This document shows positions 1-64,000 of a DNA stretch of 64,000 nucleotides, piece by piece. Source of the DNA: Streptomyces antibioticus (lineage in GTDB: Bacteria > Actinomycetota > Actinomycetes > Streptomycetales > Streptomycetaceae); contig NZ_KQ948422.1 in NCBI RefSeq assembly GCF_001514065.1, positions 1,302,001 through 1,366,000 on the forward strand, read 5' to 3'. The notes under the pieces are model-generated. The model did no database searches and was not told where the DNA came from. It saw only the letters and a list, made by a program, of their open reading frames with translations. Both the position numbers and the translations under genes were made by a program. Each line of letters opens with the position of its first letter. The stretch's first letter is position 1.

Positions 1-1
1 A

Positions 2-460
2 CGGCTGGTCGCCTGCCTGGGGTTCGGGGTGGACGCGCACCACGGCGTCAACCACTCCCTGGTCCTGGAGAACCTGGCCGCGCTGGACCGCGAGGGCGGT
101 TACCTGGGCGCCTTCTCGCTGCCACGCGACAGCCGCGAGGGCGCGCTCTACCTGGACGCGGTGGCACACGCCCAGGAGTGCACCCCGGACCATCCGAGCA
201 TCGTCAACGGCTCCGTCGCCGCGGCCGTGCGCGGCGACTTCGGGGACGTGCGCTTCACCGAACGCACCCGGGGCAGCGAGCTGTTCATCAACCCGCTGAT
301 GTCCGTGTACTTCTGCGTGGACGCGCCCGCCCTGGCCCGGCGCAACCTCTACCTCGACCGGCTGGAGGACACCGCGCTGATGCGTCAGATCCACACCGTC
401 ATCGCGGAGTTCCGCGACGAACTGCCCCGACAGCGGCCACCGCGCGCCTACCCGCACTGA
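2..460 (+). CDS. DUF1152 family protein, C-terminal part
   Basis: An open frame runs from the window edge to a stop at 458-460, so the gene starts outside and only about 152 C-terminal residues are visible. The segment GFGVDAHHGVNH near the start, followed by a region on acidic and aromatic residues, matches what I recall of DUF1152 proteins, which are uncharacterised. A GTG at 29 lies inside the conserved motif and is unlikely to be the true start. No transmembrane segment is visible. The next gene follows after about 100 bases in the same direction but has its own apparent leader, so co-transcription is uncertain. Confidence 0.7.
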   Translation, partial: RLVACLGFGVDAHHGVNHSLVLENLAALDREGGYLGAFSLPRDSREGALYLDAVAHAQECTPDHPSIVNGSVAAAVRGDFGDVRFTERTRGSELFINPLMSVYFCVDAPALARRNLYLDRLEDTALMRQIHTVIAEFRDELPRQRPPRAYPH

Positions 461-539
461 CGTGGTCACATTTCGGGGAATCGGCCGTGACCGTACAAGA
501 AGGTTGTATACGCTCCAGGTTCTTCTTCACTGAAGCTTC

Positions 540-557
540 ACAAAGGGGGGCTTTGTC
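540..557 (+). promoter_or_regulatory. Hairpin presenting the ribosome-binding site in its loop
   Basis: ACAAAG (540-545) and CTTTGT (551-556) are perfectly complementary and enclose GGGGG (546-550). The ATG of the lamin-tail gene follows at 558. The purine-rich ribosome-binding sequence is therefore split between the left arm and the loop of a 6-bp stem. The pairing is seen directly; any effect on translation is inference. Confidence 0.45.
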
Positions 558-1061
558 ATGCGTATACGTCTTGCCGCCACCACGGCGGCCGCGGCCACGG
601 CCGCAGGGACGCTCATAGCGCTCACCGCGGTGCCCGCGCAGGCCACCGAGTACTCGTCCGCGCTGAAGATCCGCGGGACCCAGTACGACGCGCCCGGCCG
701 CGACTCCAACAACTGCGCGACCGGGAACACCGACGAGGAGTACGTGACGATCAAGAACTACTCGTCGACCAAGACCGTGAACCTCAAGGGGTACTGGGTC
801 GAGGACGCGGCCGGGAACTACTTCGAGTTCACCGCGAACCACTACCTCCAGCCCGGCGACTACGTGAAGCTGCGCGGCGGCCACGGCACCGACTCGGACG
901 CGAAGAACGTCGTGTACCGCGACAACTGCAACTTCATGTGGAACAACGACAAGGACACGATCTACCTGTTCAAGCCGGCCGGCAGCCGGGCCGACGTCCA
1001 CTCCTACACCAAGAGCGGGTCGGACCCGGACGGCAACGGCTACATCAAGTTCCACAGCTGA
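558..1061 (+). CDS. Secreted lamin-tail-domain protein
   Basis: The 167-residue product starts with a Sec signal peptide: MRIR, a long Ala/Leu core, then VPAQA with likely cleavage after Ala29. The mature part (about 33-165) is a single beta-rich lamin tail domain, recognisable by EYVTIKNYSS, the NLKGYWVEDAAG strand-turn and FELTPG-like YLQPGDYVKL. Two cysteines (in NNCATG and DNCNFMW) could form a disulfide outside the cell. Such small stand-alone lamin-tail proteins are common in Streptomyces secretomes and their role is unknown; binding to DNA, carbohydrate or the cell envelope has been suggested for the fold. It converges on the next gene with only 18 bases between. Confidence 0.85.
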   Translation: MRIRLAATTAAAATAAGTLIALTAVPAQATEYSSALKIRGTQYDAPGRDSNNCATGNTDEEYVTIKNYSSTKTVNLKGYWVEDAAGNYFEFTANHYLQPGDYVKLRGGHGTDSDAKNVVYRDNCNFMWNNDKDTIYLFKPAGSRADVHSYTKSGSDPDGNGYIKFHS

Positions 1062-1079
1062 GCGTGCGGCGCGGCCCCG

Positions 1080-2081
1080 TCAGCGGGGGGCGAGGTCGCG
1101 CCTGGCCACCACACCCAGCACCAGGACCAGCAGCGTGAGCGCGGTCGCCTGGGCGTACGCGCCCGCAAGGAAGACGGCGGGCAGCGGAAGGCCGCTCCAC
1201 AGGAGCAGCGACGCCGCCCGGACCGCGAGGATCAGCAGGCCGAGGACCGCCAGGGCCAGCGCCCCGCTGCCGGCCCCCGGTTCCGCGCGGCGGGTGCGCA
1301 GCAGCAGCCAGCCGAGGGCGGCGAGGACGAAGCAAGTGGCGGGGGCCCAGGCGAGATCGACCACGGTGGGCAGCAGCGCGACGGAGCCGCCGGTGACGAC
1401 ACAGCAGGCCAGGAAGGCCAGGCCGGGGGTACCCACGGGGAGCGTGGCCGGCGGTGCGTCTCGGTGGTACGCGGCGCACACGGCGAGGGCCGGCAGCCAG
1501 GCGAACAGCGCGTTGGCGGTGACGAAGTACGGGGCGGACATCGGCCACTCGGTCACCAGCGGCTCGATGAGCGGCCACAGCGAGGGCAGCGCGGCCAGCA
1601 GCACGGCGGCCCGGGCGAGGCGTCGGCGGTCGTGGGCGAGGGCGAAGAACCCGACGGTCCACAGCAGCGGCAGCACCCATCCGGAGACGGCGACGACGGT
1701 CGGCAGCGGGCCGCTGCCGGTGAAGCCGGTCAGGAACAGGTCCCATTCACGGGGGCCGCGGGTGGCCGACCAGGTGATGCGCAGGACCTCGTCGGAGACG
1801 ATCACCGCCGCCTGGAGCAGTACGGCGTACAGCGCGAAGTTCCGGACGGCCGAGCCGAACAGGGCATAGCGGCGGGGCGCCCCGGTGGCGGCCAGCCTGC
1901 TGCGTACGGCGAGGGCGGCGATGCTGGCGATCTCGCCGAGGGTGGGCCTGCTCTGGTCCTGGGTCTCCTGGTCGACGTCCCAGAGATAGACCTCGACCAT
2001 CTCCTCCTCGCGGGCCTCGCGGTAGTAGGCGGGCAGCAGGCGCAGCACGGTGCGGTAGCGCGCTTCGAGCAGGGTCGTCAT
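1080..2081 (-). CDS. Polytopic membrane protein encoded with a PadR regulator
   Basis: The 333-residue protein has a cytoplasmic, acidic N-terminus of about 70 residues (LLPAYYREAREEEMVEVYL) followed by around eight hydrophobic segments to the C-terminus. Its ATG overlaps the stop of the upstream PadR gene by four bases (ATGA, 2078-2081), so the two are translationally coupled. Pairs of a PadR regulator and a multispan protein with this type of N-terminal helical region are frequent in actinobacteria. The membrane protein is presumed to be a target or sensor partner, but its function is not known. Confidence 0.8.
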   Translation of the reverse strand: MTTLLEARYRTVLRLLPAYYREAREEEMVEVYLWDVDQETQDQSRPTLGEIASIAALAVRSRLAATGAPRRYALFGSAVRNFALYAVLLQAAVIVSDEVLRITWSATRGPREWDLFLTGFTGSGPLPTVVAVSGWVLPLLWTVGFFALAHDRRRLARAAVLLAALPSLWPLIEPLVTEWPMSAPYFVTANALFAWLPALAVCAAYHRDAPPATLPVGTPGLAFLACCVVTGGSVALLPTVVDLAWAPATCFVLAALGWLLLRTRRAEPGAGSGALALAVLGLLILAVRAASLLLWSGLPLPAVFLAGAYAQATALTLLVLVLGVVARRDLAPR

Positions 2082-2455
2082 GCGAGGCCTCCCGCGAGTC
2101 CGGGTCCGGTGACGGGCGGGGTGCCGCCGGCCTTGCGGCCCTCGGCGATGCGCTGCTTGGCGGCGCTGGCGCCCGCGGCCATGCGCTCCGCCTCGGCGTC
2201 GAGGGCTTGCATCCCCTCGTCGGTGAGGCGGTAGTAGCGCCGGAGCCGGCCCTGCTGCACCTCCTCACGGTCCAGGACGATCAGTTCGTCCGCGGTGAGC
2301 CGGTCGAGTACGCCGTACAGCGTGCCGACGCGCAGCTGGACCGTGCCGTCGGACAGCTCCTCGACCTCGCGCAGGATGCCGTACCCGTGTCGCGGCTCGT
2401 CGGCCAGGGCGGTCAGGACGAAGAACGCCGCCTGTGTCATGTTCCTCGGTGCCAT
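2078..2455 (-). CDS. PadR-family transcriptional regulator
   Basis: The 125-residue protein has the PadR winged helix: MTQAAFFVLTALADEPRHGYGILREVEELSDG, then the recognition region VRVGTLYGVLDRLTADELI and the wing LRRYYRLTDEGMQAL. A C-terminal helix (residues about 85-125) should give the dimer. A perfect inverted repeat (2462-2486) lies directly upstream of the ATG and overlaps a TATATT -10 element spaced seven bases from the start, which suggests a leaderless, autorepressed transcript. The same operator faces the divergent UvrA-like gene, so that gene may be co-regulated. PadR repressors often respond to phenolics or antibiotics; the ligand here is unknown. Confidence 0.92.
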   Translation of the reverse strand: MAPRNMTQAAFFVLTALADEPRHGYGILREVEELSDGTVQLRVGTLYGVLDRLTADELIVLDREEVQQGRLRRYYRLTDEGMQALDAEAERMAAGASAAKQRIAEGRKAGGTPPVTGPGLAGGLA

Positions 2456-2461
2456 GAAACT

Positions 2462-2486
2462 GAATATATCGGCTGCCGATATATTC
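2462..2486. promoter_or_regulatory. PadR operator, perfect 12-bp inverted repeat
   Basis: GAATATATCGGC (2462-2473) and GCCGATATATTC (2475-2486) are exact reverse complements around a single T. The AT-rich ATAT/GATA content stands out against the high-GC surroundings and resembles PadR-family sites. On the minus strand the -10 hexamer TATATT (2468-2463) sits inside the left arm, seven bases from the padR ATG, so bound protein would block RNA polymerase. Confidence 0.8.
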
Positions 2487-2645
2487 TGCGAGCCGAACGC
2501 GCCATGGATCTCCGGGCGGTCACGCCGTTGATTCCCGGGCGGTCAGGAATGGAGAAGCGCGGGTCATGGGTCCGGATCTAGCCTGAGAGCCATCCCGCCT
2601 CGGCTCCGCCGAGCGCCCCGGCCCGACGGAGGAGAGACGACCACC

Positions 2646-5033
2646 ATGGCCAGGAAGACGGACCCGCAGCCCGCCGCGCCGCACGTCGCCGACAGCCACG
2701 ATCTGATCCGCGTGCACGGGGCGCGCGAGAACAATCTGAAGGACGTCAGCATCGAGATCCCAAAGCGCCGGCTGACGGTGTTCACCGGGGTGTCCGGCTC
2801 CGGCAAGAGCTCGCTCGTCTTCGACACCATCGCCGCGGAGTCGCAGCGGCTGATCAACGAGACGTACAGCGCCTTCGTGCAGGGGTTCATGCCGACGCTG
2901 GCCCGTCCCGAGGTGGACGTCCTCGACGGGCTGACGACCGCGATCAGCGTCGACCAGAGCCGGATGGGCGCCGACCCGCGCTCGACCGTGGGCACCGCCA
3001 CCGACGCCAACGCGATGCTGCGCATCCTGTTCAGCCGCCTCGGCAAGCCGCACATCGGCCCGCCGAGCGCGTACTCCTTCAACGTCGCCTCGGTCTCGGC
3101 GCAGGGCGGTCTCACGGTCGACCGGGGCAGTGAGAAGACCAAGACCGAGAAGGTCACCTTCAACCGCACCGGCGGCATGTGCACCCGTTGCGAGGGCCGC
3201 GGCACGGTCACCGACATCGACCTCGCCCAGCTCTTCGACGACTCCAAGTCGCTCAACGAGGACCCGTTCACCATCCCCACCTACACCGGGGACGGCTGGG
3301 TGGTGCGGGTGATCAGGGAGTCCGGCTTCTTCGACCCGGACAAGCCGATCCGCAAGTACACCAAGAAGGAGCGGCACGACTTCCTGTACCGCGAGCCCGT
3401 CAAGGTCAAGATCAACGGCGTCAACCTCACCTACGAGGGCCTGATCCCGAAGCTCCAGAAGTCGATGCTGTCCAAGGACCCCGAGGCGATGCAGCCGCAC
3501 ATCCGGGCCTTCGTGGAGCGCGCGGTCACCTTCGCCGTCTGTCCCGAGTGCGACGGCACCCGCCTGACCGAGGGCGCCCGCTCCTCGAAGATCGAGGGGA
3601 TCTCCATCGCCGACGCCTGTGCGATGGAGATCCGGGACCTGGCCGACTGGGCCCGCGGCCTGAACGAGCCCTCCGTGGCCCCGCTGCTCACCGCCCTCCA
3701 GCACACCCTGGACTCGTTCGTCGAGATCGGCCTCGGCTATCTCGCCCTCGACCGGCCGGCCGGCACGCTGTCGGGCGGTGAGGCGCAGCGCGTGAAGATG
3801 ATCCGCCATCTCGGCTCCTCGCTCACCGACGTCACCTACGTCTTCGACGAGCCGACCGCGGGACTGCACCCGCATGACATCCAGCGCATGAACGACCTGC
3901 TGCTGCGTCTGCGCGACAAGGGCAACACCGTGCTCGTGGTGGAGCACAAGCCGGAGATGATCGCGATCGCCGACCATGTCGTGGACCTCGGTCCCGGCGC
4001 CGGAGTCGCGGGCGGCGCCGTCTGTTACGAGGGCACCCTGGAAGGACTGCGGGCCTCGGGCACCATCACCGGCCGGCATCTCGACGACCGGGCCACCGTC
4101 AAGGAGAGCGTGCGCAAGCCCTCGGGCGCGCTGGAGATCCGCGGTGCCACGGCCAACAACCTCCAGGGCGTCGACGTCGACATCCCCCTTGGTGTCCTGA
4201 CCGTCATCACCGGTGTCGCCGGGTCCGGCAAGAGCTCGCTGGTGCACGGTTCGGTGCCGCGCGACGCGGGCGTGGTGTCGGTGGACCAGAGCCCGATCAA
4301 GGGCTCCCGGCGCAGCAACCCGGCCACCTACACCGGCCTGCTCGAACCGATCCGGAAGGCCTTCGCCAAGGTCAACGGCGTCAAGCCGGCCCTGTTCAGC
4401 GCCAACTCCGAGGGCGCCTGCCCCACCTGCAACGGCGCGGGCGTCGTCTACACCGACCTCGGGATGATGGCCGGTGTCTCCACCACCTGCGAGGACTGCG
4501 ACGGCAAGCGGTTCGACGCGTCGGTCCTGGAGTACCGGCTCGGTGGCCGGGACATCAGCGAGGTGCTGGGGATGTCGGTGACGGACGCGGAGGAGTTCTT
4601 CCGCTCCGGCGAGGCGCACACCCCGGCCGCGCACAAGATCCTGGAGCGGCTCGTCGACGTCGGCCTCGGCTATCTCACCATCGGCCAGCCGCTGACCACC
4701 CTGTCCGGCGGTGAGCGGCAGCGCCTGAAGCTGGCAACGCACATGGGCGACAAGGGCGGCGTCTACGTCCTCGACGAGCCGACGACCGGTCTGCACCTCG
4801 CCGACGTCGAGCAACTGCTCGGCCTGCTGGACCGGTTGGTGGACGCCGGGAAGTCCGTCATCGTCGTCGAGCACCACCAGGCGGTCATGGCCCACGCCGA
4901 CTGGATCATCGACCTCGGCCCGGGCGCGGGCCACGACGGCGGCCGGATCGTCTTCGAGGGCACCCCGGCCGATCTGGTCGCCGCCCGCTCCACGCTCACC
5001 GGCGAGCACCTCGCGGACTACGTGGGCGCCTGA
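2646..5033 (+). CDS. Short UvrA-like ABC ATPase (class II UvrA / drug-resistance type)
   Basis: The 795-residue protein has two ABC ATPase halves. The first Walker A (GVSGSGKSS) is near residue 48 and the second (GVAGSGKSS) near residue 520. Two LSGGE signatures and two DEPT Walker B motifs are also visible. Zinc-module cysteines occur as CTRCEGRG, CPECDGTR, CPTCNGAG and CEDCDGKR. Canonical UvrA is about 940-1000 residues; the shortness and the small gap between Walker A and the first zinc knuckle indicate loss of the UvrB-binding insert. That fits UvrA paralogues such as DrrC-type proteins linked to tolerance of DNA-binding drugs. A good ribosome-binding site (GGAGAG) precedes the ATG. The divergent PadR operator lies about 160 bases upstream. 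Confidence 0.9.
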   Translation: MARKTDPQPAAPHVADSHDLIRVHGARENNLKDVSIEIPKRRLTVFTGVSGSGKSSLVFDTIAAESQRLINETYSAFVQGFMPTLARPEVDVLDGLTTAISVDQSRMGADPRSTVGTATDANAMLRILFSRLGKPHIGPPSAYSFNVASVSAQGGLTVDRGSEKTKTEKVTFNRTGGMCTRCEGRGTVTDIDLAQLFDDSKSLNEDPFTIPTYTGDGWVVRVIRESGFFDPDKPIRKYTKKERHDFLYREPVKVKINGVNLTYEGLIPKLQKSMLSKDPEAMQPHIRAFVERAVTFAVCPECDGTRLTEGARSSKIEGISIADACAMEIRDLADWARGLNEPSVAPLLTALQHTLDSFVEIGLGYLALDRPAGTLSGGEAQRVKMIRHLGSSLTDVTYVFDEPTAGLHPHDIQRMNDLLLRLRDKGNTVLVVEHKPEMIAIADHVVDLGPGAGVAGGAVCYEGTLEGLRASGTITGRHLDDRATVKESVRKPSGALEIRGATANNLQGVDVDIPLGVLTVITGVAGSGKSSLVHGSVPRDAGVVSVDQSPIKGSRRSNPATYTGLLEPIRKAFAKVNGVKPALFSANSEGACPTCNGAGVVYTDLGMMAGVSTTCEDCDGKRFDASVLEYRLGGRDISEVLGMSVTDAEEFFRSGEAHTPAAHKILERLVDVGLGYLTIGQPLTTLSGGERQRLKLATHMGDKGGVYVLDEPTTGLHLADVEQLLGLLDRLVDAGKSVIVVEHHQAVMAHADWIIDLGPGAGHDGGRIVFEGTPADLVAARSTLTGEHLADYVGA

Positions 5034-5083
5034 GCAGGAGCACCGCCGGTCCTCCCGGGCACGCGGCCCTACGGGGGTGCCTG

Positions 5084-5110
5084 CCCCGGAGCATCGCCGG
5101 CCTTCCGGGG
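5084..5110 (+). terminator. Possible terminator hairpin after the UvrA-like gene
   Basis: CCCCGGA (5084-5090) pairs with TCCGGGG (5104-5110) across a 13-base loop, about 50 bases past the stop. There is no T-run, as is usual in high-GC actinobacteria, so termination is inferred only from position and stem stability. Confidence 0.35.
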
Positions 5111-5157
5111 CGACCGCCGTACCATGACCGGACCGCAGTCGCCCCGAGGGAGCCCCC

Positions 5158-5511
5158 ATGGCCCGCCCCCGCACCGCCCCACGGACGGTGGAGCACCCCG
5201 CCGTGGCGGAGGTGTCGCTCCAGCAGGTGCTGGAGGCCCTGGTGGACCCGGTACGGCGGGCCGTGGTCTGCCAACTCGCGGGCGCCGGAACGGAGATGAG
5301 CTGCGGCACCTTCGACGTGGCGGTGTCCCGCTCCACGCTGACGCACCACTTCAACGTGCTGCGCGAGGCCGGACTGATCCGCCAGTACTACGTCGGCACC
5401 ACCAAGATGAACGCCCTGCGCACCGATGAGATGCAGGAGCGCTTCCCCGGTCTGCTGACGGCTCTGGTGGACGCCTCGGCCCGGGAGGACCGCCACCCCG
5501 CCGGCCGCTGA
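5158..5511 (+). CDS. ArsR/winged-helix transcriptional regulator
   Basis: The 117-residue protein has a single winged-helix domain at about 20-95: LQQVLEALVDPVRRAVVCQL, the recognition helix VSRSTLTHHFNVLREAGLI, and a wing ending near NALRTDEMQERFPGLL. No cysteine pair typical of metal-sensing ArsR members is visible; one cysteine lies in CQLAG and one in SCGTF. GAGGGAG precedes the ATG. It converges on a short-chain dehydrogenase eight bases away; pairs of this kind in Streptomyces usually have the regulator control the adjacent oxidoreductase, but that is inference. Confidence 0.85.
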   Translation: MARPRTAPRTVEHPAVAEVSLQQVLEALVDPVRRAVVCQLAGAGTEMSCGTFDVAVSRSTLTHHFNVLREAGLIRQYYVGTTKMNALRTDEMQERFPGLLTALVDASAREDRHPAGR

Positions 5512-5519
5512 GGCCGGGC

Positions 5520-6185
5520 TCAGGAGTCCAGGTCGTCGGCGAAGTGCCGGAACCCGTGCCGGTCCCGGTGCAGTTCCCACAGGGTGTCCGCCAGGGCGGC
5601 CGGGTCCTTGCGCGGGTGCCCTGGGATGATCGCGCCGGGGATGACCAGCTGGGCGACATGGATGCCCTCGGCCGCGAGGGTGTCGTGCAGCAGATGCCCG
5701 TACGCGCTCTCCGCGGCGAACGCGATCGACGTACCCGCGCGGTCGGGGTGCGGGACGACGGCGGTGCCGCCGTTGACGAACAGGATGGTGCCGCGGCCCA
5801 GTTCGCGCATGCCGGGCAGGACCTGCTGGACCGCGGCGACCGGGCCGTAGACCGAGAACTCGACCGGGCCGGTGAGGTCGGCGTGGGTGGTCTCCAGGAC
5901 GTGGCGCATGAAGGCGGGCTGCGGGACCGGGCTGTACTGGAGGACCTCGATCGGGCCCAGCGCGGCCCGCGCCTCGTCGAGGGCGGCAGCCAGGGCCTTC
6001 GGGTCGCGTACGTCGGCGGTGAAGGCGCGGGCCGTGACGCCCTGGCCGGTCAGGCCGGCCGCGAGGGACGCGACGCGCTCGGGGGTGCGGGCGACGAGGG
6101 CGACGTCGAAGCCCTCGCCGCCGAACCGCCGGGCCACGGCCGCGCCGAGTCCGGGGCCGGCTCCGATGATGGCGATGGTGGTCAT
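5520..6185 (-). CDS. Short-chain dehydrogenase/reductase, atypical active site
   Basis: The 221-residue protein starts with a Rossmann motif, TTIAIIGAGPGLGAAVARRF, whose Gly pattern matches SDR enzymes, and NAD(P)-binding follows with ARTPERV and ADVRDP. The usual NNAG becomes QYSPVP and the Ser of the catalytic triad is in FVNGGTAV. The YxxxK segment appears as SAYGHLLHDTLA, with Tyr present but the Lys replaced. The missing lysine puts it among atypical SDRs, so the reaction cannot be assigned. The chosen ATG at 6183-6185 begins exactly at the Rossmann strand; longer reading to 7610 is an artefact of high GC. Confidence 0.85.
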   Translation of the reverse strand: MTTIAIIGAGPGLGAAVARRFGGEGFDVALVARTPERVASLAAGLTGQGVTARAFTADVRDPKALAAALDEARAALGPIEVLQYSPVPQPAFMRHVLETTHADLTGPVEFSVYGPVAAVQQVLPGMRELGRGTILFVNGGTAVVPHPDRAGTSIAFAAESAYGHLLHDTLAAEGIHVAQLVIPGAIIPGHPRKDPAALADTLWELHRDRHGFRHFADDLDS

Positions 6186-6458
6186 GGACCCATCCTTCCC
6201 CCGCCGGGGCCGGAGTGCGCCACGGCGAACAGGACCCGCCCCGATGCGGATGGTGGGCGGGCCCTGTTCGTGCCGGTCATTGTGGTGGTCGCGTCGGCCG
6301 CGCGACACGGGTGAACCACGCCCACCCGAAGCGCGCCCCGCACACCCCGAGTGATCCGGCCCACCAGGGGCTCGTGCCGTCTGTCGACCCCGCCCGATCT
6401 CGTTCAAGCTGCGGCGACGATACTGGGGGCGCACGTGCCCCCGCCTCCAGATGGACTC

Positions 6459-7532
6459 ATGCCGATCTCCGCCACCACCGCCTCGCCCACCACGACCCCC
6501 GCCACCGTGTGGCAGCTGCGCGGCCGCCATGCCGACTCCGCCGCGGTGGACGTGCTCCGCGCCTCTCACCTGCGGCAGCTGAAGGACGACGGGGCCGTCG
6601 ACGACTTCCAGGAACTTCCGGAGGAACGGGTCTTCGAGGCCCGCTGGCGGGTCGAGGACGAGGTGACCGTGCGGGCCCGGCTGACCCTCACGGACGAGGA
6701 GTGGGTGCTGGTCGCGGAGGCGGAGCGCGCCTGGAACATGTCCTGGCCCTCCCCCGTCGGCATGTTCTGGCCGCTCGGTCCGGAGGCGCAGTGGGACCAG
6801 GACACGGTCGCCGGTGTGCGCTTCCGGGAGGTCAACCGGCTCACCGAGGACGACAAGGAGATGCGACGCCTGCTGAAGAGCTGTGCGCGGGAGTCGTGGG
6901 CGGTCCATGTGGTCGTGCACGAGGCCATGACCCCGGACGAACGCGGCCTGCGCCCGCTGGCCGCCCTGCTGCCGCCGGGACTTGAACACCGCGTGGTGGA
7001 GCACCGCGCCGCGCCGCACCAACTGCGGGCCGTCAACTGGGCGTTGAAGGACCTCGACGTGCAGGTGCCGCGTGGCGGCGCCGTCGTCCTGCCGCCGCTG
7101 CCGTCCGGTCACGACGCCGACGAGTTCTCCGTACGCAGCGTCTTCCTCGACGGGACGCCGCCGACGGAGCTGATCGACGTCCTGACCCGGTTCGCCGCGC
7201 TCCCCAGGCCGTTGCCCGGCGACGCCGCGGAAGCGGTCACCGACCTGCGCGACAAGTGGGGGCTGCTGACCCTGGAGGAGGAGCTCACCCGGCAGCGCGA
7301 GCTCGTCGCCATGTACGCGGAGGCGCTCGACGCCATGACCAAGTCCCGGGACCTGTACCGGGAGGCCGCCGAACGCGCCAACGAGGCGCTGGCCGCCTAC
7401 CGCGAGGGCCGCGCGGCCGAACCGGCGGAGCCGCCCGCCGAGCAGCAGCCCGTATCCCCGCTCCACCAGCTCACCCGGACCTTCGAGCGCCTCAAGCGCC
7501 GGCCCCCGAAGGACGGCGACGGCGTCAGCTGA
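6459..7532 (+). CDS. Conserved hypothetical protein with C-terminal coiled coil
   Basis: I do not recognise a family. From the ATG at 6459 the product is 357 residues; upstream in-frame starts exist, but the protein from MPISATT reads as a coherent fold. Residues about 20-250 are mixed alpha/beta and rich in charged and aromatic residues (RAWNMSWPSPVGMFWPLGPEAQW). Residues about 270-325 form a heptad-like helix (LEEELTRQRELVAMYAEALDAM), and the tail is Pro/Ala-rich then basic. No signal peptide or membrane span is seen, so it is probably cytosolic. Its 3' end overlaps the convergent next gene by eight bases. Confidence 0.7.
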   Translation: MPISATTASPTTTPATVWQLRGRHADSAAVDVLRASHLRQLKDDGAVDDFQELPEERVFEARWRVEDEVTVRARLTLTDEEWVLVAEAERAWNMSWPSPVGMFWPLGPEAQWDQDTVAGVRFREVNRLTEDDKEMRRLLKSCARESWAVHVVVHEAMTPDERGLRPLAALLPPGLEHRVVEHRAAPHQLRAVNWALKDLDVQVPRGGAVVLPPLPSGHDADEFSVRSVFLDGTPPTELIDVLTRFAALPRPLPGDAAEAVTDLRDKWGLLTLEEELTRQRELVAMYAEALDAMTKSRDLYREAAERANEALAAYREGRAAEPAEPPAEQQPVSPLHQLTRTFERLKRRPPKDGDGVS

Positions 7533-8211
7533 ACAGCGGGATGCGTTCGGCGTCGGCTCCCAGCGCGCGGCAGTCGGCGTCCGTGAGGGGCGCGCGGCCG
7601 GTGGCGGCACGGGCGTAGTGCTCGTCGCTCCACGCCACCGGGACAGGACGGCCCAGCAGCCCGTCGAGGGTGGCGCGCACCGCGGCCAGGCCCACGGCTG
7701 ACGGCCCCGCCACTCCCGGCAGGTCCACGACGAGGTCGAGGTGGTGGATCGTGGCCTCGACGGCCAGGGTCGTCATGAGGTCCCCGGCGGTGAGCACATG
7801 GCCCTGCGTGGCGACGAGGCGGTCCGGGGCCGTCGCCTCGGCGGCCGTGACCGTGGCCGCCGCGGTCTCCAGGTACAGCCCCCGCAGCTGACGGAAGTCC
7901 AGGAACATGCTGGCGCCCACCCGGCTCCAGCGCCGCCCGTTGGCCGCGCCGACGGGATCGGGCCGCCAGTCCTGCCAGTAGGTGACGGCGTCGCGGTCGG
8001 CGGGTCCGGCGGCCGGTGTGTGCAGGGCGACCAGGGCCCGCTGGCAGTCGGAGACACAGTGCAGGGTCAGATCACGCACCGCCCAGCCGGTGCAGCCGGT
8101 CGGCCGCCAGGACTCCTCGTCCTCCAACGGCCGGACCACGTCCGCGAAGGCGGTGTAGGCGGCGCGCAGCACCTCGGACGGTGGCGTGGGGTCCGCGGGT
8201 ACTTCGGTCAT
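7525..8211 (-). CDS. Mycothiol-dependent maleylpyruvate isomerase-like protein (DinB fold)
   Basis: The 228-residue product has the N-terminal four-helix pattern of the MDMPI/DinB superfamily. Key pieces are WRPTGCTGWAVRDLTLHCVSD near residue 45 and LAVEATIHHLDLVVDLPG near 160; the His residues in these two helices are candidates for the metal site. Members use mycothiol or related thiols or have unknown substrates. Start at 8211 was chosen because it opens the domain; the upstream extension crosses a strong inverted repeat. The gene is monocistronic in appearance, with a 16-bp inverted repeat 41-79 bases upstream that could be its operator. Confidence 0.78.
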   Translation of the reverse strand: MTEVPADPTPPSEVLRAAYTAFADVVRPLEDEESWRPTGCTGWAVRDLTLHCVSDCQRALVALHTPAAGPADRDAVTYWQDWRPDPVGAANGRRWSRVGASMFLDFRQLRGLYLETAAATVTAAEATAPDRLVATQGHVLTAGDLMTTLAVEATIHHLDLVVDLPGVAGPSAVGLAAVRATLDGLLGRPVPVAWSDEHYARAATGRAPLTDADCRALGADAERIPLFS

Positions 8212-8251
8212 GGCGCCAGCGTAGGCGCCGCGTCGCTGCCGCAGGGGACGG

Positions 8252-8290
8252 GGTCCGTCGTACGGACGGAGCCGGTCCGTACGACGGACC
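8252..8290. promoter_or_regulatory. Perfect 16-bp inverted repeat upstream of the MDMPI-like gene
   Basis: The left arm at 8252-8267 and right arm at 8275-8290 are exact reverse complements with a 7-base spacer; each arm contains GTCCGT or ACGGAC units. It lies 41-79 bases before the MDMPI-like ATG, the right distance for an operator, but it could also act as a second hairpin behind the gene at 8357-9388. Confidence 0.5.
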
Positions 8291-8294
8291 GGGC

Positions 8295-8325
8295 TCGCCA
8301 CCGGCCTAGGTCCGGCCGGTGGCGA
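8295..8325 (-). terminator. 12-bp stem hairpin after the repeat-bearing membrane protein
   Basis: TCGCCACCGGCC (8295-8306) pairs perfectly with GGCCGGTGGCGA (8314-8325) around a 7-base loop, about 30 bases past the stop of the gene at 8357-9388 in its direction of transcription. No T-tract follows. The stem is strong, so a transcription-end or mRNA-stability role is plausible. Confidence 0.5.
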
Positions 8326-8356
8326 CCGGGTGTCAGGGCGTCAGGGCGACGGACTG

Positions 8357-9388
8357 TCAGTCCGCCGTGCGCTGGGCCTCGGCGAGCAGGCGTTCCGTCA
8401 CGTTCAGGCGCGGCGTCGGGGAGGCCAGCCGTACGACCAGGGCGGTCAGCGCGGCGAGCGCAGCGCACACGGCGGCCAGTCCGGCGGCCCAGGCCGGGGC
8501 GAGCGTGAGGTCCAGGGCGCTGGGCAGCCGGCCCGAGTCGAAGCGGGCCGCGTACAGCTGGGTCGCGGCCAGGGCGGCCGGCACCAGGACCGCGAGGGTG
8601 AGGGGCGGCGCCGTCGGGCGCAGCATCACCAGCAGGCCGAGAAGCAGGCACAGGCCGGACAGGCCGAGGACGAAGCCGTAGCGGCGCAGGGAGTCACCGT
8701 CCTGATGGGCCGGGAAGAACGCGGCGGCGCAGACGAACAGCGCCAGTGCGGCCAGCCGGCCGGGCCAGGCGGGCGGGGTGGCACCGCGGAAGCGCACGCG
8801 TGCCGTGCCCGGCACCGGCGTCCCCTCGCGAGGCGCCGCAGGTATCACGGCGGTCTCCTCCGGCTGCTGCGGGTGGGGGCCGCCGCGTTCGTCGGCCAGG
8901 CGGCCGATCAGTTGCACGAGGTCCTCGACGGGCCGGCCGGTGGCGGCCGCCCGCACCGCCTCCTGTCCGCAGTGGGGTTCCAGCGGGGCCTGCCGGAGGA
9001 GGGCCATCAGCCGGGTCACCTCTTCGACGGGGCGGGACTCGGCCGCGGCGCGGATCGCCTCGTCGGCGCCGGACGCGTCCCGCGGCGGCCGGGTCAGCAG
9101 GACCACCAGCCGGGTGACGTCGTCCACGGAGCGGTTCACTCCGACCGCGCGGAGCGCGTCGGCGGTGGCCCGGGCGTACCGGGGTGACTGTTCGAGCAGG
9201 GTGATGAGCTGGGCCACCTCGTCCAGGGGGCGATCGGCCACGGCGGCACGGACCAGTCCGTCGACCGGATCGCCGTACGCCGGGACGCTCCCGTCCCCTC
9301 GGTCGCCGGTCGGCGTGAAGGGGCTGGTCGGCTCCGTGACGGATATGGCGGGTTCGTTCGACTGAGGTGTTGACGGGCTGCTGGTCAT
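8357..9388 (-). CDS. Membrane protein with four tandem helical repeats
   Basis: From the ATG at 9388 the protein has 343 residues. After a Ser/Thr/Pro-rich head come four related units of about 33-38 residues: DRPLDEVAQLITLLEQSP, NRSVDDVTRLVVLLTRPP, SRPVEEVTRLMALLRQAP and GRPVEDLVQLIGRLADE. Each is followed by a short Ala/Arg-rich helix. A Pro-rich linker then leads to about five hydrophobic segments (PGRLAALALFVCAAAFF onward). The repeats should form a cytoplasmic helical array carried on a membrane anchor, suggesting a protein-binding scaffold; the function is unknown. A strong hairpin follows the stop. Confidence 0.75.
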   Translation of the reverse strand: MTSSPSTPQSNEPAISVTEPTSPFTPTGDRGDGSVPAYGDPVDGLVRAAVADRPLDEVAQLITLLEQSPRYARATADALRAVGVNRSVDDVTRLVVLLTRPPRDASGADEAIRAAAESRPVEEVTRLMALLRQAPLEPHCGQEAVRAAATGRPVEDLVQLIGRLADERGGPHPQQPEETAVIPAAPREGTPVPGTARVRFRGATPPAWPGRLAALALFVCAAAFFPAHQDGDSLRRYGFVLGLSGLCLLLGLLVMLRPTAPPLTLAVLVPAALAATQLYAARFDSGRLPSALDLTLAPAWAAGLAAVCAALAALTALVVRLASPTPRLNVTERLLAEAQRTAD

Positions 9389-9662
9389 GCGCGGCTCTCC
9401 AAGCGGATGAGATGCGGCCGCTGCTGCGCCCCCGACGCGCGACACGCAACGTTACGGTGACCATTACTAGGTGTCCGCGCCCGACCGTGCCACTTGGATG
9501 GGCCACGGGTATGACGGACTCCCGACGGCTCACGTCCCTGCACTCCCACTGGTGTTCGATGGCACCGGTTCGAGGCTTGTCGGCCATACCCGTGGCGGTA
9601 ACGGGAATCCGTGAAGAGATGCACACACCCTGATACGGCACATCCCGATACGAGGAGGGCCC

Positions 9663-9947
9663 GTGGACACCAGCACCGTGATCGTCGTCGCCGCGGTGAT
9701 CGCGGCGGTCCTTCTGGCCGCGGCCGTGATCGTCTTCTCGCGACTCCTGCGCACCCGGCGGGACTTGAGGCGGGCCGGGCTGCCGACCGGTCCGCGGTGG
9801 GTCTTCTGGGGTGCCCTGGCCTACTTCCTGTTGCCGGTCGACGTGTTGCCCGACCCGGTGTATCTGGACGACATCGGTGTTCTGCTGCTCGCTCTGCGCA
9901 GCATGCGTGCGTACGCGGAGCGTGACGAATTCACTGATACGGCCTGA
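9663..9947 (+). CDS. DUF1232 (YkvA-like) small membrane protein
   Basis: The 94-residue product begins with a membrane helix (about 5-27), followed by a basic stretch RTRRDLRRAGLP and the DUF1232 core GALAYFLLPVDVLPDPVYLDDIGVLLLALRSM. The PVDxxPD-D pattern is the hallmark of the family, whose function is unknown. GTG at 9663 is preceded by GAGGAGG at a good distance. It stands alone upstream of the graspetide pair. Confidence 0.88.
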   Translation: MDTSTVIVVAAVIAAVLLAAAVIVFSRLLRTRRDLRRAGLPTGPRWVFWGALAYFLLPVDVLPDPVYLDDIGVLLLALRSMRAYAERDEFTDTA

Positions 9948-10137
9948 TCACACGCCTCGACGTCCCCATCTGTCTCCCCCGTCCCCGCGCCCCCTGCCGC
10001 CTCTGGTTACACACAGTAAGGAAACCAATCACCCGTTCGATTCGTATAAGTCTCAGGAGGCCGACGGCAGTCGGCGACCCGGGCGGCGGTGCGAGTGACC
10101 GCCGCCGGCTCGGCGCAGCATCCACGAGGGAGAGACG

Positions 10138-10329
10138 ATGCAACCGTTCGCGCTCAACTACGCCCGCCCGGCAGCACAGTCGGAGTCCACCACTCCGTAT
10201 GTGTACGACTCCGGACGGCAGTTGAACGTGCTCTCGGACGGGCGGATAGCCGCCCACGACCTTGCGTTGCTGAGAGAGCTCGGTACGACAACGTCAACTG
10301 CCGGTTCGAAGACCCATTTCGACGACTGA
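10138..10329 (+). CDS. Graspetide precursor (putative ATP-grasp-modified RiPP, TgmA-like)
   Basis: The 63-residue peptide has the leader hallmark PFALNYARP near the start and TPYVYDSGRQLNV in the middle, which match the putative ATP-grasp target peptide family found next to SAV_5884-type maturases. The core is the C-terminal TTTSTAGSKTHFDD. It offers Thr, Ser and Lys side chains as nucleophiles and a terminal Asp pair as acceptors, so ester or amide macrocycles are expected. GGGAGAG precedes the ATG. The maturase begins 16 bases downstream. The assignment rests on recall of the family and the adjacent enzyme; the bonding pattern is inference. Confidence 0.88.
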   Translation: MQPFALNYARPAAQSESTTPYVYDSGRQLNVLSDGRIAAHDLALLRELGTTTSTAGSKTHFDD

Positions 10330-10345
10330 ACACGGGCCGGCGCAC

Positions 10346-11323
10346 ATGACTGTGTTGATCCTGACCTGTGAGGACGACGTGACGGCCGACATGGTGGTCG
10401 TCCACCTCAACGCCTCCGGGGTGCCGGTGGTACGGCTCGACCCGGCCGACCTGACGGGGAGTGCGGCGCTGTCCGGGGAGTACGTGCACGGCTCCTTCCG
10501 GGGCCATCTGTCCTCCGGGGGGCGGCTGGTGAGCATCAACGGGCTGCGGTCCGTGTGGGTGCGCAGGCCGGGCACGGCCGCCACCCGGGCCGCCGAGCCG
10601 TCCGAGTGGCTGACGGAGGAGTCGTCGCAGGCGCTCTACGGCATGCTCCGCAGCTCGCAGGCGCGGTGGATGAATCATCCGGACGCGGCCCGCCGGGCCC
10701 GTCACAAGCCCTGGCAGCTACGGCTGGCCCAGCGCTCCGGGCTGCCGGTGCCGGCCACGCTGATCACGACCTTTCCGCAGGCCGCCCGGGAGTTCGCCGA
10801 ACGGTACCCGGACCTGGTGGTCAAGCCGGTGTCGGGGGCGCATCCGCAGGACCCGCCACGGGCGGTGCCGACCAGCAGGGTGGCCCCGGACGCGGACTTC
10901 GGGGCCGTGGCGTACGGCCCGACGCTGCTCCAGCGGCGGATAGCCAAGCGGGCGGACATCCGGCTCACGGTGGTGGGCGAGCGCATGCTGGCCGCGCGCA
11001 AGTCCACGGCGGCGGACCCGGACGAGGTCGACGTCCGCTTCGCCTCCCCCACCCATCCGTGGCAGGCCACCGAGGTGCCGCCGCGGGTCGCCGACGCCGT
11101 GCGCGCCTATTTGCGGGGTGCCGAACTGGCCTACGGCGCCTTCGACTTCGCGGAGGACGCCGACGGGACGTGGTGGTTCCTGGAGTGCAACCAGTCGGGG
11201 CAGTTCGGCTTCGTGGAGGTGGAGACGGGTCAGCCGATCGCGCACACCATCGCCGAGTGGCTGGCCCGTCCCGTGCCGGGCGAGGGGGCACAGGTCAACG
11301 GCGCGAACACCGCGCTCACCTGA
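10346..11323 (+). CDS. ATP-grasp ribosomal peptide maturase (TgmB-like)
   Basis: The 325-residue enzyme has an N-terminal pre-ATP-grasp domain (MTVLILTCEDDVTADMVVV, about 1-110), a central region with DLVVKPVSGAHPQ carrying the nucleotide-binding lysine, and a C-terminal ATP-grasp half. The half contains AYGAFDFAEDADGTWWFLECNQSGQFGFVE, which supplies the Mg-binding Asp, Glu and Asn. It should phosphorylate Asp or Glu side chains of the precursor at 10138 and form ester or amide cross-links. Most loci of this type also carry an O-methyltransferase (TgmC); none lies in this window. It converges on the next gene with three bases between. Confidence 0.9.
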   Translation: MTVLILTCEDDVTADMVVVHLNASGVPVVRLDPADLTGSAALSGEYVHGSFRGHLSSGGRLVSINGLRSVWVRRPGTAATRAAEPSEWLTEESSQALYGMLRSSQARWMNHPDAARRARHKPWQLRLAQRSGLPVPATLITTFPQAAREFAERYPDLVVKPVSGAHPQDPPRAVPTSRVAPDADFGAVAYGPTLLQRRIAKRADIRLTVVGERMLAARKSTAADPDEVDVRFASPTHPWQATEVPPRVADAVRAYLRGAELAYGAFDFAEDADGTWWFLECNQSGQFGFVEVETGQPIAHTIAEWLARPVPGEGAQVNGANTALT

Positions 11324-11326
11324 GGG

Positions 11327-11548
11327 TCACAGCTGTCCGGGGCCGGGCATGAGCGCGTTGCGCTGCCAGCCCGGGGGCGGCGGGGGCGGCGCGGGCAGAT
11401 CGCCGAACTGGGAACGGCCGGTGGACTGGAGGGGCTGCATGACGAACTCCAGTTCCCTGCTGACGCGCTCGGCCTCCCTGCGAACCTGAGTGGGTATGTC
11501 GCCGCGCTCCGCGATGAGTCGGTCATAGATGGGGGAATCCTGGAACAC
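11327..11548 (-). CDS. Small conserved Streptomyces protein with Pro-rich tail
   Basis: The 73-residue product starts MFQDSPIYDRLIAERGDIP and runs into an amphipathic helix (QVRREAERVSRELEFVM). It ends in a proline stretch and GWQRNALMP. I have a recollection of similar short proteins across Streptomyces but know no function. A GTG start at 11548 has a purine-rich GAAAGG upstream at a rather long distance. It sits tail to tail with the graspetide maturase; no evidence ties it to that pathway. Confidence 0.6.
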   Translation of the reverse strand: MFQDSPIYDRLIAERGDIPTQVRREAERVSRELEFVMQPLQSTGRSQFGDLPAPPPPPPGWQRNALMPGPGQL

Positions 11549-11650
11549 CCGTCAACGTGCCTTTCGTGTCACGGCCCACAGATATGGGCACGGCTGTCGA
11601 GTCTAGGCGTCCCTGCACCCTGCGGGGTGAATTCCTCCGTTCGGCTTGAC

Positions 11651-12106
11651 TCACGCCCCCGTCGTGGAGCCGGGCCGGACGATCATGAGAACCGTGACGG
11701 TGGCCCAGAGCAGATTGAAGACGCCGGTGAACATGGCGAGTTGGGCGGTGCCGGCGCGCTCGACGGGCTGACCTGCGTCGAGCTGTTCGAGGAGTTCGGA
11801 CTGGCGGGGCAGGACGAAGGCCACCAGGACGCCTGCCGCCGCGGCGGTCAGCGCCATGGACGCGATCAGCCAGCCGCTGCCCAGCACCCCCATCACGGCG
11901 GCCGTGGCGAAGCCCAGGAGCGGCACGGCCAGTCCCAGGCCCGCGTAGACGCGGCAGATGCGGTGCAGCAGGGCGACGGTCCCCGTGCTCGCCGGGTCGT
12001 CGCCCGACCGGCGGGCCGCGGGCGGGAACATGCTTGCCGCGACGGTGACGGGGCCGACGGCGACGATGGCCGCGAGGACATGGAGGGACAGCAGGAGCTT
12101 GGTCAT
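11651..12106 (-). CDS. Four-helix integral membrane protein (DUF2269-like)
   Basis: From ATG 12106 the protein is 151 residues with four hydrophobic segments: LLLSLHVLAAIVAVGPVTVA, YAGLGLAVPLLGFATAAVMG, LIASMALTAAAAGVLVAFVL and FTGVFNLLWATVTVLMIV. The N-terminal LHVLAAI...GP pattern is like DUF2269 or predicted heme-binding membrane proteins with a conserved His in the first helix. No operon partner is evident. Divergent from the GlxA-type regulator with about 178 bases between. Confidence 0.7.
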   Translation of the reverse strand: MTKLLLSLHVLAAIVAVGPVTVAASMFPPAARRSGDDPASTGTVALLHRICRVYAGLGLAVPLLGFATAAVMGVLGSGWLIASMALTAAAAGVLVAFVLPRQSELLEQLDAGQPVERAGTAQLAMFTGVFNLLWATVTVLMIVRPGSTTGA

Positions 12107-12271
12107 CGAGTGAGGTCCAGGGTCGGTCGTGGGTGGTCGGCGGCCCACGCTAGGGATCTTCGCGACCGTCGCACAGAGGCTGGAACGACAAGAGACAACG
12201 GATTCTCGCCAACAGCCCTGACGTCGGTTTTTATCTCAACCCCCCGGTACAGCGCCTGGCGGGAACCCGCC

Positions 12272-12284
12272 TATCGTGGACTTC
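12272..12284 (+). promoter_or_regulatory. Probable leaderless promoter -10 element
   Basis: TATCGT (12272-12277) fits the actinobacterial TAnnnT -10 pattern and ends seven bases before the ATG at 12285, the spacing typical of transcripts that begin at the start codon. No clear -35 is seen. It favours ATG 12285 over the GTG at 12276. Confidence 0.45.
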
Positions 12285-13250
12285 ATGCACACCGTGGCGA
12301 TCCTGGCTCTCGACCAGGTGGTGCCGTTCGACATGGCGGCGCCGATGCAGGTCTTCGACTGGACGCGGCTGCCCGACGGCCGCGGGCCCTACCGGGTCCG
12401 GCTGTGCGCCGAGTCCCCGGAGGTGCGGGCCGACGGGGGTTTCTCGCTCCGCGTCGAACACGGCCTGGAGATGCTGGCGGACGCGGACACGATCGTCGTG
12501 CCCGGCCGTTCCCCCGAGGCCGGCCCCACCCCCGCCCCCGTCCTCGACGCGCTGCGGCGGGCCGCGGCGGCGGGCACCCGGATCGCCTCGGTGTGCGTGG
12601 GCGCGTTCGTGCTCGCGGAGGCCGGGCTGCTGGACGGACTGCGGGCCACCACGCACTGGGTGGCCGCGGCCGAACTGACCCGCCGGTTCCCCCGGGTCCG
12701 GGTGGAGCCCGACGTCCTCTACGTCGACAACGGCCGGATCCTCACCTCGGCGGGTGCCGCCGCCGGCCTCGACATGTGTCTGCACATGATCCGGCGCGAC
12801 TTCGGGTCGGCCGTCGCCGCCGATGCCGCGCGGATGTCGGTCATGCCCCTCGAACGGGAGGGCGGCCAGGCGCAGTTCATCGTGCTGGACCATCCGCCGG
12901 TGCCGCGCGGCTCGACCCTCGAACCGGTACTGGAGTGGATCGAGGACAACCTGGCCCGCGAGATCACCCTGACCGCCATGGCGGCCCGGTCGGGGATGAG
13001 CGAGCGCACCTTCAGCCGCCGCTTCCGCGAGCAGACCGGTACCACTCCGTTGCAGTGGCTGCTGCGGGCGCGGGTGCGGCGCGCCCAGTACCTGCTGGAG
13101 AACAGCGACCACCCGATCGAACGCATCGCGCGGCAGGCCGGGTTCGGATCGCCGACCGCGTTCCGTGAGCGGTTCCGGCGCGTCGCCGGAACCACTCCGC
13201 AGGCCTACCGCGCCGCGTTCCACGGGAGTTCATCTCCGGTGTCCCGCTAG
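12285..13250 (+). CDS. GlxA-family AraC-type transcriptional regulator
   Basis: The 321-residue protein has an N-terminal DJ-1/PfpI-like amidotransferase fold (about 1-190), including IASVCVGAFVLAEAGLLDG with the nucleophile-elbow cysteine and THW. The C-terminal pair of helix-turn-helix motifs (about 220-315) includes ITLTAMAARSGMSERTFSRRF and PIERIARQAGFGSPTAFRERF. Such proteins sense small metabolites and activate catabolic or stress genes, in the cytosol. The likely targets are divergent or adjacent genes; nothing in the sequence decides which. Confidence 0.92.
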   Translation: MHTVAILALDQVVPFDMAAPMQVFDWTRLPDGRGPYRVRLCAESPEVRADGGFSLRVEHGLEMLADADTIVVPGRSPEAGPTPAPVLDALRRAAAAGTRIASVCVGAFVLAEAGLLDGLRATTHWVAAAELTRRFPRVRVEPDVLYVDNGRILTSAGAAAGLDMCLHMIRRDFGSAVAADAARMSVMPLEREGGQAQFIVLDHPPVPRGSTLEPVLEWIEDNLAREITLTAMAARSGMSERTFSRRFREQTGTTPLQWLLRARVRRAQYLLENSDHPIERIARQAGFGSPTAFRERFRRVAGTTPQAYRAAFHGSSSPVSR

Positions 13251-13257
13251 AAGCGGT

Positions 13258-13446
13258 TCAGAGCAGGGCGTCCGCCTTGGCGACGGCGTCCGGGACGGCG
13301 TTGGCGCCCATCAGGACACACAGGGTGTAACTCACGTCTTCCAACTCCCGCACGACCGTGGCGTCGCTGCGCTCGGCGTGGGCGATCTGAAGCGACGCGT
13401 ACTGCGTGAGCAGCTTCCTGACGACCTTAGGGTCCGGCACCAACAC
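13258..13446 (-). CDS. DUF5133 family protein
   Basis: The 62-residue protein is predicted all-helical: PKVVRKLLTQYASLQIAHAE, then a variable charged piece and VRELEDVSYTLCVLMGANAV. The LEDVxYTLCV signature is what I associate with the DUF5133 family, confined to Streptomyces and allies and often next to regulators; function unknown. The GTG start at 13446 has GAGAGGGG seven bases upstream. The stop lies seven bases past the convergent GlxA-type gene. Confidence 0.75.
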   Translation of the reverse strand: MLVPDPKVVRKLLTQYASLQIAHAERSDATVVRELEDVSYTLCVLMGANAVPDAVAKADALL

Positions 13447-13682
13447 GGAAAAGCCCCTCTCAAGACGGATCGGTCCACGGGCCTGGTTCCGGCACGCTCA
13501 CATCTCCCGCACCGCGGCCCGCATTTGACGGAATCCTGATGCTCTGTGCCCGAGTGCCGCTCGAATCCGGCCTGCGGGAGACCCACAGGAGTGACGTTCC
13601 GGCGAGCGTGGAACCGACCCGCTTCCCCACGGGCCGTCGGCAGTTGAACAGGAGGCAGCCCCTCGCACGAACGGTGTACGCC

Positions 13683-14030
13683 ATGAACTGCCTCCCCCGT
13701 CTGCTCTGCGCGATCTACGTCGCCACGAGCGCCGGACTCGCCTGGACCTCGGTCCTGCAGTACCGTCACGGCCCGACCTGGGCCGTGTATCTCTGCGCCG
13801 CCGCGAGCCTCGTCCCGGTCATCGCCCTCGTCCGCGAGGCCGAGTGGCACGAGCAGCGGACGGCGGCCGTCCCGGCCGGGGACGCGGTCGGCCTCGACAT
13901 CGCCGAGGCCGCCGACGACGTCGTCCGGGCCGAGCTCGACGCCGCGTGCTGCGAGCGCTGGTGGACGAGTTGCGGCACCGACCACGACACCCGCTGCCCG
14001 CACCGCGTCCCGCGCAGCAGCGCCGCCTGA
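13683..14030 (+). CDS. Small membrane protein with a Cys-rich tail
   Basis: From ATG 13683 the product is 115 residues. Two hydrophobic segments (LLCAIYVATSAGLAW and WAVYLCAAASLVPVIALV) are followed by an acidic stretch and a C-terminus with four cysteines: CCERWWTSCGTDHDTRC. The Cys/His spacing could bind metal or form disulfides; this is not a family I know. Longer upstream reading to 13539 is less likely because the membrane helix begins at MNCLPRLL. A strong shared hairpin separates it from the convergent ABC exporter. Confidence 0.6.
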   Translation: MNCLPRLLCAIYVATSAGLAWTSVLQYRHGPTWAVYLCAAASLVPVIALVREAEWHEQRTAAVPAGDAVGLDIAEAADDVVRAELDAACCERWWTSCGTDHDTRCPHRVPRSSAA

Positions 14031-14049
14031 CGGACCTCCGTCGCGCGCG

Positions 14050-14082
14050 TGCCCTCCGGACGCCGGTACCGCCCGGAGGGCA
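14050..14082. terminator. Bidirectional terminator hairpin between convergent genes
   Basis: TGCCCTCCGG (14050-14059) pairs perfectly with CCGGAGGGCA (14073-14082) with a 13-base loop. It sits between stops of two converging genes, 20 bases after one and 5 before the other, the classic place for a shared terminator. Confidence 0.65.
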
Positions 14083-14086
14083 CCGC

Positions 14087-15859
14087 TCAGGCCACCTGCC
14101 CGCTGTGCAGCGCCGTGTACGCGCCGCCCCGGCGCAGGAGTTCCTCGTGCGTGCCGATCTCCTGGATGCGGCCGTCGCCCAGCACGACGATCCGGTCCGC
14201 GCCCCGCACGGTGGACAGCCGGTGGGCCACCACGAAGGTGGTGCGGCCGCGCAGGAGCCGGGCGAGGGCCTCCTGGACCAGGGCCTCCGAGCGGGTGTCC
14301 AGTGCCGAGGTGGCCTCGTCGAGGACGAGGACCCGGGGGTCCCGGATGAGAGCGCGGGCGATCGCGAGGCGCTGGCGCTGGCCGCCGGACAGCCGGGCCC
14401 CGCGCTCGCCGACGACCGTGTCCAGGCCCTGCGGCAGCCGGTCGACGAACTCCAGCGCGTTGGCGTCCCGCAGGGCCGCCCGCACGGTCTCCTCGTCGGC
14501 CTCGTCCTCCATGCCGTAGGCGACGTTCTCCCGGATCGTGCCGTCGAACAGGATCGACTCCTGCGGCACCACCGACACGAACCGCCGGTAGGTGCGCAGG
14601 TCGAGGTCGTTCAGGTCGGTGCCGTCGAGCAGCAGCCGGCCCGAGGTGGGGCGGATGAAGCCGATGACGAGGTTGAGGACGGTGGACTTGCCGGCGCCGG
14701 AGGCACCGACCAGGGCGATGGTCTCCCCGGGCCGCACGGAGAGGGTGAAGTCGTGCACGGCGGCCCGCTCCCCGTCCTCGTACACATGGCCGACCCGCTC
14801 GAAGGCGACGGCCCCGCGGACCTCGCCGACCTCGGACTTGCCCGCGTTGTCCTCCAGTTCGGGTGCCTGGAGCACCTCGCCCACCGAACGCACCGACTCC
14901 AGGCCCTTGGTGATGACCGGGGCGAGCCCCGCCAGCGTCGTCGTGGAGTTGGTCAGGGTGGTCAGGAACGCGCTGAGCATCACCACGTCGCCGGGGGTGA
15001 CGCCCCAGACGCCGTAGTACGACACCAGCGCGGCGCCCGCGAGGACGAGCACGCCGACGACGTTGAGCACCACCCAGGCCAGCGAGCCGAAGCGGCCGTT
15101 GACGAGGTCGAGGCGGTTGCCGGAGGTGAGCAGGCGGTGCAGGGTGCCGTCGATGCGGCGCAGCGCCTTGCGCTCCAGGCCGTGGGCGCGGGTGACGGGG
15201 ATCAGCCGGGTCATCTCGGTCACGCGGGACGACAGGGTCTCGACCTCGTGCCGGAAGTGCTCGTTGTGGGTGCGCAGCCGGGCCCTGAGACGGGCCACGA
15301 CGAGCGCGGCGGCGGGGACGACGACCAGGAACACCGGCAGGAACTCCGGGGTGCGGATGCCGATGATGACGAGCCCGCCGATGAGCACGGTGCCCGCGCC
15401 GAGGCCGGTCTCGGCGGTCTGCTGCACCATCTGCTCGACGGTCTCGACGTCCCGGACGACCTTGGCCTGCAACACTCCGGCGCTGACCCGGGAGTGGTAG
15501 CCGATGGACAGCTGCTGCATGCGGGTGCACAGCGCGGAGCGCAGCGAGGTGCCCATGCGGCGCACGCTGCCGTACAGCAGGCGGACGTACAGCACGTGCA
15601 ACGGGTAGTTGACCAGCAGGATCAGCAGGATGATCCCGGTGCTCAGCCAGAGATCGCCGATCGGGCCGTGCTGGACGACCGTGTCGATGATGGACGCGGT
15701 GATCAGCGGCAGCAGCCAGATGGGGCTGTGCTTGACCGTGAAGATGCCGACCGCCGCGGCGAGGCGGCGACGGTCGGCACGGAACAGGTAGGCGAGGGTG
15801 CGGATGGGGTGCTCGCCCTCGTAGCGGTGGTCGAGCGGTCTCTCCAACGGCGAGGCCAT
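14087..15859 (-). CDS. ABC exporter, fused membrane and ATPase domains
   Basis: The 590-residue half-transporter has six membrane segments in the first 340 residues and an ATP-binding domain at about 350-585. That domain contains GASGAGKST (Walker A), VPQESILFDGTIREN (Q-loop), LSGGQRQRLAIARAL (signature), VLVLDEATSALD (Walker B) and VVAHRLSTV (H-loop). All catalytic residues are present, so it can hydrolyse ATP as a homodimer; it resembles lipid or multidrug exporters of the MsbA type. No partner half-transporter is adjacent. A palindromic AAGCGCTT site about 70 bases upstream may regulate it. Confidence 0.93.
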   Translation of the reverse strand: MASPLERPLDHRYEGEHPIRTLAYLFRADRRRLAAAVGIFTVKHSPIWLLPLITASIIDTVVQHGPIGDLWLSTGIILLILLVNYPLHVLYVRLLYGSVRRMGTSLRSALCTRMQQLSIGYHSRVSAGVLQAKVVRDVETVEQMVQQTAETGLGAGTVLIGGLVIIGIRTPEFLPVFLVVVPAAALVVARLRARLRTHNEHFRHEVETLSSRVTEMTRLIPVTRAHGLERKALRRIDGTLHRLLTSGNRLDLVNGRFGSLAWVVLNVVGVLVLAGAALVSYYGVWGVTPGDVVMLSAFLTTLTNSTTTLAGLAPVITKGLESVRSVGEVLQAPELEDNAGKSEVGEVRGAVAFERVGHVYEDGERAAVHDFTLSVRPGETIALVGASGAGKSTVLNLVIGFIRPTSGRLLLDGTDLNDLDLRTYRRFVSVVPQESILFDGTIRENVAYGMEDEADEETVRAALRDANALEFVDRLPQGLDTVVGERGARLSGGQRQRLAIARALIRDPRVLVLDEATSALDTRSEALVQEALARLLRGRTTFVVAHRLSTVRGADRIVVLGDGRIQEIGTHEELLRRGGAYTALHSGQVA

Positions 15860-15925
15860 TGGCGGTGGTCCTTCCCGACGTACGGATGGTCGGGTGGGCA
15901 CTCCATGAGGGCCCACCCGGCTGGG

Positions 15926-15937
15926 CAAGCGCTTTCT
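15926..15937. promoter_or_regulatory. LacI-type palindromic half-site upstream of the ABC exporter
   Basis: On the minus strand AGAAAGCGCTTG contains the 8-bp palindrome AAGCGCTT (15927-15934). The same 12 bases occur again at 45099-45110 before a sugar-binding-protein gene. The core resembles LacI/GalR operators (GAAAGCGCTTTC). Position about 70 bases before the exporter start is suitable for control. Confidence 0.4.
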
Positions 15938-15954
15938 CCCCCTGCTTCCCGGGG

Positions 15955-16812
15955 CTACACCTCGTCGAGAGTGGCAATCTCCTCGGCGCTCAGGGTGAGG
16001 TCGGCCGCGGCGAGGGAGTCGAGGATGGTCTCGGGCCGGCTGGCGCCCGGGATCGGTACCACGACCGGCGACTTGGCGAGCATCCAGGCCAGGCACACCC
16101 GCTGCGGGCTCACCCCGTGCGCCTCGGCGATCCGGGCGAACGGCGCGTAGGCGGAGCCGAGTTCACCCGCCCGGGAGATACCGCCGAGGGGGCTCCAGGG
16201 CAGGAACGCGATGCCGAGTTCGTCGCACAGCTCCAGCTCCGGCTCGCTGGAGCGGAAGGCCGGGGAGAACTGGTTCTGCACGGAGACGAGCCGTCCCCCG
16301 AGGATGTCGTTCGCCTGCCGGATCTGCTCCGGGTCCGCGTTGGAGATCCCCGCCATCCGGATCTTGCCCTCGTCCAGCAGGTCCCGCACGGCACCGACGG
16401 AGTCGGCGTACGGCACCCGCGGGTCGGGGCGGTGGAACTGGTAGAGCCCGATGGCCTCGACGCCGAGTCGGCGCAGCGACGCCTCGCAGGCCGCCTTCAG
16501 GTGCTCCGGACGGCCGTCGAGGGTCCAACTGCCGTCGCCGGGCCGCAGATGGCCGCCCTTGGTGGCGACGAGGACGTCTCCGCCCCGGTCGTGGGAGGCC
16601 AGGGCCTTGGCGATCAGGGTCTCGTTGTGGCCGACCTCGTCGGCGCCCAGGTGGTAGGCGTCCGCGGTGTCGATGAGCGTCACGCCCGCGTCGAGGGCGG
16701 CGTGCAGGGTGGCGAGGGAACGCGCCTCGTCCGGGCGTCCCTCGATGGACATGGGCATTCCGCCCAGGCCGATGGCGCTGACCTCGACGTCACCGATGCG
16801 TCGCGTGTGCAT
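15955..16812 (-). CDS. Aldo/keto reductase
   Basis: The 285-residue protein is a TIM-barrel oxidoreductase. The catalytic tetrad is visible: Asp48 in LIDTADAY, Tyr53, Lys85 in LVATKGG and His in LYQFHRPDP. NADPH-binding residues lie near the C-terminus (VVPIPGASRPE). It reduces aldehydes or ketones with NADPH in the cytosol; the substrate is not predictable. A 10-bp inverted repeat with a 23-base spacer lies 37-79 bases before the ATG and may be an operator. Confidence 0.92.
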   Translation of the reverse strand: MHTRRIGDVEVSAIGLGGMPMSIEGRPDEARSLATLHAALDAGVTLIDTADAYHLGADEVGHNETLIAKALASHDRGGDVLVATKGGHLRPGDGSWTLDGRPEHLKAACEASLRRLGVEAIGLYQFHRPDPRVPYADSVGAVRDLLDEGKIRMAGISNADPEQIRQANDILGGRLVSVQNQFSPAFRSSEPELELCDELGIAFLPWSPLGGISRAGELGSAYAPFARIAEAHGVSPQRVCLAWMLAKSPVVVPIPGASRPETILDSLAAADLTLSAEEIATLDEV

Positions 16813-16848
16813 GGGGCGTGACCTCTCTGCGGCTGCCGTGCGGGGTGT

Positions 16849-16891
16849 GGATGTCCGGTGCGCCGACCGGCGGACGTCTGGCCGGACATCC
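16849..16891. promoter_or_regulatory. Inverted repeat upstream of the aldo/keto reductase
   Basis: GGATGTCCGG (16849-16858) and CCGGACATCC (16882-16891) are exact complements separated by 23 bases. The wide spacing fits either two half-operators or a hairpin in the leader. No regulator gene is adjacent. Confidence 0.4.
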
Positions 16892-17077
16892 GTCTCAGCC
16901 TGAACCGGTCCGGGCCCGCAGGTCCAATAGAAGAAAGAGAACGCATTCAGCACTGCGGGGACTGAATTGCGTGGCGCGTCGACCGGTGTGCGACCCGTCT
17001 CCCCGATCCGCTTGCGCGGGCTTCGGGTACGTGTGGCACGCTCGCCCTCGACCAGCAACGCGGTGAGAGGCGGCGGT

Positions 17078-17965
17078 ATGCGCATCGGACTGCTCGGCAC
17101 CGGCCCATGGGCCGAGGGGGCGCACGCGCCCGCCCTGAGCGAGCACACGGAACTGGACTTCGCCGGGGTGTGGGGCCGCCGTCCGGACGCCGCGAAGGAG
17201 TTGGCGGGCCGGTTCGGCACCCGGGCCTACGACGACGTCGACGCGCTCTTCGCCGACGTGGACGCCGTCGCGGTGGCGCTGCCGCCCGGGGTGCAGGCCG
17301 AGCTGGCGGTACGGGCCGCGCGGGCGGGCTGCCATCTGCTGCTGGACAAGCCCCTCGCGCCGACGGTCGAGCAGGGCCGGGCCGTGGTGGACGCGGTACG
17401 GGAGGCCGGGGTCGCCTCGGTCGTGTTCTTCACGACGCGCTTCCAGGCCGTGACCGAGGCGTGGATCACCGAACAGGCGGCGGTGGAGGGCTGGTTCACC
17501 GCGCGCGCCGAGTGGCTGGGTGCGGTGTTCACCACCGACAGCCCGTTCGGGGCGTCACCGTGGCGGCGGGAGAAGGGCGCACTGTGGGACGTGGGTCCGC
17601 ACGCGCTGTCGGTGCTGCTGCCGGTCCTCGGTGACGTACGACGGGTCGCGGCGGCCGCGCACGGTCCCGCGGACACCGTGCACCTCGTCCTCGAACACAC
17701 CGGGGGCGCGTCGAGCACGCTCACCCTGAGCCTGACCGCGCCGCCCGCGGCGGCGGGCGCGGCCGTCGAACTGCGTGGCGAGGCGGGGGCCACGCTTCTG
17801 CCCCGCAGCCCGGAGGGCGCGGTGCCCGCACTGATCCGCGCGGCGGACGCCCTGCTCGACGCGACCCGCACCGGCCGACCCCACCCGTGCGACGCGGCGT
17901 TCGGGCTGCGGGTCACCGAGATCCTGGCAGCGGCCGAGAGCCTGCTGGGCACCGAACGCCCCTGA
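17078..17965 (+). CDS. Gfo/Idh/MocA-family oxidoreductase
   Basis: The 295-residue protein starts with a Rossmann fold (MRIGLLGTGPWAEGAHAPAL) and carries the family signature CHLLLDKPLAPTVEQG, where the Lys of DKP is the usual catalytic or cofactor residue. The C-terminal half is the beta-sheet dimerisation domain. Members oxidise or epimerise sugars and cyclitols with NAD(P). ATG 17078 is preceded by GAGAGG. The DVGPHAL segment matches the conserved (D/E)xGxH motif near residue 175. Confidence 0.9.
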   Translation: MRIGLLGTGPWAEGAHAPALSEHTELDFAGVWGRRPDAAKELAGRFGTRAYDDVDALFADVDAVAVALPPGVQAELAVRAARAGCHLLLDKPLAPTVEQGRAVVDAVREAGVASVVFFTTRFQAVTEAWITEQAAVEGWFTARAEWLGAVFTTDSPFGASPWRREKGALWDVGPHALSVLLPVLGDVRRVAAAAHGPADTVHLVLEHTGGASSTLTLSLTAPPAAAGAAVELRGEAGATLLPRSPEGAVPALIRAADALLDATRTGRPHPCDAAFGLRVTEILAAAESLLGTERP

Positions 17966-18057
17966 CGCGCACGGCGGTTGACGGGCGGGCCGCGGCTCGC
18001 AGCCAACCCGCCGATGACGCCCAAGTCGCGGCCAGACGGCTACGCCGCGGCTGAGGT

Positions 18058-19020
18058 TCAGGGCGCCACGGTCGCCGCGAGGCGGGCCACCGCGGTCGGG
18101 TCCGGGAGCGTCGCCAGGGTGTCGATGACCCTTTCGCTCGCGAACTCGCGTTGTTCCGGGGTCACTTCGGGGTCGATGGCGCACTCGGCCTGCACGTACA
18201 CGAAGTTCAGGTCCGTGGCGAAGAGCATCGAGAAGGAGTCGAGGCCCGTGATCCGGGCGGGGCCTCCGGCGTCCGCGTAGGCGCCGGTGAGACGTCGGGC
18301 GGCGTCTGCGGAGAAGTCGTTGCCGCCTGCCCAGACATGGAGCGCGCGGGCGAGTTCGCGTTCGGCCGAGATGACGCCGGCGTTGTCCCAGTCGATGAGG
18401 GTGGGGCCGTCGGGGCCGACCAGGACGTTCGGGGGCTGCATGTCGAGGTGGGAGGTCACCAGGCCGACGGTGCCGGACGGCGTGACGTGCCGCGCCAGTT
18501 CCGGCATCCGGGTGTCGAGGAACCGGCTCAGGTCGTCCGACCACTCCACGCCCGCCCGGCGTACCTCCTTCAACAGGCGGGCCCAGTCGGCCTCCTGAGG
18601 ACACTCCTCGTACCAGGCGTCCGGCGTCTCCGTGGCCCCCTCGCCGGCCCGGTGCAGGAGGGCCAGCGTCCGCCCGCACCAGCTGAGCATCTCCGGGTCG
18701 GTGGGGTCGGCCGGGCTGCCGCCGACCCAGTCGTACACCTTGACGTGGGAACCGTCGAGTCGCGTGACGTGCGAGCCGTCGCGGTTGGGCAGGAGCCGGG
18801 GCGCGGAGATCCCCAGTTCCCCGGCGGCGTCCCGCAGTGCGGCCTCGCGCCGTACCTGACCCTCGTCGCAGCCGAAGAGCAGTTCCTTCACGGCCCAGGT
18901 GGTGCCGCGGCCCGACAGCTTCCAGATCTGCCCCAGCGCGCCACGGGCGACAGGAGTCATGGTCCACGGCCCGCCGCCGAGTCCGTAGTGGTCGGCGATG
19001 GCGTCGGCTGCTCGCTGCAC
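18058..19020 (-). CDS. Aminoglycoside-phosphotransferase-family kinase
   Basis: The 320-residue protein has the protein-kinase-like APH fold. WAVKELLFG supplies the ATP-binding lysine, SHLDMQPPNVLVG is Brenner's catalytic loop (HxDxxxxN), and LIDWDNAGV provides the metal-binding Asp. The substrate could be a sugar, a small metabolite or an antibiotic; the sequence does not say. The GTG at 19020 is preceded by GGAGAGGA at six bases. It is the last gene of an apparent minus-strand run (acetyltransferase, unknown protein, APH) led by a small leader ORF. Confidence 0.88.
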   Translation of the reverse strand: MQRAADAIADHYGLGGGPWTMTPVARGALGQIWKLSGRGTTWAVKELLFGCDEGQVRREAALRDAAGELGISAPRLLPNRDGSHVTRLDGSHVKVYDWVGGSPADPTDPEMLSWCGRTLALLHRAGEGATETPDAWYEECPQEADWARLLKEVRRAGVEWSDDLSRFLDTRMPELARHVTPSGTVGLVTSHLDMQPPNVLVGPDGPTLIDWDNAGVISAERELARALHVWAGGNDFSADAARRLTGAYADAGGPARITGLDSFSMLFATDLNFVYVQAECAIDPEVTPEQREFASERVIDTLATLPDPTAVARLAATVAP

Positions 19021-19069
19021 AGGGGGTCCTCTCCACGGTCGCGACCACCCAAGATCCCAGGAGCGCCGG

Positions 19070-19396
19070 CTAGTCGTCGAACGGTTTGTCGCTCCACCGG
19101 AACCAGGCCCGGTCCTCCTCGATGTGCAGCAGGAACTCGGGGACCGGGCCGTCCGGCGAGACCAGCGACACCCGCCGCCGGATCTCGTCGTGGACCCGCT
19201 CCCACTCCTCCCAGTGACCGTCGTCGTCCCGTTCGGCCAGGGCGAGTTCCCGCGCGAACAGGTCTCGTACGGCGTCGTAGCCGGGCCCTGCCGTGAACTG
19301 GCCCGACAGCCAGGGGAAGTCGGCTTCGTCGATGAGGATCTCCCCCACCGGATCGTCGCCGCCGCGCACGTGCCAGACCTGGCCGTCGAACCCCAC
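19070..19396 (-). CDS. Conserved hypothetical protein between acetyltransferase and APH genes
   Basis: The 108-residue product is acidic, with Trp/Phe-rich segments (WHVRGGDDPVGEILIDEADFPWL and IEEDRAWFRWSDKPFDD) and no signal or membrane span. I do not recognise a named family, though the composition suggests a small alpha/beta cytosolic protein. GTG start at 19396; gaps to neighbours are 70 and 49 bases, so it is probably within the same transcript as the flanking genes. Confidence 0.7.
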   Translation of the reverse strand: MGFDGQVWHVRGGDDPVGEILIDEADFPWLSGQFTAGPGYDAVRDLFARELALAERDDDGHWEEWERVHDEIRRRVSLVSPDGPVPEFLLHIEEDRAWFRWSDKPFDD

Positions 19397-19466
19397 TGCG
19401 CCTCCGTCACCCGGTGCCGATGCTCGCGTTCACCTTGTCATCCGGCACTGACAGAGGCCGTCGTGG

Positions 19467-20366
19467 CTACCGCGCGTCCGCCGGGAGATGGAAGTTGACC
19501 CGCTCCCGCGTCACGGGATAGCCGGCCTTGGCGAAGTGCGCGGCCATGGGGAAGTTGCCCTGGTCGGTCGCCGCGACGATGTACTCGGCGCCGTGTTCGA
19601 CGAGGTAATGGGTGCACTCGGTCAGCAGGTCGTAGGCGTAGCCGTGGCCGCGCTGTTCCGGGACGACGCCGATGAAGGCGACGATCGGGGCCTGGTGGTT
19701 GCGCGCGGGGATGTGGATGCCGGCCAGCTCGCCGTCCGGTGTGCGGGCGACCTGCCACCACTCGCGCGGGGAGGGGCACCAGCGGAAGAAGTCCAGTTCC
19801 TCCTGGGCCGCTCGGTCGAGGCCGCCTTCCTCGGCGGCCTTCGCGCTGTGCGCGTCGAGGGTGACGGAGTGGATGCGGCGCAGGGCGTCGAAGAAGACGG
19901 CGTCGTCGGGCTCGGGACCGTAGATAAGCCGGCCGGTGCGCTCGGGCAGACCGCATTCAGGGGTCCAGCGGTAGTGGAAGCGCTCGACGAGGAGTTCGTA
20001 CCCCGCGGCTCGCGCGGCTTCGAAGCGGGCCTCGACCTCGGGACGCAGGGCCGGGTCCTCGCGCCAGCCGGGCGGCAGGCTGAAGTCGATGTCGACGCGC
20101 CAGGGCGCCGTGCGCAGCAGTTCCGCCGCCGCCTCGGTCTCCCCCTCGGCCAGGTCGAGGCGGTCGACGCAGAGGGGCTCGGTGTCGTCGGGGCCGCCCC
20201 ACCAGGCGGCGCGGGCCACGATCCGGCCGTCGCGCAGGGCGATGCGCTGCCAGTCGGGGCGGTGCCGGGTCAGCGGATGCGCGGCGCGCACGCCGAGGGG
20301 GTCGGGAAGCGTGTCGTATTCATGGGCGGTGCTCTCGTCGAGCGCGCGGATGACCAGACCGGTCAT
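19467..20366 (-). CDS. GNAT-family N-acetyltransferase
   Basis: The 299-residue protein begins MTGLVIRALDE and contains two GNAT-like halves. The C-terminal half has the acetyl-CoA loop VVPEQRGHGYAYDLLTECTHYL (Q/RxxGxG/A) and NFPMAAHFAKAGYPVT. It should transfer an acetyl group to an amine of a small molecule or antibiotic. GGAGGAA is placed two bases before the ATG region and can be paired with the sequence directly after the upstream leader ORF. Two further genes follow downstream. The longer frame to 20702 lacks a credible start. Confidence 0.9.
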   Translation of the reverse strand: MTGLVIRALDESTAHEYDTLPDPLGVRAAHPLTRHRPDWQRIALRDGRIVARAAWWGGPDDTEPLCVDRLDLAEGETEAAAELLRTAPWRVDIDFSLPPGWREDPALRPEVEARFEAARAAGYELLVERFHYRWTPECGLPERTGRLIYGPEPDDAVFFDALRRIHSVTLDAHSAKAAEEGGLDRAAQEELDFFRWCPSPREWWQVARTPDGELAGIHIPARNHQAPIVAFIGVVPEQRGHGYAYDLLTECTHYLVEHGAEYIVAATDQGNFPMAAHFAKAGYPVTRERVNFHLPADAR

Positions 20367-20368
20367 GG

Positions 20369-20409
20369 GTTCCTCCGGGATACGGGCTGCGTGCAGCGCT
20401 CCCGGGAAC
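20369..20409 (-). promoter_or_regulatory. Hairpin able to mask the acetyltransferase ribosome-binding site
   Basis: On the minus strand GTTCCCGGG (20409-20401) begins directly after the stop of the leader ORF. It can pair with CCCGGAGGAAC (20379-20369), giving nine base pairs with a two-base bulge and a 21-base loop. The right arm contains the GGAGGA that precedes the acetyltransferase ATG at 20366. A ribosome at the leader stop would cover the left arm and release the site. The pairing is seen; the switching is inference. Confidence 0.6.
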
Positions 20410-20466
20410 TCAGACGTGCACGCCCGGGGCAACGGGAAGGGAGCGCTGGATGTCGGTGAACTGCAT
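20410..20466 (-). CDS. 18-residue leader peptide ORF upstream of the acetyltransferase operon
   Basis: The ORF encodes MQFTDIQRSLPVAPGVHV and has an excellent ribosome-binding site, AAGGAGG (20481-20475), eight bases before the ATG. It ends one base before a hairpin that can sequester the downstream acetyltransferase site, and 43 bases before its ATG. This is the layout of a translational attenuator such as those before erm and cat genes. The peptide is not the RRHVD type seen before sulfur genes. No database comparison was possible, so its conservation is unknown. Confidence 0.65.
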   Translation of the reverse strand: MQFTDIQRSLPVAPGVHV

Positions 20467-20643
20467 GGCACTCGCCTCCTTCCGTCGGTCCTGGGGCGTG
20501 ACGGGGACACGCTAGAAGATCCAGTGGGGCCGGCGCCAGCGGTTTTCCGGGCCGCTCGCCGTGCGCCGGGATTGCCGCTCGTGTTCAAGGGCGAGCGGGG
20601 CACTCGGTGACGGTCGGAGCAGCCCAGGCCCGGGAGGGACACC

Positions 20644-21192
20644 ATGAACGTGCCGACACGGAAGTCCGTCGACGGTCCGGCGCGGCACAGGATGCTGGAC
20701 ATCTACCTCAACGACCATCTGGCCGGCGCCACGAGCGGTACGGCGCTCGCCCGCCGCATGGCCCAGGAGCACCACGCGTCGGCGTACGGCAGCGACCTGG
20801 ACAAACTGGCGAAGGAGATCGCCCAGGACCGCCGGGCGCTCGCCGGGCTGCTGAGGGACCTCGATGTTCCCGTGCGGCGCTACAAGCGGGGCCTCGCCTG
20901 GCTGGCGGAGCGGATCGGGCGGTTGAAGCCCAACGGCCGGCTGCTGCGCCGCTCGGGACTCGCCGTGCTGGTCGAGCTGGAGGCGCTGCGGCTGGGCGTG
21001 CAGGGCAAGGCGTCGCTGTGGCGCGCGCTGCTGCCGGTGTCGGCGCTGGAGCCACGCCTGGACGCCGATCGGCTCGAAGAGCTGCTGCGGAGGGCGGAGC
21101 AGCAGATCCGGACCCTGGACTCCCTGCACGCCAGGGCGGTCGTCCAGGTGTTCCGGCTCCATCCCCGGCCCACGGAGCACGCGGCATCCTGA
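20644..21192 (+). CDS. Conserved helical hypothetical protein
   Basis: The 182-residue protein is almost entirely helical and highly charged, with recognisable stretches YGSDLDKLAKEIAQDRRALAGLL, VRRYKRGLAWLAERIGRLKP and ARAVVQVFRLHPRPTE. No signal peptide or membrane span. I recall Streptomyces homologues without a function. It is divergent from the acetyltransferase operon. GGGAGGGAC just before the ATG is a good ribosome-binding site. Confidence 0.75.
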   Translation: MNVPTRKSVDGPARHRMLDIYLNDHLAGATSGTALARRMAQEHHASAYGSDLDKLAKEIAQDRRALAGLLRDLDVPVRRYKRGLAWLAERIGRLKPNGRLLRRSGLAVLVELEALRLGVQGKASLWRALLPVSALEPRLDADRLEELLRRAEQQIRTLDSLHARAVVQVFRLHPRPTEHAAS

Positions 21193-21292
21193 CGACCCCG
21201 AGGGCGGGCTCGCGCGCCACCCGCCTCTGCTGCCCCTGCCGCCCCTCCCGCCTCGGCGTGCGCCCCACCCCCGTACGGAGGACCGTGGAGGC

Positions 21293-22369
21293 GTGGGCAA
21301 GGAACGGGAGGCGGAGCAAGGGGGTTGGTTGCGCGGGGCGCCGCCGCCCGGGTGGGTGCGGGTGCTGCCGGTCGCGTTGCTGGCGGGGGTGTGCGCGGCG
21401 ACCCTGGCGAGCCCCGAGCCGTTGGACATCGGCTTTCTGCTGGGCGCGATCCCCCCGCTGGCCGTGCTGTCGTACGGCCCCGCGGCGACGGCGGTCCTCG
21501 GCGGCCTCGTCGTGGCCGTCCTGGTCGCCCCGGCGTTCCGGCTCGACGACCCCGGCAACACCGACCTGCTCACCGTGGGCTTCGTCGCGGCACTGAGCGT
21601 GGTCGTGTCCTTCGTCCGCAGCCACCGTGACGCCCAGCTGGTCACCGAGCGGGCGGTGGCCGAGGCGGCGCAGCGGGCGGTCGTGCCGCCGTTGCCCGCG
21701 CGGGTGGGGTCCGTGGGGTGTGCGGGGCTGTACCGGGCGGCGCAGCGCGGCACACTCGTCGGCGGCGACTTCTTCGACGTACGGCGGGGGCCGCACGGTG
21801 TGCGGGCGGTCATGGGAGACGTCCAGGGGCACGGGCTGGCGGCCGTCGCCACCGTCGCCTCGCTGCTGGGCGCGTTCCGGGAGGCGGTGCTGGACGAGCC
21901 GGACCCGGAGTCGGTGGCGGCGCGCCTGGACCGCCGGCTGGTGGTGGACTCGGCGGACGTGCCGCACGCCGAGCTGTTCGCGACCGCCGTACTGCTGGAC
22001 TTCGCCGCCGACGCCCGGTCCGTACGGATCGTGGTGTGCGGGCATCCGGCACCCGTGCTGCTGCGCGAGGGGCGGGCCGTCGAGCTGGAGGTGACGGCGG
22101 GCGTGCCGCTGGGGCTGGGGCTGGGCGGCGCCGGGTCTCCGGCCGGGCTCACCCTGCCGCTGCTGAGCGGTGACCGGCTCTTCCTGGCGTCCGACGGGGT
22201 GACCGAGGCCAGGAACGCGGGCGGGGCGTTCTATCCGCTCACCGAGCGGCTCACCGGCTTCCTGGACCTGGAGCCGGCGGTCCTGGTGGAGCGCGTGTGG
22301 CGGGACCTGATCGGCCACTGCGGAACCGCCGTCGACGACGTGACGATGCTCGTCCTCAGCCCTGCATGA
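21293..22369 (+). CDS. Membrane-anchored PP2C/SpoIIE-type serine phosphatase
   Basis: The 358-residue protein has three to four hydrophobic segments in residues 20-110 and a cytosolic PP2C domain at about 135-355. The domain contains GDFFDVRR (metal-binding Asp), [14 protein letters not shown] and [12 protein letters not shown], which match the D, GD, G and D motifs of SpoIIE-like phosphatases. They usually dephosphorylate anti-anti-sigma factors in partner-switching cascades. No such factor is encoded in the window. GTG start at 21293; the end overlaps the convergent MMPL gene by 14 bases. Confidence 0.9.
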
Positions 22370-24605
22370 CCTTGTGCCGCTCCTGGGCCGGCTCCTGCTC
22401 CCCCTCCGCGTCGATGTGCGGCAGCATCCGGTCCAGCCACCGGGGTGTCCACCAGGCGTGCGGGCCGAGCAGTGTCATCACGGCGGGCACCATCAGCAGC
22501 CGCACCACGGTCGCGTCGATCAGCACGCTCACCGCGAGGCCCAGCCCGAGCATCTTGACCACGATGTTGTCGCTGACGATGAACGCGGCGAACACGCTCA
22601 CCATGATCAGCGCCGCGCAGGTGATGACCCTCGCGGTGATCTCCAGCGCGTGCGCGACCGAGGCCTTGGCGTCCCCCGTGCGCAGCCAGGCCTCGTGGAC
22701 GCGGGACAGCAGGAAGATCTCGTAGTCCATGCTCAGCCCGAAGATGATCGCGAACATCATCATCGGCACATAGCTCTCGATGGGCACCTTGCCCGAGACG
22801 CCGAGCGCGGGCCCGCCCCAGCCCCACTGGAAGACGGCGACGACGACTCCGTAGGAGGCCGCGATCGACAGGACGTTGAGGACGGCGGCCTTGAGGGCGA
22901 CGAGCAGGCCGCGGAAGACGGCGAGGATGATCAGGAAGGCCAGGCCGACGACCACGCCGATGATCAGCGGCAGCCGGCTGGCCACGATGTCGCGGAAGTC
23001 GACCTGGGCCGCCGTCGTGCCGGTGACGTAGCCCTGGGCGTCGGTGCCGGAGACCGCGGCGGGCAGGGTGTCGTCCACGAGACGGTTCGTCAGGTCCGTG
23101 GTGGCGGCGCTCTGCGGCGACTCCTTCGAGTAGACCGTGCCGATCAGGACGTCGCCGTCCTTGGTGGGGGTGAGCGGGGTGACGAAGGACGCGCCGGACA
23201 CACCGTCGAGGGTCTTCCCGGCCTGGGTGGCGAGATCGGAACGCTGCGAGGACGGTACGGAGGTCTGGTCGATGACGACGGTGAGCGGGCCGTTGGAGCC
23301 GGGCCCGAAGGCGTCGGTCATCAGGTCGTAGGCGCGCCGGTCGGTGAAGGAGGTCGGGTCGGCGCCGTCACCGATGTGGCCGAGCTGGATCGAGAACACC
23401 GGGATGGCGAGGACGACCACCGTCACCACGCCCGCGGCCAGATAGCGCAGCGGATGGTGTTCGACGCGCTGGGCGTAGCGGTGCCAGGTGCCCTGCGGGG
23501 TCTCCCCCGCGGCGGCGTCGGTCTCGGCGACGGGACGGCGCACCCGGTAGCGGTCGATGCGGGTGCCGATGAGCCCGAGCAGGGCGGGCACCAGCGTGAG
23601 CGCGCCGAGCACCGCGGAGACGACCGTCACGGCCGCAGCCAGGCCCAGTTTGCTGATGAAGGACACGCCGGACGCGGACAGGCCCGCCAGGGCGACGATG
23701 ACCGTGCAGCCGGACACGAGCACGGCGCGGCCGCTGGTGGCGTTCGCGCGGCCCGCCGCGGTCACCGGGTCGGCGCCGTCCATGAGGTTCTGCCGGTGCC
23801 GGGTGATCTGGAACAGGGCGTAGTCGATGCCCACCCCGAGTCCGATCATCGTGGCCAGGGTCGGCGAGACGGTGGCGAAGGTGAACGCGGCGGCGAGCAG
23901 CCCCAGACAGGCCAGCCCGCCGAGAACGCTGAGCAGCGCCGTCACCAGCGGCAGTCCCGCGGCGATCACACTGCCGAACCCGATCAGCAGGACGACGATC
24001 GCGACCGCGAAGCCGATCAGTTCGCTCACCCGGTCGTCGGCGGCGGGCCGCGCCAGTTCGCCGAGCGGTCCGCCGTACTCGACGTCGGCCCCGGCGGCAC
24101 GTAGCGGATGCACCGCGCTGTCCACGCCGTGCAGGTAGTCGTCGCCGAGGGTGGAGGGTTGGATGTCGAAGCGGACGGTGACGTAGGCCGTCTTCGCGTC
24201 CTTGGACAGCGGTCCGACCGGAGAGGTGGAGACGGTCAGGGGGTTCTGGACGGCCAGGACGTGCGGCAGCTTCTGCAGATCACCGACCGTCGTGGACATC
24301 TGGGAGTCCAGCGAGGTCAGCGACTTCTGCGCGTCGTGCACGACGATCTGGCTGCTGTAGCCGCCGGCCGCCGGGTCGTGCTTCTTCAGGACGTCCAGGC
24401 CTTGCTGCGACTGCACGTCCGGCAGGGAGAAGTTGTCCTCGTACTCGCCGCCGACGGACCGGTTGAGGACCTGGAGGGCGACGATGGCGACGAGCCAGGC
24501 CACGAGAACGATCACGAAATGGCGGGCGCACCACTGCCCCAGCCGCCGCAGTCCCCCGGTGGCGGCGGGCCCCCCGCCTCCTGACGTGCTGCGGGTGGGT
24601 GCCAT
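22356..24605 (-). CDS. MMPL-family RND transporter
   Basis: The 749-residue protein has the two-lobed MMPL layout. A first membrane helix (about 24-44) precedes a periplasm-type loop, then about five helices (residues 190-380). A second loop domain and five more helices (about 535-730) complete it. Motifs include [19 protein letters not shown] and [17 protein letters not shown], with the Asp-Tyr pair used for proton coupling in this family. Members export lipids or siderophore-like molecules across the membrane. It is monocistronic in appearance; ATG 24605. Confidence 0.92.
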
Positions 24606-24764
24606 GGCGTTCGCCTTTGCTCACTGCCCCCAAGTGCTCGCTACCCACCATTAGACCCCCGCCCGATCCCGTCGGCACCCGGGGCGGGGTCTCTCCGGAT
24701 GCAGACGGAGCTCCCCGGGTGAATGGTGATATCGGACCCGCCGACGACCCGAGGAGCACACATC

Positions 24765-24971
24765 ATGCCGACGTCACAGCCCGAAGCGGCCGGGCCCTCC
24801 GAGGACCGCGCCACCCCCGACAGGCTCCTGCACACCCGGACCGGCACCGAGGTGTCCGCCGAGGACGTGGTGCTCGCCGCCGGCCGCGACCTGACCCCGC
24901 GCAACCTGGAGTGGGCGAGGCGCAAGCTGGAGTCCGAGGGGCCGGCCGCGCTGGAGAAGCTGCTGCCGTAG
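24765..24971 (+). CDS. Small conserved hypothetical protein
   Basis: The 68-residue product has a Glu/Pro-rich head and ends in a helix, LTPRNLEWARRKLESEGPAALEKLLP. GAGGAG precedes ATG 24765 by nine bases. It is likely a cytosolic actinobacterial small protein of unknown function. I see no membrane span or cysteine. It sits between the MMPL exporter and the sulfite-oxidase-like gene. Confidence 0.6.
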   Translation: MPTSQPEAAGPSEDRATPDRLLHTRTGTEVSAEDVVLAAGRDLTPRNLEWARRKLESEGPAALEKLLP

Positions 24972-25008
24972 CCGTACGGCCTTCCGGGCCCGGCCCGCGT
25001 CGGGCCCT

Positions 25009-26139
25009 TCAGGCGTGCGCGTCCTCGTCGAGGCAGAGGACCGGCACCCGCTGGACGAGGTTGACGGCGAAGCCGCCGCGGTTCCACGGCTGTTCCAGTG
25101 GCTGGGTGTGGCCGTCCGCGTCGGTGGCCCGGGCGGTCAGGGTGTGCTCGCCCGGTGTCGCGGTCCAGGTGGCGTGCCAGTGGCGCCAGGCCCAGCGGTG
25201 CCCGGCGTCCGGTTCCAGTTCGGCCTCCTGCCAGGTCTGTCCGGCGTCCGCGCTGACCTCGACACGGGTCACGGGCGCCCGCCCCGACCAGGCGCGTCCT
25301 TCCAGCGGCACCGGGCCGGGCCGGACCACGCGGGTCCGGGACATGAAGTCCGGGAACCCCGGCGGGACCAGCAGGGCGCGCGGCACGATCCGGGTGACGG
25401 GCTCGCCCGCGTCGCCGGGGTGCTGCCGCAGCCGGTAGGCGACGGACTGCTGGAATCCTTCGAAGGCGGTGTCGGTGACGGCCACCTCGCGCAGCCACTT
25501 CACGTGCGCCATCCCGTACCAGCCGGGCACGACCAGGCGCAGCGGGCGGCCGTGCTGCGGCGGCAGCGGGGCACCGTTCATCGCGTACGCCACGAGAACC
25601 TCGGGCTCGGTCCCGGTGGCCGTCCCGATCGGCAGGGCGCGCTGGTAATCCTGCTCGACACCGCGCTCCACGCCGTGGTCCGCGCCGGTGAACACCACGT
25701 CCACGGCGCCCTGTTCGACCCCGGCCCGTTCCAGGAGCAGCCGCAGCGGCACCCCGGTCCAGTCGGCGGTGCCGACGGCCTCGACCAGCCAGGGCTGGCT
25801 GACCGGGCGGGGCGTCAGCAGGGCCCGGCCGTTGCCCGCGCACTCCAGCGTCACCCGGGTGGTGACCTGCGGGAAGGCCCGCAGATCGGCGGGGGTGAGG
25901 CGGAGCGGGCGGCGGACCAGGCCGCCCACGGTCAGCTGCCACTCCGTGTCGTCGGGGACGTACGGGATGTCGTAGTGCGTCAGCACGTAGTGCAGGCCCG
26001 GCGGGGTGACGTCGTAGCGCAGGGCTTCCAGCGGCAGTCCGTGGTTGCGGGTCGCGAGGGCCAGTTCGTCCCGGCCGATGCCCTCGTCGGGGGCGGCCAG
26101 CCGGGCGGGGGCGCTCGCGTCGTCGAGTCGATGGCCCAT
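25009..26139 (-). CDS. Sulfite-oxidase-type molybdopterin oxidoreductase
   Basis: The 376-residue protein has the Mo-cofactor domain at about 30-240, including VTLECAGNGR where Cys100 is the molybdenum ligand. It also has VPGWYGMAHVKWLREV for cofactor contact and a C-terminal immunoglobulin-like dimerisation domain (about 260-365). No Tat signal or heme domain is visible, so it is a cytosolic, heme-less member. Substrate may be sulfite or another small oxyanion; the sequence does not settle it. Electron acceptor is unknown. Divergent from sthA with 115 bases between. Confidence 0.92.
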   Translation of the reverse strand: MGHRLDDASAPARLAAPDEGIGRDELALATRNHGLPLEALRYDVTPPGLHYVLTHYDIPYVPDDTEWQLTVGGLVRRPLRLTPADLRAFPQVTTRVTLECAGNGRALLTPRPVSQPWLVEAVGTADWTGVPLRLLLERAGVEQGAVDVVFTGADHGVERGVEQDYQRALPIGTATGTEPEVLVAYAMNGAPLPPQHGRPLRLVVPGWYGMAHVKWLREVAVTDTAFEGFQQSVAYRLRQHPGDAGEPVTRIVPRALLVPPGFPDFMSRTRVVRPGPVPLEGRAWSGRAPVTRVEVSADAGQTWQEAELEPDAGHRWAWRHWHATWTATPGEHTLTARATDADGHTQPLEQPWNRGGFAVNLVQRVPVLCLDEDAHA

Positions 26140-26254
26140 GACGGCATTGTCGCGCCGTACGGCGGACTCGGCACCCCGCCGCTCAACTGATCATCAGCGC
26201 CGGGCAGTTGTCTGCTCTTCCGGAGCGGGCCGTTGAACTGACACACTCCTGAGG

Positions 26255-27664
26255 GTGCCCGACTTCGACTTTGACCTGCTCGTCATCGGATCCGGCCCGG
26301 GTGGCCAGAAGGCCGCCATCGCCGCGGCCAAACTGGGCCGCCGGGTGGCCGTCGTCGACCGCCCCGACATGGTCGGCGGGGTCTCCATCCACACCGGCAC
26401 CATTCCCTCCAAGACCCTGCGCGAGGCGGTGCTGTACCTCACCGGTCTCACCCAGCGCGATCTGTACGGGCAGAGCTACCGGCTGAAGGAGGACATCACC
26501 GTCGCCGATCTGACCGCGCGCACCCAGCACGTGGTCAGCCGCGAGGTGGACGTCATCCGCAGCCAGCTCTCCCGCAACCACGTGTCCCTCTACGCCGGAA
26601 CCGGCCGTTTCGTCGACGCCCACACCGTCGCCCTGCGCGAGGTGACCGGTCATGACCGTCTGCTGAGCGCCGAGCACATCGTCATCGCCACCGGCACCCG
26701 GCCGGCCCGACCGGACAGCGTCGAGTTCGACGGGCGCACCATCATGGACTCCGACAACGTCCTCGCCCTGGAACATGTGCCGCGCTCGATGGTCATCGTC
26801 GGCGCGGGGGTCATCGGCATGGAGTACGCGTCGATGTTCGCCGCGCTCGGCAGCAAGGTCACCGTGGTGGAGAAGCGGGCCGGGATGCTCGACATGTGCG
26901 ACGTCGAGGTGATCGAGTCGCTCAAGTACCACCTGCGGGACCTCGCCGTGACCTTCCGGTTCGGGGAGACGGTGGCCGCGGTGGAGCGGCATCCGCGCGG
27001 CACGCTGACGATCCTGGAGAGCGGCAAGAAGATCCCCGCCGACGCCGTGATGTACTCGGCGGGCCGGCAGGGTCTCACCGACGACCTCGATCTGGACAAG
27101 GCCGGTCTGTCGGCGGACCGGCGCGGCCGGATCACGGTCGACGAGTTCTACCGCACCGAGGTGCCGCACATCTATGCCGTCGGCGATGTCATCGGCTTCC
27201 CGGCGCTGGCCGCGACGTCGATGGAGCAGGGCCGCTCGGCCGCGTACCACGCCTTCGGGGAGCCGGTCGGGCAGATGCACCACCTTCAGCCGATCGGCAT
27301 CTACACCATTCCCGAGATCAGCTTCGTGGGCCGGACGGAGGACCAACTCACCGAGGACAGCGTGCCGTTCGAGGTCGGAATCTCACGTTATCGGGAGCTG
27401 GCCCGCGGGCAGATCATCGGCGACTCGCACGGCATGCTGAAGCTGCTGGTGTCCCCCGAGGACCGCACGCTCCTCGGCGTGCACTGCTTCGGGACCGGCG
27501 CCACCGAGCTGATCCACATCGGCCAGTCCGTGATGGGCTGCGGCGGCACGGTCGACTATCTCGTCGACGCGGTGTTCAACTACCCGACGCTCGCGGAGTC
27601 CTACAAGGTCGCCGCTCTGGACGCCACCAACAAGCTCCGCCAGATCGACCGCATCGGCGACTGA
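26255..27664 (+). CDS. sthA: Soluble pyridine nucleotide transhydrogenase
   Basis: The 469-residue flavoprotein is of the lipoamide dehydrogenase fold: [20 protein letters not shown] (FAD), [17 protein letters not shown] (NAD) and [15 protein letters not shown] (FAD ribityl). The disulfide CxxxxC of true dehydrogenases is missing: the region reads [18 protein letters not shown], which is typical of SthA. It exchanges hydride between NADPH and NAD and keeps redox balance. The His/Glu pair near the C-terminus seen in lipoamide dehydrogenases is replaced. GTG at 26255 follows GAGG directly, a tight spacing. Confidence 0.92.
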
Positions 27665-27744
27665 CCGCAGCTTCCGGCTCCGCCCCGGGCAACGCTCCTG
27701 ACCTGCGGCGGAGTTGGATGCGGGAGATTCCTCTCCGGCCAATC

Positions 27745-27772
27745 TTGAAAGGCGGACGCGGAGGGCTATCAT
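27745..27772 (+). promoter_or_regulatory. Housekeeping-type promoter of the APC permease
   Basis: TTGAAA (27745-27750) and TATCAT (27767-27772) are separated by 16 bases, a good match to a HrdB-dependent promoter. The expected start near 27780 leaves a leader of about 175 bases before the ATG at 27955. The leader contains CACAC-ACG-GTGTG and the palindrome GTCGTGCACGAC (27929-27940) but no riboswitch family I can identify. Confidence 0.55.
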
Positions 27773-27954
27773 CACTCGCACACACGGTGTGACCGTCTGC
27801 CGACGCAGTGCTGAACGGTGTCTGCCGCCCCCCTTTGTGCCGCCCCTTGCCCGAGGCCATCCCTCGCCGTGGGAGGCGGGTTCCACCCCCCACCCCCCTA
27901 CGCCGTCGGGGTCCTGGTCGCCCCCGCGTCGTGCACGACGGAAAGCAGCAAGTC

Positions 27955-29427
27955 ATGAGCAACAACAGGGGCAGAGGGCTGCAAGCAGGCGCCCTCGGAA
28001 CCTTTGACACGGTGGTGATGGCCGTCGCGGGCAGCGCCCCGGCGTACTCGATCGCCGCCACGACCGCCGTCCTCGTCGGCGCGGTGGGCCTCGCCAGCCC
28101 GGCCGCCCTGCTGTACTGCGCGATCCCCATGCTGGGCATCGCCCTGGCGTTCAGCTATCTGAGCCGTATCGACGTGAACGCGGGCGCCAGTTACTCGTGG
28201 GTGGGCCGAACTCTCCATCCGTTCCTCGGATTTCTCAGCGGCTGGGCCCTGGTGGTGTCGGCGACCATCTTCATGGTGGCCGGCTCGCTGCCCGCCGGGT
28301 CGCTGACCCTGGCCCTGTTCGACGAGGAACTCGCCGACAGCACCGCGCTGTCGACGCTGGTCGGCGCGGCCTGGTTCGTGGTGATGCTGCTGGTGGTGCT
28401 CGGCGGCGCCCGGCTCACCGTCCGCGCCCAGTTGCTCATGTCCGGCATCGAACTGGCGATACTCGCCCTGTTCGCGCTGCTGGCCCTCTTCCACTCGGAC
28501 AACGCCCGCGCGTTCGACTGGTCCTGGTTCGGCGTCGGCCAGTTCGACGGGGTGTCCGGTTTCGCGTCCGGGGCGCTCATCGCCGCCTTCTACTTCTGGG
28601 GGTGGGACGTCACCAGCAACCTCTCCGAGGAGACCCGCAACAGCCGTCGCACGACGGGACTCGCGGGCCTGATCGGGCTGGGCGTCGTCTTCCTGCTGTT
28701 CGAGGTGTTCACCATCGCCGTGAACGTGGTGCTGTCCTCGCGACAGATCGAGGAGAACGACGCCAATGTGCTGGCCGTGCTGGGCGAGGAGATCTGGCCG
28801 GGCTGGGGCGGCAAGCTGCTGATCGTGGCGGTGATGCTGTCGACCATCGCCACGCTGGAGACCACTCTCCTCCAGGTCACGCGCTCGCTGTTCGCGATGG
28901 GCCGCGACCGTACGATGCCGTCCGCGCTCGGCAAGGTGCACCGCCGGTGGAACACGCCAGGGGTGGCCATCGGCGTGGTCGGCGTGGTGGCGCTGGTGAT
29001 GCTGATCGCCTCCAACCTGCTGGGCACGGTGGGCGACATCCTGTCCGACGCGATCTCGGCGATCGGCCTCCAGATCGCCGTGTACTACGGGCTCGCGGGT
29101 CTCGCGGCGGTCGTCGCCTACCGCAAGACGCTGCTGAGGTCGGCGACCCACTTCCTGCTCGGCGGCGTGTGGCCGCTGCTGGGTGCCGTGTTCATGTTCT
29201 GGGTCTTCGTGGAGTCGCTGAGCGAGCTGAGCACCGCCGCGATCACGATCGGCATCGGCGGTCTGGCCGTCGGGCTGCTGCCGATGCTCTGGTACTGGCG
29301 GCAGGGCAGCGACTACTACCGGCCCGCCAGACTCGACGCCACCCACACCGTCGAGGCGGACTACGTCCCCGACCGCCTCGTGGTCGCGCAGTCCCGTGCC
29401 CATGAGGGTCTCCCCACCGACTTCTGA
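27955..29427 (+). CDS. APC-superfamily amino acid/amine permease
   Basis: The 490-residue protein has around twelve hydrophobic segments, begins with a short polar head, and shows the APC pattern GTFDTVVMAVAGSAPAYSIAA in helix 1 and FYFWGWDVTSNLSEETRN in helix 6. It is likely a proton-coupled importer of an amino acid or amine. The start was set at MSNNRGRG because upstream sequence is low-complexity and non-coding in appearance. A 175-base leader precedes it, and the next gene starts 12 bases after its stop. Confidence 0.9.
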   Translation: MSNNRGRGLQAGALGTFDTVVMAVAGSAPAYSIAATTAVLVGAVGLASPAALLYCAIPMLGIALAFSYLSRIDVNAGASYSWVGRTLHPFLGFLSGWALVVSATIFMVAGSLPAGSLTLALFDEELADSTALSTLVGAAWFVVMLLVVLGGARLTVRAQLLMSGIELAILALFALLALFHSDNARAFDWSWFGVGQFDGVSGFASGALIAAFYFWGWDVTSNLSEETRNSRRTTGLAGLIGLGVVFLLFEVFTIAVNVVLSSRQIEENDANVLAVLGEEIWPGWGGKLLIVAVMLSTIATLETTLLQVTRSLFAMGRDRTMPSALGKVHRRWNTPGVAIGVVGVVALVMLIASNLLGTVGDILSDAISAIGLQIAVYYGLAGLAAVVAYRKTLLRSATHFLLGGVWPLLGAVFMFWVFVESLSELSTAAITIGIGGLAVGLLPMLWYWRQGSDYYRPARLDATHTVEADYVPDRLVVAQSRAHEGLPTDF

Positions 29428-29438
29428 GGGAGCCGGTA

Positions 29439-30392
29439 ATGGCGCGAGACCGCTTCACCCTCGACTTCGACCCCGACTGCGGTGACACGGCCCTCACCGA
29501 CGCCCGCCACGACATCGTCATCGGCCGCTGGCAGGGACTGCGGGAACTGCTGCGCGCGACCGGCCCGGACTGGCTCAGCCGCGGCCACCGCGTCCGGCTG
29601 CTCGCGCAGGCCTGCGCGAGCAGTTCGACGGCCGAGTCCTGGCTGGCCGCCGAACCGCACAGCGCCGACGCGCTGGTGCTGCGGGCGGCGACGGAGACGG
29701 CCCGGGCGTTCAACCTGGCGATCGCCGCGGGCCGTGGCGTGCCGATCGACGAGCAGCGCATCGACACCGCCGTGCTCGCCTGCCTCCAGGCCGCCGACGC
29801 CTACCTCGACGATCCGACGCCATGGATCTCCCTGATCTCCGTCGCCCGGCTCTATCCGTCCGGGGTGCGCAGACAGGAACTGGCGCGCTGGTGGGACGAG
29901 TTGCACCGCCGCGACCCGTACAGCGTGGAGGGCCACCTCCAGATACTCCACTACTACTCGTCCCGCTGGCACGGCACGCACGGCCTGATGTACGACTTCG
30001 CCCGCGACGCCGCCGGGGTGGCGCCGCCGGGATGCGCGCTGCCGGTGCTGGTCCAGTACGCCCGCGTGGAGGAGTACCGCTACGCCCTGGACGCGGCCCA
30101 GGGGCGCCGGTCCGCGGTCGGCCTCGCCGAGCACTGGAGCAACGACGGCGCCGTCAGCGACGTACGCCGCACCTGGCAGCGGTGGTTCGCCGGCCGCTCG
30201 CAGGGCGCCGTCGCTCCCGGTGAACTGCGTGACCTCAACTACCTGACCCACGCGGCCTGTTACGCAGGGTTGACGGACATCGCGGGCTCACTGCTGCGCG
30301 TCCAGGGCACCCTCGCCACACGCACCCCCTGGTCGTACACGGGGGATCCGGAGAAGCAGATCCTGAAGTGGCGCAAGGAACTTCGGCTGTGA
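29439..30392 (+). CDS. Conserved hypothetical protein co-transcribed with the permease
   Basis: The 317-residue protein is helical, with paired-helix character (HRVRLLAQACASSSTAESWLAAEP, ARLYPSGVRRQELARWWDELH, DLNYLTHAACYAGLTDIAGSLL) like tetratricopeptide-type solenoids. I know homologues in Streptomyces but no function. It lies 12 bases downstream of the permease with GAGGGAG before ATG, so an operon is likely, perhaps linking it to the transported substrate. Confidence 0.75.
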   Translation: MARDRFTLDFDPDCGDTALTDARHDIVIGRWQGLRELLRATGPDWLSRGHRVRLLAQACASSSTAESWLAAEPHSADALVLRAATETARAFNLAIAAGRGVPIDEQRIDTAVLACLQAADAYLDDPTPWISLISVARLYPSGVRRQELARWWDELHRRDPYSVEGHLQILHYYSSRWHGTHGLMYDFARDAAGVAPPGCALPVLVQYARVEEYRYALDAAQGRRSAVGLAEHWSNDGAVSDVRRTWQRWFAGRSQGAVAPGELRDLNYLTHAACYAGLTDIAGSLLRVQGTLATRTPWSYTGDPEKQILKWRKELRL

Positions 30393-30398
30393 GCAGGG

Positions 30399-31538
30399 TC
30401 AGTCCGCCAGGTCCGCCGTCCACTTCTCCTCGATCCGGCCGGCCTTCCACACCACCAGCGCGACGATCCAGGTCAGCACGAACAGCCCTACGACGGCGAA
30501 GCCGAGGGTGTTGAGGTCGAGGCCGGCGATCCAGGTCCAGAACGGGCCGTGCAGGTCGAGCTTCTCGGCGAGCAGGCCGAGGAGTTCGACCGTGCCGATG
30601 AGCAGGGCGACGGCGACGGACAGGCCGGTGATGGTGAGGTTGTAGTAGACCTTGCGGACCGGCTTGGAGAAGGCCCAGCCGTAGGCGAAGTTCATGAACG
30701 TGCCGTCGATCGTGTCCAGCAGGGACATGCCGGCCGCGAACAGGACGGGCAGGCACAGGATCGCGTACCAGGGCAGCCCGGACGCGGCGCCCGAGCCGGC
30801 CAGGACGAGCAGGGCGACCTCGGTGGCGGTGTCGAAGCCGAGCCCGAAGAGGAGGCCGAGCGGATACATCTGCCACGGCTTGGTGACCGACCCCATGACA
30901 CGGCCCAGGAGCCGGTTCATGAAGCCCCGGTTGTTCAGGTGCTCCTCCAGCGCGGCCTCGTCGAAGTTTCCCGAGCGCATCCGGCGGAACACCTTCCAGA
31001 TCCCGGCCAGGATCACGAGGTTGATGCCGGCGATGACGTACAGGAAGGTCCCGGAGACCGTCGTACCGATCAGGCCCGTGACGTCGTGCAGCGAGGAGCC
31101 GTCGTCGCGGACGGGGCCCGCGAGGGCCCTCACGCCCAGCGAGAGCAGGAAGGTCAGGCCGAAGACCACGCTGGAGTGGCCCAGCGAGAACCAGAAGCCG
31201 ACCGACAGCGGCCGCTTCCCCTCCCCCATCAGCTTGCGCGTGGTGTTGTCGATCGCTGCGATGTGGTCGGCGTCGAACGCGTGCCGCATGCCGAGCGTGT
31301 ACGCGGTGACGCCGATGCCGATGCCGAAGGACTTCGCACCGACGCTGTAGTGCCCGGGCGCCACGAGAACGACCAGAGTGAACCAGCCGATCACATGCAG
31401 GGCGAGGATGAACGCGGCCATCCCCCCGACCCTGATCCACTCCTCACGCGTCATGGAGCCGCGGACGCGCTGCCAGAGCCCGGCGCTTTGGGTGGCCGAG
31501 GCGGGGAGGGGCGGAGCGGAGTCAGGGGCGACCGGCAT
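30399..31538 (-). CDS. NiCoT-family nickel/cobalt permease
   Basis: The 379-residue protein has about eight membrane segments and the family signature RHAFDADHIAAIDN in helix 2, with His86, Asp91 and His92 forming the HX4DH metal-selectivity motif. The second signature (LGFDTATEVALL) also appears. It imports Ni2+ or Co2+ using the proton motive force. A Nur-like box lies 63-79 bases upstream of the ATG, consistent with repression by nickel-loaded Nur. Confidence 0.95.
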   Translation of the reverse strand: MPVAPDSAPPLPASATQSAGLWQRVRGSMTREEWIRVGGMAAFILALHVIGWFTLVVLVAPGHYSVGAKSFGIGIGVTAYTLGMRHAFDADHIAAIDNTTRKLMGEGKRPLSVGFWFSLGHSSVVFGLTFLLSLGVRALAGPVRDDGSSLHDVTGLIGTTVSGTFLYVIAGINLVILAGIWKVFRRMRSGNFDEAALEEHLNNRGFMNRLLGRVMGSVTKPWQMYPLGLLFGLGFDTATEVALLVLAGSGAASGLPWYAILCLPVLFAAGMSLLDTIDGTFMNFAYGWAFSKPVRKVYYNLTITGLSVAVALLIGTVELLGLLAEKLDLHGPFWTWIAGLDLNTLGFAVVGLFVLTWIVALVVWKAGRIEEKWTADLAD

Positions 31539-31600
31539 CGGGAGGATCTTTCGTTCGGCGAAGCGGCCGCGACAGGCAGCCTTGTGCCATCCTCCGGTAA

Positions 31601-31617
31601 CTGCAACTCATGTGCAG
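31601..31617. promoter_or_regulatory. Nur-like box upstream of the nickel/cobalt permease
   Basis: CTGCAA-CTCAT-GTGCAG matches the reported Streptomyces Nur pattern tTGCAA-N5-tTGCAA in most core positions; six-base arms ACTGCA and TGCAGT are also exact complements around it. Nur is the Fur-family nickel regulator. Its position before a nickel permease supports function. The consensus is from memory of published S. coelicolor work. Confidence 0.6.
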
Positions 31618-31671
31618 TAAAGCCCGTGGCAGATCTTCCCCACGGGAGGGGAAAGAGCCTGGTGGCAGGGG

Positions 31672-32526
31672 TCAGGGGGTCGCGTTGGGGCCGTCCGGGC
31701 GGGTGCGGCGCTGCTCCACCGTCTCCCGGCTGAGCTCCTCCGTCTCCGGCTCCGCCAGCCGCTCGAAGCCGTCCTCGGTGATGACCGACACGATCGGGAA
31801 GATACGCCGGCTGATGTCGGGGCCGCCGGTCGCGGAGTCGTCGTCCGCCGCGTCGTACAGCGCCTGGAGCGCGGCGAGTGCGGCCTCGCGCCGGGACATG
31901 CCCCGCCGGAACAGCTTCTTCAGCGCACCCCGGGCGTACGGCGAACCGGATCCCTCCGCGTGGAAGTCCTGCTTCTCGTACAGACCCCCGGCGACGTCGA
32001 AGCTGAAGATGCGGCCCCGCTCGCCCTCGGGCGCCGCATCGTCGTACCCCGTGAGCAGCGGCACGACCGCGAGACCCTGCATGGCCTGGCCGAGGTTCTG
32101 CCGGATCATGCCCGCCAGGCGCCGCGCCTTGGCGTTGAGGGTCATGGGGATGCCCTCGATCTTCTCGAAGTGCGTCAGCTCCACCTGGTACAGCTTCACC
32201 ATGTCGAGGGCGAGACCGACGGTGCCCGCGAAGGCGACGGCCGTGTAGTCGTCGGCGGGGTGCACCTTCTCCAGATCGCGCTGGGCGATGAGGTTGCCCA
32301 TCGTGGCCCTGCGGTCGCCCGCGATGAGCACGCCGTCGCGGTAGGCGAGGGCCAGCACGGTGGTGCCGTGCGGGAAGCTGTCGGGGTCGGCACGGACGTG
32401 GTCCGGGAAGGGCTTGCGGGTGGGCAGCAGGTCCGGGCGGTGGGCGGTCAGGAACTCGGTGAAGGACGCGGTACCGGGAGTGAAGAACTCCTCCCCCAGC
32501 CGTCCGCCTTGCTCACTCGCCGTCAT
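31672..32526 (-). CDS. prcB: Proteasome beta subunit without a neighbouring alpha gene
   Basis: From ATG 32526 the product is 284 residues with a 54-residue propeptide. Autocleavage is expected at His-Gly54/Thr55 (SFPHG-TTVLALAY). In mature numbering Thr1, Asp17 (AGDRRA) and Lys33 (DLEKVH) are all present, so the protease should be active. It would form beta rings with an alpha ring encoded elsewhere, normally in the prcBA-dop-pup cluster. Here none of pup, dop, mpa or prcA is adjacent, so this is probably a second, paralogous beta subunit. Confidence 0.93.
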   Translation of the reverse strand: MTASEQGGRLGEEFFTPGTASFTEFLTAHRPDLLPTRKPFPDHVRADPDSFPHGTTVLALAYRDGVLIAGDRRATMGNLIAQRDLEKVHPADDYTAVAFAGTVGLALDMVKLYQVELTHFEKIEGIPMTLNAKARRLAGMIRQNLGQAMQGLAVVPLLTGYDDAAPEGERGRIFSFDVAGGLYEKQDFHAEGSGSPYARGALKKLFRRGMSRREAALAALQALYDAADDDSATGGPDISRRIFPIVSVITEDGFERLAEPETEELSRETVEQRRTRPDGPNATP

Positions 32527-32614
32527 CGTGTTTCCCCCTGGTCGTCTCCGGGCCGACAAACGAGTCCTACCTGAAGTCCACGGAGCGGAAACACGGGTGG
32601 GGTTTCGGTGGGGG

Positions 32615-33550
32615 TCAAAGGGCTTTGCGGCGTACCAGTACGGCCAGGACCACCAGCCCCGGAATCAGCGGCAGCCACACCGTCAGCAGGCGGTAGCCGA
32701 GGACCGCCGAGGCGGCGGCCGCGCCTGGGGCTCCGCTCGCCGTGAGGGCGAAGGCGAGGGCGGCATCGAGGGAACCGAGGCCACCGGGCGTGGGCAACAG
32801 CGCGGCGGCACTGCTGGCGGCGACGTACAGGAGGGCCACCCGGGCCGGGGCCAGGGAGAGGGCGACGGCCTGCGCGACGGCGATCAGGACGAGGGCGTGC
32901 AGGGCGGCGAAGGCCAGTTGGCCGCCCCAAAGCGCCGCCGCCCGGGACGGGTTGGCGTGCACGGCCCTGATGTCCGCCAGGACGGTCGCGAGCGCGCGCC
33001 GGCACCGCGACCAGGCCAGCAGGAGGCTCACGCACACGACGGCGGCGAACAGGGCGGCGAGGACCGCGAGATGGGACCGCGGCATCCGCAGCACGCCGGG
33101 GCAGACCGCCAGCAGGGTGACGATCAGGACGGCCCGGACGACCGCGGCGGCGGTCCCCTTGACGGCGAGGGCGCTCACGGCGCGCCCCGCACTCAGACCG
33201 CAGCGCATGAGGAAACGGAGGTTCACCGCACCGGCGCCGAGCCCGGCGGGCAGCAGGTGGTTGGCGGCACCGGCGGCGAACTGCGCGGCCACCAGCCGTC
33301 CTTGGGGCAACCGCGGTACGACCGCGCCCTGTTGGGCCAGCGCGGCGCACACCCAGGTGGCGGCGGCCGCGACCCCGCCCACCAGCAGCCAGCCCTGATC
33401 GGCGACGGCGAGCCGCACGGCCCCGCGTTCCAGCATCGGCCAGTGCCGCCGGGCCAGACAGGCGGCGCCGACCAGGACGGCGAGGGTGACGGCGGTCTGC
33501 CAGTAGACCCGCCTTCGAGGAGTGCTGACGACGACCGGCCCGGACGTCAC
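32615..33550 (-). CDS. Flippase-like multispan membrane protein (lysylphosphatidylglycerol synthase TM family)
   Basis: The 311-residue protein has around eight membrane segments. It contains the conserved VAAQFAAGAANHLLPAGLGAGAVNLRFLMRCG and LLPTPGGLGSLDAALAFAL motifs of the LPG-synthase TM / UPF0104 family, without the C-terminal aminoacyltransferase domain. Such proteins flip or interact with lipid-linked substrates. GTG at 33550 overlaps the stop of the upstream repeat gene (GTGA), so it is translationally coupled to it and to the membrane glycosyltransferase beyond. Confidence 0.82.
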   Translation of the reverse strand: MTSGPVVVSTPRRRVYWQTAVTLAVLVGAACLARRHWPMLERGAVRLAVADQGWLLVGGVAAAATWVCAALAQQGAVVPRLPQGRLVAAQFAAGAANHLLPAGLGAGAVNLRFLMRCGLSAGRAVSALAVKGTAAAVVRAVLIVTLLAVCPGVLRMPRSHLAVLAALFAAVVCVSLLLAWSRCRRALATVLADIRAVHANPSRAAALWGGQLAFAALHALVLIAVAQAVALSLAPARVALLYVAASSAAALLPTPGGLGSLDAALAFALTASGAPGAAAASAVLGYRLLTVWLPLIPGLVVLAVLVRRKAL

Positions 33551-33882
33551 CGCACACCACCCGCGACCCCCGTGAACCCCGCCAACGCCGGGAACGCCGG
33601 GAACGCCGACCGCACGAGCCCCGCACGGGCCGTGAAGGGCTCAAGCGTCCACCGCCGCCACCCTCCGAACCGGACCGGCGCGAACGCCGTCCGCCGCCCT
33701 CCATGCCGAACCGGCACCGGCGTCACCCGCCGCCACCCACCGGCCCCGACCGACACGGACGTCACTCGCCGCCACCAACCGGTCCCGAGGGGCACGGACG
33801 TCACCCGCCCCCACCCACCGGAACCGGCCGACACGGACGTCACCCGCCCCCACTCACCCGCCCCGACCGGCACGGGCGTCAT
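33547..33882 (-). CDS. Small protein of 13-residue tandem repeats, coupled to both neighbours
   Basis: An ORF of 111 residues begins with ATG at 33882, overlapping the stop of the glycosyltransferase by four bases (ATGA). It ends at 33547 overlapping the GTG of the flippase-like gene (GTGA). Its first half is about four and a half copies of a 13-residue unit of the form VTxVxxGxGxWxR, such as VTSVPLGTGWWRR. The last 40 residues are Arg-rich then Ala/Phe/Gly-rich. No family known to me. Double 4-base overlaps favour a real gene, but in such GC-rich DNA an open frame alone is weak evidence. Confidence 0.5.
   Translation of the reverse strand: MTPVPVGAGEWGRVTSVSAGSGGWGRVTSVPLGTGWWRRVTSVSVGAGGWRRVTPVPVRHGGRRTAFAPVRFGGWRRWTLEPFTARAGLVRSAFPAFPALAGFTGVAGGVR
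33713..33882. repeat. 39-bp tandem repeat, about 4.4 copies
   Basis: Units starting at 33713, 33752, 33791, 33830 and 33869 share the core GACGTCAC or GGCGTCAC followed by a Pro-codon-like CCGCC stretch. All full units are 39 bases, so the reading frame is preserved. The last partial copy reaches the end of the glycosyltransferase gene. Copies differ at several positions, so the array is not recent. Confidence 0.85.
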
Positions 33883-35351
33883 TCGTGACCACCGTCCGGG
33901 CCCGGCGGGGCCAGTCGGACCAGTACCCCGTCCGTCTGGTACGGCGTCCAGTGGCGGGCGTACTTGGCCGTGGCGCCGTCCGGGGCCGTGAGGTAGGCGA
34001 CCGGGATGCGGCGGGCCGTGGCGCGGATCTCGGCCGCGGTGGAGTTGGCGTTGTGGCCGCCGGTCGCCGCGGAGGAGCAGCCGGTGTAGTAGGCGACGGG
34101 GATGGCCTCGTGCCCGGTGAGCAGACAGGGCGGGCGGACGCCGAGGCGGTGCAGTTCGGCCGCGGTGCGCTCCCATCCCTGCCGGGAGGCGGTGGAGTTG
34201 GAGACCGTGCGGTGCAGGACGCTCAGCTGAACGGCCAGATGCAGGGTGAGTCCGATGGCGAGCAAGGTCGCGGCCACGGGACGCCAGGTGCCGTTCGGCC
34301 TGGTGGCCAGGTGGAGCACCGCTTCGGCGACCGGCAGCGCGAGCAGCGCGTAGGCGGGCAGCAGGAAGCGCGGCGCGGCGTATCCGATCATGAACAGGTA
34401 CGGCACGGCCGCCGTGACGGCGCAGGCGAGCGGGACCAGGGTGCGCTCGGTGCGGCCCGCGCGGACGGCGACGACGAGCCCGAGAACGGCGAGCACAGGG
34501 AGGACGTACCACCACGCGGTGACCAGCGGATTCGGCATCGATCCGGTGCACGGCCGGCACAGCGCGCGCCCCGCCAGGCTGCGCAGCTGGTCGTCGACGG
34601 CCATGTTCCAGCCGAGGCCGCCCTGGATGCGGGAGGCCTCGTGCAGCCGCTCACCCAGGCCGCCGAAGGACACGTACGCCTCGATGATCCACTGCACGGC
34701 GCCGAGGGCGAGCCCCGTGACGAGCGCGGCGAGCGGCCGCCACCGCCGGGACATGACCGCGAACACGAACAGGGGCACCGTCACCCACACCGCGTCCGTG
34801 GGCCGCATCCACGCCATGAGGGCGGCGCCGGCCAGGACACCCCAGACGTGGCCCTTCAGGAAGCAGCCCACGGCGATCAGCGCGCCGATGGCGACCCAGT
34901 AGTTGGGCATGGCCTGCGGGCCGTAGAAGATCGTCACCCACAGGGAGGCGAACAGCGCCCCCGCGCCCGCCAGGACCCGGAACCGGAACAGTCCGCGCCA
35001 CACGCGCAGGCCCAGATAGAGGCCGAGTCCTGAGAGCACGGCGAGGTAGACGCGCAGCAGTTCCGTGGACGTCGACCAGGAGGCGATCGGCGCCACCAGG
35101 AGGGAGACGCCGCGGGCGCGCGGTGCGCTGAAGAAGGCGGGTGGCGCTCCGGAGCCGACCTGGCTGACGTAGACCGCCTCGTCCCAGCCGAGGCCCATTC
35201 CCGGCCGTACGAGCAGCAGTTGCGCGAGGGCGAAGACCCCGGCGACGGCCGCGAGCAGTGCGTCGCCCTTCCAGTACCGGAACGTGACGGGCACGGTCAC
35301 CCTGTCGCTCCGTCGTCCTTCGGCAAGCAGGGCATTCATGCCGTGCGCCAT
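33879..35351 (-). CDS. Membrane glycosyltransferase (GT-C fold, PMT/ArnT-like)
   Basis: The 490-residue protein has around ten membrane segments. The first extracytoplasmic loop carries GLGWDEAVYVSQV, the acidic motif typical of GT-C polyprenyl-phosphate sugar transferases. A second loop with CRPCTG and a C-terminal extracellular domain (TGHEAIPVAYYTGCSSAAT) follow. It should transfer a sugar from a lipid carrier outside the membrane. A downstream coupled repeat protein and flippase-like gene suggest a cell-envelope modification pathway. The start at 35351 could also be ATG 35339. Confidence 0.82.
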   Translation of the reverse strand: MAHGMNALLAEGRRSDRVTVPVTFRYWKGDALLAAVAGVFALAQLLLVRPGMGLGWDEAVYVSQVGSGAPPAFFSAPRARGVSLLVAPIASWSTSTELLRVYLAVLSGLGLYLGLRVWRGLFRFRVLAGAGALFASLWVTIFYGPQAMPNYWVAIGALIAVGCFLKGHVWGVLAGAALMAWMRPTDAVWVTVPLFVFAVMSRRWRPLAALVTGLALGAVQWIIEAYVSFGGLGERLHEASRIQGGLGWNMAVDDQLRSLAGRALCRPCTGSMPNPLVTAWWYVLPVLAVLGLVVAVRAGRTERTLVPLACAVTAAVPYLFMIGYAAPRFLLPAYALLALPVAEAVLHLATRPNGTWRPVAATLLAIGLTLHLAVQLSVLHRTVSNSTASRQGWERTAAELHRLGVRPPCLLTGHEAIPVAYYTGCSSAATGGHNANSTAAEIRATARRIPVAYLTAPDGATAKYARHWTPYQTDGVLVRLAPPGPDGGHE

Positions 35352-35519
35352 CGTCCACCCCTTACCCCGTCGATGCCACGGAGGTGCTCGGCCCTGGTCA
35401 GGAGCCGCAAAAAGAACAGAAACAGGGACAAATTAACCCGCAGCCGCGCCGCGCGCACCGCAATGTTCGCCCACTTGTATGACGATCGGTCATATGGATC
35501 GAGTTCCGTATGGGGCGGA

Positions 35520-35933
35520 TCAGTCGTGCGGGAACGAGTGATGCTCGTGCGCGACGAGCCAGCGCCCGTTCTCCTTGCGCAGACCGAACGTCAGCCGCAG
35601 CCGAAGGGTGGGGTGTTCGGCGAGTTCCTCCGGCGTCGCGCAGCGCAGCAGCGCGTGGGCCCAGGCGACGTCGGGGCCGGCGGTGACGTCGAGAGTCTCG
35701 ATGTCGAAGCAGGCGCCCTGGGCCTGCCAGGCGAAGAACGGCGGCCAGGCGGCCCGATAGGCGGCGAGTCCATGGATGCCGTGGTGGGGCGGCGGTACGT
35801 CGTACATGACGAGATCCTCGGCATGGTCGGCGACGACGCCGTCGAGGTCGCCCCGGTGGACGGCATCGGCCCACTTCGTGATCAGCGCGCGGATCTGCGC
35901 GGCGTCGTCGGTCCCGGCGGTCTCCTCGGCCAC
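35520..35933 (-). CDS. SnoaL-like/NTF2-fold protein
   Basis: The 137-residue cone-shaped fold is recognisable from IRALITKWADAVHRGDLDGVVADHAEDLVMYDVPPP and RLTFGLRKENGRWLVAHEHHSFP, a ketosteroid-isomerase/SnoaL-like pattern often annotated SgcJ/EcaC. Such proteins bind small hydrophobic or polyketide-like ligands; most have unknown roles. GTG at 35933 has AGGAGG upstream, while ATGs at 35990 and 35996 would add a charged head without homology. Divergent from the kinase at 36025. Confidence 0.82.
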   Translation of the reverse strand: MAEETAGTDDAAQIRALITKWADAVHRGDLDGVVADHAEDLVMYDVPPPHHGIHGLAAYRAAWPPFFAWQAQGACFDIETLDVTAGPDVAWAHALLRCATPEELAEHPTLRLRLTFGLRKENGRWLVAHEHHSFPHD

Positions 35934-36024
35934 GGTGGCGGCTCCCTCCTGCGTCCCCCTCTCGCTGCGTCTCCCTGTGTCCCGGGCCATGGGCATCGCA
36001 TGACCGGGTGGCACACTCTCCAGT

Positions 36025-36696
36025 GTGCCGCTGACATTCGACGACCTGCTCGTTCGCGCCCGCTCCCTCGTGCGGGGCGACCGGCGCGCGCTCCTCGGCA
36101 TCGCGGGCAGCCCCGGCGCGGGCAAGACGACGCTCGCCGAGACTCTGGTGCGCGAGCTGAACGCCGGTGGTGAGCCGTGGGTGGCGCATGTCCCGATGGA
36201 CGGTTTCCATCTCGCCGACGTCGAACTGGACCGGCTGGGGCTGCGGGACCGCAAGGGCGCGCCGCCCACCTTCGACGCGGCGGGCTGTGCGGCGCTGCTG
36301 CGGCGGTTGCGCGCCGAGGAGGACGGCGACGAGGTCGTGTACGCGCCGGGCTTCGAGCGGGTGCTGGAGCAGCCGATCGCCGGGGCGGTGCCGGTGCCGC
36401 CGTCCGCCCGGCTGGTGGTGACCGAGGGGAACTATCTGCTGCTGGGCACGGGCGCGTGGCCGCGGGTGCGGGAGCAGCTGGACGAGGTGTGGTTCTGCGA
36501 GCTGGAGGAGGACGAGCGGATCCGGCGCCTGGTGGCCCGCCACGAGGAGTTCGGCAAGGGGCACGACGAGGCGGTGGCCTGGGTGCTGCGCACGGACCAG
36601 CGCAACGCCGAGCTGGTCGCGACGACCCGGGACCGGGCCGACCTGGTCGTGCCGGTCGCCGCACTCGACACACCGGGGCGTCAGGCGGCGTCGTAG
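36025..36696 (+). CDS. P-loop nucleoside/sugar kinase family protein
   Basis: The 223-residue protein has Walker A GSPGAGKTT near residue 30, then VPMDGFHLADVELDRLGLRDRKGAP, a substrate-binding segment typical of the uridine kinase / pantothenate kinase-like family. VVTEGNYLLL is Walker B-like, and DERIRRLVARH is the lid. It phosphorylates a small hydroxylated substrate, possibly a sugar or nucleoside. GTG start at 36025. It is monocistronic. Confidence 0.85.
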   Translation: MPLTFDDLLVRARSLVRGDRRALLGIAGSPGAGKTTLAETLVRELNAGGEPWVAHVPMDGFHLADVELDRLGLRDRKGAPPTFDAAGCAALLRRLRAEEDGDEVVYAPGFERVLEQPIAGAVPVPPSARLVVTEGNYLLLGTGAWPRVREQLDEVWFCELEEDERIRRLVARHEEFGKGHDEAVAWVLRTDQRNAELVATTRDRADLVVPVAALDTPGRQAAS

Positions 36697-36720
36697 ACGC
36701 GCGGACCGGCCGACGGTGTG

Positions 36721-37095
36721 TCAGGCCTCGTCGTAGGCCTGCCTGGCCGCCTCCACCTCACCGAGGTGCTCGGTCGACCACTCGGCCAGGTGCGCGAAGA
36801 GCGGGGCGAGGCTGCGGCCCAGTTCACTGATCTCGTACTCGACGCGCGGCGGCACCTCCGGGTGGTACGTCCGCACGACCAGCCCGTCCCGTTCCAGCTG
36901 GCGCAGCCGCTGGGTCAGCACTTTCGGCGTGATCCTGGTGATGCGCCGCTCCAGCTCGACGAACCGCTGCCGGCCGTGCGCGTGCAGGCTCCACAGGATC
37001 GGGGTGGTCCAGCGGCTGAACACGATGTCCACGACCGGGCCTATGGGGCAGGCGAGTTCAGGTTCCGTGGCGGTGTCGGCGACCCGCATCCGCAT
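36721..37095 (-). CDS. HxlR-family transcriptional regulator
   Basis: The 124-residue winged helix shows the family pattern: CPIGPVVDIVFSRWTTPILWSLHAHG, FVELERRITRITPKVLTQRLRQLERDGLV and VEYEISELGRSLAPL. The N-terminal cysteine (Cys16) is at the position that senses thiol stress in related HypR/QorR proteins. It is divergent from an NAD(P)-binding reductase, with the palindrome TAGGTACCTA between, a typical arrangement for repression of quinone or aldehyde detoxification. Confidence 0.92.
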   Translation of the reverse strand: MRMRVADTATEPELACPIGPVVDIVFSRWTTPILWSLHAHGRQRFVELERRITRITPKVLTQRLRQLERDGLVVRTYHPEVPPRVEYEISELGRSLAPLFAHLAEWSTEHLGEVEAARQAYDEA

Positions 37096-37119
37096 CCCTC
37101 CGAGGTAGTCACTTTCCTC

Positions 37120-37129
37120 TAGGTACCTA
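37120..37129. promoter_or_regulatory. HxlR operator candidate
   Basis: TAGGTACCTA is a perfect 10-bp palindrome between the divergent HxlR and reductase genes, flanked by AGTCACTTT and CTACTATAT. HxlR-family sites commonly contain GTAC cores of this kind. A TACTAT -10 for the reductase overlaps its right edge. Confidence 0.6.
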
Positions 37130-37192
37130 CTATATCCACGGTGTTAGCGTCCCTTCATCGGCAACAAGGCCGGTTTCACAAGGGAGTTGCTC

Positions 37193-38038
37193 ATGATCGT
37201 GGTGACGGGGGCGACGGGGAACGTCGGCCGGGAGCTCGTCCGGACGCTGGCCGCATCCGGTGCCCGGGTGACGGCGACGTCCCGGCGGATCGCCGAGGGG
37301 GATGTGCCCGACGGGGTCCGGTCGCTGCGGGCGGAGTTGACGGACCCCGAGAGCCTCAGGCCCGTGTTCGACGGCGCGGAGGCGCTGTTCCTGCACGACG
37401 GCGGACCCGTCGCGCATCTGCTCGACGTGCCGCATCTGCTGGACGTGGCGAAGGCCGGCGGGGTGCGGCGGGTCGTGCTGCTGTCGTCGCTGGGCGTGCT
37501 GACCAGGCCGGAGTCGGCCTCGCACGGCGGCACGGGCCGGGCCATCGAGGAGGCCGTACGGCAGTCGGGCCTGGACTGGACGGTGCTGCGGCCGGGCGGC
37601 TTCCACTCCAACGCGTTCCAGTGGGCGCAGTCCGTACGCGAACAGCGCACCGTCGCCGCGCCGTTCGGCGACACCGGCCTTCCCACGGTCGACCCGGCCG
37701 ACATCGCGGCCGTGGCGGCGGTGGCCCTGCGCGAGGACGGACACGCGGGCCAGGCCTACGAGTTGACCGGTCCCGCGGTCGTGACGCCCCGTCAGCAGGC
37801 GGCGGCCCTCGGGGAGGCGGTGGGTGAGCCGGTCGGGTTCGTCGAGCTGGGCCGGGACGAGGCCCGGGCGCGGCTGCTGCGGTTCATGTCCGAGCCGGTG
37901 GCGGACACCACCCTCGACGTCCTCGGCGCACCTACGGTGGTCGAGCAGCGGGTCAGCCCGGACGTGGAGCGTGTCACGGGCCGGGCGCCGGGGTCGTTCG
38001 CGGACTGGGCGCGCCGGAACGCCGCCGCGTTCCGCTGA
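37193..38038 (+). CDS. NmrA-like NAD(P)-binding reductase
   Basis: The 281-residue protein starts MIVVTGATGNVGRELVRTL, the GxxGxxG motif of atypical SDR/NmrA proteins, and lacks the usual YxxxK. VVLLSSLGVL and LRPGGFHSN match quinone reductase/NmrA-type folds. AGGGAG sits six bases before ATG 37193. Its divergent HxlR neighbour makes a redox-responsive quinone or aldehyde reductase plausible, inferred from context. Confidence 0.88.
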   Translation: MIVVTGATGNVGRELVRTLAASGARVTATSRRIAEGDVPDGVRSLRAELTDPESLRPVFDGAEALFLHDGGPVAHLLDVPHLLDVAKAGGVRRVVLLSSLGVLTRPESASHGGTGRAIEEAVRQSGLDWTVLRPGGFHSNAFQWAQSVREQRTVAAPFGDTGLPTVDPADIAAVAAVALREDGHAGQAYELTGPAVVTPRQQAAALGEAVGEPVGFVELGRDEARARLLRFMSEPVADTTLDVLGAPTVVEQRVSPDVERVTGRAPGSFADWARRNAAAFR

Positions 38039-38059
38039 GGCTGCCCGCTGGACAGGGGG

Positions 38060-39889
38060 TCACGTGTACAGCGTCAACTCCGGCTCCCCGTGGGCGTCTC
38101 CGGCCGTCTCGCCGATGACGGCGGTGAAGGCCTCGGTGTGCACGGTCAGGCCGGAGGCGCTCTGCTCGAACGTCGGCAGGAACTGCCGGCCGGGTCCGTA
38201 GCGCACCGCGAAGACGTGCAGGCCCTCGGGCGCGTCCGGCACCGGCCCGGCCTCCAGGGCCGTCGACGAGACCAGATGCCGCCAGCCCTCGTCCGGGTTG
38301 CCGTAGCCCCGGGGGTCGGCGGCGAGGGCGAACGCCGCCTGTTCCTGGGTCTGCTGCGAACGGGCGTCGAAGTGGTCGACACCTTCCGACTCGGGGTGTG
38401 TCAGCCGCAGTTCACCGGCGGCGACGACCTCGGCGTCGGCGGTCCGGCGCACCCGGTCGCCGTCGTCCACGGCGTAGGGCAGCCCGGCGAGCAGGTAGGG
38501 CGTGCCGGGGAGGCGTTCCACCGCGACCGTCATCCACAGGCTCGTGCCGTCGGTGACGTACAGGGACCGCACGTGCCGCAGGACGTGGTCGCGGCCGACG
38601 GCGGGCTTGGTGACCAGCTTGGCCGCGAGGCCGTCGGTGCGCAGGTCGCGGACGCGGACCTCGCCCATCGGCCGGCACAGCAGGAAGCCGTCGACGACCG
38701 GGCCGAAGCCGTGCTGGCGGTTGACGGCGGCGGGCAGGTAATAGGTGCCCGCGGCCTCGACCAGCGCCGGGGTCATGCGGTCGTCGAAGGCCACCGAGAC
38801 CGTCCCGGCGCGCAGTTGATGCCGGGTGGGGACCGTCGACGGCTGCCGGTGCCAGCGTGTGGTGTCCTGGATCTGCCAGACCAGCATCCACGCGAAGTGG
38901 CCGTCGACGCCTCCGTCGTCCTTGACGGCGTGCCGGGCCCAGCGGCTGTCGCCCCGGTAGCGGCCGAGGTCGGAGCCGATGCGGGCGCCGAAGTAACGCA
39001 GTCCCAGGACCGATTCGAAGGCGGAGTGCTGCTCGCTGTAGCGCGGGCCGCCGTTGTCGAAGCCGCCGTTCGTCAGGCGGGCGTCGATGTAGCGGGCGAG
39101 CGCCTCGCCGTCCTCGGCGAAGATCTCCGCGCCGCTGACCCGGTGGGCCTGGGCGAGGAAGGACAGGGAGATCGGGCCGTAGTTGTTGTCGTACGCCCCG
39201 CCGTGCTCGGGCGGCAGCAGTGCGCCCCGGTCGGCGACCCGGTGGTCGCGGATCTTCTCGACGTACAGCCCGATGGCGCGGTCGTGGACCGACTCAGCTT
39301 CCTCCGGCGGGAGATGGCGGGCGAGCATCAGGCCGCCGACGACACAGCCGATCGCCTGGTTACCGGCCTCCTGCGGGTTGAAGAAGGTCGCCTCGGTGAG
39401 CCAGCGCCAGTATCCGTGGGCCACGTCGAGCAGTTCGGCGCGCTGGGCGTCGTCGACCAGACCGTCGGCCGCGTCGAGGAGGTTCACCGCCTGGAGCAGC
39501 GCCCAGACGGTGCTGGGCCAGTCGCCGATGGGGTGGGCGCCGGCGGCGAGGACGTAACGGGCGTACGGCAGGCCGGAGTTGCGGACCCTGAGGTTCGGGT
39601 AGCCGGGGTTGTCGTCGACGTAGACGCGCTCGCGCAGATGGAAGGCGAGGCTGCGGCGGACCGCCTCGGGCAGCCGGTCGTCCTTGGTGCGCTGCCAGGT
39701 GAAGGCGAGCAGGGAGGTGATGCCGAGGGAGGTGTCGCCGATGTCGTCGTCGCAGTCGGGGTGTTCGAGGTTGCCCTCGGGGGTGAGGCGGGCGAGGGCC
39801 TGCTCGGTGACGTCGGCGAGGACGGCGTCGTACGCCTCGGGGGTGTCCGGCAGGTCGTGCAGCGGGCCGAGCTGGCGGGGGAGGTGCAA
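38060..39889 (-). CDS. Putative saccharide-processing enzyme with an alpha/alpha toroid
   Basis: The 609-residue protein has a helical N-terminal two thirds, with paired helices that resemble an (alpha/alpha)6 toroid (LGITSLLAFTWQRTKDDRL, STVWALLQAVNLLDAADGL, NQAIGCVVGGLMLARHL). A beta-rich C-terminal third follows. Conserved-looking pocket residues are in GGAYDNNYGPISLSF and GGPRYSEQHSAFES. No signal peptide: cytoplasmic. It resembles heparinase or unsaturated-uronate enzymes only in outline and I cannot name a family. The TTG at 39889 with AAGGG upstream lies 13 bases after the preceding gene. Confidence 0.6.
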   Translation of the reverse strand: MHLPRQLGPLHDLPDTPEAYDAVLADVTEQALARLTPEGNLEHPDCDDDIGDTSLGITSLLAFTWQRTKDDRLPEAVRRSLAFHLRERVYVDDNPGYPNLRVRNSGLPYARYVLAAGAHPIGDWPSTVWALLQAVNLLDAADGLVDDAQRAELLDVAHGYWRWLTEATFFNPQEAGNQAIGCVVGGLMLARHLPPEEAESVHDRAIGLYVEKIRDHRVADRGALLPPEHGGAYDNNYGPISLSFLAQAHRVSGAEIFAEDGEALARYIDARLTNGGFDNGGPRYSEQHSAFESVLGLRYFGARIGSDLGRYRGDSRWARHAVKDDGGVDGHFAWMLVWQIQDTTRWHRQPSTVPTRHQLRAGTVSVAFDDRMTPALVEAAGTYYLPAAVNRQHGFGPVVDGFLLCRPMGEVRVRDLRTDGLAAKLVTKPAVGRDHVLRHVRSLYVTDGTSLWMTVAVERLPGTPYLLAGLPYAVDDGDRVRRTADAEVVAAGELRLTHPESEGVDHFDARSQQTQEQAAFALAADPRGYGNPDEGWRHLVSSTALEAGPVPDAPEGLHVFAVRYGPGRQFLPTFEQSASGLTVHTEAFTAVIGETAGDAHGEPELTLYT

Positions 39890-39902
39890 GGAGATCAGCC
39901 CT

Positions 39903-41594
39903 TCATGCCTGAGAGGTGGCGCGCAGTGCGAGGGTCAGGGTCTGGGGCCCGTGCCCACCGAGGTAGACACGGTTCCCGGTCGTCGCGTCGGTGCCGCCGG
40001 CCACGGTGTAGTCCTGCCCCGGGTCGTAGCGCAGTACGTCGCTGCGGTCCGGTCCGGCGAGCGGTTCGCCTGTCTCGACGGTGGCCTCGACCCGGATCTC
40101 GTCGTCGCCGACGCGGTAGGTCACGGGCTCGGTCGTCATGCACCAGCGTCCGTCGCCGAGCGGTACGGCGCCCTGCGGCTCGCCGCCCGGCCGGAAGGTC
40201 AGTTCGAGGGCCCAGGGCACCGTGGGGCCGCTGATGTCGATGCGCAGGTCGGCCCCGTCGTCCCGCAGGCCGACCTCGACCCGGGTGGTGTGGGAGACCT
40301 CGTCCTGAGGGCGGTCGGGGAAGGCCATGGCCGCGGAGAAGCGGCCCTCGTCCACCAGGCGGTAGGCGCCGTCGTCGCGCCTGCGGTCCTTCGGGAGCGG
40401 CTGGTAGTAGGCGCTGGTGAGGGTCTGGGTGAGCCGGTACCGGTGGTCGGCGAGCCGTTCCATGTCGGCGGCGCGGAAGGGGCCCAGGTCGAAGAACGTC
40501 CGCGAGAGGCGGACCGCGTCGAGGACGGCGGCACCGGCGAACAGGCGCAGGAAGGTGGGGTTGCAGGCCAGGCCGGAGCGGATGCGCCGGTGCTCGGGCA
40601 CGTCGGAGCCGCCGTACACCACGGTGTGCGCGGTGGCCGAGGCGTGGGCGGCGAGGCGTGCGGTGGGGAGGTACCGGTCGCGCGGGAGTTCCTCCGGGTC
40701 CGGGGCCGGCAGGGCGCGGGCCAGATCCGGGGTGAGGAGGGTCTGGGCGAGCAGGTCGGGGTCGTGGATGCCGTCGGCGGCCGCCAGGCGGGCCGCGCGG
40801 GCGAAGTCGCCCCGGCCGGTGCGGATCGCGAGCAGCCGGTAGTGCGGCAGGTAGGGCCACAGCGCGAACGACATCCGCTGGTCCTGGCGGCGCGAGTGGA
40901 CGGTCTCCACGGTGCCGTCCGGCCTGATCAGGTCCAGGGTCGCGGTGAGGTTGCGTTCGACGACGTCCACCAGGTCGGGACGCCCGAGCACCTCGGCCAG
41001 CACCAGCAGCGCCGGGTTGGTCACGATGGACGCGTAGACGGCGCTGCGTTCCGAGTACAGGCCGTCGGCGTCGATGTCGACGCCCTCGGCGAGCCACTCC
41101 TCGGCGCGGGCGAGCAGCCGCTCGTCGGGGAACGAGCGGTGCAGCCGGGCCAGCGCCGCGGACAGCTCCCAGCGGTGGTTCGGGGTGTGCACGCCACCCG
41201 TCAGGAGGCTTTCGGCGGCGGCACCGGCGATCTCGGCGAGCGCCGCCGTGACGTCGGCCAGTTCGGGCCCCGCGCCCGAGGCGAGGACGTGCGCGTCGCA
41301 CACGTCGTTGACGGTGAACGCGGAGTCCGGCGGCGACTGCACGTTGTCGCCGCCCGCGAAGAGGCCGGAGGGCGTCTGCACGGACCGCAGGGCACGCAGG
41401 TGGGTCAGCGCGGCGGCGACGGCCCGCTCGCTGCCGTACTGGGCCGACTCCGGCGAGCGGTACGCCGCGACCAGGGTCTTCACCCGCCGGGCCAGGGCGC
41501 GGTGCGGCTCGATGAATTCCGCCGACGGGTCGGCCGACCCGTCGGCGGCGAGCGCCGCCGCGCGGACGAACTCGTGGTCGATCGCAGCGGGCAA
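39903..41594 (-). CDS. Putative saccharide-processing enzyme, second toroid protein
   Basis: The 563-residue protein has helical repeats in residues about 20-330, including TPNHRWELSAALARLHRSFPDERL, ADGLYSERSAVYASIVTNPALLVLAEVLGRPDLVD and SRRQDQRMSFALWPYLPHYRL. Beta-sandwich-like strands follow (about 380-560). His, Tyr and Arg residues in NHRWE and SRRQDQR are candidates for catalysis. It looks like heparinase II/III-type architecture, with no signal peptide. A TTG at 41594 begins two bases after the permease stop, with GAAGGA before it. The pair probably acts on an imported oligosaccharide. Confidence 0.6.
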   Translation of the reverse strand: MPAAIDHEFVRAAALAADGSADPSAEFIEPHRALARRVKTLVAAYRSPESAQYGSERAVAAALTHLRALRSVQTPSGLFAGGDNVQSPPDSAFTVNDVCDAHVLASGAGPELADVTAALAEIAGAAAESLLTGGVHTPNHRWELSAALARLHRSFPDERLLARAEEWLAEGVDIDADGLYSERSAVYASIVTNPALLVLAEVLGRPDLVDVVERNLTATLDLIRPDGTVETVHSRRQDQRMSFALWPYLPHYRLLAIRTGRGDFARAARLAAADGIHDPDLLAQTLLTPDLARALPAPDPEELPRDRYLPTARLAAHASATAHTVVYGGSDVPEHRRIRSGLACNPTFLRLFAGAAVLDAVRLSRTFFDLGPFRAADMERLADHRYRLTQTLTSAYYQPLPKDRRRDDGAYRLVDEGRFSAAMAFPDRPQDEVSHTTRVEVGLRDDGADLRIDISGPTVPWALELTFRPGGEPQGAVPLGDGRWCMTTEPVTYRVGDDEIRVEATVETGEPLAGPDRSDVLRYDPGQDYTVAGGTDATTGNRVYLGGHGPQTLTLALRATSQA

Positions 41595-41596
41595 GG

Positions 41597-42499
41597 TCAG
41601 TCCTTCAGACCGGCGTTGATGTCGGCGCCCATGACGTATTTCTGAAAGACCAGGAAGATGGCGATCAGGGGGATCATGGAGATGACCGATGCGCCGAGCA
41701 GGACCGACCAGTTGATGTTCTCGGCGCCGACGATGCTCTGGATGCCGATCTGGACGGTGAACTTGTCCGGGTCGTTGAGCATCAGCAGCGGCCAGATGTA
41801 GTCGTTCCACCGCCACTGGAAGGACAGGATGGCGAGGGTCAGCATGATGGGCCGGGAGAGCGGCACCATGATCCGCACGAAGATCGACAGCTCCTTGGCG
41901 CCGTCGATGCGGGCCGCTTCCACGAGTTCGTCGGGGACCGTCAGGAAGAACTGGCGGAACATGAAGCATCCGGTCGCGGTGAGCACGGCCGGGAGGATGA
42001 TTCCGGCGAACGAGTTGTAGAGCCCGAGGTCGCGGACCACCAGGAACGACGGGGCCAGCATGACCTCGCCCGGCAGCATCGTGGTGGCCAGGATGCAGAG
42101 GAAGAACGCCTTGAGCCATCGGTTGTCGTACTTGGCCAGCGCGTACCCGGTGCAGCAGCTGACACCCACCGTGAGGATCGTCGTGATCACGCACACGAGG
42201 GCCGTGTTGATGAAGTACTGGGAGAAGTTGGCGCTGTCCCACGCCGCCTTGAATCCCGACAGGGTGGGGTTGTGCGGGACCAGCGTCAGCGGATAGGAGA
42301 ACAGGTCGCTGGCCGGCTTGAAGGAGCTGAGGACGAACCACAGCACCGGGATGCCGTACAGGCACGCCATGAACCACAGCAGTGCCGTCGCGGACACCGC
42401 CTGCCGGAGCCCGCCGCTGCGCGCCTTGCCCGTCCGCTTCTTGGAGACCCCTCGTCCGGAACCGGTGTCGACCTTGCGTGGCATGTCTGTGGTTGTCAT
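41597..42499 (-). CDS. Sugar ABC transporter permease (MalG-like)
   Basis: The 300-residue protein has six membrane segments and the cytoplasmic EAA loop EAARIDGAKELSIFVRIMVPLSRP, the contact for the ATPase. It is the second permease of a carbohydrate importer. Its start overlaps the first permease stop by four bases (ATGA). No ATPase gene is in the operon; streptomycetes commonly use a shared MsiK-type ATPase encoded elsewhere. Confidence 0.93.
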   Translation of the reverse strand: MTTTDMPRKVDTGSGRGVSKKRTGKARSGGLRQAVSATALLWFMACLYGIPVLWFVLSSFKPASDLFSYPLTLVPHNPTLSGFKAAWDSANFSQYFINTALVCVITTILTVGVSCCTGYALAKYDNRWLKAFFLCILATTMLPGEVMLAPSFLVVRDLGLYNSFAGIILPAVLTATGCFMFRQFFLTVPDELVEAARIDGAKELSIFVRIMVPLSRPIMLTLAILSFQWRWNDYIWPLLMLNDPDKFTVQIGIQSIVGAENINWSVLLGASVISMIPLIAIFLVFQKYVMGADINAGLKD

Positions 42500-43416
42500 C
42501 GGTTCTCCACCCGTCGGTTGACGATCAGCTGGATGATCGCGACGGCCATCAGGATGAGCATGAGCACGAACGACGCGGCGCTCGCGTAGCCGATCTGGCC
42601 CCGTTTGAAGCCGGTCTCGTAGATGTACTGGACGAGCAGGTTGTTCGATGTGCCGGGGCCGCCCTTGTTGAGGGCGACGAACACCGGGTACTCCTTCATC
42701 GCGTTGATCGTGTTGAGCAGGATGACGATGAACGAGGTGGGGGCGATGCTCGGCAGGGTGATGCTGAAGAACTGGCGCCAGGGGCCGGCGCCGTCGAGCG
42801 AGGCGGCCTCGTAGTACGACACCGGTACGTTCTTGATCGCCGCGATGAACAGCAGCATGGTGAAGCCCGTCCAGGCCCAGGCCGCCGCCATCACGACCAC
42901 GAGCAGCGAGAGGTCCGCGTTGGACTGCCAGGGCACGGCGTCTCCGCCGAACTTCTCGATGACGTAGTTGACCAGTCCGAAGTTCTCACCGAACATCCAC
43001 CGCCACAGGACGCCCACGACGATGGGCGACAGCAGCCACGGGATGAAGAAGATGATCCGGGCGACCGACCCGCCCTTGGCGTGCTTGCTCACCACCAGGT
43101 TGGCGGCGAGCAGGGAGACCACGAAGTTCAGCGGGACGAACAGGACGGTGTACAGCAGCGTCCGGGTCAGCGCGTCGTAGAACGTGGAGTCCCCGAACAG
43201 GTTGTGGTAGTTGTCCAGCCCGATCCACTGGAACGCCCCCACGCCCGTGTAGTTGGTGAACGAGTAGAGGAGCCCGATCACCGCCGGCCAGACGAAGAAC
43301 AGCGAGAAGAGCACGACGTTGGCCGCGATGAGGACGAGCGGCGCAAGGGTGTACTTGCTGCGTCTCCTGGGCGGACTCGGTGAGCTCACCGACACGACCG
43401 AGGCGCGTTTTGTCAT
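42496..43416 (-). CDS. Sugar ABC transporter permease (MalF-like)
   Basis: The 306-residue protein has six membrane helices and the EAA motif YEAASLDGAGPWRQFFSITLPSI. It pairs with the MalG-like permease. Start at 43416 is ATG with AGGAAG before it. It lies downstream of a strong intercistronic hairpin, which may lower permease synthesis relative to the binding protein. Confidence 0.93.
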   Translation of the reverse strand: MTKRASVVSVSSPSPPRRRSKYTLAPLVLIAANVVLFSLFFVWPAVIGLLYSFTNYTGVGAFQWIGLDNYHNLFGDSTFYDALTRTLLYTVLFVPLNFVVSLLAANLVVSKHAKGGSVARIIFFIPWLLSPIVVGVLWRWMFGENFGLVNYVIEKFGGDAVPWQSNADLSLLVVVMAAAWAWTGFTMLLFIAAIKNVPVSYYEAASLDGAGPWRQFFSITLPSIAPTSFIVILLNTINAMKEYPVFVALNKGGPGTSNNLLVQYIYETGFKRGQIGYASAASFVLMLILMAVAIIQLIVNRRVENR

Positions 43417-43492
43417 CTTCCTGTCTCCGTGCTGGTGGAAGGGATTGCTGTGGGCTCAGGCCCTGAGCCCGGCGTCGGAAGGGCGGCCGGCG

Positions 43493-43524
43493 CCGGGCGG
43501 CGGGGTGGGGACGCCGCCGCCCGG
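43493..43524 (-). promoter_or_regulatory. Intercistronic hairpin between binding-protein and permease genes
   Basis: CCGGGCGGCGG (43493-43503) pairs perfectly with CCGCCGCCCGG (43514-43524) around a 10-base loop. It is in the 125-base gap after the binding-protein stop. Such stems often stabilise the upstream mRNA or partly terminate it, so that the binding protein is made in excess. Confidence 0.55.
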
Positions 43525-43541
43525 TCGCTGGTGGCCTGCGA

Positions 43542-44876
43542 TCAGCCGCCGACCTGCTGGTTGTAGCCGTCCACGATGTTCTGCAGAGCCTTGTCGGCCG
43601 ACTGCTGGCCGTTGATCGCCTTGCCGAGCTCCGTCTTGGTCGGGTCCTCGGTGAGGCTCTTGCCCTTCAGCACCCACTCCGTCTGCGCGTTGTTGAAGTA
43701 GCCGGAGATCGGGTCGTACAGCGGGATCTCCTCGTTGTAGAGCTTGAACGCCGCCTGCGCCGCCTCGGACTTGAAGGGGTACGTCGGGTTCAGACCGCTC
43801 TCGACCGGCAGGAAGCCGGACGTCTCGCACAGGACCTTGTAGTGGGCCGGCTCGTACAGCCAGGACAGGAACTTCGTCGCGGCCTTGGCGGCGTCGCCGT
43901 TGTTGTTGAAGCCGACGACCATGCCGCCGGCGTTGACGTCACTGGCCTGCACCGGCTGGGCCGGGGTCGGGACGCTCGCCCACTCGAACTTCTTGATGCT
44001 GTCCGAGAAGGAGGCGACCTGCCACACGCCGGACCAGTACGCGACGACGTCACCGCTCTGGAACATGGCGGACGGGTCGGCGCCGGAGGTCCACACCGAC
44101 TTCGGCATGGTCTTGTCGTCGTTCCAGCCGACGAAGGTGTTCACGGCCTTCTTGGTCGCCGCGTCCACCGAGAACTTGCCGGAGTCGTCGGCGTGGACGT
44201 ACTTGCCGCCCAGCTCGTACACCATGGCGCGCAGTCGCGACGGCGACTGGTCGAAGGTCAGGGAGTACTTGGCCTTCGTCTTCTCGCGGACCTTGTTGGC
44301 CGCCTTGATGAACTCGTCCCAGGTCCAGGTCTTCGACGGCTCGGTCGGGTAGGAGACGCCGGCCTTCTCGAACAGCGACTTGTTGATGTACATGCCGGAC
44401 GCGGTGACGTCCGAGGGGATGGAGAGCACCTTCCCCGACGAGTCCTTCGCGAGGAAGTTCTGGTTGATGTTGTTGCTCTTCTTGTCCGCGATGGACTTGA
44501 GGTCGAGCAGCTTGTTCGACCAGATCGGGTCCAGCGCCGGGACGGCGGCGACGTCGGGCAGGGAGTTCGCCTGCGCGGCGTTGTGCAGCTTCGTGGTGTA
44601 GCCGTCGTAGGGAATGTTGACGAGCTTGACGGCGACGCCGGTCTCCTTCTTGTACTGCGCCACCATCTTCTTCCAGCCCGCGTCCTGTCCCGGAACCGTG
44701 GAGATCCAGAACGTCAGCGACTTGGAGGTGCCGCCCGAGTCGGAGCCACCGCCACAGGCGGTCAGCAGCAGGGCACCTGCCGAAGCCACGGCAGCGAGGG
44801 GAACCAGGCGGCGCACACCGCCGCGGCCGAGTCGGCGAGAGCGCCGCACACCCACAGTGGTCATCTTCGATCCCAT
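43542..44876 (-). CDS. Extracellular sugar-binding lipoprotein
   Basis: The 444-residue protein has a twin-arginine-rich basic head (RRSRRLGRGGVRRL), a hydrophobic core and lipobox LLLTACGGG with lipidated Cys41. The mature region is a family 1 solute-binding fold (LTFWISTVPGQDAGWKKMVAQYKKETG; later SGVWQVASF and GGMVVGFNNN). Substrate unknown; context suggests an oligosaccharide. It is the first gene of the operon; a LacI-type palindrome lies about 220 bases upstream. Starts at 44876 and 44864 are both possible. Confidence 0.93.
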   Translation of the reverse strand: MGSKMTTVGVRRSRRLGRGGVRRLVPLAAVASAGALLLTACGGGSDSGGTSKSLTFWISTVPGQDAGWKKMVAQYKKETGVAVKLVNIPYDGYTTKLHNAAQANSLPDVAAVPALDPIWSNKLLDLKSIADKKSNNINQNFLAKDSSGKVLSIPSDVTASGMYINKSLFEKAGVSYPTEPSKTWTWDEFIKAANKVREKTKAKYSLTFDQSPSRLRAMVYELGGKYVHADDSGKFSVDAATKKAVNTFVGWNDDKTMPKSVWTSGADPSAMFQSGDVVAYWSGVWQVASFSDSIKKFEWASVPTPAQPVQASDVNAGGMVVGFNNNGDAAKAATKFLSWLYEPAHYKVLCETSGFLPVESGLNPTYPFKSEAAQAAFKLYNEEIPLYDPISGYFNNAQTEWVLKGKSLTEDPTKTELGKAINGQQSADKALQNIVDGYNQQVGG

Positions 44877-45098
44877 TTCGTGATTAGGGGACGGAGCACG
44901 GCGCCGACAGGGGCGGCACGGGTGCATTGTGCAAGAAAGGGGTGCTTTCCGAGGGCGCGGCCTCGCCCGGCCGCGTCGCCTTGACGGATGGGATCCCCGG
45001 CCATGAGGGCCGTCGTCGCACGAGCTCACCCTCGTGCGGCTGCCGTACGTCGTGTACGGCCGGGACGCTCACCCTGAGCCGGTGTTCCCGACCGGCTT

Positions 45099-45110
45099 AG
45101 AAAGCGCTTG
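45099..45110. promoter_or_regulatory. LacI-type palindrome upstream of the sugar ABC operon
   Basis: AGAAAGCGCTTG contains AAGCGCTT (45102-45109) and is identical over 12 bases to the site at 15926-15937. The surrounding gap (44877-45140) separates the binding-protein gene from the end of the ROK regulator, so the site could control the sugar operon. No LacI-type gene is adjacent. Confidence 0.45.
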
Positions 45111-45140
45111 TCCGGACATTGGCAGACCGACGCGAAACCG

Positions 45141-46283
45141 TCAATCCTTCGTCCGCACGGCGTGGGTCACGGTTTGGACTCCCCTGGCCACCGCGAGCCG
45201 TGCGGCCCCCACGACGGTGCCCAGCTCGCCGAGCGTGCTGCTGACGACCTCGGTGGGCCAGCTCAGCCGGTGCAGCTCGGCCCGCACCCCTGGCAGGAGC
45301 TGCGGATCGGAACCGGTGCTGCCGCCGAGGACGAGCAGTCCGGGGTCGAGCACGGCGGTCACGGCGGCGGCCAGCCGGCCGACGTCCACGGCGTGCCGGT
45401 CGACCACCGCGCGGGCCGCGGCCCGCCCCTCGCCGGCCAGCGCGAAGAGCTGCTCCGCGGTCCGCGGGCAGGGCCCCTCGCCGTCCTGCCAGGCCTCCTG
45501 GGCCCGGCGCAGCAGGGAGCGGGCGCCGATGTACTCCTCCAGCGCCTCGTGGCGGGGCTGGAGGTCGTCATCCCAGGGGTAGGGCAGCCGGGCGACCTCT
45601 CCGGCGGCCCCGTTGGCGCCCGAGAGCACCCTGCCGCCGACGACGATGCCGAGACCGATACCGACGCCGATCCGCAGGTAGCCGAAGGTGTGGCGGCCCT
45701 GGGCTGCGCCCTCGTGCAGCTCGGCGAGGGCGGCGCAGTTCACGTTGTTCTCGAGGTGGACGGGCACGCCCCGGGGCAGCGTGACGGCCACGGCGTCGAA
45801 GACGGGCCCGGCCTTGGCGGTGGCGGGCCGCATGCCCGCGCCGTCCTGCTGCGCGGTGACGTCACCGACGGCGACGACGATGGAGCGCACGGGCGCGTCC
45901 CCGGGCAGCGTGAAGAGCGCCTCGCGCACGACCTCGGCGGCGTCGGCCCGGGAGCCGGTGGCCTCGGCGAGCAGGGAGCCGTCCAGGGCACAGCCACGGA
46001 CCCGGGTGAGGGCCGGCCCCAGGTCGATGGCGAGTACGGCACCGGCGGCGGGTCCGAGCCGGTAGACGGCGGCGTTGCGGCCCGTACCGCTGGACGCGGT
46101 GCCGGAGTGGGCGGCGAGCCCGACGCTCTCCAGCTCCGCGACGGCGGAGGACACCGTCGGCTTGGACAGCCGCGCCAAACTCGCCAACTGCGGCCGCGTC
46201 GCACTGCCCGCCTGGGCCAGCACGGTAAATACGGCGTTGGCGCTTTCGGTCAGACGGGGGGCAACAACCACGTCATATTCCAC
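45141..46283 (-). CDS. ROK-family transcriptional regulator
   Basis: The 380-residue protein has an N-terminal winged helix (about 10-65: TESANAVFTVLAQAGSATRPQLASLARLSKPTVSSAVAELE). A ROK sugar-binding domain follows, including IDLGPALTRVRGCALDGS, HLENNVNCAALAE and IGVGIGLGIVVGGRVLSGANGAAGE. The CxCGxxGC zinc motif of ROK kinases is missing, fitting a regulator. GTG 46283 is the chosen start; GGGGG precedes it. A TTCGTTAG/CTAACGAA inverted repeat in the divergent region is the likely operator, and the sugar operon downstream is a likely target. Confidence 0.9.
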   Translation of the reverse strand: MEYDVVVAPRLTESANAVFTVLAQAGSATRPQLASLARLSKPTVSSAVAELESVGLAAHSGTASSGTGRNAAVYRLGPAAGAVLAIDLGPALTRVRGCALDGSLLAEATGSRADAAEVVREALFTLPGDAPVRSIVVAVGDVTAQQDGAGMRPATAKAGPVFDAVAVTLPRGVPVHLENNVNCAALAELHEGAAQGRHTFGYLRIGVGIGLGIVVGGRVLSGANGAAGEVARLPYPWDDDLQPRHEALEEYIGARSLLRRAQEAWQDGEGPCPRTAEQLFALAGEGRAAARAVVDRHAVDVGRLAAAVTAVLDPGLLVLGGSTGSDPQLLPGVRAELHRLSWPTEVVSSTLGELGTVVGAARLAVARGVQTVTHAVRTKD

Positions 46284-46448
46284 ATATCCCCCACAGATCA
46301 CGGGCCGCCCTCCCGGTTCGATCGCGTTCGATCGGCTCTGCGGGAGGCGGCGACGGTATGGCTCGGGCGGCACCCGTTCCCGCCCCCGCGGCGGCCCGGA
46401 CGGGCCTACCCAGCGGTCGAGTGTGTGATGCCTCTTGACGCACTGTAC

Positions 46449-46472
46449 TTCGTTAGTTAACTTCCTAACGAA
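46449..46472. promoter_or_regulatory. ROK operator candidate between divergent genes
   Basis: TTCGTTAG (46449-46456) and CTAACGAA (46465-46472) are exact complements with an 8-base spacer. Sites of this GTTAG type are known for ROK proteins. It lies in the 317-base gene-free stretch 46284-46600, where I see nothing else beyond AT-rich promoter-like sequence near TTAGTTAAC. It may control both the ROK gene and the kinase gene. Confidence 0.65.
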
Positions 46473-46600
46473 CGTCACGGTACTCGCCTGCCGTGGTCCG
46501 TCAGAAGCCCGTCCCGGGGCTTCCCTAGCTCCTGAACTGCCCTTCCTCCAGGCACGGTTCGCCCGCCGTCGCAGCACTACGCAACGACGAAAGAGGATCC

Positions 46601-47509
46601 GTGCAGGAAGCCTCGTTTTCCGGCCCTCTCGTGCTCGGCATCGACGTGGGCGGCACCAAGACGCACCTGCGGGCGCTCGCGGGAGACACCCCGGTCGCCG
46701 ACCATGTGCGCTTCAGTGTGGGCTGGCGGCCGCACGACCCCGTGGCCGCCGCCGGCTGGCTGGCCGCGCTGATCGCCGAAGCCCTGCCGCCGGGCGTCCG
46801 CCCTTCCACACTCGCCGTGGGCGGGCACGCCTGTGAGACCCCTCGCCAGTGCGCCCAGATCCGCACCGCACTGCAACTCCACTTCGACGTCCCCGCGCTG
46901 GTCGTGGGCGACGCCGAGCTCCTCGCGCCCGCAGCGGGCCTGGACAAGGGCGTCGGCCTGGTCGCCGGGACCGGTTCGGTCGCGGTGGGCAGGACCGCCG
47001 ACGGCGCGCTCGTCCAGGTCGGCGGCTGGGGCGCGGTCCTCGGCGACGAGGGCGGCTCGGCCGGTCTGGTCCGCGAGGCCGCCCGTGCCGTATGGGCCGC
47101 CCACGACCGCGGGGAGGAGCCCGACGCACTCGCCGCCGGGCTCGTCGCCGCTTTCGAGGTGCCCGAAGTACCGGCCCTCGGCGCGGCACTCGAAGGCGCC
47201 CAGGACGTCTCCGCCGAGTGGGGCCGGCACGCCCCGGCCGTGTTCGCCGCCGCCGCAGCGGGCTCGCGCCTCGCCCGCACGGTGATCGCCGAAGGCGGCC
47301 GCGCCCTCGCCGCCCTGGTCGGACGCCTCGCCGCACGCGGCGTCGCGGTCGACGACGTGGTGGTGGCGGGCGGCACGATCCTCGCCCAACCCCTCTTGTA
47401 CGACGCCTTCACCACCGCCCTCGCCGACAGCGTCCCCACAGCGCGGCCACAGCCGCTGCGGGTGCCGCCGGTCGAGGGGGCGGTGGCACTGGCGCGTTCA
47501 CTTCTGTGA
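46601..47509 (+). CDS. BadF/BadG-type sugar kinase (N-acetylglucosamine kinase-like)
   Basis: The 302-residue actin-fold protein has the phosphate 1 motif GIDVGGTKTHLRAL, LVVGDAELLAPAAG, the phosphate 2 motif LVAGTGSVAVGRT and the adenosine motif VVVAGGTILAQPLL. This matches the BadF family that includes N-acetylglucosamine and N-acetylmuramic acid kinases. It should phosphorylate an amino sugar or its derivative in the cytosol. GTG start at 46601 with GAGGA upstream. Divergent from the ROK regulator, it is probably under its control. Confidence 0.88.
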   Translation: MQEASFSGPLVLGIDVGGTKTHLRALAGDTPVADHVRFSVGWRPHDPVAAAGWLAALIAEALPPGVRPSTLAVGGHACETPRQCAQIRTALQLHFDVPALVVGDAELLAPAAGLDKGVGLVAGTGSVAVGRTADGALVQVGGWGAVLGDEGGSAGLVREAARAVWAAHDRGEEPDALAAGLVAAFEVPEVPALGAALEGAQDVSAEWGRHAPAVFAAAAAGSRLARTVIAEGGRALAALVGRLAARGVAVDDVVVAGGTILAQPLLYDAFTTALADSVPTARPQPLRVPPVEGAVALARSLL

Positions 47510-47514
47510 CACCC

Positions 47515-47543
47515 GTCGGACGCCGGGCCCACCCCCGTCCGAC
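47515..47543 (+). terminator. Possible terminator after the sugar kinase
   Basis: GTCGGACG (47515-47522) pairs with CGTCCGAC (47536-47543) around a 13-base loop, starting six bases after the kinase stop. Confidence 0.45.
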
Positions 47544-47689
47544 ACAACTCGCCCGTAGATCTTCGCTCGTACGCCGCAGAAAGCGCATACGGCCTGTCCG
47601 TCCTTCCGCGCCGCACGGCAGTCCTTCGCACGACTCCCCCGGCCGCACGGCCGAAGAACTCCAGAGCAGAACTCAAGAGAGGCAGCCGC

Positions 47690-49624
47690 ATGCCGTCCAC
47701 CGCCGGGCACCGCTCGCACACGCCGGCCACTGAACTCGCCCCGAGCAGAAGAGGGTTCCTCCGCACCTCCCTGGGTGTCTCGGCCGGGGTGCTGGCCGCG
47801 CCCACCTTCGCCTCCTGGCTGGGTGCCGCCGACGCCAAGGCCGCCACGGCCCCGCTCGCGTTCGTCGACGACTACAGGACCAACCTCCCGACGAACCTCA
47901 CGCCCGAGACCAACGCGGTGGTCCGTGCGCTCGGCGGGTTCGCGCAGATATGGAAGACCGGCGGCGCCTGGAACACCGGCACGCCCCTGCGGCCCGAGAT
48001 ACTCCGCGCCAACATGCGCTACTGCGCCCGCATCACCGCCGCGCGCACGGACGCACAGGCGAAGGAGGCGTTCCTCTACGACCGCCAGCACCAGAGCTAC
48101 GCGCTGATCGCGGGCCTGGGTCCGCTGGCCGACCTGTACAAGGCGGGCGCGAAGGCCGTCACGTCGATCACCAGCGCCCCGGACGGCACACCGCCCGCCA
48201 AGATCGACGACGCGGTCCCCGCGGACGCCCCGGCCGGCTCCGCGCTCGGCGCCGGCTCGCACGACTCGGCGCTCGGCAAGGTCGCCGAACTGGTCGACAC
48301 GGTGCGCGGCACCTGGGCCTCGGGCAACCCGTCCAAGTACGCCTACCAGTACCCGCGTCCCTGGCGCATGAACGAGGACAGCGAGGTCGTCGACACCGGC
48401 GCGAAGGACCCGCTGGGCTTTCCCGTGTACGACTCCGAGGTGGTCGTCGCACCCCAGCTGCTGCGCCAGCGCAACACCTCCCCGACCGACGACGGCGGCT
48501 TCCCCAGCGGCCACACCAACGCCTTCCACCTGGCGGGCCTGGCCTACGCGTACGCCGTGCCGGAGCGTTTCCAGGAGCTGGTGACGCGGGCCTTCGAGCT
48601 CGCCCACACCCGGATCATGGCGGGCATGCACTCCACGGTCGACGTCATGGGCGGCCGCATCATGGCCACCGCCCTCGCCGCCGCCACGCTGGCCGACCCG
48701 GCGAACGCCGACCTCAAGGCCGCCGCCCGCGCCCAGGCCCTCGCCTACTTCCAGGCGAAGACCGGCACCACGGCGGACACCCTCTTCGCCTACGCCCACC
48801 CGGCCTCCGGCGACGCCTACGCCGACCGCGAGGCCAACGCCCGCCTGGTCACGCCCAAGTTGACCTACGTCCTCACCCGGCACGGCCGCAGCGAGCCGCT
48901 CACCGTGCCCAAGGGCGCGGAGGTGCTGCTGGAGACGCGGCTGCCCTACCTGGACGCGGACCAGCGTCGCGAGGTGCTGCGCACGACGGCGCTGCCCTCC
49001 GGGTACGTCCTGCTCGACGGCTTCGAGCAGTGGGGCCGCCTCAACCTGTTCGCCGCGGCGGACGGCTACGGCTCCTTCGACTCCGATGTCACCGTCGCGC
49101 TCGACGCGTCGGCCGGCGGCTTCCGGGCGGCCGACAGCTGGCGCAACGACATCGACGGCTGCGGCGGGCTGACCAAGCGGGGCACCGGCACGCTCACCCT
49201 GACCGGCCACAACCGCTACACGGGCGGCACCGTCGTGAAGGAGGGCGTCCTGACCGCGGCCTCCGCGCACGCCCTCGGCCACGGCGACGTCCGCGTCTCC
49301 GGCGGCAGCCTCCAGGTGGCGACGGCCAAGTCGGTGCAGATCCACGGCAGTTACGCCCAGGAGTCCGGCACGCTCGAGGTCACCCTGCGCGCGGGCCGCG
49401 GGCCCGCCCTGGAGGTCACGCGGCGCGCGCTGCTCGGCACGGGCAGTGTGCTGTCGCTGCGCCTCGACGCCGAGAAGCCGCCGGCCGCCGGCAGTGTGGT
49501 CCGCGTGCTGAGCGCGGCGGGGCTGCGCGGCCGGTTCGACCGGGTGGAGCTGAACTCCGAGACGCTGCGGGCCGTACCCGTCTACACGGCGGAAGGTCTG
49601 TCGGTACGACTCCTGAAGCGGTGA
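47690..49624 (+). CDS. Tat-exported PAP2-superfamily phosphatase with an autotransporter-type repeat
   Basis: The 644-residue protein begins with a Tat signal (PSRRGFLRTSLG, cleavage near AKA). The PAP2/vanadium-haloperoxidase core is complete: Lys216 and Arg223-Pro224 (KYAYQYPRP), Pro272-Ser-Gly-His275, and Arg308 with His314 and Asp318 (RIMAGMHSTVD). The C-terminus (about 475-530) carries an autotransporter-associated beta-strand repeat, GGLTKRGTGTLTLTGHNRYTGGT. It should hydrolyse phosphoesters outside the cell. The repeat probably mediates surface attachment. This fusion is unusual to my knowledge. Confidence 0.88.
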   Translation: MPSTAGHRSHTPATELAPSRRGFLRTSLGVSAGVLAAPTFASWLGAADAKAATAPLAFVDDYRTNLPTNLTPETNAVVRALGGFAQIWKTGGAWNTGTPLRPEILRANMRYCARITAARTDAQAKEAFLYDRQHQSYALIAGLGPLADLYKAGAKAVTSITSAPDGTPPAKIDDAVPADAPAGSALGAGSHDSALGKVAELVDTVRGTWASGNPSKYAYQYPRPWRMNEDSEVVDTGAKDPLGFPVYDSEVVVAPQLLRQRNTSPTDDGGFPSGHTNAFHLAGLAYAYAVPERFQELVTRAFELAHTRIMAGMHSTVDVMGGRIMATALAAATLADPANADLKAAARAQALAYFQAKTGTTADTLFAYAHPASGDAYADREANARLVTPKLTYVLTRHGRSEPLTVPKGAEVLLETRLPYLDADQRREVLRTTALPSGYVLLDGFEQWGRLNLFAAADGYGSFDSDVTVALDASAGGFRAADSWRNDIDGCGGLTKRGTGTLTLTGHNRYTGGTVVKEGVLTAASAHALGHGDVRVSGGSLQVATAKSVQIHGSYAQESGTLEVTLRAGRGPALEVTRRALLGTGSVLSLRLDAEKPPAAGSVVRVLSAAGLRGRFDRVELNSETLRAVPVYTAEGLSVRLLKR

Positions 49625-49717
49625 CGTCCCCGCGGGGCGGGAGCTGATGCAGAGTAGGCGCATGAGGCGTCCTCGCATCGCTCCCGCTCCCGTGCGGCCC
49701 CGGTCATCGCGGGGCGG

Positions 49718-51553
49718 ATGATGGCGCGCGAACTGCACACGGTCCTGGACCGGGAGCTCCTCCCCACCGCCCCCGCGCGCCCACCGCGACGGCGGCCCTG
49801 GCTCGTGCCGCTCCTGGTGTGCGTGCTGCTCGCCCAGATGGCCGTCGCGATGGTCACGACGGCGGTGCAGCAGACGCCGACCATCGACGAGCCCGTGTAC
49901 GTGGCCACGGCCACCGACTATCTCCACGAGCACCGCGTCCGCTACAACCCCGAGCACCCGCCGCTGGGAAAGCTGCTGGTCGCGGCCGGCCTGGCGTTCG
50001 CCGACCCGCACTACGACCCGTCCTTCGCCGGAGACCAGGGGCAGGTCGGGCGGCATCTGCTGTACGAGTCCGGCAACGATCCCTGGCGGGTGATGCTGTG
50101 GGCCCGGTTGCCGGTGATCGTGCTGACGCTGGCGTTCGGGCTGGTCGCGTTCGCCTTCGCGCGTGACCTCATGGGCCCGGCGGGCGGGGTGGTGGCGCTC
50201 GCCCTCTACGCCTTCTCCCCCGACCTCATCGCCCATGGCTCCCTCGCGACCCTCGACGTACCGGCGGCCGGGTTCCTGCTGACGTCGGTGTGGCTGCTGT
50301 GGCGGGCCCGGCGCCGACCGCGGCTGTACGTGCCGCTCGCCGGGGTGGCGGCCGGGGCGGCGCTGGCCACGAAGATGAGCACGCTGGCGGCGGTTCCGGT
50401 GCTGCTGGCGCTGGCGGCGTGGTCGGTGTGGCGGGCGGACGCCGAGCCTGAGGCCGACGCCAGGGAGCGTAGGGCGGGGGACGTGGCGTCGGGTGTGGCG
50501 GGAGGCGCGGGCGGAGCGGCGTCGGTTGCGGAGGGTTCAGCGAGGAGCGCGGGCGGCGTCGCGCCCGGCGCCGATGGCATCACGCCCGGCGCAGGGCGCG
50601 TCTCACTGGTCGTGCGGAGTCGGCGCCCCGCGCTGCTGCGGGCCCTGGCCGGCGCCGTCGTCGTCGCGCTGGGCGCCCTGGTCGTCGTATGGGCGTCGTA
50701 TCTCGCGGTCGATCCGCGGCTGCGGTGGGCGCCGCAGCAGCCGGTGCCGGCCGTGCGCGGGCTGCGCGCGGTGCTCGTCGATCTGCTGCCGTTCCCGGAG
50801 GCCTACCGGGACGGGATGCGGGTGCAGTTCGGGTTCGAGGACTATCCCTGGCAGGGCTTCCTGTTCGGGCGGCTCTACACCGGGTCCCTCTGGTACTACC
50901 TGCCGGCCGCGCTGCTGGTGAAGACGCCCCTCGGCATGCTCGCCCTGTGGGCCGCCGGTGCCGTCGCCGTCGTGGCGGTACGGCGGTTGCGGCCCGCGGC
51001 GCCCTATCTGCTGGTGCCCACCGCCGTGCTGCTCGGCGCGGCCATGACCGGCTCACGGGACTTCGGCACCCGGTACGCGATCTTCGTGCCGATGTTCCTG
51101 GCGGTGGCGGCGGCCGGGTTCCTCGCGGTGCGGTGGCGGTGGGCGGCGGCGGTGACCGGGGCGCTGGTGCTGTTCGTCGCGGGCAGCTCGCTGCGGACGT
51201 ACCCCTTCTATCTGCCGTACTCCAACGAGGCGTTCGGGGGTCCGGACCAGACGCATCTGCGGCTGCACGACTCCAACGTGGACTGGGGCCAGGACCTGGG
51301 CCGGCTCGCCGACCGGCTCCGGGTGCGGTATCCGGGCGAGCGGATCTGGCTCGTGTACAAGGGTGCCGGAGTGCCGTCCTACTACGGCATCGAGGCGGCC
51401 GATCCGCGCAAGGCGCCGGTGGCCGAGGTGCGCGGACTGCTGGTCGTGTCGGACTCGGCGGCCGCGAAGGCCACGGGTCGGCTGGCCGAACTGATCGACA
51501 GCGCCCGTTCGATCGACCATATTGGTCATTCGATCACGGTCTATCGACGATGA
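49718..51553 (+). CDS. PMT-family membrane glycosyltransferase
   Basis: The 611-residue protein has about ten membrane segments. The first loop has TIDEPVYVATATDYL, with the acidic DE pair of GT-C mannosyl or arabinosyl transferases, and RYNPEHPPLGKLL after it. C-terminal segments include SNVDWGQDLGRLADRL. It should use a polyprenyl-phosphate sugar as donor. Residues about 240-295 form a Gly/Ala-rich, low-complexity cytoplasmic insertion not typical of the fold. Two adjacent ATGs (49718, 49721) are both possible starts. Confidence 0.85.
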   Translation: MMARELHTVLDRELLPTAPARPPRRRPWLVPLLVCVLLAQMAVAMVTTAVQQTPTIDEPVYVATATDYLHEHRVRYNPEHPPLGKLLVAAGLAFADPHYDPSFAGDQGQVGRHLLYESGNDPWRVMLWARLPVIVLTLAFGLVAFAFARDLMGPAGGVVALALYAFSPDLIAHGSLATLDVPAAGFLLTSVWLLWRARRRPRLYVPLAGVAAGAALATKMSTLAAVPVLLALAAWSVWRADAEPEADARERRAGDVASGVAGGAGGAASVAEGSARSAGGVAPGADGITPGAGRVSLVVRSRRPALLRALAGAVVVALGALVVVWASYLAVDPRLRWAPQQPVPAVRGLRAVLVDLLPFPEAYRDGMRVQFGFEDYPWQGFLFGRLYTGSLWYYLPAALLVKTPLGMLALWAAGAVAVVAVRRLRPAAPYLLVPTAVLLGAAMTGSRDFGTRYAIFVPMFLAVAAAGFLAVRWRWAAAVTGALVLFVAGSSLRTYPFYLPYSNEAFGGPDQTHLRLHDSNVDWGQDLGRLADRLRVRYPGERIWLVYKGAGVPSYYGIEAADPRKAPVAEVRGLLVVSDSAAAKATGRLAELIDSARSIDHIGHSITVYRR

Positions 51554-51653
51554 CACCCGTCCCTCGTGAGCCACTTGAGCATGCGTCCGCCGGGCTCCGG
51601 GGGCCGGTCCACAACCCCTGGTCACGGCGGTGCGTGAGCTATGTTGAGGCACT

Positions 51654-52601
51654 GTGGAAGACAAAGGAGACGCACCCGTGCCCTCGCTGCAGCAGGCACG
51701 TGCGCAGGCATCCGCGATCACTTCGGGCAAGTCGGTTCCGGAAGCGGAGGCCGCTCCGACTTCCCAGCTCAGGGCCCTCTTCGACCGGCCACGGCTGTCC
51801 CCGGGGCAGCGCCGGATCGCGCAGTATCTGATCGAGCACATCACCGAGGCGGCGTTCCTTTCGATCACCGATCTCGCGGAGCGCGTCGGCGTCAGCCAGC
51901 CGTCGGTGACACGGTTCGCGGCGGCGGTGGGGTTCAGCGGCTACCCGGCCCTGCGCGAGAAGTTGCAGTCGATCGCGCTGGGCACGCTGGCCGGCGGGCC
52001 CGCGGCGGCCGAGGAGAACCGCGGCAACGAACTCCAGGCCGCGGTGGACGCCGAGATCGAGAACCTGGAGAACCTGCGCCGGGACTTCGCCGACCCCGAC
52101 CAGCTCATCGACGTCGGCCGCGAGTTGTCGGCCTCGACACCACTGACCGTCCTCGGGGTGCGCATCTCGGTGTCGCTGGCGGAGTACTTCGCCTACGCGG
52201 CCCGGCGCGTCCATCCCGACGTGCGGCTGGTGACGCTGGGCGGGAGCGTCGCCTACGACGCGCTGCTGCAGTCCCGTGAGGCGGGCGGCACCTGGGTGCT
52301 GGCGTTCTCCATGCCCCGGCACGCGCAGGAGACGCTCACGGCGCTGCGGGTCGCACGCAGCGCGGGTCTGAAGGTCGCCCTCATCACCGACCTGGCGCTC
52401 GGGGCGGTCGCCGACGAGGCGGACGTCGTCTTCGCCACCGGCACCGGCTCCCGCCTGGTCTTCGACTCCTACGCCGCCCCCGGCGTGATGGCCGCCGCAC
52501 TGCTCCAGGCCATGACCGACGCCGACCCCGAGCGCACCCAGGCGCGGCTCGAGGAGTACGAGCAGATCTCCGAGCAGCACCAGTTCTTCCTGCGGGACTG
52601 A
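51654..52601 (+). CDS. MurR/RpiR-family transcriptional regulator
   Basis: The 315-residue protein has an N-terminal HTH_6 domain (LSPGQRRIAQYLIEH, FLSITDLAERVGVSQPSVTRFAAAVGFSGYPALR). The SIS sugar-phosphate-binding domain (about 140-285) contains LTVLGVRISVSLAEYFAYAARR and WVLAFSMPRHAQETL. It should respond to a sugar phosphate. GTG 51654 lies eight bases after TATGTT, so a leaderless transcript is possible; a second start, GTG 51678, has AAAGGAG before it and is a strong alternative. Targets may include the neighbouring amino-sugar genes. Confidence 0.9.
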   Translation: MEDKGDAPVPSLQQARAQASAITSGKSVPEAEAAPTSQLRALFDRPRLSPGQRRIAQYLIEHITEAAFLSITDLAERVGVSQPSVTRFAAAVGFSGYPALREKLQSIALGTLAGGPAAAEENRGNELQAAVDAEIENLENLRRDFADPDQLIDVGRELSASTPLTVLGVRISVSLAEYFAYAARRVHPDVRLVTLGGSVAYDALLQSREAGGTWVLAFSMPRHAQETLTALRVARSAGLKVALITDLALGAVADEADVVFATGTGSRLVFDSYAAPGVMAAALLQAMTDADPERTQARLEEYEQISEQHQFFLRD

Positions 52602-52676
52602 CCCGCACCCTCCCCGGCCCCTTCGGCCACTCCCGACGAACAAACTCACACGGGGATCAATCGGATCAAATCACGC

Positions 52677-52690
52677 ATGAATGTTTTCAT
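52677..52690. promoter_or_regulatory. AT-rich inverted repeat downstream of the RpiR gene
   Basis: ATGAA (52677-52681) and TTCAT (52686-52690) are complements around TGTT in an AT-rich patch (52640-52740) of an otherwise gene-free stretch (52602-52970). It could be an operator or curved promoter DNA; CATATATAAATAC follows at 52711. Confidence 0.3.
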
Positions 52691-52892
52691 ACGTCTTGCA
52701 AAGAGGACGGCATATATAAATACTGCTCACGGATCGCGACCGGGCCGCTCCCGGGAGGCGTTCCGCACCCCCGTCCCCACAGCCGCCAGACCCCGCAGTT
52801 CCCGCAAGCACGGACATCCGAAGCCGCCGTCTCCTACCCGCGTCGGCGCCCCGGGTGCCCGGTCGGGCCTCGCCTGCGCGAGCGCCCGTGGT

Positions 52893-52926
52893 GGCGGCCC
52901 CGGTCATCCCCTAGGCCGGGGCCGCC
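52893..52926 (+). terminator. 11-bp stem hairpin in the gene-free stretch
   Basis: GGCGGCCCCGG (52893-52903) pairs perfectly with CCGGGGCCGCC (52916-52926) over a 12-base loop. It is about 300 bases after the RpiR stop and 45 before the next start, so it could end read-through or act in the leader of the next gene. Confidence 0.5.
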
Positions 52927-52970
52927 CAAAACCGTCGGACCACCCATACGACGCCGCACACCCGGAAGCG

Positions 52971-53354
52971 ATGACCATGACTGTGACGACGACGACACGC
53001 ATCAGCCCGGACTGGCCCTGCCAGGTCAAGCAGCCCGGCAGCTACGACTGGGAGCGCTCGGCCACCAGATGGCTGCGCGAGCTGGTGCCGGCGCGCTACG
53101 CCAGCTACCCGGCGTTCATCCGCCACCCCGTGCTGCTCGCCCGGCATGCGCAGATCCAGGTCCAGCACGAGATCCGGGTCGCCCGCACCGCGCTTCAGAC
53201 GGCCCGCGCCGACCTGCCGGGACTCGGCATGCCGGAGTCGGTCATCGAGCACACGATCAAGCTGTACGCGGCGGAGGTGCTGCAGCTTCAGCACATCGCG
53301 CGCAGCGTCCGCGCGGTCACCGGCGCCCTGACCGACCACGGCGCCGGGCGATAA
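52971..53354 (+). CDS. Conserved hypothetical helical protein
   Basis: From ATG 52971 the product is 127 residues. It has conserved-looking aromatic head WPCQVKQPGSYDWERSATRWLRELVP and a long helical hairpin (HAQIQVQHEIRVARTALQTARADLP; IEHTIKLYAAEVLQLQHIARSV). No signal peptide or membrane span. I recall homologues in Streptomyces without function. An in-frame upstream extension to 52677 crosses the AT-rich patch and hairpin and is rejected. GGAAGCG just before is a weak ribosome-binding site. Confidence 0.7.
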   Translation: MTMTVTTTTRISPDWPCQVKQPGSYDWERSATRWLRELVPARYASYPAFIRHPVLLARHAQIQVQHEIRVARTALQTARADLPGLGMPESVIEHTIKLYAAEVLQLQHIARSVRAVTGALTDHGAGR

Positions 53355-53454
53355 CGCCGCACGTCGGCGGAAGTTCCCCGACCCGGCACTGTCGAGTGAA
53401 GACGGTCCCGGCAAGACCGCCGTCGTGGTGCGTTCCGTGTGCGATGCTCATGGC

Positions 53455-55812
53455 GTGACGAGCGAGCCCGCCATCCCAGCGGAGTCCGGTTCCACGCCCG
53501 ACACGGTCGCACTGGCCAAGATCGTCGCCAGGCAGCGGGCCGAGATGGACCGGTTGCGGGACCAGGCTGCGACCGCGGCGGTCGTGGAGCGGGCGAAAGG
53601 GGCCGTGATGGCCCTGACCGGCTGTTCCCCGGACGCCGCCGGGGAGGAGCTGGCCAAACGCGCCAAGGCCGCCCGTCGCACGCTGCTCGAGGAGTGCTGG
53701 ATCACCCTCGGCGACCTGGTACCCCCGCTGACCGTCGCGGCCCCCGAAATCGGTCCCCGTGCCACCGCGCCCGAGGTCCCGTCGGCCCTGCGCGGCACCG
53801 CCGACCTCGGGCGGCTCGGCAAGGCCCTGGTCCGCGTGGGCACACCGCAGGACCTGGCTCGCTGTCTGCTGGAACATCTGTCGCCGGGCGCCGAGGCCGA
53901 CGCCATCATGATCTTCGCGCGGCTGCCCGCCGGGGGCCTGGAACTGATCGGGCACGCCGGCATAGACGAGACGCTGGCCGCCCAGTGGCGCCAGGTGCCG
54001 CCGGTCAGCGGGATCGCCGCCATCGAGGCGCTCCGCAGCCGGGAGCCGCGCTGGCTGGAGGACGTCGACACGGACAGCGAGCGGTACCTCCTCATCGGCG
54101 ACCCTCCCGAGCGCTGGCGGTCCCGCGCCTGGGTGCCGGTGGTCGCGCGGGAGACGGCCGAGATCTGCATCGGCTTCCTGCGCGCCCGGGGCGAGCCGTT
54201 CGCCGCGCATGAACGGGAGCACCTCCTGGCGGTCGCCCAGCTGTGCGCCGGCCGGCTGCGCGCCTTCGACGCCCGCACCGAACCGGCCGGCGCCACCCCC
54301 GTACAGCAGGTGTTCGACGCACTGCCCGGCGCCAGTCTGCTGCTCACCCCGCTGCGTGCCGCGTCCGGCGAGGTCGAGGACTACCGCATCGCCGCCGCGT
54401 CCCAGGAGGCGTTCGACGCACTCGGCCGCACCGGCCGCGAACTGATCGGCCTGCGGCTCCTGGAGTGCTTCCCGGACCTCGCGGGCGAACCGCTGTGGCA
54501 CGGCTGCCTGCACACGCTGGCCACCGGCGAGCCGTACGACGGCGAGCCCTTCGCCCAGCAGGCGATGGTCGCAGGGGTCGCCGAACTGTCCACCTACACG
54601 GTGCGGGTGGCGAGACTGGGCGGTGCGCTCGCCGTCACCTGGATCCGCCACGACTCCTCCGACCTCCAGGAACAACGGCTCGCCGACGTCCAACGGCTCG
54701 GCAACCTCGGCTGGGCGAACTGGAACCTGCTCACCCATGAAGTCGGCTGGTCCTCCCAGGTCTACGCCGTCCTCGACCGCGATCCCGCCGACGGCCCCCT
54801 GCGGATCACCGCGCTGCCCGAACTCGCCCTGGCCGAGGACGCGCCCGCACTGGCCCGCGCCGTCGGGCAACTCGTGCGCCGCGGACGACCGCTCGCCATG
54901 CCCTTCCGGATCAGGGCCGCGGACGGCGTCCGGCACCTGCGGATCGTCGCCGAGGCGGTCACGGACGTGCAGGGCAGCCCGGTCGAGGTGCACGGTTTCC
55001 TCCAGGACCTCACCGCGCAGCGCAGCGCCGAACTGGCCCTCGTCGAGAGCGAGCAGGCCATCCTCACGCAGCACGACGTCCTGCGCGCCGAGCGCACCCT
55101 CGCCGCCAGCCTCCAACACGCGCTGCTCCCGCTGCCGACCCGCCCGCTGCGGTTGTCCGGGCTGCGCGTCGAAGTCGCCTATCTGCCCGCCCAGTCGGGG
55201 GTCCATGTCGGCGGAGACTGGTTCAGCGCCATCGAACTGCCCGACGGCGACGCCCTGTTCGTGGTCGGCGACGTCGCCGGGCACGGCCTCGACGCCGTCG
55301 CCACCATGGCCCAGCTCCGGTTCACCGCCAAGGGCATGGTCATCACCGGCTCGTCGCTGACCGGCGCACTGGCCAGGCTCAACACCCTGCTGCTGCACTC
55401 CCGCGACTCGCACGGCACGGCGACCATGGTCCTGGCCCGCTACTCCCCCGCCGAGCACCGGCTGGTGTGGGCCCAGGCCGGGCATCCACCGCCGTTGCTG
55501 CACCGCGGCGGCGAGGCCCGCTATCTGGACCGGCCGGGAGGCATGCTGCTCGGGGCGAGCGCCTCACCGTCCTTCGAGGAGGCCGACCTCCAGCTGGAAC
55601 CGGGCGACCGGCTGCTGCTCTACACGGACGGGCTGGTGGAGCGGCCGCCGGACGGCATCGACCGGGGACTGAAGCGGCTCTCCGAGGCGGTCGTCAGCCA
55701 CCAGGCCGACGGGCCCGGCTCGCTGCGCCCGCTGCTGACGGGGCTGCTCGAAGGGGAGCGGCGCGACGACGTGTGCGTGCTGGACATCCGGGTGCCGGAG
55801 TACGAGATCTGA
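53455..55812 (+). CDS. Multidomain sensor PP2C phosphatase (ANTAR-like, GAF, PAS, SpoIIE)
   Basis: The 785-residue protein has an N-terminal helical segment with ANTAR-like sequence AVVERAKGAVMALTGCSPDAAGEEL (about 40-90). A GAF-like domain (about 120-275), two PAS-like domains (about 285-385 and 410-510) and a C-terminal PP2C domain (about 545-785) follow. The phosphatase motifs are HVGGDWFSAIELP, VVGDVAGHGLDAVA and LLLYTDGLVERP. It should dephosphorylate an anti-anti-sigma factor in response to a ligand or light-like signal. GTG at 53455 has no clear ribosome-binding site, suggesting a leaderless mRNA; GTG 53425 is an alternative. Confidence 0.88.
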   Translation: MTSEPAIPAESGSTPDTVALAKIVARQRAEMDRLRDQAATAAVVERAKGAVMALTGCSPDAAGEELAKRAKAARRTLLEECWITLGDLVPPLTVAAPEIGPRATAPEVPSALRGTADLGRLGKALVRVGTPQDLARCLLEHLSPGAEADAIMIFARLPAGGLELIGHAGIDETLAAQWRQVPPVSGIAAIEALRSREPRWLEDVDTDSERYLLIGDPPERWRSRAWVPVVARETAEICIGFLRARGEPFAAHEREHLLAVAQLCAGRLRAFDARTEPAGATPVQQVFDALPGASLLLTPLRAASGEVEDYRIAAASQEAFDALGRTGRELIGLRLLECFPDLAGEPLWHGCLHTLATGEPYDGEPFAQQAMVAGVAELSTYTVRVARLGGALAVTWIRHDSSDLQEQRLADVQRLGNLGWANWNLLTHEVGWSSQVYAVLDRDPADGPLRITALPELALAEDAPALARAVGQLVRRGRPLAMPFRIRAADGVRHLRIVAEAVTDVQGSPVEVHGFLQDLTAQRSAELALVESEQAILTQHDVLRAERTLAASLQHALLPLPTRPLRLSGLRVEVAYLPAQSGVHVGGDWFSAIELPDGDALFVVGDVAGHGLDAVATMAQLRFTAKGMVITGSSLTGALARLNTLLLHSRDSHGTATMVLARYSPAEHRLVWAQAGHPPPLLHRGGEARYLDRPGGMLLGASASPSFEEADLQLEPGDRLLLYTDGLVERPPDGIDRGLKRLSEAVVSHQADGPGSLRPLLTGLLEGERRDDVCVLDIRVPEYEI

Positions 55813-55846
55813 CGTCCCGCGCCGACAGCGCCGCCGGGGTCGCCGG

Positions 55847-55954
55847 TCAGGGCGCGTCGTCGTCGCGGTGTCGCCAGTACCAGATCGCGCCGATGACGAG
55901 GGCCAAGAGGAAGACGGTCGGGAGGACGAGGCCCGGGACGCGGGAGAGGGTCAT
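55847..55954 (-). CDS. 35-residue single-span membrane protein
   Basis: The small ORF encodes a protein starting MTLSRVPGLV, a single hydrophobic helix (VLPTVFLLALVIGAIWYW) and a charged tail RHRDDDAP. A GAAGG sequence precedes the ATG by about ten bases. Its stop is 34 bases past the convergent phosphatase end. Helix plus positive-inside tail makes it a credible small membrane protein, but length alone gives limited proof. Confidence 0.5.
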   Translation of the reverse strand: MTLSRVPGLVLPTVFLLALVIGAIWYWRHRDDDAP

Positions 55955-56069
55955 CGGTGTGGCCTTCGGTGCAAGGTGCGCTGGCCCACCCATGATGACG
56001 CCCCTCGCCACGTCATCCGCGCTTCTTTTGCTGGGCGTTGCCCGGTGTTCGACAGGGGCCGCGCCGGAG

Positions 56070-56732
56070 TCAGCCGCCGCTGGTGCTCGTCCGCGATTCC
56101 AGGTCGCGGCGGGTGTCGTCGCCGTAGACGCCGGTCTCGTCGCCGCGGATGCCGTACCAGAGCTGGAAACGGGCGACGGCCTCGGTGAGGTCGGGGTCGT
56201 AGGTGCCGCTGGTGGACCCGTTCTCGTAGACGTTCGGGATGTGCAGCAGGCGTTGTTGGAGGTCGGTCACCTCGGGGCCGCTGTCGCCTTCGCGCAGGGT
56301 GCCGGCGCCGTCGGGGTCCGTCGTGGCGGGCGCGGTCGTGGCGGGTGCGGTCGGTGAGGCCGGCGGGGTGGAGGGCGTGGGGGACGGTGCGGGTGCGGCG
56401 GCGCCGTCGGCCCGGCCCGGGAGCAGCAGGGCGCAGCCGAAGCCGACCAGGGCCGCGGCGCCGACGGCGACCACGATCGCGGCGCGGCGCAGTCCGGGAC
56501 CGAAGCCGAAGCCGCCGCGGACGGGCGGCAGCTGCTGAGTCGCGCCCTGCGCCCCGAAGTCCTCGTCCTCGGACAGCCGTCGCGGCATCACCACGGACTC
56601 GAATCCGGTGATGCGCGGGGGCATGTCCTTCATGAGTTCGGCGAGTGCGTCGGTGCGGCGCGGGCGCAGCACACGGATCGGTTCGAGGACCGACTGGTCG
56701 TCCGGCTGCCCGGGCTCGGGCGATGTCGACAC
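56070..56732 (-). CDS. Membrane-anchored peptidoglycan-binding-like protein
   Basis: The 220-residue protein has a cytoplasmic head of about 80 residues (RRTDALAELMKDMPP), one membrane helix (AAIVVAVGAAALVGFGCALLL) and a Pro/Thr/Ala-rich spacer. The C-terminal PG-binding-1 domain contains LREGDSGPEVTDLQQRLLHI and DPDLTEAVARFQLWYGI. It should sit in the membrane with the domain contacting cell wall. GTG at 56732. Divergent from the PL8 lyase with a 174-base promoter region. Confidence 0.82.
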   Translation of the reverse strand: MSTSPEPGQPDDQSVLEPIRVLRPRRTDALAELMKDMPPRITGFESVVMPRRLSEDEDFGAQGATQQLPPVRGGFGFGPGLRRAAIVVAVGAAALVGFGCALLLPGRADGAAAPAPSPTPSTPPASPTAPATTAPATTDPDGAGTLREGDSGPEVTDLQQRLLHIPNVYENGSTSGTYDPDLTEAVARFQLWYGIRGDETGVYGDDTRRDLESRTSTSGG

Positions 56733-56837
56733 GTGGTTCTCCTTCCGTCCCCCGTGCTTCGCGTAGGGATACGGGTCAGACGACTCGGGAGTTCATCCGT
56801 CCGTCCCCACTCACCGACAAGAAATCACGGACAAGAA

Positions 56838-56883
56838 ACGATCGATACGATCGATTCAGTAGGCTCTATTGAGCGTTTGAGCG
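56838..56883 (+). promoter_or_regulatory. Direct repeats in the promoter region of the PL8 lyase
   Basis: ACGATCGAT occurs twice in exact tandem (56838-56846, 56847-56855). TTGAGCG occurs twice shortly after (56869-56875, 56877-56883), just 24 bases before the ATG. The AT-rich setting suggests a regulator site or promoter elements. Confidence 0.45.
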
Positions 56884-56906
56884 ATAGCGTGCTAGAAACC
56901 GCCGTC

Positions 56907-59357
56907 ATGACGACTCGTTGGTCACGTCGCGGCTTGCTGACCGCAGCAGCAAGCACCGGTACCGCCGTCGCGCTCGGTGTCCCCGCCCCGTCGCACGCCG
57001 CTCCTCAGGACGCCACGGGGACCGCGGAGGCGGACGAGTTCACGACCCTGCGGGCGAAGTGGCGCACGCTGATCCTCGGCGAGGGTTTCAGCCCCACCGC
57101 CGAGCCCTTCAAGAGCCGCCTCACCGAACTGGGCACCACAGCGGCCCAGTTGCAGTCCGCCATGGCACCGGTGTCCGGTTCCCTGTGGCCGGACCTCGTC
57201 TACGCGGACCCGGAGCCCGACACCGACCAGGAGTCGTACGGCTACTCGGGCAACCTTCAGGCCAGCTACAACCGGCTGAGTACGCTCGCCCAGGCCTACT
57301 GCCGGCAGGGCACGGGACTCACCGGCGACGCCACGCTCAAGGCCGCGGTCCTGGCCGGGCTCGACCATCTGCACGCCGAGGTCTACCACGCCGGCCAGAC
57401 CCGCTACGGCAACTGGTACAGCTGGCAGATCGGCGCCCCGCAGGCGCTGCTCGACGTGTGTGTGCTGCTGTACGACTCCCTGTCGGCGACTCAGATCGCG
57501 AACTACGCGGCCGCGGTCGACCACTTCGTGCCCGATGCGGCGGTCGCGAGCTACAGCGGTACCAGCACCGGCGCCAACCGCGTCGACCTGTGCCGGGTGC
57601 TGGCGTTGCGCGGGATCGTCGGCGCGAGTGCCGCGAAGGTCGCGCTGGCCCGGGACGCCCTCTCCCCCGTCCTCCCGTACGTCACCAGCGGCGACGGCCT
57701 CTACCAGGACGGGTCGTTCGTCCAGCACACGACCGTGCCCTACACGGGCTCGTACGGCTCGGTCCTGATCGGCGGGCTCGGGATGCTGTTCGCGCTGCTC
57801 GCCGGGTCGACCTGGCAGGTCACCGACGCGAACCGGCAGATCGTGTTCGACGCCGTGGAGCACGCCTGGGCGCCCTTTCTCTACAACGGTCTGGTGATGG
57901 ACGGCGTCTCGGGCCGGGCGGTCAGCCGGGGCGTCTCCGCCACCGACGCCCGGCAGATCCAGCAGAACGACCATCTGCGCGGCCATCCGATCCTCGCGTC
58001 GATCGTCCTGCTCGGGCAGAGCGCGAGCGCCACCGAGAACGCTCGCTGGCGCGGACTGGTGAAGGGCTGGATCCAACGCGACTACTACAGCCCGCCGATG
58101 AGCGATCCGTCGCTCGGACTGACGGGGCTCGCCCGCCTCAAGGGCGTCGTCGACGACACGACGGTCACCGCGATCGCCGAGCCGACCAGCCACCGCCTGT
58201 TCACCGGCATGGCCCGGGCCACCCATCGCAGACCCGGCTGGGCGGCATCGATCAGCATGGCCGACCGCAGGATCACGTACTACGAGACCGGCAACGGCGA
58301 GAACCTGTGCGGCTGGCACACCGGCTCCGGAATGCTCTACTGGTGGGGCGACACCTACGCCAACGGCCAGTACAGCGACGCCTTCTGGCCCACGGTGGAC
58401 CCCTACCGCCTGCCCGGCACCACGGCCTCCCGCAAGACGCTCGCGGACGCGGCCGGCGGCGACTGGGGCGCTTCGCTGCCGGACGTGAACTGGGTCGGCG
58501 GCGCCACGGACGGTCAGCGCGCCGCGATCGGCCAGTATCTCAAGGGACTTCAGTCCACCCTCATGGCGAAGAAGTCGTGGTTCTGTCTGGACGACGCGAT
58601 CGTCTGCCTCGGCGCGGGCATCAAGTGCGCCGACGGCACGACGGTGGAGTCGACGATCGAGAACCGCAACCTCGGCCCCACCGGCAGCCATTCCTTCACC
58701 GTGGACGGCACCGCATACCCGGCCGACTACCCCTGGTCGCAGACGCTCACCGAGGCCGACTGGGCGCACATCGGCGGCATGGGCGGCTACGTCTTCCCCG
58801 GCGGCGCGACCTTCAACGCCCTCCGGGACTCCCGCGACGGCAGGTGGAGCGACATCAACAAGGGCGGTTCCGCGACGGTCCTCAACCGCAAGTACCTGAC
58901 GCTGTACGTCGATCACGGCACGAACCCGACGAACGCCGGCTACGCGTATCTGCTCATGCCGGGCGCCACGGCCGCGCAGACCCAGGCGCGGGCGGCGGCC
59001 ACGACCTGGCTGGCCGTCCTCGCCAACACGGACGACCAACAGGGCGTCGCCGTGCCCTCGTTGGGGTTCACCGGAGTCAACTTCTGGTTCGGCGGCACGG
59101 TCGGCGACCTCGTCGCGAGCGACCCGTGCTCCGTGATGATCAGCGAGAAGAGCGACGGTACGGCGGTGATCTGCGTCAGCGATCCGATGCGGATGCGCAC
59201 GAGCCTCACGCTCACCTGGAACCGGGCGGTCGCCGCGGTGCTGTCGAAGCCGTCCACCGTGGCCTCGGCGACGACGGGCGCCTCGCTCCGGCTGACGTTC
59301 GGCGACCTCAGCGGCACGGCCGGGGTCACCCAGAAGATCACCGTCAGGCTGGGGTGA
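56907..59357 (+). CDS. Family 8 polysaccharide lyase, Tat-exported
   Basis: The 816-residue protein starts with a Tat signal (TTRWSRRGLLTAAAS) and continues as the PL8 fold: an alpha/alpha toroid (about 50-390) and beta domains. Catalytic residues Asn224 (STGANRVDL), His274 (SFVQHTT) and Tyr283 (TGSYGS) keep the 50- and 9-residue spacing of S. pneumoniae hyaluronate lyase, and NWYSWQIG supplies aromatic contacts. It should cleave hyaluronate, chondroitin or xanthan-type chains outside the cell by beta-elimination. Substrate is not decided by sequence. Its 3' end overlaps the ATP-grasp gene by 14 bases. Confidence 0.95.
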   Translation: MTTRWSRRGLLTAAASTGTAVALGVPAPSHAAPQDATGTAEADEFTTLRAKWRTLILGEGFSPTAEPFKSRLTELGTTAAQLQSAMAPVSGSLWPDLVYADPEPDTDQESYGYSGNLQASYNRLSTLAQAYCRQGTGLTGDATLKAAVLAGLDHLHAEVYHAGQTRYGNWYSWQIGAPQALLDVCVLLYDSLSATQIANYAAAVDHFVPDAAVASYSGTSTGANRVDLCRVLALRGIVGASAAKVALARDALSPVLPYVTSGDGLYQDGSFVQHTTVPYTGSYGSVLIGGLGMLFALLAGSTWQVTDANRQIVFDAVEHAWAPFLYNGLVMDGVSGRAVSRGVSATDARQIQQNDHLRGHPILASIVLLGQSASATENARWRGLVKGWIQRDYYSPPMSDPSLGLTGLARLKGVVDDTTVTAIAEPTSHRLFTGMARATHRRPGWAASISMADRRITYYETGNGENLCGWHTGSGMLYWWGDTYANGQYSDAFWPTVDPYRLPGTTASRKTLADAAGGDWGASLPDVNWVGGATDGQRAAIGQYLKGLQSTLMAKKSWFCLDDAIVCLGAGIKCADGTTVESTIENRNLGPTGSHSFTVDGTAYPADYPWSQTLTEADWAHIGGMGGYVFPGGATFNALRDSRDGRWSDINKGGSATVLNRKYLTLYVDHGTNPTNAGYAYLLMPGATAAQTQARAAATTWLAVLANTDDQQGVAVPSLGFTGVNFWFGGTVGDLVASDPCSVMISEKSDGTAVICVSDPMRMRTSLTLTWNRAVAAVLSKPSTVASATTGASLRLTFGDLSGTAGVTQKITVRLG

Positions 59358-60168
59358 CCTCCAGGAACCGGTGCAGGGACGTCTTCATCGCGGTGACGAA
59401 GGCGTCCCTCGCCCCTTCCCCCAGCACCTCAAGCGACAGATAGGGGTTCAGGTCCTCCAACTCGACCAGCAGCAGCTCCCCGCCCGGTGCGCGGCAGGCG
59501 TCAACGCGCTGAATGCCATGGTCGAGGGTGTTCCAGTCGACGAACCGGCGCGCGAACTCCAGGTCCGCCGCGGTGGGTTCGTACGGCTCCAGCTGCCAGC
59601 GCCGGTCGGGGTGCGGGGCGTAGAGGGCGTACTGGAAGTCGTGGTCGACGAAATAGAAGGACACCTCGTAGGCGAAGTCGACGCAGGGCTGGACCAGGAC
59701 GTCGCCGGTCGCGAGGGCGCGTGCCTCGTCGGCGGGGACGATCTTCAGTCCCATGGAGTCGGCGCCGAGCTTCGGCTTGACGACGTACCGGTCCGTGTCC
59801 GGCAGCCGGTGCAGGTCCTCGGCGCGGTCGACGGTGGGGATGACCGGGAAGCCCGCCGCGTGGAGGTCGAGCAGGTACTGCTTGCCCGCCATGTCGGCCC
59901 TGCCGGAGAGCGGGTTGTAGACGCGCGCCCCGGTCGCCAGCGCGTGCTCGCGGAAGGCGTCGTAGGACTCCTGGTACGTGAGCACGGGGCCGCTGTTGCG
60001 TACGACGACCGCGTCGAAGGCGTCCATCAGCGCCACGGCGTCCCGCGGGTTGCACAGGGCGAGGTCGAAGTCCGCGCGCAGCCGTGCGGTCAGGTGGATG
60101 TCCTCGTCGCAGTACCGCCGCCCGCGCGCCTCGTAGGCGAGGTCGGTGACGTACAGGATGCGCGGCAT
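59344..60168 (-). CDS. Solitary ATP-grasp protein (RimK-like)
   Basis: The 274-residue protein has an N-terminal domain (RILYVTDLAYEARGRRYCDED), RYVVKPKLGADSMGL with the nucleotide lysine, and the metal site LLLVELEDLNPYLSLE with Glu and Asn. It likely ligates an acid to an amine or amide. I see no small precursor-peptide ORF near it. The frame to 60228 adds a non-conserved basic head, so ATG 60168 is preferred. The role is unknown; the neighbouring lyase is convergent and perhaps unrelated. Confidence 0.78.
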   Translation of the reverse strand: MPRILYVTDLAYEARGRRYCDEDIHLTARLRADFDLALCNPRDAVALMDAFDAVVVRNSGPVLTYQESYDAFREHALATGARVYNPLSGRADMAGKQYLLDLHAAGFPVIPTVDRAEDLHRLPDTDRYVVKPKLGADSMGLKIVPADEARALATGDVLVQPCVDFAYEVSFYFVDHDFQYALYAPHPDRRWQLEPYEPTAADLEFARRFVDWNTLDHGIQRVDACRAPGGELLLVELEDLNPYLSLEVLGEGARDAFVTAMKTSLHRFLEVTPA

Positions 60169-60256
60169 GCGGGGCTTCCCCTCGGTCTGTCTCCTCGGCG
60201 GCGGGAGGCGATCGTATGCGGCGGGCACCCGTCGAACAAATTGCCGGATCGCCAGG

Positions 60257-61702
60257 TCACAGACCTGCCGTCCACAGCTCGTGCGGGCCGATCCCCTTGA
60301 GGTCGGGGAGCACGGTGCGGCGGGGTGCGGGAGCGACGGTGGCGTACGACGGGACGGCGAGGACCCTGCACCCCGCCGCCTCGGCGGCCGTGACGCCGGT
60401 GGGCGAGTCCTCGACGGCGAGGCAGGCCGCCGGGTCGACGCCGAGGCTGCGGGCGGCGGCGAGGTAGGGGTCCGCGGCCGGCTTGGTGCGGGGTGTCTCG
60501 CCCTCGGCGATCGTCGTACGGAACCGGTCGGGGCCGAGGACGCCGAGGACGGCGTCCATGACGGGCCGCGAGGAGGCGGAGACCAGCGCCGCTGGGATGC
60601 CGAACTCCTTCAGGAGGTCGAGGAGTTCGAGCGCGCCGGGCAGCGGGGTCACCTCTTGGCGGACGGCTGCCAGGAAACGTGCCTCCAGGTCGGCGGCCAG
60701 CTGCTGCGGGTCGTCGCCGGTGAGGGTGTGGAGGTGGGCGGCCGTGTCGGAGACCGAGCGGCCCAGGACATCGGCCACCTCGGCGTCCGGGACCGTCTCG
60801 TGGACCGTGCGCAGCCACAGCGACTCGGTGTCGACGAGGGTGCCGTCCATGTCGAGGAGCACGGCGTGCGGGGCGGCGGCGAAGGGGCGGCCGTCGAGGG
60901 TCCAGTGCCGGTCGGGGTGGCGGCCGAGGGCCGCGAACACCTGCGCGGCGACGTCCACATGGCGGAGCGCGGGCGGTGCGGCGCCGATACCGGGACCGGC
61001 CGCGGCCAGCCACGCCGTGCGCTCCTCCGGTGTACGGCCGCCATGGCCGCCGGCGTCGACATGACCGTGGTCGGTGACGACGAGGACGGTCCAGTGTTCG
61101 GCGGCGTACGAAGGGCGGGACCGGATCGCGGCGAGCAGCCGGCCGAGGCGGCTGTCGGCCTGTCGTACGGCCGTCTCATAGGCCTCTCCGCAGCCGAGGA
61201 AGTGTGCCGTCTCGTCGGGCGCGCCGAGGTAGACGAACGAGGCGTCCACCTCGTCGACGGCGAGGACGGCCACCGCCGCGTCGGTGATCTGCTCGTCGCA
61301 GCGGTCCCAGGCCTCGGGGGTGTCCGCGACGGGCTCGACGAACACACTCCTGGACGGGGCGCGGAACAGGGGGCCGCCGTCGCGGGCCTGCATCAGCGGG
61401 CGCCAGCCGGCGGCCACGAACGTGCGGCGGCCGTCCTGTCCGGCCAGTCGGGTGGCGAAGTCGGGGAAGACGTCGAGGCGGTGTCCGGTGAAGTCGTTGC
61501 TCCACACGCCGTGTTTGGCCGCGGTGACGCCGGTGACGATCGTCGCCCAGCACGGTCCGGACATGGTGGGGGTGTCCGCGTCCACCTCGACCGGGGCGAG
61601 GAAGCCGTCGGCGGCCAGGGCGTCGAGGTGCGGGGTGGGCAGGCGGCGCAGTACGTCGAGACGTACGCCGTCGATGCCGACGACGAGGACGCGGCTCTGC
61701 AT
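60257..61702 (-). CDS. Fused type I phosphodiesterase and HAD phosphatase
   Basis: The 481-residue protein has two enzymes in one chain. Residues 1-275 form an alkaline-phosphatase-superfamily nucleotide pyrophosphatase/phosphodiesterase: Asp11 (VVGIDGVRLD), the TPTMSGPCWATIVTG nucleophile loop, Asp163/His167 (APDETAHFLG) and Asp211/His212 (VTDHGH). Residues 280-481 are a HAD subfamily IA hydrolase: Asp284/Asp286 (LLDMDGTLVDTES), SASSRPV and EDSPTGVTAAEAAG. Together they could cleave a phosphodiester and then a phosphomonoester. It lies 33 bases after the dehydrogenase stop, in the sugar-permease operon. Confidence 0.9.
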   Translation of the reverse strand: MQSRVLVVGIDGVRLDVLRRLPTPHLDALAADGFLAPVEVDADTPTMSGPCWATIVTGVTAAKHGVWSNDFTGHRLDVFPDFATRLAGQDGRRTFVAAGWRPLMQARDGGPLFRAPSRSVFVEPVADTPEAWDRCDEQITDAAVAVLAVDEVDASFVYLGAPDETAHFLGCGEAYETAVRQADSRLGRLLAAIRSRPSYAAEHWTVLVVTDHGHVDAGGHGGRTPEERTAWLAAAGPGIGAAPPALRHVDVAAQVFAALGRHPDRHWTLDGRPFAAAPHAVLLDMDGTLVDTESLWLRTVHETVPDAEVADVLGRSVSDTAAHLHTLTGDDPQQLAADLEARFLAAVRQEVTPLPGALELLDLLKEFGIPAALVSASSRPVMDAVLGVLGPDRFRTTIAEGETPRTKPAADPYLAAARSLGVDPAACLAVEDSPTGVTAAEAAGCRVLAVPSYATVAPAPRRTVLPDLKGIGPHELWTAGL

Positions 61703-61735
61703 CGAACGTCCTTTCAGAGAAAGGGAGTTGGCGTG

Positions 61736-62854
61736 TCAGGCCGAGCGGGAGAGTTCCTCCGGGCCGACCTCGTACGCGAACGGCAGGCCCTTCGCGTAGC
61801 GGACGACCTCGTCGACGGCCCAGTCGGTCATCCGGTGCAGTTCATTGCCGAGGGAGCCCGCGATGTGCGGGGTGAGCAGGACGTTGGGCAGCGTGTACAG
61901 GGGTGAGTCGGCGGGCGGCACGTCCGGTTCGGTGACGTCGAGGACGGCGTGGACGCGGCCGGTGACCAGGTGGGCGGTGAGGGCGGCGGTGTCGACGAGT
62001 GAGCCGCGCGCGGTGTTGACGAGGGTGGCGCCGTCCTTCAGCAGGGCGATGCGGCGGGCATCGAACATGTGGCGGGTCTCGGGGAGTTGGGGCGCGTGGA
62101 CGGAGACCACGTCGCTGCGCCGGACGAGTTCGTCGAGCGGCGCCGGCGTCACTCCGAGACTGCGGGCCTCGGCGGCGTCGACGTACGGGTCGTGCAGCAG
62201 GACGTCGAAGTCGTGCGGGCGCAGCAGGTCGATGACCCGGCGTCCGATACGGGAGGCGCCGACGATGCCCACGGTGCGCCGGTAGTTGCCGTGGCCGCTG
62301 TAGTACGGGAGCAGGTCGGGCTGGGCGCGGGTGGTGGCGTAGCGCTGGGCGATGTCGAGGACGCGCTTGCCCGCGAACAGGATGGCGGCCAGGGTGAATT
62401 CGGCGACGGGCAGGGCGTTGGCGGCGGCCGCGGAGGAGACCGTGATGCCGTGCCGCCAGACGGCTTCGGTGACATGGTGCTTGACGGAGCCCGCCGCGTG
62501 GACCACCGCTCGCAGCCGGGGCAGTCGGCGCAACGCCTCCTCGGTCAGCTCCGGTGCGCCCCAGTGGGTGAAGAGGACTTCGATGCCGGCGAGTTGGTCG
62601 GTGCCGTCCAGCACGGTGACCGCGGTGTTCGTGTCGACGCGGGCCACGATGGCCAGTCGGTCCAGGGCACCTTCGGTGAGCAGGCGGTGGTGGATGTCGG
62701 CACCCATGGCGAGAAGGGTCCGCGGTCGGGGCACCGTCAGCAGGGGGCGGGTGCTGTTCAGGGGGGTGCCTTCCGGTACGGGCGGCGCGGGGGGCGTCGG
62801 GCGTGCGGGGGCCGTCGGGCGTGCGGGGGCCGTCGGGCGTGCGGGGGCGGTCAC
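61736..62854 (-). CDS. D-2-hydroxyacid dehydrogenase
   Basis: The 372-residue protein has the family catalytic His (LTPHIAGSLGNELHRM) and Rossmann motif VGIVGASRIGRRVIDLL. Substrate-Arg and Glu motifs NTARGSLVD and DVTEPD also appear. It oxidises or reduces a 2-hydroxyacid with NAD(P). The start GTG 62854 overlaps the permease stop by four bases (GTGA). The N-terminal 22 residues are a Pro/Ala repeat made from three exact 18-bp tandem copies, so the start could also lie downstream of it. It fits a sugar-acid degradation operon. Confidence 0.85.
   Translation of the reverse strand: MTAPARPTAPARPTAPARPTPPAPPVPEGTPLNSTRPLLTVPRPRTLLAMGADIHHRLLTEGALDRLAIVARVDTNTAVTVLDGTDQLAGIEVLFTHWGAPELTEEALRRLPRLRAVVHAAGSVKHHVTEAVWRHGITVSSAAAANALPVAEFTLAAILFAGKRVLDIAQRYATTRAQPDLLPYYSGHGNYRRTVGIVGASRIGRRVIDLLRPHDFDVLLHDPYVDAAEARSLGVTPAPLDELVRRSDVVSVHAPQLPETRHMFDARRIALLKDGATLVNTARGSLVDTAALTAHLVTGRVHAVLDVTEPDVPPADSPLYTLPNVLLTPHIAGSLGNELHRMTDWAVDEVVRYAKGLPFAYEVGPEELSRSA
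62795..62848 (-). repeat. Three exact 18-bp tandem repeats in the dehydrogenase 5' end
   Basis: The unit CGTCGGGCGTGCGGGGGC occurs at 62795, 62813 and 62831 with no mismatch. It encodes three copies of APARPT on the minus strand. Exact identity suggests recent slippage, and the number may vary between strains. Confidence 0.9.
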
Positions 62855-63723
62855 TTGACCGCGCCGGCGGTCAGGCCGGAGCGCCAGAAGCGCTGGAGGC
62901 ACACGAACGCGAGGATCAGCGGGACGACGGCGACGAGGGAGCCCGTGATCACGAGCGAGTAGTACTCGGGCTGCTGCTGGGTGACGCTGTTCCACATGAA
63001 CAGGCCCAGGTTGACCGGGTAGAGCGAGTCGTCGTTGAGCATGACGAGGGCGCCGAAGAAATTGTTCCAGCTCGCCGTGAACGAGAACAGGAAGATCGTC
63101 ATGAAGCCGGGCGCCAGCATGGGCAGCGAGATCCGGGCGAACAGGCCCAGTTCACCGGCGCCGTCGACGCGGGCCGCCTCCAGGACCTCGTTCGGTACAT
63201 AGCCCTCCGAGAAGACGCGGGCCAGATAGACGCCGAAGGGGTTGACCAGGGCCGGCAGCAGCAGCGCCCAGTAGGTGTTGACGATGCCCGCCTTGCTGGC
63301 GAGCAGGTACATCGGCAGCTGGATCACGGTGGTGGGGACGAGGACACCGCCCAGCACCACGCCGAACAGCTTCTCCTTGCCCCGGAACGCGTACTTGTCG
63401 AAGGCGTAACCCGTGGCCACGCACAGGAGGGTGGAGGCGGCGGAGCCGACAACGGAGTACAGGAGGCTGTTGCCGAACCAGCGCAGATAGATGCCGTCGT
63501 TGAAGGTCAGGACCCGCTGGAGGTTCGCGAAGAGGTTGAAGTCGCCGAAGCTGAACCCCGAGGTGGCGAACAGATCACGGTGGTTCTTGGTCGCGGCGAA
63601 CAGCAGCCAGCTGACCGGCATGAGCGTGTAGAAGGCGGCGACGAGGAGGATGCCGTTGACGACGCCCCTGGACAGCAGGGTGCTGGTCGATGCGCGGCGC
63701 CGGACGGTGGTGGGAGTGCTCAT
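62851..63723 (-). CDS. Sugar ABC transporter permease (MalG-like)
   Basis: The 290-residue protein has six membrane segments and the EAA loop EAARVDGAGELGLFARISLPML. It forms the second permease of another sugar importer. ATG 63723 overlaps the stop of the preceding permease by four bases (ATGA). No binding-protein gene is inside the window; it probably lies beyond the edge. Confidence 0.92.
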   Translation of the reverse strand: MSTPTTVRRRASTSTLLSRGVVNGILLVAAFYTLMPVSWLLFAATKNHRDLFATSGFSFGDFNLFANLQRVLTFNDGIYLRWFGNSLLYSVVGSAASTLLCVATGYAFDKYAFRGKEKLFGVVLGGVLVPTTVIQLPMYLLASKAGIVNTYWALLLPALVNPFGVYLARVFSEGYVPNEVLEAARVDGAGELGLFARISLPMLAPGFMTIFLFSFTASWNNFFGALVMLNDDSLYPVNLGLFMWNSVTQQQPEYYSLVITGSLVAVVPLILAFVCLQRFWRSGLTAGAVK

Positions 63724-64000
63724 GACGTGGCCGCCTTCCACCGGTTGCCGAGCCGGGTGACGAGAAAGGAGAGGGCGATGCCGAGCGCGGCGAGCAGCAG
63801 GGACGCGGCGGCGGCGAGCCCGTAGTCGTGCCGCACGAACCCGGCCTTCCAGATGAAGAGCGTGGGCGACCACTCGGTGTCGATGGCGGGCGCGCCCCGC
63901 TGGTTGAGGAGTTTCGGCTCGGTGAAGATCTGGATCGCGCCGACGCAGGTGAACAGAACGGTCATGACGACCGCGGATGCGATCATCGGAACCTTGATGC
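63720..64000 (-). CDS. Sugar ABC transporter permease (MalF-like), C-terminal part
   Basis: The visible C-terminal stretch of about 93 residues carries a membrane helix (PMIASAVVMTVLFTCVGAIQIF) and typical end LLLAALGIALSFLVTRLGNRWK. The frame stays open to the window edge, so the gene starts outside. It pairs with the downstream permease in one operon. Confidence 0.85.
   Translation of the reverse strand, partial: IKVPMIASAVVMTVLFTCVGAIQIFTEPKLLNQRGAPAIDTEWSPTLFIWKAGFVRHDYGLAAAASLLLAALGIALSFLVTRLGNRWKAATS

Follow-up and report, generated by a model that had tools for sequence, protein, structure and literature searches.

The window analysed here is a stretch of 64,000 nucleotides from Streptomyces antibioticus (contig NZ_KQ948422.1, positions 1,302,001 to 1,366,000). 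On its minus strand a promoter is followed by a leader of about 135 nt and then by the gene of a GNAT acetyltransferase of 299 amino acids (19467-20366; Pfam PF00583, 2.7e-7), which we propose as the regulated gene. Further along the same strand lie a 108-residue protein with a GTG start and no Pfam match (19070-19396) and an APH-type kinase whose start was set by eye (18058-19020; PF01636, 1.5e-16). Structure prediction of the GNAT from 18 sequences gave a mean pLDDT of 90.1, and a sequence search of solved structures gave no match. The divergent neighbours on the plus strand encode a 182-residue protein without a Pfam match (20644-21192) and a SpoIIE-type phosphatase (21293-22369; 4.6e-40).

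An initial annotation of this DNA had described the three minus-strand genes as an operon under attenuator-like control. All three are present, but they often do not travel together. The GNAT was matched in 275 stretches of named genomes, and in the best 80 of these, viewed up to 3 kb downstream, the 108-residue gene followed it in 35 and the kinase gene in only 7. The kinase is part of the finding only in the closest clade, and because it follows the GNAT at so few loci we rejected control of the kinase as the purpose of the system. The GNAT itself had a match at E ≤ 0.001 in 63 of 100 relatives and at E ≤ 1e-60 in 168 of 343 genomes of the genus.

The published WblC consensus consists of GAAAWY, 3 nt, TKGMNN, 16-19 nt and TANNNT (PMC7157823). 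The order GAAAAC-CGC-TGGCGC-18 nt-TAGCGT at 20547-20509 of the minus strand agrees with it at 13 of 13 specified positions: the WblC/WhiB7 box GAAAAC (20542-20547) fits GAAAWY, the -35 element TGGCGC 3 nt past the box (20533-20538) fits TKGMNN, and the -10 element TAGCGT (20509-20514) fits TANNNT after a spacer of permitted length. With most transcription starts 7-8 bp downstream of the -10 element (PMC7157823), transcription would be expected to start at about 20502-20501. At least 12 of the 13 positions agreed in 35 of the 62 non-redundant type I leaders described below, and the shuffled rate was 0.000. The window promoter matches the WblC/WhiB7-type consensus and, on its sequence, is a candidate member of that regulon.

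Behind the promoter lies the short ORF to which the initial annotation had drawn attention. Its 18 codons and TGA occupy 20410-20466 of the minus strand (ATG at 20466-20464, MQFTDIQRSLPVAPGVHV, TGA at 20412-20410), and its Shine-Dalgarno sequence (SD), AGGAGG at 20480-20475, is strong, as had been claimed. The hairpin said to follow directly also held up: it begins one base past the leader stop, its core pairs CCGGGA (20405-20400) with TCCCGG (20380-20375) and is extended by GTTC/GAAC, and its right arm takes in the GNAT SD, GGAGG at 20376-20372, ahead of the GNAT ATG at 20366.

The pairing strands of the leader can be named A to F in their order on the RNA. Strand A (CACGCCC, 20494-20500, minus strand as for all of them) lies near the expected 5' end of the mRNA, and its partner is strand D (GGGCGTG, 20419-20425); the swap test and double changes given below support this pair. 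Strand B (GGAAGGAGGCG, 20473-20483) contains the leader SD and, from pairing and folding, has C as its predicted partner in the resting fold. Strand C (GCGCTCCC, 20439-20446), inside the ORF and 20 nt after its first base, can pair with B or with E. Strand E (CCGGGAGCGC, 20396-20405) starts 4 nt past the leader stop and is the left arm of the hairpin; its first half pairs with strand F (TCCCGG, 20375-20380), which overlaps the GNAT SD, and its last eight bases pair with C, perfectly so in the window leader. C:E and E:F are mutually exclusive because strand E is common to both.

Conservation of the ORF was one of the checks that the initial annotation had proposed, and it came out clearly. By a loose rule 183 of 195 orthologous upstream regions, near-duplicates included, carried an upstream ORF, against 12.5% of shuffled sequences; the strict rule GGAGG-N5..9-[AG]TG gave 178 of 195 against 1.9%. 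Four of the 183 regions were set aside as unclear, the remaining 179 were reduced to 63 by similarity, and one without clear strands (L140) was dropped, leaving 62 type I leaders. Strand C was exact in 60 of these 62, and the 3' half of E was GCGC in 59 although it is unpaired in E:F, values that are favoured by the anchoring of C and E by best match. This GCGC half is the part of E that pairs with C, and the four bases past E vary widely. A few loci (L085, L115/L189, L190 and L195) keep the GNAT, its ribosome-binding site and, by eye, a similar promoter, and have no leader; they count against the reading proposed below and are also natural controls.

The spacing within the leader was also kept. 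The distance from the start of the ORF to C was 20 nt in 45 of the 62 type I leaders; the remaining values were 17, 19, 23, 26, 29, 38, 41, 44 and 50 nt. Ribosomes stalled at start codons in E. coli end at +16 to +18 (PMC12121999), and with such a footprint a ribosome parked at the leader start would sit over B and stop just short of C. In two leaders, L028 and L043, there is no stop before E and the frame continues beyond it.

If the strands pair in the cell, those of one leader should fit each other better than strands taken from different leaders. We compared the duplex energy of each leader's own strands with that of strands exchanged between leaders, using the 62 leaders and 2000 permutations. 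This swap test gave 0/2000 for C:E, 7/2000 for A:D (z -2.99), 39/2000 for B:C and 43/2000 for E:F (z -2.15), and from 484 to 1900 of 2000 for five control pairings. Among the 50 short leaders alone the values were 28 for A:D, 42 for C:E and 7 for E:F of 2000, and B:C was not significant (279/2000). The 12 long leaders, whose C begins 26-50 nt into the ORF, gave no significant value for any of the four when tested alone.

In an alignment of 49 rows (A2), A:D and E:F together had 8 double-changed cells, all of them in A:D, against 2.0 in shuffles (0/500). By eye, L018, L086 and L119 have GACGCC/GGCGTC, and L020 and L146 CACACC/GGTGTG, in place of CACGCC/GGCGTG. The hairpin stem, in which the initial annotation had proposed to look for compensatory changes, was paired in 95.9% of cells in A2 and passed the swap test, but it had no double change there. 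In the alignment of related leaders (A3) seven rows changed a G-C pair of E:F to A-U; as all seven belong to leaders of one gene family, the second GNAT, they may represent a single event. Strands C and E were paired in 99% of cells, and because this helix is nearly invariant it showed no double changes in A2 or A3. One leader outside the tested set, L030, has by eye CGCTTCCG in C and CGGAAGCG in E.

C:E is also the consensus structure that RNAalifold chose unaided. Two mutually exclusive helices, one of them covering the SD of the target gene, are both supported by the swap tests and lie downstream of the start of a short, SD-bearing leader ORF predicted from sequence. By contrast, the folding energy of the single window stretch was unremarkable (z -1.07) and provides no evidence, and the Rfam 15 covariance models gave no match up to E 1 in that stretch and nothing at gathering score in six related loci. 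The attenuator-like control first suggested is well supported: the ORF, its SD, the hairpin and a competing helix are all conserved, and the helices pair better within leaders than between them. The mechanism probably has to be redrawn. Strands A, C and D were absent from that account, and the competing C:E pairing is the decisive part.

To ask where a ribosome would have to stand to alter the fold, we modelled the 45 type I leaders with a spacing of 20 nt while moving the P site along the ORF. Without a ribosome, E:F had a probability of 0.87. C:E reached 0.37 with the ribosome at codon 1 and 0.29 at codon 2, and stayed at or below 0.01 elsewhere among the tested positions and in ribosome-free RNA, although it exceeded 0.5 at codon 1 in only 16 of the 45 leaders. 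The energy needed to open the GNAT ribosome-binding site fell by 2.4 kcal/mol at codon 1 and by 2.0 at codon 2; opening became easier by more than 1 kcal/mol in 32 and 29 of the 45 leaders, respectively, and harder in 3 and 3. At the positions tested between codons 3 and 13 the drop was 0.2-0.4, and at codon 15 it was 0.9. With the ribosome at codon 17, close to the stop, the opening energy again fell, by 2.49 kcal/mol, with 36 of 45 leaders easier by more than 1 and 7 harder. The mean probability that the GNAT SD is unpaired was nearly constant across ribosome positions and as a readout did not discriminate; opening energy and nascent folding did.

The effect was strongest in RNA that is still emerging. 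For nascent RNA ending just past E, C:E was 0.05 when free, 0.95 with a ribosome at codon 1 (above 0.5 in 44 of 45 leaders) and 0.00 with one at codon 5; in the window leader it rose from 0.00 to 0.96 with the ribosome at codon 1. The full-length window RNA behaved differently at equilibrium, where a ribosome at codon 1 left E:F at 0.85 and C:E at 0.03, and the opening energy went from 15.62 to 15.89 kcal/mol, so that the ribosome-binding site was not released. Capture of E by C would therefore need co-transcriptional folding in the window leader.

We propose that the leader is a translational attenuator that senses events at its own start region, with C capturing E when a ribosome is arrested at the start codon, and put the probability of this reading at roughly two in three. 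It builds on the computed parts, their conservation, the competing pairings, the usual spacing, the promoter match and the existence of a leader family; from these we infer leader translation, the arrest, its inducer and the sign of regulation. In the resting fold B:C would hide the leader SD and E:F the GNAT SD. Ribosomes moving on through the leader would cover C, and E:F would stay. A ribosome arrested at codon 1 or 2 would cover B and spare C, which begins at nucleotide 21, and in the emerging RNA C would take E before F is made, leaving the GNAT SD open. Whatever keeps ribosomes at start codons could act as the inducer. With the leader placed behind a WblC-type promoter, transcription and translation would answer the same stress. 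It looks as if the position of the ribosome, rather than the peptide it makes, is the signal.

In the initial annotation the hairpin was opened directly by ribosomes translating the leader. The conserved C and its usual distance of 20 nt speak instead for a ribosome held at the start codon, so direct opening is unlikely to be the chief route. We keep it as a rival, since in the models the opening energy drops with a ribosome at the leader stop as well. In such a scheme ribosomes finishing the leader would stop at or next to E and break E:F, and ribosome loading or reinitiation at the GNAT start would follow, so that translation of the leader alone would switch the gene on. It would account for the gap between the leader stop and E, which is 0-5 nt in 40 of 62 leaders and 0 nt in 26, and for the effect of the codon-17 ribosome, which in the window leader reduces the cost of opening from 15.62 to 11.9 kcal/mol. 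However, it has no need for C, for the 20-nt spacing or for the GCGC half of E, all among the most conserved parts, and it fits poorly with stop-to-E distances of up to 42 nt and with the 2 of 62 leaders whose frame passes E. We regard it as unlikely. Drug stalling of the ErmCL type, with the nascent peptide and a bound drug arresting the ribosome, would find support in the frame of C, which is identical in 61 of the 62 type I leaders and encodes Arg-Ser there in 59, and in the 18 non-redundant leaders with an exact CGGCGTG, which is read in one frame in 15 and in another in 3. But Arg-Ser coincides with strand C, and related leaders read C otherwise (H-G-C-S, W-V-L-P). Past C the reading frame of similar RNA differs from species to species, giving endings such as PACFV, PGVVRQF and SRRGS, and arrest beyond codon 2 would cover C. 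The peptide conservation that the initial annotation had asked about therefore stands for the frame of C and fails for the second half of the ORF. Frame variation past C speaks against a particular arrest peptide, if only mildly when the type I leaders are taken alone. Because the frame after C varies, we rejected peptide-specific stalling as the main mechanism and consider it very improbable; with C and the second half read in differing frames, no conserved arrest peptide of the ErmCL type was found. The NCBIfam leader-peptide models gave nothing at E ≤ 1 for eight peptides of 20-28 residues, the 18-residue window peptide being too short for this search.

Instead of GNAT translation, the switch might control termination within the leader, as in other antibiotic-responsive upstream ORFs, including that of wblC (PMC11550727), and it is known that Rho termination can follow within a gene left untranslated (PMC12121999). 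The sequence after E:F, AGGAACCCATG, has no T run, and F overlaps the SD; Rho could act further downstream. An intrinsic terminator of the wblC or ABC-F type was rejected because the T run, looked for by eye, is lacking, and we give transcription attenuation as a whole as little credence as peptide stalling. Least probable, to the point of being hardly credible, is that the leader acts chiefly on transcript stability or as a 5'-end element, its ORF being incidental. The A:D helix does close the first bases of the expected transcript, but conservation of the SD, start codon, frame and spacing would be left unexplained.

Start-codon arrest as the sensed event gains a wider setting from related leaders upstream of other genes. 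A covariance model built from A2 (R1) had one match below E 1 in the genome of the window, the window leader itself (E 6.1e-23); with the next match at 2.44, no second copy was seen at that level. Its 30 best matches in 61 genomes of the genus lay at window-like GNAT loci, many of which had trained the model. Its weaker matches include related leaders upstream of other genes: of 22 that were opened (L226-L236, L244-L254), 19 went into A3, two (L228, L250) were of GNAT type and one (L233) was unrelated. A second model (R2), built from A3 without the window-type GNAT leaders, recovered the window leader at E 0.03 and matched two further places in its genome (7.1e-10 and 1.4e-7). The genome of the window has two more leaders of the family, before a hydrolase-like gene (L285, G000:C4:650737-650866) and a PrmC-related methyltransferase (L286, G000:C10:262795-262924). 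R2 matched at E ≤ 0.05 in 53 of the 61 genus genomes and, across the class, at E ≤ 0.01 in 27 of 98 genomes and 18 of 62 sampled genera.

The genes behind these leaders are diverse. They include a second GNAT, two groups of hydrolase-like proteins on which Pfam was silent and which were named by eye and from plasmid annotation, a patatin-like protein, translation initiation factor IF-1 (L245, TIGR00008), a PrmC-related methyltransferase (TIGR03704, 429 bits against a cut-off of 249) and a rifampin monooxygenase (L270, NF033145, 830 bits against a cut-off of 800; a fragment in L226 scored 643). Family leaders precede rifampin monooxygenase-like genes at L270, L271 and L322-L324, all but L270 assigned by eye. 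This is so even though rifampin targets RNA polymerase. The IF-1 (infA) leaders L244 and L245 come from two genomes of the window's order and a different family, and L246 looks alike by eye. One related leader matched 44 plasmid records, 9 of which cover at least 80% of it; by record name 33 are from Streptomyces, two each from Embleya, Streptantibioticus and Arthrobacter, and one each from Nonomuraea, Tsukamurella, Nocardia, Nocardioides and Rhodococcus.

Ninety related leaders were listed, of which 85 could be parsed, and start-to-C was 20-22 nt in 80 of these 85, near-duplicates included. In 41 non-redundant rows the swap test gave 0/2000 both for C:E and for E:F, and did not support A:D (1074/2000) or B:C (258/2000). 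Four of five control pairings were unremarkable, and the fifth, A:E, deviated in the opposite direction (1999/2000). In the folding models the 64 related leaders outside the methyltransferase branch showed a small equilibrium gain in C:E at codon 1 (0.02 to 0.11).

The methyltransferase branch stands apart in its start codons. Of 21 leaders found by R2, the codon at the start position was ATT in 15, ATC in 5 and ATA in 1. Leaders found by R2 share its geometry by construction, so we also took methyltransferase loci independently, by protein family (L358-L387). These 30 loci included 29 readable ones (L378 was unreadable); 27 were parsed, with ATT in 23 and ATC in 4 and a start-to-C distance of 20-21 nt, and L359 has by eye an ATT at the same place. 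Although the search pattern allowed ATG, GTG and TTG, no AUG, GUG or UUG start occurred among the 29 readable leaders; in L382 the leader start is absent. Other loci with this PrmC-related gene are L277, L278, L281, L286 and L300-L319, and the gene was matched in 59 of the 61 genus genomes. In the models, C:E in the 21 leaders was 0.58 and 0.64 with a ribosome at codons 1 and 2, against 0.19 without one. A WblC-type promoter was absent from this branch (mean score 7.76 against 7.60 for shuffled sequences). If AUU or AUC is used as the start, these would be unusual conserved non-canonical starts in regulatory ORFs.

Translational attenuators of the erm and cat type combine a leader ORF with mutually exclusive hairpins, one of which hides the SD of the target gene, and ribosomes stall inside the leader at codons defined by the peptide. 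The GNAT leader resembles this architecture in its leader ORF and exclusive hairpins. It differs in that the end of its peptide is poorly conserved, the start spacing is usually kept and the leader SD itself lies in a hairpin. Closest in logic is toiL-topAI of E. coli, where an upstream ORF precedes a sequestered ribosome-binding site and repression is lifted when tetracycline, and probably retapamulin, arrests ribosomes at the start codon; the system senses several drug classes (PMC12121999). There a hairpin between the ORF and the ribosome-binding site is disrupted directly, whereas in the GNAT leader C, lying beyond the footprint, would capture E.

Among actinobacteria, the wblC/whiB7 upstream ORF likewise answers translation stress, and in the same stress pathway, but it is a transcription attenuator with a Rho-independent terminator (PMC11550727), and we saw no terminator in the GNAT leader. 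The are5sc and tiaA upstream ORFs of S. coelicolor are very short, precede resistance genes and stall ribosomes at the start codon with lincosamide, streptogramin A and pleuromutilin drugs (PMC12421871). They differ in their peptides (MLV and MVGDDDISG), in their ABC-F genes and in a predicted terminator/antiterminator, and the available part of PMC12421871 does not describe a C-D-E-F layout. In the cplR leader of C. difficile the SD is expected to be accessible only after stalling on the upstream ORF, a translational attenuation like that proposed here, but an intrinsic terminator is added and the target is a clostridial ABC-F gene (PMC10201436). We did not find the present family described in the literature searched, from which most subscription journals fall outside, in the available part of PMC8632094, whose main text makes no mention of Streptomyces, or in Rfam.

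Our best reading is that these leaders form a new family of translational attenuators that sense start-codon arrest. A wider view is more tentative, and we hold it at somewhat less than even odds: that this is an undescribed, class-wide family of actinobacterial RNA switches that reads ribosomes parked at start codons and selects at the translational level the members of the antibiotic response to be produced (GNATs, rifampin monooxygenase, hydrolase-like proteins, IF-1), while the PrmC-like branch, with AUU or AUC and no WblC promoter, would sense initiation fidelity or the state of IF3. With such a leader the sensed signal would be where the ribosome stands, as distinct from the peptide being made, and a simple search rule, a capture strand about 20 nt past a start codon, would find such switches elsewhere. 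Several of the targets have no known substrate, and the switch hints that they act in response to translation inhibitors. Proteomics of S. coelicolor in 2025 found only a subset of the transcriptional WblC regulon raised as protein under lincosamide-type drugs, and suggested an added translational control whose mechanism was left open (PMC12421871). The leader family is a concrete candidate for this missing translational layer of the WblC response.
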